Shown piece after piece: positions 1-10,723 of a DNA stretch of 10,723 nt. Source of the DNA: Bacteroidales bacterium (GTDB lineage Bacteria > Bacteroidota > Bacteroidia > Bacteroidales > Tenuifilaceae); contig WBUV01000072.1 in assembly GCA_008933525.1 (NCBI GenBank), forward strand, positions 1-10,723. The letters are read 5' to 3'. A program made the translations under genes and the position numbers. Below the pieces are notes generated by a model. It saw nothing but the letters and a program-made list of their open reading frames with translations. It was not told the origin of the DNA and ran no database searches. Each line of letters begins with the position of its first letter. Position 1 is the stretch's first letter.

Positions 1-746
<746 letters not shown>

Positions 747-760
747 CTAGAATTACACAA

Positions 761-768
761 CAAAAGTA
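761..768 (-). promoter_or_regulatory. Candidate Bacteroidetes -7 element for proS
   Basis: On the minus strand the sequence reads TACTTTTG, an exact match to the Bacteroidetes sigma-ABfr -7 consensus TAnnTTTG, about 50 nt upstream of the proS ATG. No good -33 TTTG is seen at the usual 19-21 bp further upstream, so the call rests on the -7 box and its position. Confidence 0.45.
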
Positions 769-799
769 ACTATAATTTTAATGTTATACTATAACCCAC

Positions 800-806
800 A
801 AGGAGG
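800..806 (+). promoter_or_regulatory. Strong Shine-Dalgarno that sets the lipoprotein start at 811
   Basis: AAGGAGG lies 4 nt before the ATG at 811. This site decides between the ATG at 781 and the one at 811: the 781 start would place the SD inside the coding region and put ten polar residues ahead of a good lipoprotein signal peptide. A full SD is unusual in this phylum, and of the starts visible here only infC also has one. Confidence 0.8.
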
Positions 807-810
807 TCAT

Positions 811-2196
811 ATGAAAACCAAAACTTACATTCCAATGCTTACCCTGATAGGCTTATTTATGATGTCGTGTACATCGAGCTTACAGGTTAGCAATACTTCA
901 TCGTGGAGCGATGAAATTTATGGCTCATCTCCAAAACCTCAAATAAACCAAGTTGCTCAGGTTGAAACAAAAACAATTCAACCTGAAAACAAAATTAACT
1001 CCGATTTATCAAAGTTAGAGAAACAGTACTCTGATGTGATCGATATCAACCTGGATAGCATCAAAAATGATACCGTAATATATAAAGCAGAGGACACGAA
1101 TCCGTATGACAGAATTCTTTCAGACTCATATCAAGAGTCATACGAACGAAGACTTAGAGGGCTAGAAGACCCTACCTACGGCTTTAACAACTGGTCGGCA
1201 TACAATAGCATGGATTATTGGTACGCTCAAATGTACGATCCTGCATTCTACAACTTAGTTGTGATGGGAGGCAGCGTTTGGGTTGAACCTTGGTATATCT
1301 CAACAATGTTCAGTTGGCCTCGTCCTCATTTTTACTTTGGCTTAGGAATGGGATTGGGATATGGATGGTATCTCTATCAATGGGATATTCCTGCATCATT
1401 CTATTGGGCTTGGAGTTATCCTTACCTCGCCTACACATCGCCTTGGTACGGGAATTCTTACTGGTGGGGATACAATAATGGTTATTGGAATGGACACAAT
1501 AACAACAACGATTACTATTACGGACGAAGATCTACCACTACTACCGATAATAGATTAACAGGAAGAAGTTCTTTGGATTATTCAGGAACCAGAAACAATC
1601 AAACTGCGGTAACACGAAGAGGTGGAAATCTTTCTTCAACTTCAGCAACCAATCCGGTTGTTACCACAAGAGGAACTCAAACCCGAGTTACTCCAACCTA
1701 CGAGGGTAGATCCAGGAGAGATGGAGGAACCGGACAAACAGCAATAATCCGAAGAGAAGGCAACACTGCAAGAACAGAAGGAAATTTAAATACGAGGAGA
1801 ACAGGAAGTCCAACACGAGAAATAGGAATATCAGAACCAACCAGAAGAACTTACAATACTGGTACTGAAAGAACTAGAACCGCTGGAAATAACGAGTCTT
1901 CTACAAGATCTACAAGAATTGACAACAACAGGTCTACCGGAACAAGGGGAGCCGCAACACCTACATACAACTCACCAAGTAGAGTAAGCACACCCTCAAC
2001 TAGAAGTAGTGGAAGCCAAGGATCTAGGTCTTCAAGCGGAAGCGTTGGATCATCGAGGAGTGGTTCGCATGATAGTTACTCAGGATCCAGATCATCATCA
2101 TCTTCTTCTTCGTCTTCATCCTCATCTTCATCTTCATCAAGTTCTACTAGAGAAAGTAGTTCTACACACTCAAGTTCAGGCTCCGGACGTAGGTAA
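811..2196 (+). CDS. Putative lipoprotein with aromatic-rich centre and Arg/Ser-rich, poly-Ser tail
   Basis: I do not recognise a functional domain. From the ATG at 811 the product is 461 residues. The N-terminus is a lipoprotein signal peptide: Lys-2/Lys-4, a hydrophobic stretch at 6-18, and a lipobox MMSC with Cys20 as the lipidation site, so it is probably anchored in the outer membrane. Three zones follow: an acidic/polar linker (about 21-125); a segment at about 126-238 very rich in Tyr, Trp, Gly and Asn; and a basic low-complexity tail (about 239-461) made mainly of Arg, Thr, Ser, Gly and Asn. The tail contains 18 consecutive serines at 428-445 and is very likely disordered. From memory, similar Ser-rich proteins in Bacteroides genomes were labelled 'vitellogenin II precursor', a name that only reflects the poly-Ser stretch. 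A terminator follows directly. The FadL-like barrel gene lies 77 nt downstream on the same strand, which may hint at a shared envelope role, but this is inference. Confidence 0.8.
   Translation: MKTKTYIPMLTLIGLFMMSCTSSLQVSNTSSWSDEIYGSSPKPQINQVAQVETKTIQPENKINSDLSKLEKQYSDVIDINLDSIKNDTVIYKAEDTNPYDRILSDSYQESYERRLRGLEDPTYGFNNWSAYNSMDYWYAQMYDPAFYNLVVMGGSVWVEPWYISTMFSWPRPHFYFGLGMGLGYGWYLYQWDIPASFYWAWSYPYLAYTSPWYGNSYWWGYNNGYWNGHNNNNDYYYGRRSTTTTDNRLTGRSSLDYSGTRNNQTAVTRRGGNLSSTSATNPVVTTRGTQTRVTPTYEGRSRRDGGTGQTAIIRREGNTARTEGNLNTRRTGSPTREIGISEPTRRTYNTGTERTRTAGNNESSTRSTRIDNNRSTGTRGAATPTYNSPSRVSTPSTRSSGSQGSRSSSGSVGSSRSGSHDSYSGSRSSSSSSSSSSSSSSSSSSTRESSSTHSSSGSGRR
2092..2145 (+). repeat. Poly-serine coding tract (18 Ser codons)
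   Basis: Sixteen consecutive TCN codons followed by AGT and TCT encode 18 serines. TCA and TCT dominate, with one TCG and one TCC, so it is a degenerate trinucleotide tract, not a pure microsatellite. It lies in the disordered tail of the lipoprotein and is in frame. Confidence 0.9.
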
Positions 2197-2205
2197 ACAA
2201 AATAA

Positions 2206-2233
2206 AAAGAGAGGGAGTTAGCTCCCTCTCTTT
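2206..2233 (+). terminator. Rho-independent-type terminator after the lipoprotein gene
   Basis: A 12-bp perfect stem (2206-2217 with 2222-2233) with core GAGAGGGAG/CTCCCTCTC and a TTAG loop begins 10 nt after the lipoprotein stop. The outer AAA/TTT pairs give a short U-tract of only three, so termination may be partial and leave some read-through into the barrel gene. Confidence 0.8.
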
Positions 2234-2273
2234 AAAATCAAACATTCTATTTCAAATAAATTCATTAGATAAT

Positions 2274-3815
2274 ATGACAACTACTAGAATTAAAAATACC
2301 ATTCTTTTGTCGATAGTATTATTAATTGCTAATGGCAACTTATACTCCCAAACTGCTACCGACGGATTAAGATTTTCTCAAACGCTTAATGGAGGAACAG
2401 CTCGATTTGTATCGATGGGTGGTGCATTTGGCGCTCTTGGAGCCGATTTCTCATCGCTTAGCGTTAACCCTGCTGGATTAGGCGTATACAAATCGTCAGA
2501 ACTTACAATTACACCATCCTTTAAAAATCGTAAAATCGAATCTACTTACGACGGAACCAGCGCCTCTGATTCAAAAAACAGGCTTGGTTTCGACAATTTT
2601 GGCTTTGTGATGTCCTTTAAACCATACAAAAGCGAAGAAAAAGGTATCCTGAACTTCAACATCGGATTTGGCTATACTCGCACAAACGACTTCTACTCTA
2701 ACTCATACTCCACTAATGGGGGATTCAATCAAACATCAATAATGGATTTTTTTACTAGTAAGGCAAACAGCCTTGGGATAGCTCCATCCTCCTTAGAATT
2801 TGCTGACAACTACGATCCATTCTATAGCAACGGATCTAACGCATGGGATATAATAATGGGATGGAATACCTATTTACTTTTCGACTACGATAATGGTACA
2901 TACATTTCAGCCCTCTTTACCGATGACTTAGTTAGCCATAAAAACTCCATTTCTACCCAAGGCGGTTCCGGAGAGTACGATTTTTCGTTCGCCATGAATA
3001 TCTCTAACAAATTGTTTCTTGGTACAACTTTAGGAATTACAAACTACAGCTATACATATAACGCAACTTATTCTGAGGATGCAAGTTCAAGCAATTTGCA
3101 CGATTCAAATGGAGATAGATTCTACTATATGGATTATTTCCAATTCTACGAGACAACCGGATCAGGCTACAACCTTAAAATTGGAGCACTTTATACACCA
3201 ATTCAAAGCGTTAGAATTGGAGCATCAATCCACACACCAACCTTCTATTCCTTCGACGATTCATACTCATCAAGAATAGAATCAAATTTTGATAGAAACT
3301 TTGCCGAAGTCAGCTACACTAGTAAAACTCCAATAGGCAGGTACGATTATTCATTCGAATCGCCATTTAAGGCAGTTGGAAGTTTTGCTTATATTATCCA
3401 AAATATTGGATTAATCAGTTTAGATGTTGAGCATATTGATTATTCCAGCATGAAATTCCGTAATGGTGGCGATGGCGAAAGCTACAACGATCTTAACGTA
3501 GAACTTCAAAACACCTTTAAAAGTGTTACAAACCTTAAGGTTGGAGGTGAATATCGAATTAAAGATTTTGCGCTACGTGCTGGATACGCAATCTATCCAT
3601 CACCCTACAAAAAAGGTTTTCTTAATGAAAACGCAAAAACAAATCAAGTTTCTGGTGGGTTTGGTTATAGATCTGGGGGTTTTTCAATAGATTTGGCCTA
3701 TTTACGAACATTGAAGACCGAAAAGTATAAATTCTACGATCATTCCGGCTTAAACCCAGTAACAACAGATATTACCGATGGACGATTCTTAGTAACACTA
3801 GGATTTAGATTCTAA
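2274..3815 (+). CDS. FadL/OmpP1-family outer-membrane beta-barrel ('hemin receptor'-type)
   Basis: Predicted outer-membrane transport porin of 513 residues. A signal peptide occupies about residues 1-26 (Arg-5/Lys-7, hydrophobic core 9-19, ending LYSQ). The mature N-terminus carries features of the FadL/toluene-transporter family: a Gly-rich stretch SMGGAFGALGADFSSLSVNPAGLG with the NPAG motif at 65-68 (first part at 47-64). The remainder alternates aromatic and polar residues in a beta-strand pattern and ends GRFLVTLGFRF, a C-terminal aromatic typical of BAM-assembled barrels. Homologues in Bacteroidetes are often labelled 'hemin receptor', but no TonB-dependent plug or haem-binding motif is visible, so the substrate is unknown; hydrophobic compounds are the family expectation. 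No SD precedes the start (AT-rich TAATATG), as usual for the phylum. It lies behind the lipoprotein gene and ends at a bidirectional terminator. Confidence 0.88.
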   Translation: MTTTRIKNTILLSIVLLIANGNLYSQTATDGLRFSQTLNGGTARFVSMGGAFGALGADFSSLSVNPAGLGVYKSSELTITPSFKNRKIESTYDGTSASDSKNRLGFDNFGFVMSFKPYKSEEKGILNFNIGFGYTRTNDFYSNSYSTNGGFNQTSIMDFFTSKANSLGIAPSSLEFADNYDPFYSNGSNAWDIIMGWNTYLLFDYDNGTYISALFTDDLVSHKNSISTQGGSGEYDFSFAMNISNKLFLGTTLGITNYSYTYNATYSEDASSSNLHDSNGDRFYYMDYFQFYETTGSGYNLKIGALYTPIQSVRIGASIHTPTFYSFDDSYSSRIESNFDRNFAEVSYTSKTPIGRYDYSFESPFKAVGSFAYIIQNIGLISLDVEHIDYSSMKFRNGGDGESYNDLNVELQNTFKSVTNLKVGGEYRIKDFALRAGYAIYPSPYKKGFLNENAKTNQVSGGFGYRSGGFSIDLAYLRTLKTEKYKFYDHSGLNPVTTDITDGRFLVTLGFRF

Positions 3816-3816
3816 A

Positions 3817-3849
3817 AAAAAGGCCTGTAGTTATTCTACAGGCCTTTTT
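3817..3849. terminator. Bidirectional terminator shared by the convergent barrel and wbqC genes
   Basis: A 14-bp perfect stem (3817-3830 with 3836-3849) with core GGCCTGTAG/CTACAGGCC and a TTATT loop. It starts 2 nt after the barrel stop and has an A-tract on the left and a T-tract on the right, so each strand gives a hairpin followed by U residues. The stop codon and last few codons of wbqC (minus strand) lie inside the hairpin. Confidence 0.9.
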
Positions 3850-4475
3850 AGTGAGGCGTCAATAATTTCAATAGCCGAAAGACCTTCGTTAAAAAGTAAG
3901 TCTATTATGCTCAAATTGGGTACAAACCCATACTTATTAGAAAAAGCCTGAAAGTACTCTACCGGTACAAACTGCTTATCTATCCTATAATCGACTTTAG
4001 GCGAAATTTCATTTCTACAATCATATGTATCATAATCGTATTTGGGCAAATATAATGTAGTCTGATTGATTCTATGAGACACTGAAATGAATTCGAGAAT
4101 AGAATTCAACAACAATGTATCGTATTCGAAAAGATTGGAATATCTGTGTGTATAATATGGAAGAAGAACATCTGCCAGAAACTCAAAATATGCCGATGTT
4201 CTATAAGCAGACTCTATAGCCTTCCAGTGATTTTTTTGCCATAAAGTTGAGTTATCAATTTCCACCAATCTTATTGGTGTATGATTCCCCTGAGTCTTTA
4301 TAACAGGAATTGTTAATGCTAATGGTCCATTAGCACCAAGAATAACACATCTATTCCGGTATGTTTGCTTAGTATAATTCTCTGCCGTTTCGATAAAAAC
4401 ATTAGAATGCTGAAAAATTTTAGCGAAATATTGAACAGGTGGAAGGTAAGCTATAGATAGAATTACTTTACTCAT
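3831..4475 (-). CDS. WbqC-family protein
   Basis: A 214-residue cytoplasmic-looking protein of the WbqC-like family (Pfam PF08889). The family is named from O-antigen loci and its biochemical role is not firmly established. Recognisable parts are SIAYLPPVQYFAKI (7-20), the segment at 34-57 with YTKQTYRNR and NGPLALTIP, WQKNHWKAIESAYRTSAYFE (79-98), and the C-terminal GFVPNLSIIDLLFNEG (183-198). I chose the ATG at 4475: it places the conserved family N-terminus directly after the start, whereas the in-frame ATG at 4547 adds 24 residues without family resemblance and starts only a few nucleotides after a terminator. dapB-lepB-wbqC neighbourhood is, from memory, common in Bacteroidetes. Here a terminator separates it from lepB, so it probably has its own promoter in the roughly 75 bp upstream; I found no exact TAnnTTTG there. 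Confidence 0.85.
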   Translation of the reverse strand: MSKVILSIAYLPPVQYFAKIFQHSNVFIETAENYTKQTYRNRCVILGANGPLALTIPVIKTQGNHTPIRLVEIDNSTLWQKNHWKAIESAYRTSAYFEFLADVLLPYYTHRYSNLFEYDTLLLNSILEFISVSHRINQTTLYLPKYDYDTYDCRNEISPKVDYRIDKQFVPVEYFQAFSNKYGFVPNLSIIDLLFNEGLSAIEIIDASLKRPVE

Positions 4476-4550
4476 AACAATTATTCTAACAAAAGGCTTT
4501 TCTGCGAAAAACAAAAGACATTCTTTTATGATACTGAAATAGTTCAAAAT

Positions 4551-4579
4551 AAAAACCCTCGAGATGATACCCGAGGGTT
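4551..4579 (-). terminator. Terminator closing the dapB-lepB unit
   Basis: On the minus strand an 8-bp stem (AACCCTCG/CGAGGGTT, 4572-4579 with 4554-4561) and a 10-nt loop are followed by a T-rich tract (complement of 4544-4555). The stem begins 14 nt past the lepB stop. Confidence 0.8.
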
Positions 4580-4593
4580 ATGAACTTATTGAT

Positions 4594-5931
4594 TTAGTGA
4601 ATTCCTCGGAACATTCTATTCCATCGTATATTCCGTGGAAAACTTTTATCCTTATCTAAGGATAACCAAACAAACGAAGCTTCTCCCACAACATGGTCTT
4701 CAGGAACAAATCCCCAGAATCGGCTATCGGCCGATCTATGCCTGTTGTCCCCCATCATAAAGTAGTAGTCCATTTTGAAAGTATAAGAATTAACCACTTG
4801 CCCATTAATGAGTATTTGTCCATTGGCAATTGCCAAATCGTTATTTTCATAAACATCAATAATTCGTTCATAAATAGGTAAATTATTCATGTTTAACTCC
4901 ACGGTTGTACCTTTTTTGGGGATCCACAATGGGCCATAATTGTCCTCGGTCCATGCGTATGATGGATTATGAGGGAATATTAGTTTCCACATTGTTAAAG
5001 TATCCACATTTTCATCTTTTACAACAGCCACAACATTGCTCATAGCCCTAATTTTAACAAGTGCTTCATCGGTCAAAGGAATTTGATAAAAACCCCCAGT
5101 GGAGCTATAGCCCTGATCATCCTTCGAAATTCCTAATTGTTCAAATCGAACTGGATTTATGGCACTACCATCCGTTTTTATTTGATAGCTATACTGCTTC
5201 TTTCCTATCTCTACTTGCTTCTGACCATTGACATATAGTTGGCCGTGTTCAATAAAGATGGTATCGCCGGGCAGTCCAACACACCGCTTAATGTAGTTTT
5301 CGCGTTTATCGACTGGTCTATAGATTATATCATAATTTTTGCGAAGGTTTTCCCTGCCATACACTCTAGCCAAAGTGTAGTAACTTGAGTTTTGATCTTG
5401 CAAAACAACTGTATCGCCCTCTGGAAAGTTAAAAACAACAACATCATTACGCTGAATATCTCCAAATCCTGCAATTCTCTTATAAGGCCAACGAGGCCAT
5501 TCAATAAACGATTTTGCAGTTTTAGAAAGAGGTAAGGTATGATGCACAAAAGGAAAAGAAATTGGTGTGTTGGGTAGTTTTGGTCCGTAGCTCACTTTAC
5601 TCACAAAAAGGTAATCGTCCACCAACAAACTTTTCTCCATGGAGGAAGTAGGAATCGTATAGGCTTCAATAAAGAACATACGGATTAAAGTGGCTGCAAC
5701 AACTGCAAAAACAATGGCATCAATCCATTCAATTAGAACCGTTTTCTTTTGTCCACGTTTTTTCCAGAATGTCCAGTTTACTTTTTGGGTGATATAAAAA
5801 TCAAAAATAATTGGGAAACCCAACAATAACCAGTAGTTTCCAATCCAAATTACCCAGAGGATAAATATTACTGCGGCAAAACCAAACTTAAAGTATTTGT
5901 GTTTCAAAAGCGATTTAATCTTGTTTATCAT
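4594..5931 (-). CDS. lepB: Signal peptidase I
   Basis: Membrane-bound serine/lysine protease (family S26) that removes signal peptides from Sec/Tat-exported proteins at the outer face of the inner membrane. The product is 445 residues. Two N-terminal membrane segments (about 15-47 and 71-88) precede the catalytic domain. Box B is IPTSSMEKSLL with catalytic Ser97; the general-base Lys215 is in YIKRCVGLPGD (213-223); box E is GDNRHRSADSRFWGFVP (394-410). The Ser-Lys distance (118 residues, against about 55 in E. coli) and the stretch between Lys215 and box E are long, with insertions at about 130-205 and 235-345. Such enlarged versions are normal for Bacteroidetes. Only one lepB copy is seen here, though tandem pairs occur in relatives. 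It follows dapB after 45 nt with no terminator, hence one operon. No SD is visible. Confidence 0.96.
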   Translation of the reverse strand: MINKIKSLLKHKYFKFGFAAVIFILWVIWIGNYWLLLGFPIIFDFYITQKVNWTFWKKRGQKKTVLIEWIDAIVFAVVAATLIRMFFIEAYTIPTSSMEKSLLVDDYLFVSKVSYGPKLPNTPISFPFVHHTLPLSKTAKSFIEWPRWPYKRIAGFGDIQRNDVVVFNFPEGDTVVLQDQNSSYYTLARVYGRENLRKNYDIIYRPVDKRENYIKRCVGLPGDTIFIEHGQLYVNGQKQVEIGKKQYSYQIKTDGSAINPVRFEQLGISKDDQGYSSTGGFYQIPLTDEALVKIRAMSNVVAVVKDENVDTLTMWKLIFPHNPSYAWTEDNYGPLWIPKKGTTVELNMNNLPIYERIIDVYENNDLAIANGQILINGQVVNSYTFKMDYYFMMGDNRHRSADSRFWGFVPEDHVVGEASFVWLSLDKDKSFPRNIRWNRMFRGIH

Positions 5932-5976
5932 AGCATCAGTATTGAATAATTCTGTAAAAATAGCACTAAAAATTAT

Positions 5977-6699
5977 CTAATCGAAATTCAACAGGTTATC
6001 CATATTATAAAAACCTTTTTTTCCAGCAATAAACTCGGCAGCCAAAACTGCGCCCAAAGCAAATCCTTTACGACTTTTAGCAATGTGCGAAAGCACAATT
6101 TGATCCTGCTCCGATTCAAAAGTAACGATATGAGTGCCAGGAACAGTACCCTCTCGAACAGCCTCTATGGGTATTTTACCTTCAACCTTGTCTGGGATCA
6201 ATGTCCAGCCATTTAAGGTAGGATTTTCTGCTGTAATCAAATTAGCAATAGAGATTGCTGTTCCACTTGGAGCATCCAACTTTTGAGTATGGTGTATTTC
6301 CTGAATATCAACATTGTATCCGCCGACCTTAGCGAACAACCTTGAAGCCATTGCATTAAGTTTAAAAAAGATATTAACGCCAACGCTATAGTTCGATGCA
6401 AAGAAAAAAGTCCCATCTCCTGCTTTCACTCTTTCAATAATCTTGGCAGCTTCATCGTTCCAACCTGTGGTTCCACATACTACAGGAGTGCCTGTACTTA
6501 TGCAAAACTCAACGTTTTGCTTTGCAGTACGGGGCGATGTAAACTCTATGGCAACATCAACGTTTTTTAAGTTTGATTCCGACAAATCGGACTGGTTGGA
6601 AGCATCAATCTTTAGAACAACAGAATGTCCACGTTCTAAGGCAATAGACTCAATCTCGTGCCCCATTTTTCCGTAACCAATAATTGCAATTCTTAACAT
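5977..6699 (-). CDS. dapB: 4-hydroxy-tetrahydrodipicolinate reductase
   Basis: Reduces the DapA product to tetrahydrodipicolinate with NAD(P)H in the pathway to meso-diaminopimelate (peptidoglycan cross-link) and lysine. The product is 240 residues, near the short end of the family. The N-terminal Rossmann domain has the dinucleotide motif GYGKMG (8-13); GTTGW (76-80) contacts the cofactor; the catalytic segment EIHHTQKLDAPSGTA (134-148) holds His136 and Lys140, equivalent to E. coli His159 and Lys163; AREG-type VREGTVPGTH is at 181-190. All key residues are present, so the enzyme should be active. It is the first gene of dapB-lepB, downstream of the rplT terminator and a candidate promoter. 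No SD precedes the ATG. Confidence 0.97.
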   Translation of the reverse strand: MLRIAIIGYGKMGHEIESIALERGHSVVLKIDASNQSDLSESNLKNVDVAIEFTSPRTAKQNVEFCISTGTPVVCGTTGWNDEAAKIIERVKAGDGTFFFASNYSVGVNIFFKLNAMASRLFAKVGGYNVDIQEIHHTQKLDAPSGTAISIANLITAENPTLNGWTLIPDKVEGKIPIEAVREGTVPGTHIVTFESEQDQIVLSHIAKSRKGFALGAVLAAEFIAGKKGFYNMDNLLNFD

Positions 6700-6746
6700 C
6701 GAATAGGAATTTTACGCAATATATAAAACAACCGATTAAGTTGAAT

Positions 6747-6754
6747 CAAAACTA
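6747..6754 (-). promoter_or_regulatory. Candidate Bacteroidetes -7 element for dapB-lepB
   Basis: The minus strand reads TAGTTTTG, an exact TAnnTTTG match, between the rplT terminator and dapB. Transcription would start around 6743, giving a leader of about 45 nt. The -33 region is poor. Position right after a terminator supports a separate unit. Confidence 0.5.
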
Positions 6755-6766
6755 TGTTAATAAATG

Positions 6767-6799
6767 AAAAAAGGGAGTTGCAAAAAAGCCTCTCCCTTT
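6767..6799 (-). terminator. Terminator closing the thrS-infC-rpmI-rplT operon
   Basis: On the minus strand AAAGGGAG (6799-6792) pairs with CTCCCTTT (6777-6770) over a 14-nt loop and is followed by a run of T (complement of 6767-6772). It starts about 20 nt past the rplT stop. Confidence 0.82.
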
Positions 6800-6820
6800 A
6801 TATTTTAAACTAGATGAAAT

Positions 6821-7165
6821 CTACTTTAAAGAATCAACAATTGACTTGAAAGCCTCAGGATGATTCATTGCTAGATCGGCTAACACCTTACGGTTAATAG
6901 CGATACCTTGCTTGTTAATTTTACCAATGAATTCGGAGTAAGTCATACCGTAAGGTCTTACTGCAGCATTGATACGTTGAATCCATAAAGCACGGAATTC
7001 AATTTTCTTTTTCTTACGATCGCGGTAAGCGTAACCTAGACCTTTTTCTAGTGTGTTTTTAGCTACTGTAAAAACACTTCTTCTTCCTAGGAAGTTACCT
7101 TTTGTTTGCTTAAGGACTTTTTTTCTTCTAGCCCTTGATGCAACTGAATTGACTGAACGTGGCAT
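6821..7165 (-). CDS. rplT: 50S ribosomal protein L20 (bL20)
   Basis: Assembly-initiating protein of the large ribosomal subunit that binds 23S rRNA, 114 residues, normal length. The basic N-terminal extension ([20 protein letters not shown], residues 1-20) and the globular part with [20 protein letters not shown] (58-77) are diagnostic. It is the last gene of thrS-infC-rpmI-rplT and is followed by a terminator. It is 104 nt from rpmI, a much longer gap than infC-rpmI (27 nt); the gap contains a possible RNA structure. In other bacteria L20 represses its own operon by binding mRNA; whether that happens here is not shown by sequence alone. No SD is visible. Confidence 0.98.
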
Positions 7166-7186
7166 TGTTTAAACATTTTTGAATGG

Positions 7187-7219
7187 TTAGCGTTCCGTTA
7201 ATCGGACTCTTCGTGCTAA
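7187..7219 (-). promoter_or_regulatory. Possible RNA structure in the rpmI-rplT gap (candidate L20 operator)
   Basis: In the minus-strand transcript, 22 nt upstream of the rplT ATG, an outer pair TTAGC/GCTAA (7219-7215 with 7191-7187) encloses an inner hairpin TCCG/CGGA (7206-7203 with 7197-7194, loop ATTAA) with an asymmetric internal loop. The rest of the 104-nt gap is AT-rich, with a near-consensus -7 box TACTTTTA at 7238-7245 (minus). The stems are short, so this is a weak call. Confidence 0.3.
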
Positions 7220-7269
7220 TTCACTCTGGTTAATAAATAAAAGTAAATAAACGATTAAATTAAAACAAC

Positions 7270-7467
7270 CTACTTCACACCAAGCATAGTTAAAACGCGG
7301 TTCTCATCAACTTTGCTAACTAAAGCAACGTGAGTAAGGCTACGTTTTTGCTTAGTTTCCTTTTTTGTAAGGATGTGACTCTTGTAGGCGTGTTTTCTCT
7401 TAATCTTCCCTGATCCGGTTAAAGAAAACCTTTTCTTTGCTCCGGAATGAGTCTTTGTTTTTGGCAT
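7270..7467 (-). CDS. rpmI: 50S ribosomal protein L35 (bL35)
   Basis: Small, very basic protein of the large ribosomal subunit; 65 residues, the standard length. The start [20 protein letters not shown] (1-20) and the following [13 protein letters not shown] (21-33) match the family throughout. It lies between infC (27 nt upstream) and rplT in the conserved infC-rpmI-rplT order. No SD is visible (AT-rich upstream, with AATAATAATAAG before the start), in contrast to infC just upstream. Confidence 0.98.
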
Positions 7468-7494
7468 TCTAAACTTATTATTATTGGGTTAAAT

Positions 7495-8052
7495 CTATTT
7501 TTTCTTTTTTACACCTTTGGAGGATATTATCATAATCATCCTCTTTCCTTCAAGTCGAGGTAATTGCTCTACTTTACCAACTTCCTCAAGATCCTGAGCA
7601 AATCGAAGAAGTAAAATCTCGCCTTGCTCCTTGAAAAGGATTGAACGTCCTTTGAAAAAAACATAAGCTTTAACCTTAGCGCCATCCTCAAGGAAATTTT
7701 CGGCATGTTTCAACTTAAAGTTGTAATCGTGCTCATCTGTGTTGGGACCAAAACGGATTTCTTTGATAACAACTTTTTGAGTATTAGCCTTCATTTCCTT
7801 CTGTTTCTTTTTCTGCTGATAAAGAAACTTTTGGTAGTCGATAATCTTACAAACAGGTGGATCGGCCTTATCGGAAATCATCACCAAATCCAACTCCATA
7901 TCTAGAGCCATTCTACGGGCTGCATCGATAGAGAAAACCCCAGGATTTTCAATATTATCTCCTACTAAGCGAACAGTACGACTTCTAATTTCCTCATTAA
8001 TTAGAATCTTATTTTCAGCGTCCGCCCTTCTACGAATATCAGGTGCTGCTAT
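7495..8052 (-). CDS. infC: Translation initiation factor IF-3, probable AUA start
   Basis: Binds the 30S subunit, prevents premature 50S joining and checks the start codon-initiator tRNA pairing. From the ATA at 8052-8050 the product is 185 residues: N-domain (about 14-80; [18 protein letters not shown] at 16-33), linker with [19 protein letters not shown] (65-83), C-domain (about 92-176; [20 protein letters not shown] at 97-116, [14 protein letters not shown] at 132-145), and a Lys-rich tail. The first in-frame ATG (7911) would delete most of the N-domain. Between the in-frame stop at 8058-8056 and that ATG there is no ATG, GTG, TTG or CTG. ATA lies 8 nt after a perfect SD, so AUA is the best start; an ATT at 8037-8035 is the alternative but is 23 nt from the SD. 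Rare starts on infC are known (AUU in E. coli) and serve IF3 autoregulation. It is 34 nt from thrS, in the same operon. Confidence 0.95.
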
Positions 8053-8060
8053 GGTTTAAC

Positions 8061-8067
8061 CCTCCTT
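8061..8067 (-). promoter_or_regulatory. Strong Shine-Dalgarno setting the infC AUA start
   Basis: On the minus strand AAGGAGG (8067-8061) is followed by the 8-nt spacer GTTAAACC and then ATA. The frame's stop codon TAA lies within the spacer, so no upstream start is possible. Optimal spacing and perfect match to the 16S anti-SD pick ATA over the later ATT codons. Confidence 0.85.
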
Positions 8068-8086
8068 TTTTAGTTAATACTAGGTT

Positions 8087-10021
8087 TTATTGTAACTGCT
8101 TATTTACTTCATCCTTAATAAAAGCAACAAATTCGTCGAGTGTCATTTGACCCTTATCACCAACTCCTTGTACTCTAACTGAAACTGAATTGGCTTCTGC
8201 CTCTTTTTCACCCACAATTAGCAAGTACGGAATTCGACGTAACTCGTTGTCCCTGATTTTCTTACCTATCTTCTCGTTTCGGTCGTCAATCAGCGTGCGA
8301 ATATCGGAATTATTTAGGAAATTCAAAACTTTTTTTGAGTATTCGTTGTATTTTTCGCTAATTGGTAGGATTACAGCCTGATCTGGGGTTAACCAGAGTG
8401 GGAATTTCCCTCCTGTATGCTCAATTAAAACCGCCACGAAACGCTCCATGGAACCGAATGGTGCACGATGAATCATAATTGGGCGATGGCGCTTATCGTC
8501 GGCACCAATGTACTCTAACTCAAAGCGCTCAGGCAAATTGTAATCCACCTGTATTGTTCCAAGCTGCCACTTACGACCGATTGCATCCTTAACCATAAAG
8601 TCGAGTTTAGGACCATAGAATGCAGCCTCGCCCAACTCTGTGGTTGTTTTTAAGCCCCGCTCAGCAGAAGCTTCAATAATTGCTCTCTCTGCTTTCTCCC
8701 AGTTCTCGTCGGATCCAATGTATTTCTCCTTATTGTTAGGATCGCGAAGCGATATTTGCGCAGTAAAATTTTCGAAACTTAAAGTTTTGAAGATATATAG
8801 TACAATATCGATAACCTTAACAAATTCCTCCTTAAGCTGATCGGGACGGCAGAAAATATGTGCATCGTCCTGAGTAAATCCACGAACCCTAGTTAAACCG
8901 TGCAACTCGCCACTCTGCTCGTAACGGTAAACTGTACCAAACTCAGCCAAACGCAAAGGTAAATCTTTGTATGAGCGTGGCTTGGTTTTGTACATCTCGC
9001 AGTGATGAGGACAATTCATGGGTTTAAGCATAAACTCTTCGCCCTCCTGTGGAGTGGTTATTGGGCGGAAACTATCCTTACCGTACTTAGCCCAGTGACC
9101 AGAAGTAACGTAAAGTTCCTTTTGTCCAATATGGGGAGATATTACCTGCTCGTAGCCATACTGTTTTTGTACTTTCTTGAGGAACATTTCCAAACGTTCA
9201 CGAAGTTGAGCACCACGGGGCAACCATAATGGTAAACCTGGACCCACATTCTGAGAGAATGCAAATAGTTCTAGTTCTTTACCAACCTTACGGTGATCGC
9301 GTTTTTTAGCTTCTTCGAGCATAACTAAATACTCGTCGAGCAGTTTCTTTTGAGGGAAAGTAATACCGTAAATGCGGGTTAGCATTTTGTTATTCTCATT
9401 TCCTCTCCAGTATGCGCCAGCAACGCTAAGTAATTTTACCGCTTTAATGTAACTTGTATCGGGTAAGTGTGGACCACGGCAAAGGTCAGTAAACTCTCCT
9501 TGAGAGTAGAAACTGATAGTTCCATCCTCCAAGTCGGTAATCAACTCAACCTTGTACTGGTCTCCTTTTGTAGTAAACGTATTTAAAGCCTCTGCCTTGG
9601 AAACTTCCTTACGGGTGATGGCTTGCTTTTCGCGAACAAACTCCATCATTTTCTCCTCAATCTTTGGAAGATCCTCCTCTGAGATGCTATACTTATCAAA
9701 ATCGATATCGTAGTAAAAACCATTCTCAATGCTTGGGCCAATACCAAACTTCACCCCAGGGTAAAGGCTTTCAATGGCCTCGGCCATTAAGTGTGCCGAT
9801 GAGTGCCAAAAAGCGTGTTTACCCTGCTCATCGTCCCATTTATGGAGTTTAACTGTAGCATTGGTTGTAATTCCCCGCGTGAGATCCCAAACCTCGCCAT
9901 TAACGGTTACTGATAGCACATCGTTAGCCAAACGCTCCGAAATGCTCTTTGCAATCTCTAGTCCGCTTACTCCTTGGGGGTATTCGCGAACATTACCATC
10001 GGGAAATGTAATTTTAATCAT
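8087..10021 (-). CDS. thrS: Threonyl-tRNA synthetase
   Basis: Class II synthetase that charges tRNA-Thr and edits Ser-tRNA-Thr in the cytoplasm; 644 residues from the ATG at 10021, normal length. N-terminal TGS domain about 1-61. The editing domain carries HSSAH with His73 and His77, and CRGPH (181-185). The catalytic core holds the zinc ligands Cys337 (KPMNCPHH), His388 (TQDDAHIF) and His518 ([13 protein letters not shown]); motif 2 is around [20 protein letters not shown] (363-382) and motif 3 GSMERF (523-528). The C-terminal anticodon-binding domain starts near 545. I chose this start because MIKITFPDG is the family N-terminus; the in-frame ATG at 10117 adds 32 residues and would lie upstream of the candidate promoter. 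First gene of thrS-infC-rpmI-rplT. The leader is too short (about 20 nt) for an attenuator. Confidence 0.97.
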
Positions 10022-10044
10022 AACTTCAGAAAAATTGAAAGGTG

Positions 10045-10052
10045 CAAAATTA
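10045..10052 (-). promoter_or_regulatory. Candidate Bacteroidetes -7 element for the thrS operon
   Basis: The minus strand reads TAATTTTG, an exact TAnnTTTG match, placing the start of transcription near 10041 and a leader of about 20 nt. A T-run at 10076-10070 (the U-tract of the plsY terminator) falls about where the -33 element would be, but reads TTTT and not TTTG. Confidence 0.55.
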
Positions 10053-10070
10053 ATCAATTTATTAATTATA

Positions 10071-10102
10071 AAAAAATTGGGGCTGATGTTATATCGCCCC
10101 AA
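10071..10102 (-). terminator. Terminator after plsY
   Basis: On the minus strand TTGGGGC (10102-10096) pairs with GCCCCAA (10083-10077); a further GAT/ATC pair (10095-10093 with 10087-10085, one T bulged) closes a 5-nt loop. A run of seven T follows (complement of 10070-10076). It lies 24 nt past the plsY stop. Confidence 0.85.
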
Positions 10103-10126
10103 ATTATATTTAATCAAACTTAAACA

Positions 10127-10723
10127 CTAACTATTAACACTTGGGGGCGATTTATGTTTATCCTTTTTCTTGAAATGAAACTTAGACTCCTCGCCGCTAA
10201 GCAACCTTTCGATATTCTTTTGATGCGTGAACAGCATTAATATAGCTAGGATAAACGCAAAAAGAATCAATGAAGGGTTAGTTGTTCGGTAAACAAAAAT
10301 CAACAGCAACGGAAATGAAAATCCTGCTATCATTGAACTAAGTGAAACAAATCGAGTAATAAGCACTGATACTATCCAAATTAAAAAGACAAATAGAGTA
10401 GCGTAAGGATGAAGAGCAAATACAACACCCGATAGAACCGCAACACCTTTTCCTCCTCTGAACTGAGCAAATATTGGGAAAATATGACCTAGTAAGGCCG
10501 CAATACCCAAAATCAACTGAAAGTTTATAAACATCCCTGTTTGGGGAATATAAAACTCGGTGAGGTAAAGTAACCGAACGGCAAAATAGCCTTTCAGTAC
10601 ATCAACAATAAAAACGCTTATTCCTGGTAGCAAACCTAAAACACGAATAGTATTTGTTGCACCTGCGTTTCCACTCCCATGCCCACGAACATCAATACCA
10701 TAAAAAACTTTTCCAACCCAGAC
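10127..10723 (-). CDS. plsY: Glycerol-3-phosphate acyltransferase PlsY, 5' end cut by window edge
   Basis: Inner-membrane enzyme that transfers an acyl group from acyl-phosphate to glycerol-3-phosphate, giving lysophosphatidic acid, the first step of phospholipid synthesis. The frame is open to the right edge: 198 residues are visible and roughly 10-20 N-terminal ones are missing. Motif 1 is GSGNAGATNTIR (visible residues 16-27), motif 2 GHIFPIFAQFRGGKGVA (79-95), and motif 3 lies around SLSSMIAG (127-134). Hydrophobic spans at about 32-52, 63-80, 97-122, 131-145 and 150-166 fit the multi-spanning topology. The tail after THQKNIERLLSGEE (166-179) is a short basic, Lys-rich extension. A TTG at 10633-10631 is internal, after motif 1, and is not the start. 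It ends at its own terminator upstream of thrS. Confidence 0.95.
   Translation of the reverse strand, partial: VWVGKVFYGIDVRGHGSGNAGATNTIRVLGLLPGISVFIVDVLKGYFAVRLLYLTEFYIPQTGMFINFQLILGIAALLGHIFPIFAQFRGGKGVAVLSGVVFALHPYATLFVFLIWIVSVLITRFVSLSSMIAGFSFPLLLIFVYRTTNPSLILFAFILAILMLFTHQKNIERLLSGEESKFHFKKKDKHKSPPSVNS

Follow-up and report, generated by a model that had tools for sequence, protein, structure and literature searches.

Self-regulation of the translation initiation factor IF3, the product of infC, is textbook knowledge in bacteria other than those considered here. Starts of infC other than AUG have been published for E. coli, B. subtilis, Streptomyces and S. aureus (PMC13009471, PMC5472188, PMC1805508; these and the other papers cited here are quoted from parts of their texts). 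In E. coli, the AUU start of infC gives the feedback (PMC5472188), the Streptomyces start is ATC and is misannotated in most species (PMC5472188), and in S. aureus, retapamulin profiling located an AUA start with an extended Shine-Dalgarno (SD) sequence, pairs of such a codon with a strong SD being reported in the same work (PMC13009471). In ribosomes of the Bacteroidia, the 16S rRNA tail with the anti-SD is reported to be sequestered by bS21, bS18 and bS6 (PMC9976891). We found no paper on an AUA start of infC in Bacteroidota in searches of an open-licence library, and the word infC is absent from the main texts of PMC9976891, PMC6847099 (F. johnsoniae profiling) and PMC7366714 (B. thetaiotaomicron transcriptome), as far as these were available. 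To the extent of this search, the pattern described below for the Bacteroidota, namely, an SD with AUH starts and none with AUG, despite the sequestered anti-SD, is new, whereas non-AUG starts of infC elsewhere are already known, and some public records fit AUA in the present group as well.

The window, that is, the whole stretch of 10,723 nucleotides analyzed here, contains thrS, infC, rpmI and rplT in this order (open reading frame list; thrS assigned by Pfam, rpmI and rplT by eye), which is the arrangement of E. coli. The features of the locus, with the basis of each, are as follows.

8087..10117, minus strand: thrS (threonyl-tRNA synthetase), upstream neighbor of infC (ORF list; Pfam)
8070..8077, minus strand: TTAACTAA element 5' of the infC SD (TTAAYTAA counts across infC loci)
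8061..8067, minus strand: SD of infC, AAGGAGG (8-bp predicted pairing with the 16S tail, dG -12.7 kcal/mol, RNAduplex)
8053..8060, minus strand: SD-to-start spacer of infC, 8 nt, GTTAAACC (direct reading; spacer of 8 in 113/158 SD calls)
8056..8058, minus strand: upstream stop TAA of the IF3 frame, two codons before AUA (direct reading)
8050..8052, minus strand: probable AUA start codon of infC (direct reading; ATA in 26/27 and ATC in 1/27 family loci)
7495..8052, minus strand: infC (IF3) coding sequence from AUA to its own stop, 185 codons plus stop (ORF list; Pfam IF3_N and IF3_C; SD-led ATA or ATC in 27/27 family loci)
7270..7467, minus strand: rpmI (bL35), downstream neighbor of infC (ORF list; named by eye from sequence and place)
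6821..7165, minus strand: rplT (bL20), downstream neighbor of infC (ORF list; named by eye from sequence and place)

The infC leader on the minus strand reads TTAACTAAAAAAGGAGGGTTAAACCATAGCAGCACCT. The thrS stop, TAA at 8089-8087, is separated by 34 nt from the ATA at 8052-8050; the start of thrS is a TTG in the mechanical ORF list, an ATG at about 10021 being likelier by reading. In the IF3 frame, a single codon, ACC, separates the TAA at 8058-8056 from the ATA, so that the start of infC is fixed to the 3' side of this stop. No RNA structure beyond chance was found over the infC start (z -0.04), and searches of the window found no Rfam family and no tRNA. Elsewhere in the window (4594-5931, minus strand), there is a signal peptidase of 445 residues, long by usual standards, which matches Peptidase_S26 in two stretches.

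The identity of the protein is clear. In the 185-residue product read from the ATA, IF3_N spans residues 18-87 (PF05198, 97.8 bits) and IF3_C residues 94-179 (PF00707, 113.3 bits), both above the Pfam cut-off; among the best 120 proteins listed, the nearest ones that carry a family name belong to Tenuifilaceae, Bacteroidales. The earlier note had proposed that IF3 starts at AUA, on the grounds that the frame lacks standard starts where N-domain sequence is already present, and the readings behind this proposal held. There is no ATG, GTG, TTG or CTG from the TAA at 8058-8056 down to the ATG at 7911, which is codon 48 of the AUA frame, whereas the Pfam match to IF3_N begins at residue 18; a non-standard codon shortly past the TAA must, therefore, serve as the start. 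The ATA lies 8 nt past AAGGAGG, as re-read here, and is conserved as ATA in 26 and as ATC in one of the 27 family loci. Most likely, judging from the sequence and its conservation, IF3 is translated from the AUA at 8052-8050. With no standard start before the domain, a near-cognate codon behind an SD and conservation of both in relatives, infC probably belongs, as had been suggested, with the genes that use near-cognate starts.

Two other starts can be considered. The AUU at 8037-8035 is also an in-frame near-cognate codon, and the public records of some relatives (P0008, P0013) have their start at a downstream codon of this kind; however, it lies 23 nt from the SD, as the re-reading confirmed, and this position, codon 6, is poorly conserved (ATT in 4/27 and ATC in 3/27 family loci), which makes initiation there highly improbable. 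Even further down the scale, initiation at the ATG at 7911, the first standard start codon of the IF3 frame, would yield the 138-residue protein of the mechanical ORF list and is improbable in the extreme, given that this codon falls within the IF3_N match, that residues 18-47 of the matched 18-87 would be removed, and that the preceding sequence is conserved in relatives. A sequencing error hiding an ATG at 8050-8052 is likewise very unlikely because the other assemblies also lack ATG there (ATA in 26 of the 27 family loci and ATC in one).

The prediction that automated gene callers would truncate IF3 to 138 residues stood only in part. Among the 15 of 120 listed NCBI proteins that were read, P0004, P0006 and P0019 begin with MATP or MAAP, as expected from an AUA start (P0004 matches locus L062 and P0019 matches L073); in P0008 and P0013, the start is placed further downstream (ATC in L002), and P0033 is shortened to 157 aa. 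As public records put the infC start at various codons, a survey that relies on annotated starts may well overlook the infC SD.

For comparison, we collected 283 infC loci: 27 from genomes of the family, 139 further loci of the order (leaving out four rows, namely, three second matches and one fragment), 37 from the wider phylum (where 8 of 86 matches initially without a locus were taken in) and 80 named loci, the best 80 of 595, which may repeat species of the other sets. The loci are related, so that the counts are not independent events and all of them are inflated by relatedness. Starts were called among ATG, GTG, TTG, CTG, ATA, ATC and ATT, with an SD core defined as AGGAG, GGAGG or longer located 5-10 nt upstream. 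A single locus, L190, received no call (by eye, TAGGAGG with ATA 8 nt on), and L039 is SD plus ATA in the final caller, the labels of the tree and of the named loci stemming from an earlier version that differed at this one locus. Calls with neither SD nor ATG are uncertain, as they rest on whichever candidate codon comes first, and some ATG calls (L004, L439) may be internal.

The anatomy of infC described above is conserved. A strong SD precedes the start by 5-10 nt in all 27 family loci, with ATA in 26 and ATC in one. Across the whole sample, 158 of the 283 starts are led by an SD, comprising 123 ATA, 26 ATC, 7 ATT and 2 TTG codons and not a single ATG; conversely, all 49 loci called ATG lack an SD. 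The spacer is 8 nt in 113 of the 158 SD-led loci, 7 nt in 32, 9 nt in 9, 6 nt in 3 and 5 nt in one. When the codon exactly 8 nt past GGAGG was read in the 117 loci bearing this core, 84 were in frame, of which 72 were ATA, 4 ATC and 4 ATT (the anchor for this count being absent in 14 of 203 loci). Other codons between the stop and the core in SD-led loci are AT[ACT] in 150 of 4571 cases. The share of ATA among the AUH starts (123/156) far exceeds its share among the internal isoleucine codons of these genes (386/1718), so the start is not simply a conserved isoleucine. As a genome-wide signature, SD plus N8 plus ATAGC showed no excess over the reversed control (9 matches each); this string is not rare, and the evidence accordingly consists in conservation rather than in the rarity of the string.

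Among the named loci, SD plus ATA was found in Marinilabiliaceae (1), Paludibacteraceae (3) and Pontibacter (1), SD plus ATC in Cryptobacteroides (1) and Merdivivens (1), and ATG without SD in Bacteroidaceae (4), Muribaculaceae (3), Proteiniphilum (1) and Petrimonas (1). Mucilaginibacter has TTG without SD (3 named loci), and Alistipes has mixed codons, also without SD. ATA without SD is called in 21 named loci, 19 of these in the Flavobacteriales clade of the tree. In Flavobacteriaceae-like infC (L327, L329, L333, L338), such an ATA is mostly directly preceded by G(T/C)(C/T). In the other classes of the phylum, represented by 59 loci in two samples (six genomes are common with the 37 phylum loci), 18 starts are SD-led, namely, 11 ATC, 4 ATA, 2 ATT and 1 CTG, and none is ATG; the remaining loci include 6 with ATG without SD, 26 with another first codon without SD and 9 uncalled. 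Given that the sampled members of the other classes mostly have AUC, AUA or AUU at infC, the near-cognate start looks old and retained in the phylum, with AUG derived, the tree being unrooted.

In the sampled loci, SD and AUG are mutually exclusive at infC. In the order and family combined, an SD is present in 120 of the 137 non-ATG loci, with 17 lacking it, vs none of the 28 ATG loci (Fisher p 3e-20, a value that ignores relatedness). The association of the SD with a weak start codon, proposed in the earlier note, is strong in these counts of related loci, whereas the contrast on the tree is too small to be significant. The unrooted tree of 147 rows (16 of 163 left out for length) has 11 changes of the SD and 6 of ATG; the pair test had 4 usable pairs differing in ATG, of which, on average, 2.3 showed the SD difference that was expected, 0 the opposite one and 1.7 none, and was not significant with these 4 well-supported independent pairs (median p 0.5, range 0.125-1). 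Two ATG loci without SD, L305 and L326, are nested on the tree among relatives with SD plus ATC, their ATG standing at the codon that matches the ATC of L297 (ATGCCAGGACCTTACAGA vs ATCGCAGGACCTTACAGA in L297). Furthermore, the AUA without SD in Flavobacteriaceae implies that some lineages can do without the SD. The distance to the thrS stop was considered as a cause of the SD and rejected, as it varies within every class.

In the genus of the window, SDs are rare in ordinary genes, as the earlier note had assumed for the phylum: GGAGG or AGGAG precedes only 2 of the 212 ORFs of the same-genus genome G276 (ORFs of at least 150 aa from twenty 20-kb stretches, with the first ATG taken, so that starts are approximate). 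In the same ORF set, pairing at or below -7 kcal/mol was found for 10 ORFs vs 11 in the control window, and at or below -10 kcal/mol for 3 vs 1. The 16S tail is GGAAUACCUCCUUUCU in the relatives G276, G024 and G282; in the assembly that contains the window, the top 16S match (L204) has GGAACACCUCCUUUUU, with the paired CCUCCUUU retained. The infC SD is predicted to pair with this tail, at -12.7 kcal/mol in the window and -14.1 to -9.5 across the family (RNAduplex; the rpsU criterion of about -13 comes from another program). The window's assembly contains three 16S matches of very different score (G000:C185, C59 and C531; L204, L210 and L212), and L204 and L212 agree at their 3' ends neither with one another nor with the same-genus genome, so that foreign sequence may be present in at least one case. 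Within the window, AAGGAGG also occurs at 800-806, in the plus-strand gene listed from 781, and an ATG four nt further on (811-813) may be where this gene really starts; in G276, a similar ORF (L264, MKTRTY) has AGGAGG before its ATG.

Another SD-bearing gene of the family is rpsR, with GGAGG before AUG in 25 of 25 loci (L345-L369). In rpsU, an SD was found in 0 of 22 family loci (L214-L235), in contrast to Flavobacteriales, where rpsU is reported to have a strong one; no rpsU gene was found in 5 of the 27 family genomes, including the window's own. Together with the SD in 27 of 27 infC loci, these counts are compatible with infC and rpsR forming a small SD-bearing set read mainly by 30S subunits with a free tail, that is, lacking bS21 or bS18, such that IF3 synthesis would report on these subunits and AUA would add control by IF3, and F. 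johnsoniae ribosomes without bS21 indeed favor strong-SD mRNAs (PMC9976891). However, the SDs of infC and rpsR do not co-occur across the order: among the 27 order genomes in which both genes were read (rpsR starts were chosen by script in 28 loci, 27 of which have an infC locus), rpsR has an SD in 5 of 6 genomes with ATG at infC and lacks it in 5 of 12 with SD plus ATA at infC. Joint gain and loss of the pair was, accordingly, not seen, and, with the rpsR SD kept in ATG-infC genomes, the lack of an infC SD tracks the infC codon rather than a general loss of SDs. The infC pairing of -9.5 to -14.1 (RNAduplex) is also weaker than the -14 to -21 given for rpsU by another program (PMC9976891), and the available text of that paper finds no Bacteroidales meeting its rpsU criteria. 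We consider this alternative, which overlaps with the explanation preferred below, rather unlikely.

Upstream of the SD, TTAAYTAA is present in 49 of the 158 SD-led infC loci vs 1 of 49 ATG loci and 8 of 212 G276 ORFs, with 3.3/158 expected from composition-only shuffles; among ATA loci without SD, it occurs in 16 of 39 when the count extends over the last 13 nt before the start and in 1 of 39 when it does not. The element is not tied to the thrS stop. Of 82 occurrences of TAAYTAA, 67 end 3-7 nt from GGAGG; nevertheless, TAAYTAA-N3-7-GGAGG is not enriched in the 27 family genomes (137 vs 161 in the reversed control), where infC and a few other strings recur. Strings like TAACTAAATATGGAGG recur in other family genomes: in L377 (G000:C52, about 1500-1956), TAACTAAATATGGAGG is followed eight nt on by an ATG of a small heat-shock-like ORF, assigned by eye, in which a second in-frame ATG overlaps GGAGG, so that GGAGG may be coding, and in G024, one such string (L381) precedes a different ORF.

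The explanation we favor, and consider probable as a whole, combines the AUA start, feedback by IF3 and an SD that holds, marks and offsets. Because AUA would pair imperfectly with the initiator tRNA, IF3 would tend to dissociate that 30S complex, and free IF3 would thereby lower its own synthesis; this feedback is proposed by analogy with E. coli. The strong SD, at its nearly fixed spacing of 8 nt, would hold the infC mRNA on the 30S subunit, single out the start from numerous AUH triplets, and offset the weak codon in a phylum that starts mostly on unmarked AUGs. Since the anti-SD is reported to be sequestered in Bacteroidia, the infC SD may work poorly on ordinary 30S subunits, and might either push the tail aside or serve chiefly those subunits that have no bS21. 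It could also be that AUA is the start but sets only a low fixed rate, with no feedback by IF3 in Bacteroidota; the ATG in the sampled named loci of Bacteroidaceae (4) and Muribaculaceae (3) indicates that feedback is dispensable at least there. Nevertheless, most of the lineages sampled retain AUH, even though a single substitution would turn it into AUG, and the E. coli precedent (PMC5472188) points in the same direction, so we regard a fixed rate as quite unlikely.

Extending the feedback explanation, one might speculate, although we deem this distinctly unlikely, that infC is a two-input gate in anti-SD-sequestering Bacteroidota, in which AUA would sense free IF3 and the SD would sense 30S subunits with a freed tail. 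IF3 would then be made when immature or bS21/bS18-poor subunits lacking IF3 are present, the anti-SD would be kept partly for infC, and the SD would be lost once infC turns to AUG. A wider question is why the anti-SD is intact in Bacteroidota though few mRNAs carry an SD. For this question, infC provides a natural experiment, with an SD accompanying AUH and none accompanying AUG within one order, in genomes that retain the rpsR SD.

E. coli uses SDs widely, whereas they are scarce in the window's genus (2/212 ORFs, G276). In E. coli infC, as here, a near-cognate AUH start accompanies a strong SD (PMC1805508); the codon there is AUU rather than AUA, and the feedback was tested in E. coli, whereas here it is proposed. 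S. aureus infC shares the AUA start and the long SD pairing (PMC13009471) but belongs to an SD-reliant organism, and its start was seen by retapamulin profiling, whereas ours is read from sequence. Streptomyces resembles the present case in having a non-canonical start, which IF3 has been shown to repress there in sigR (GTC), in the extensive ribosome-binding site of sigR and in the misannotation of infC (PMC5472188), and differs in phylum and codons and in that the effect of IF3 was shown there by mutants (PMC5472188). Finally, F. johnsoniae rpsU is, like infC here, a rare strong-SD gene in a phylum that sequesters the anti-SD, and is read by ribosomes lacking bS21 (PMC9976891); its SD is longer, and, unlike in F. 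johnsoniae, rpsU in the family of the window has no SD (0/22).
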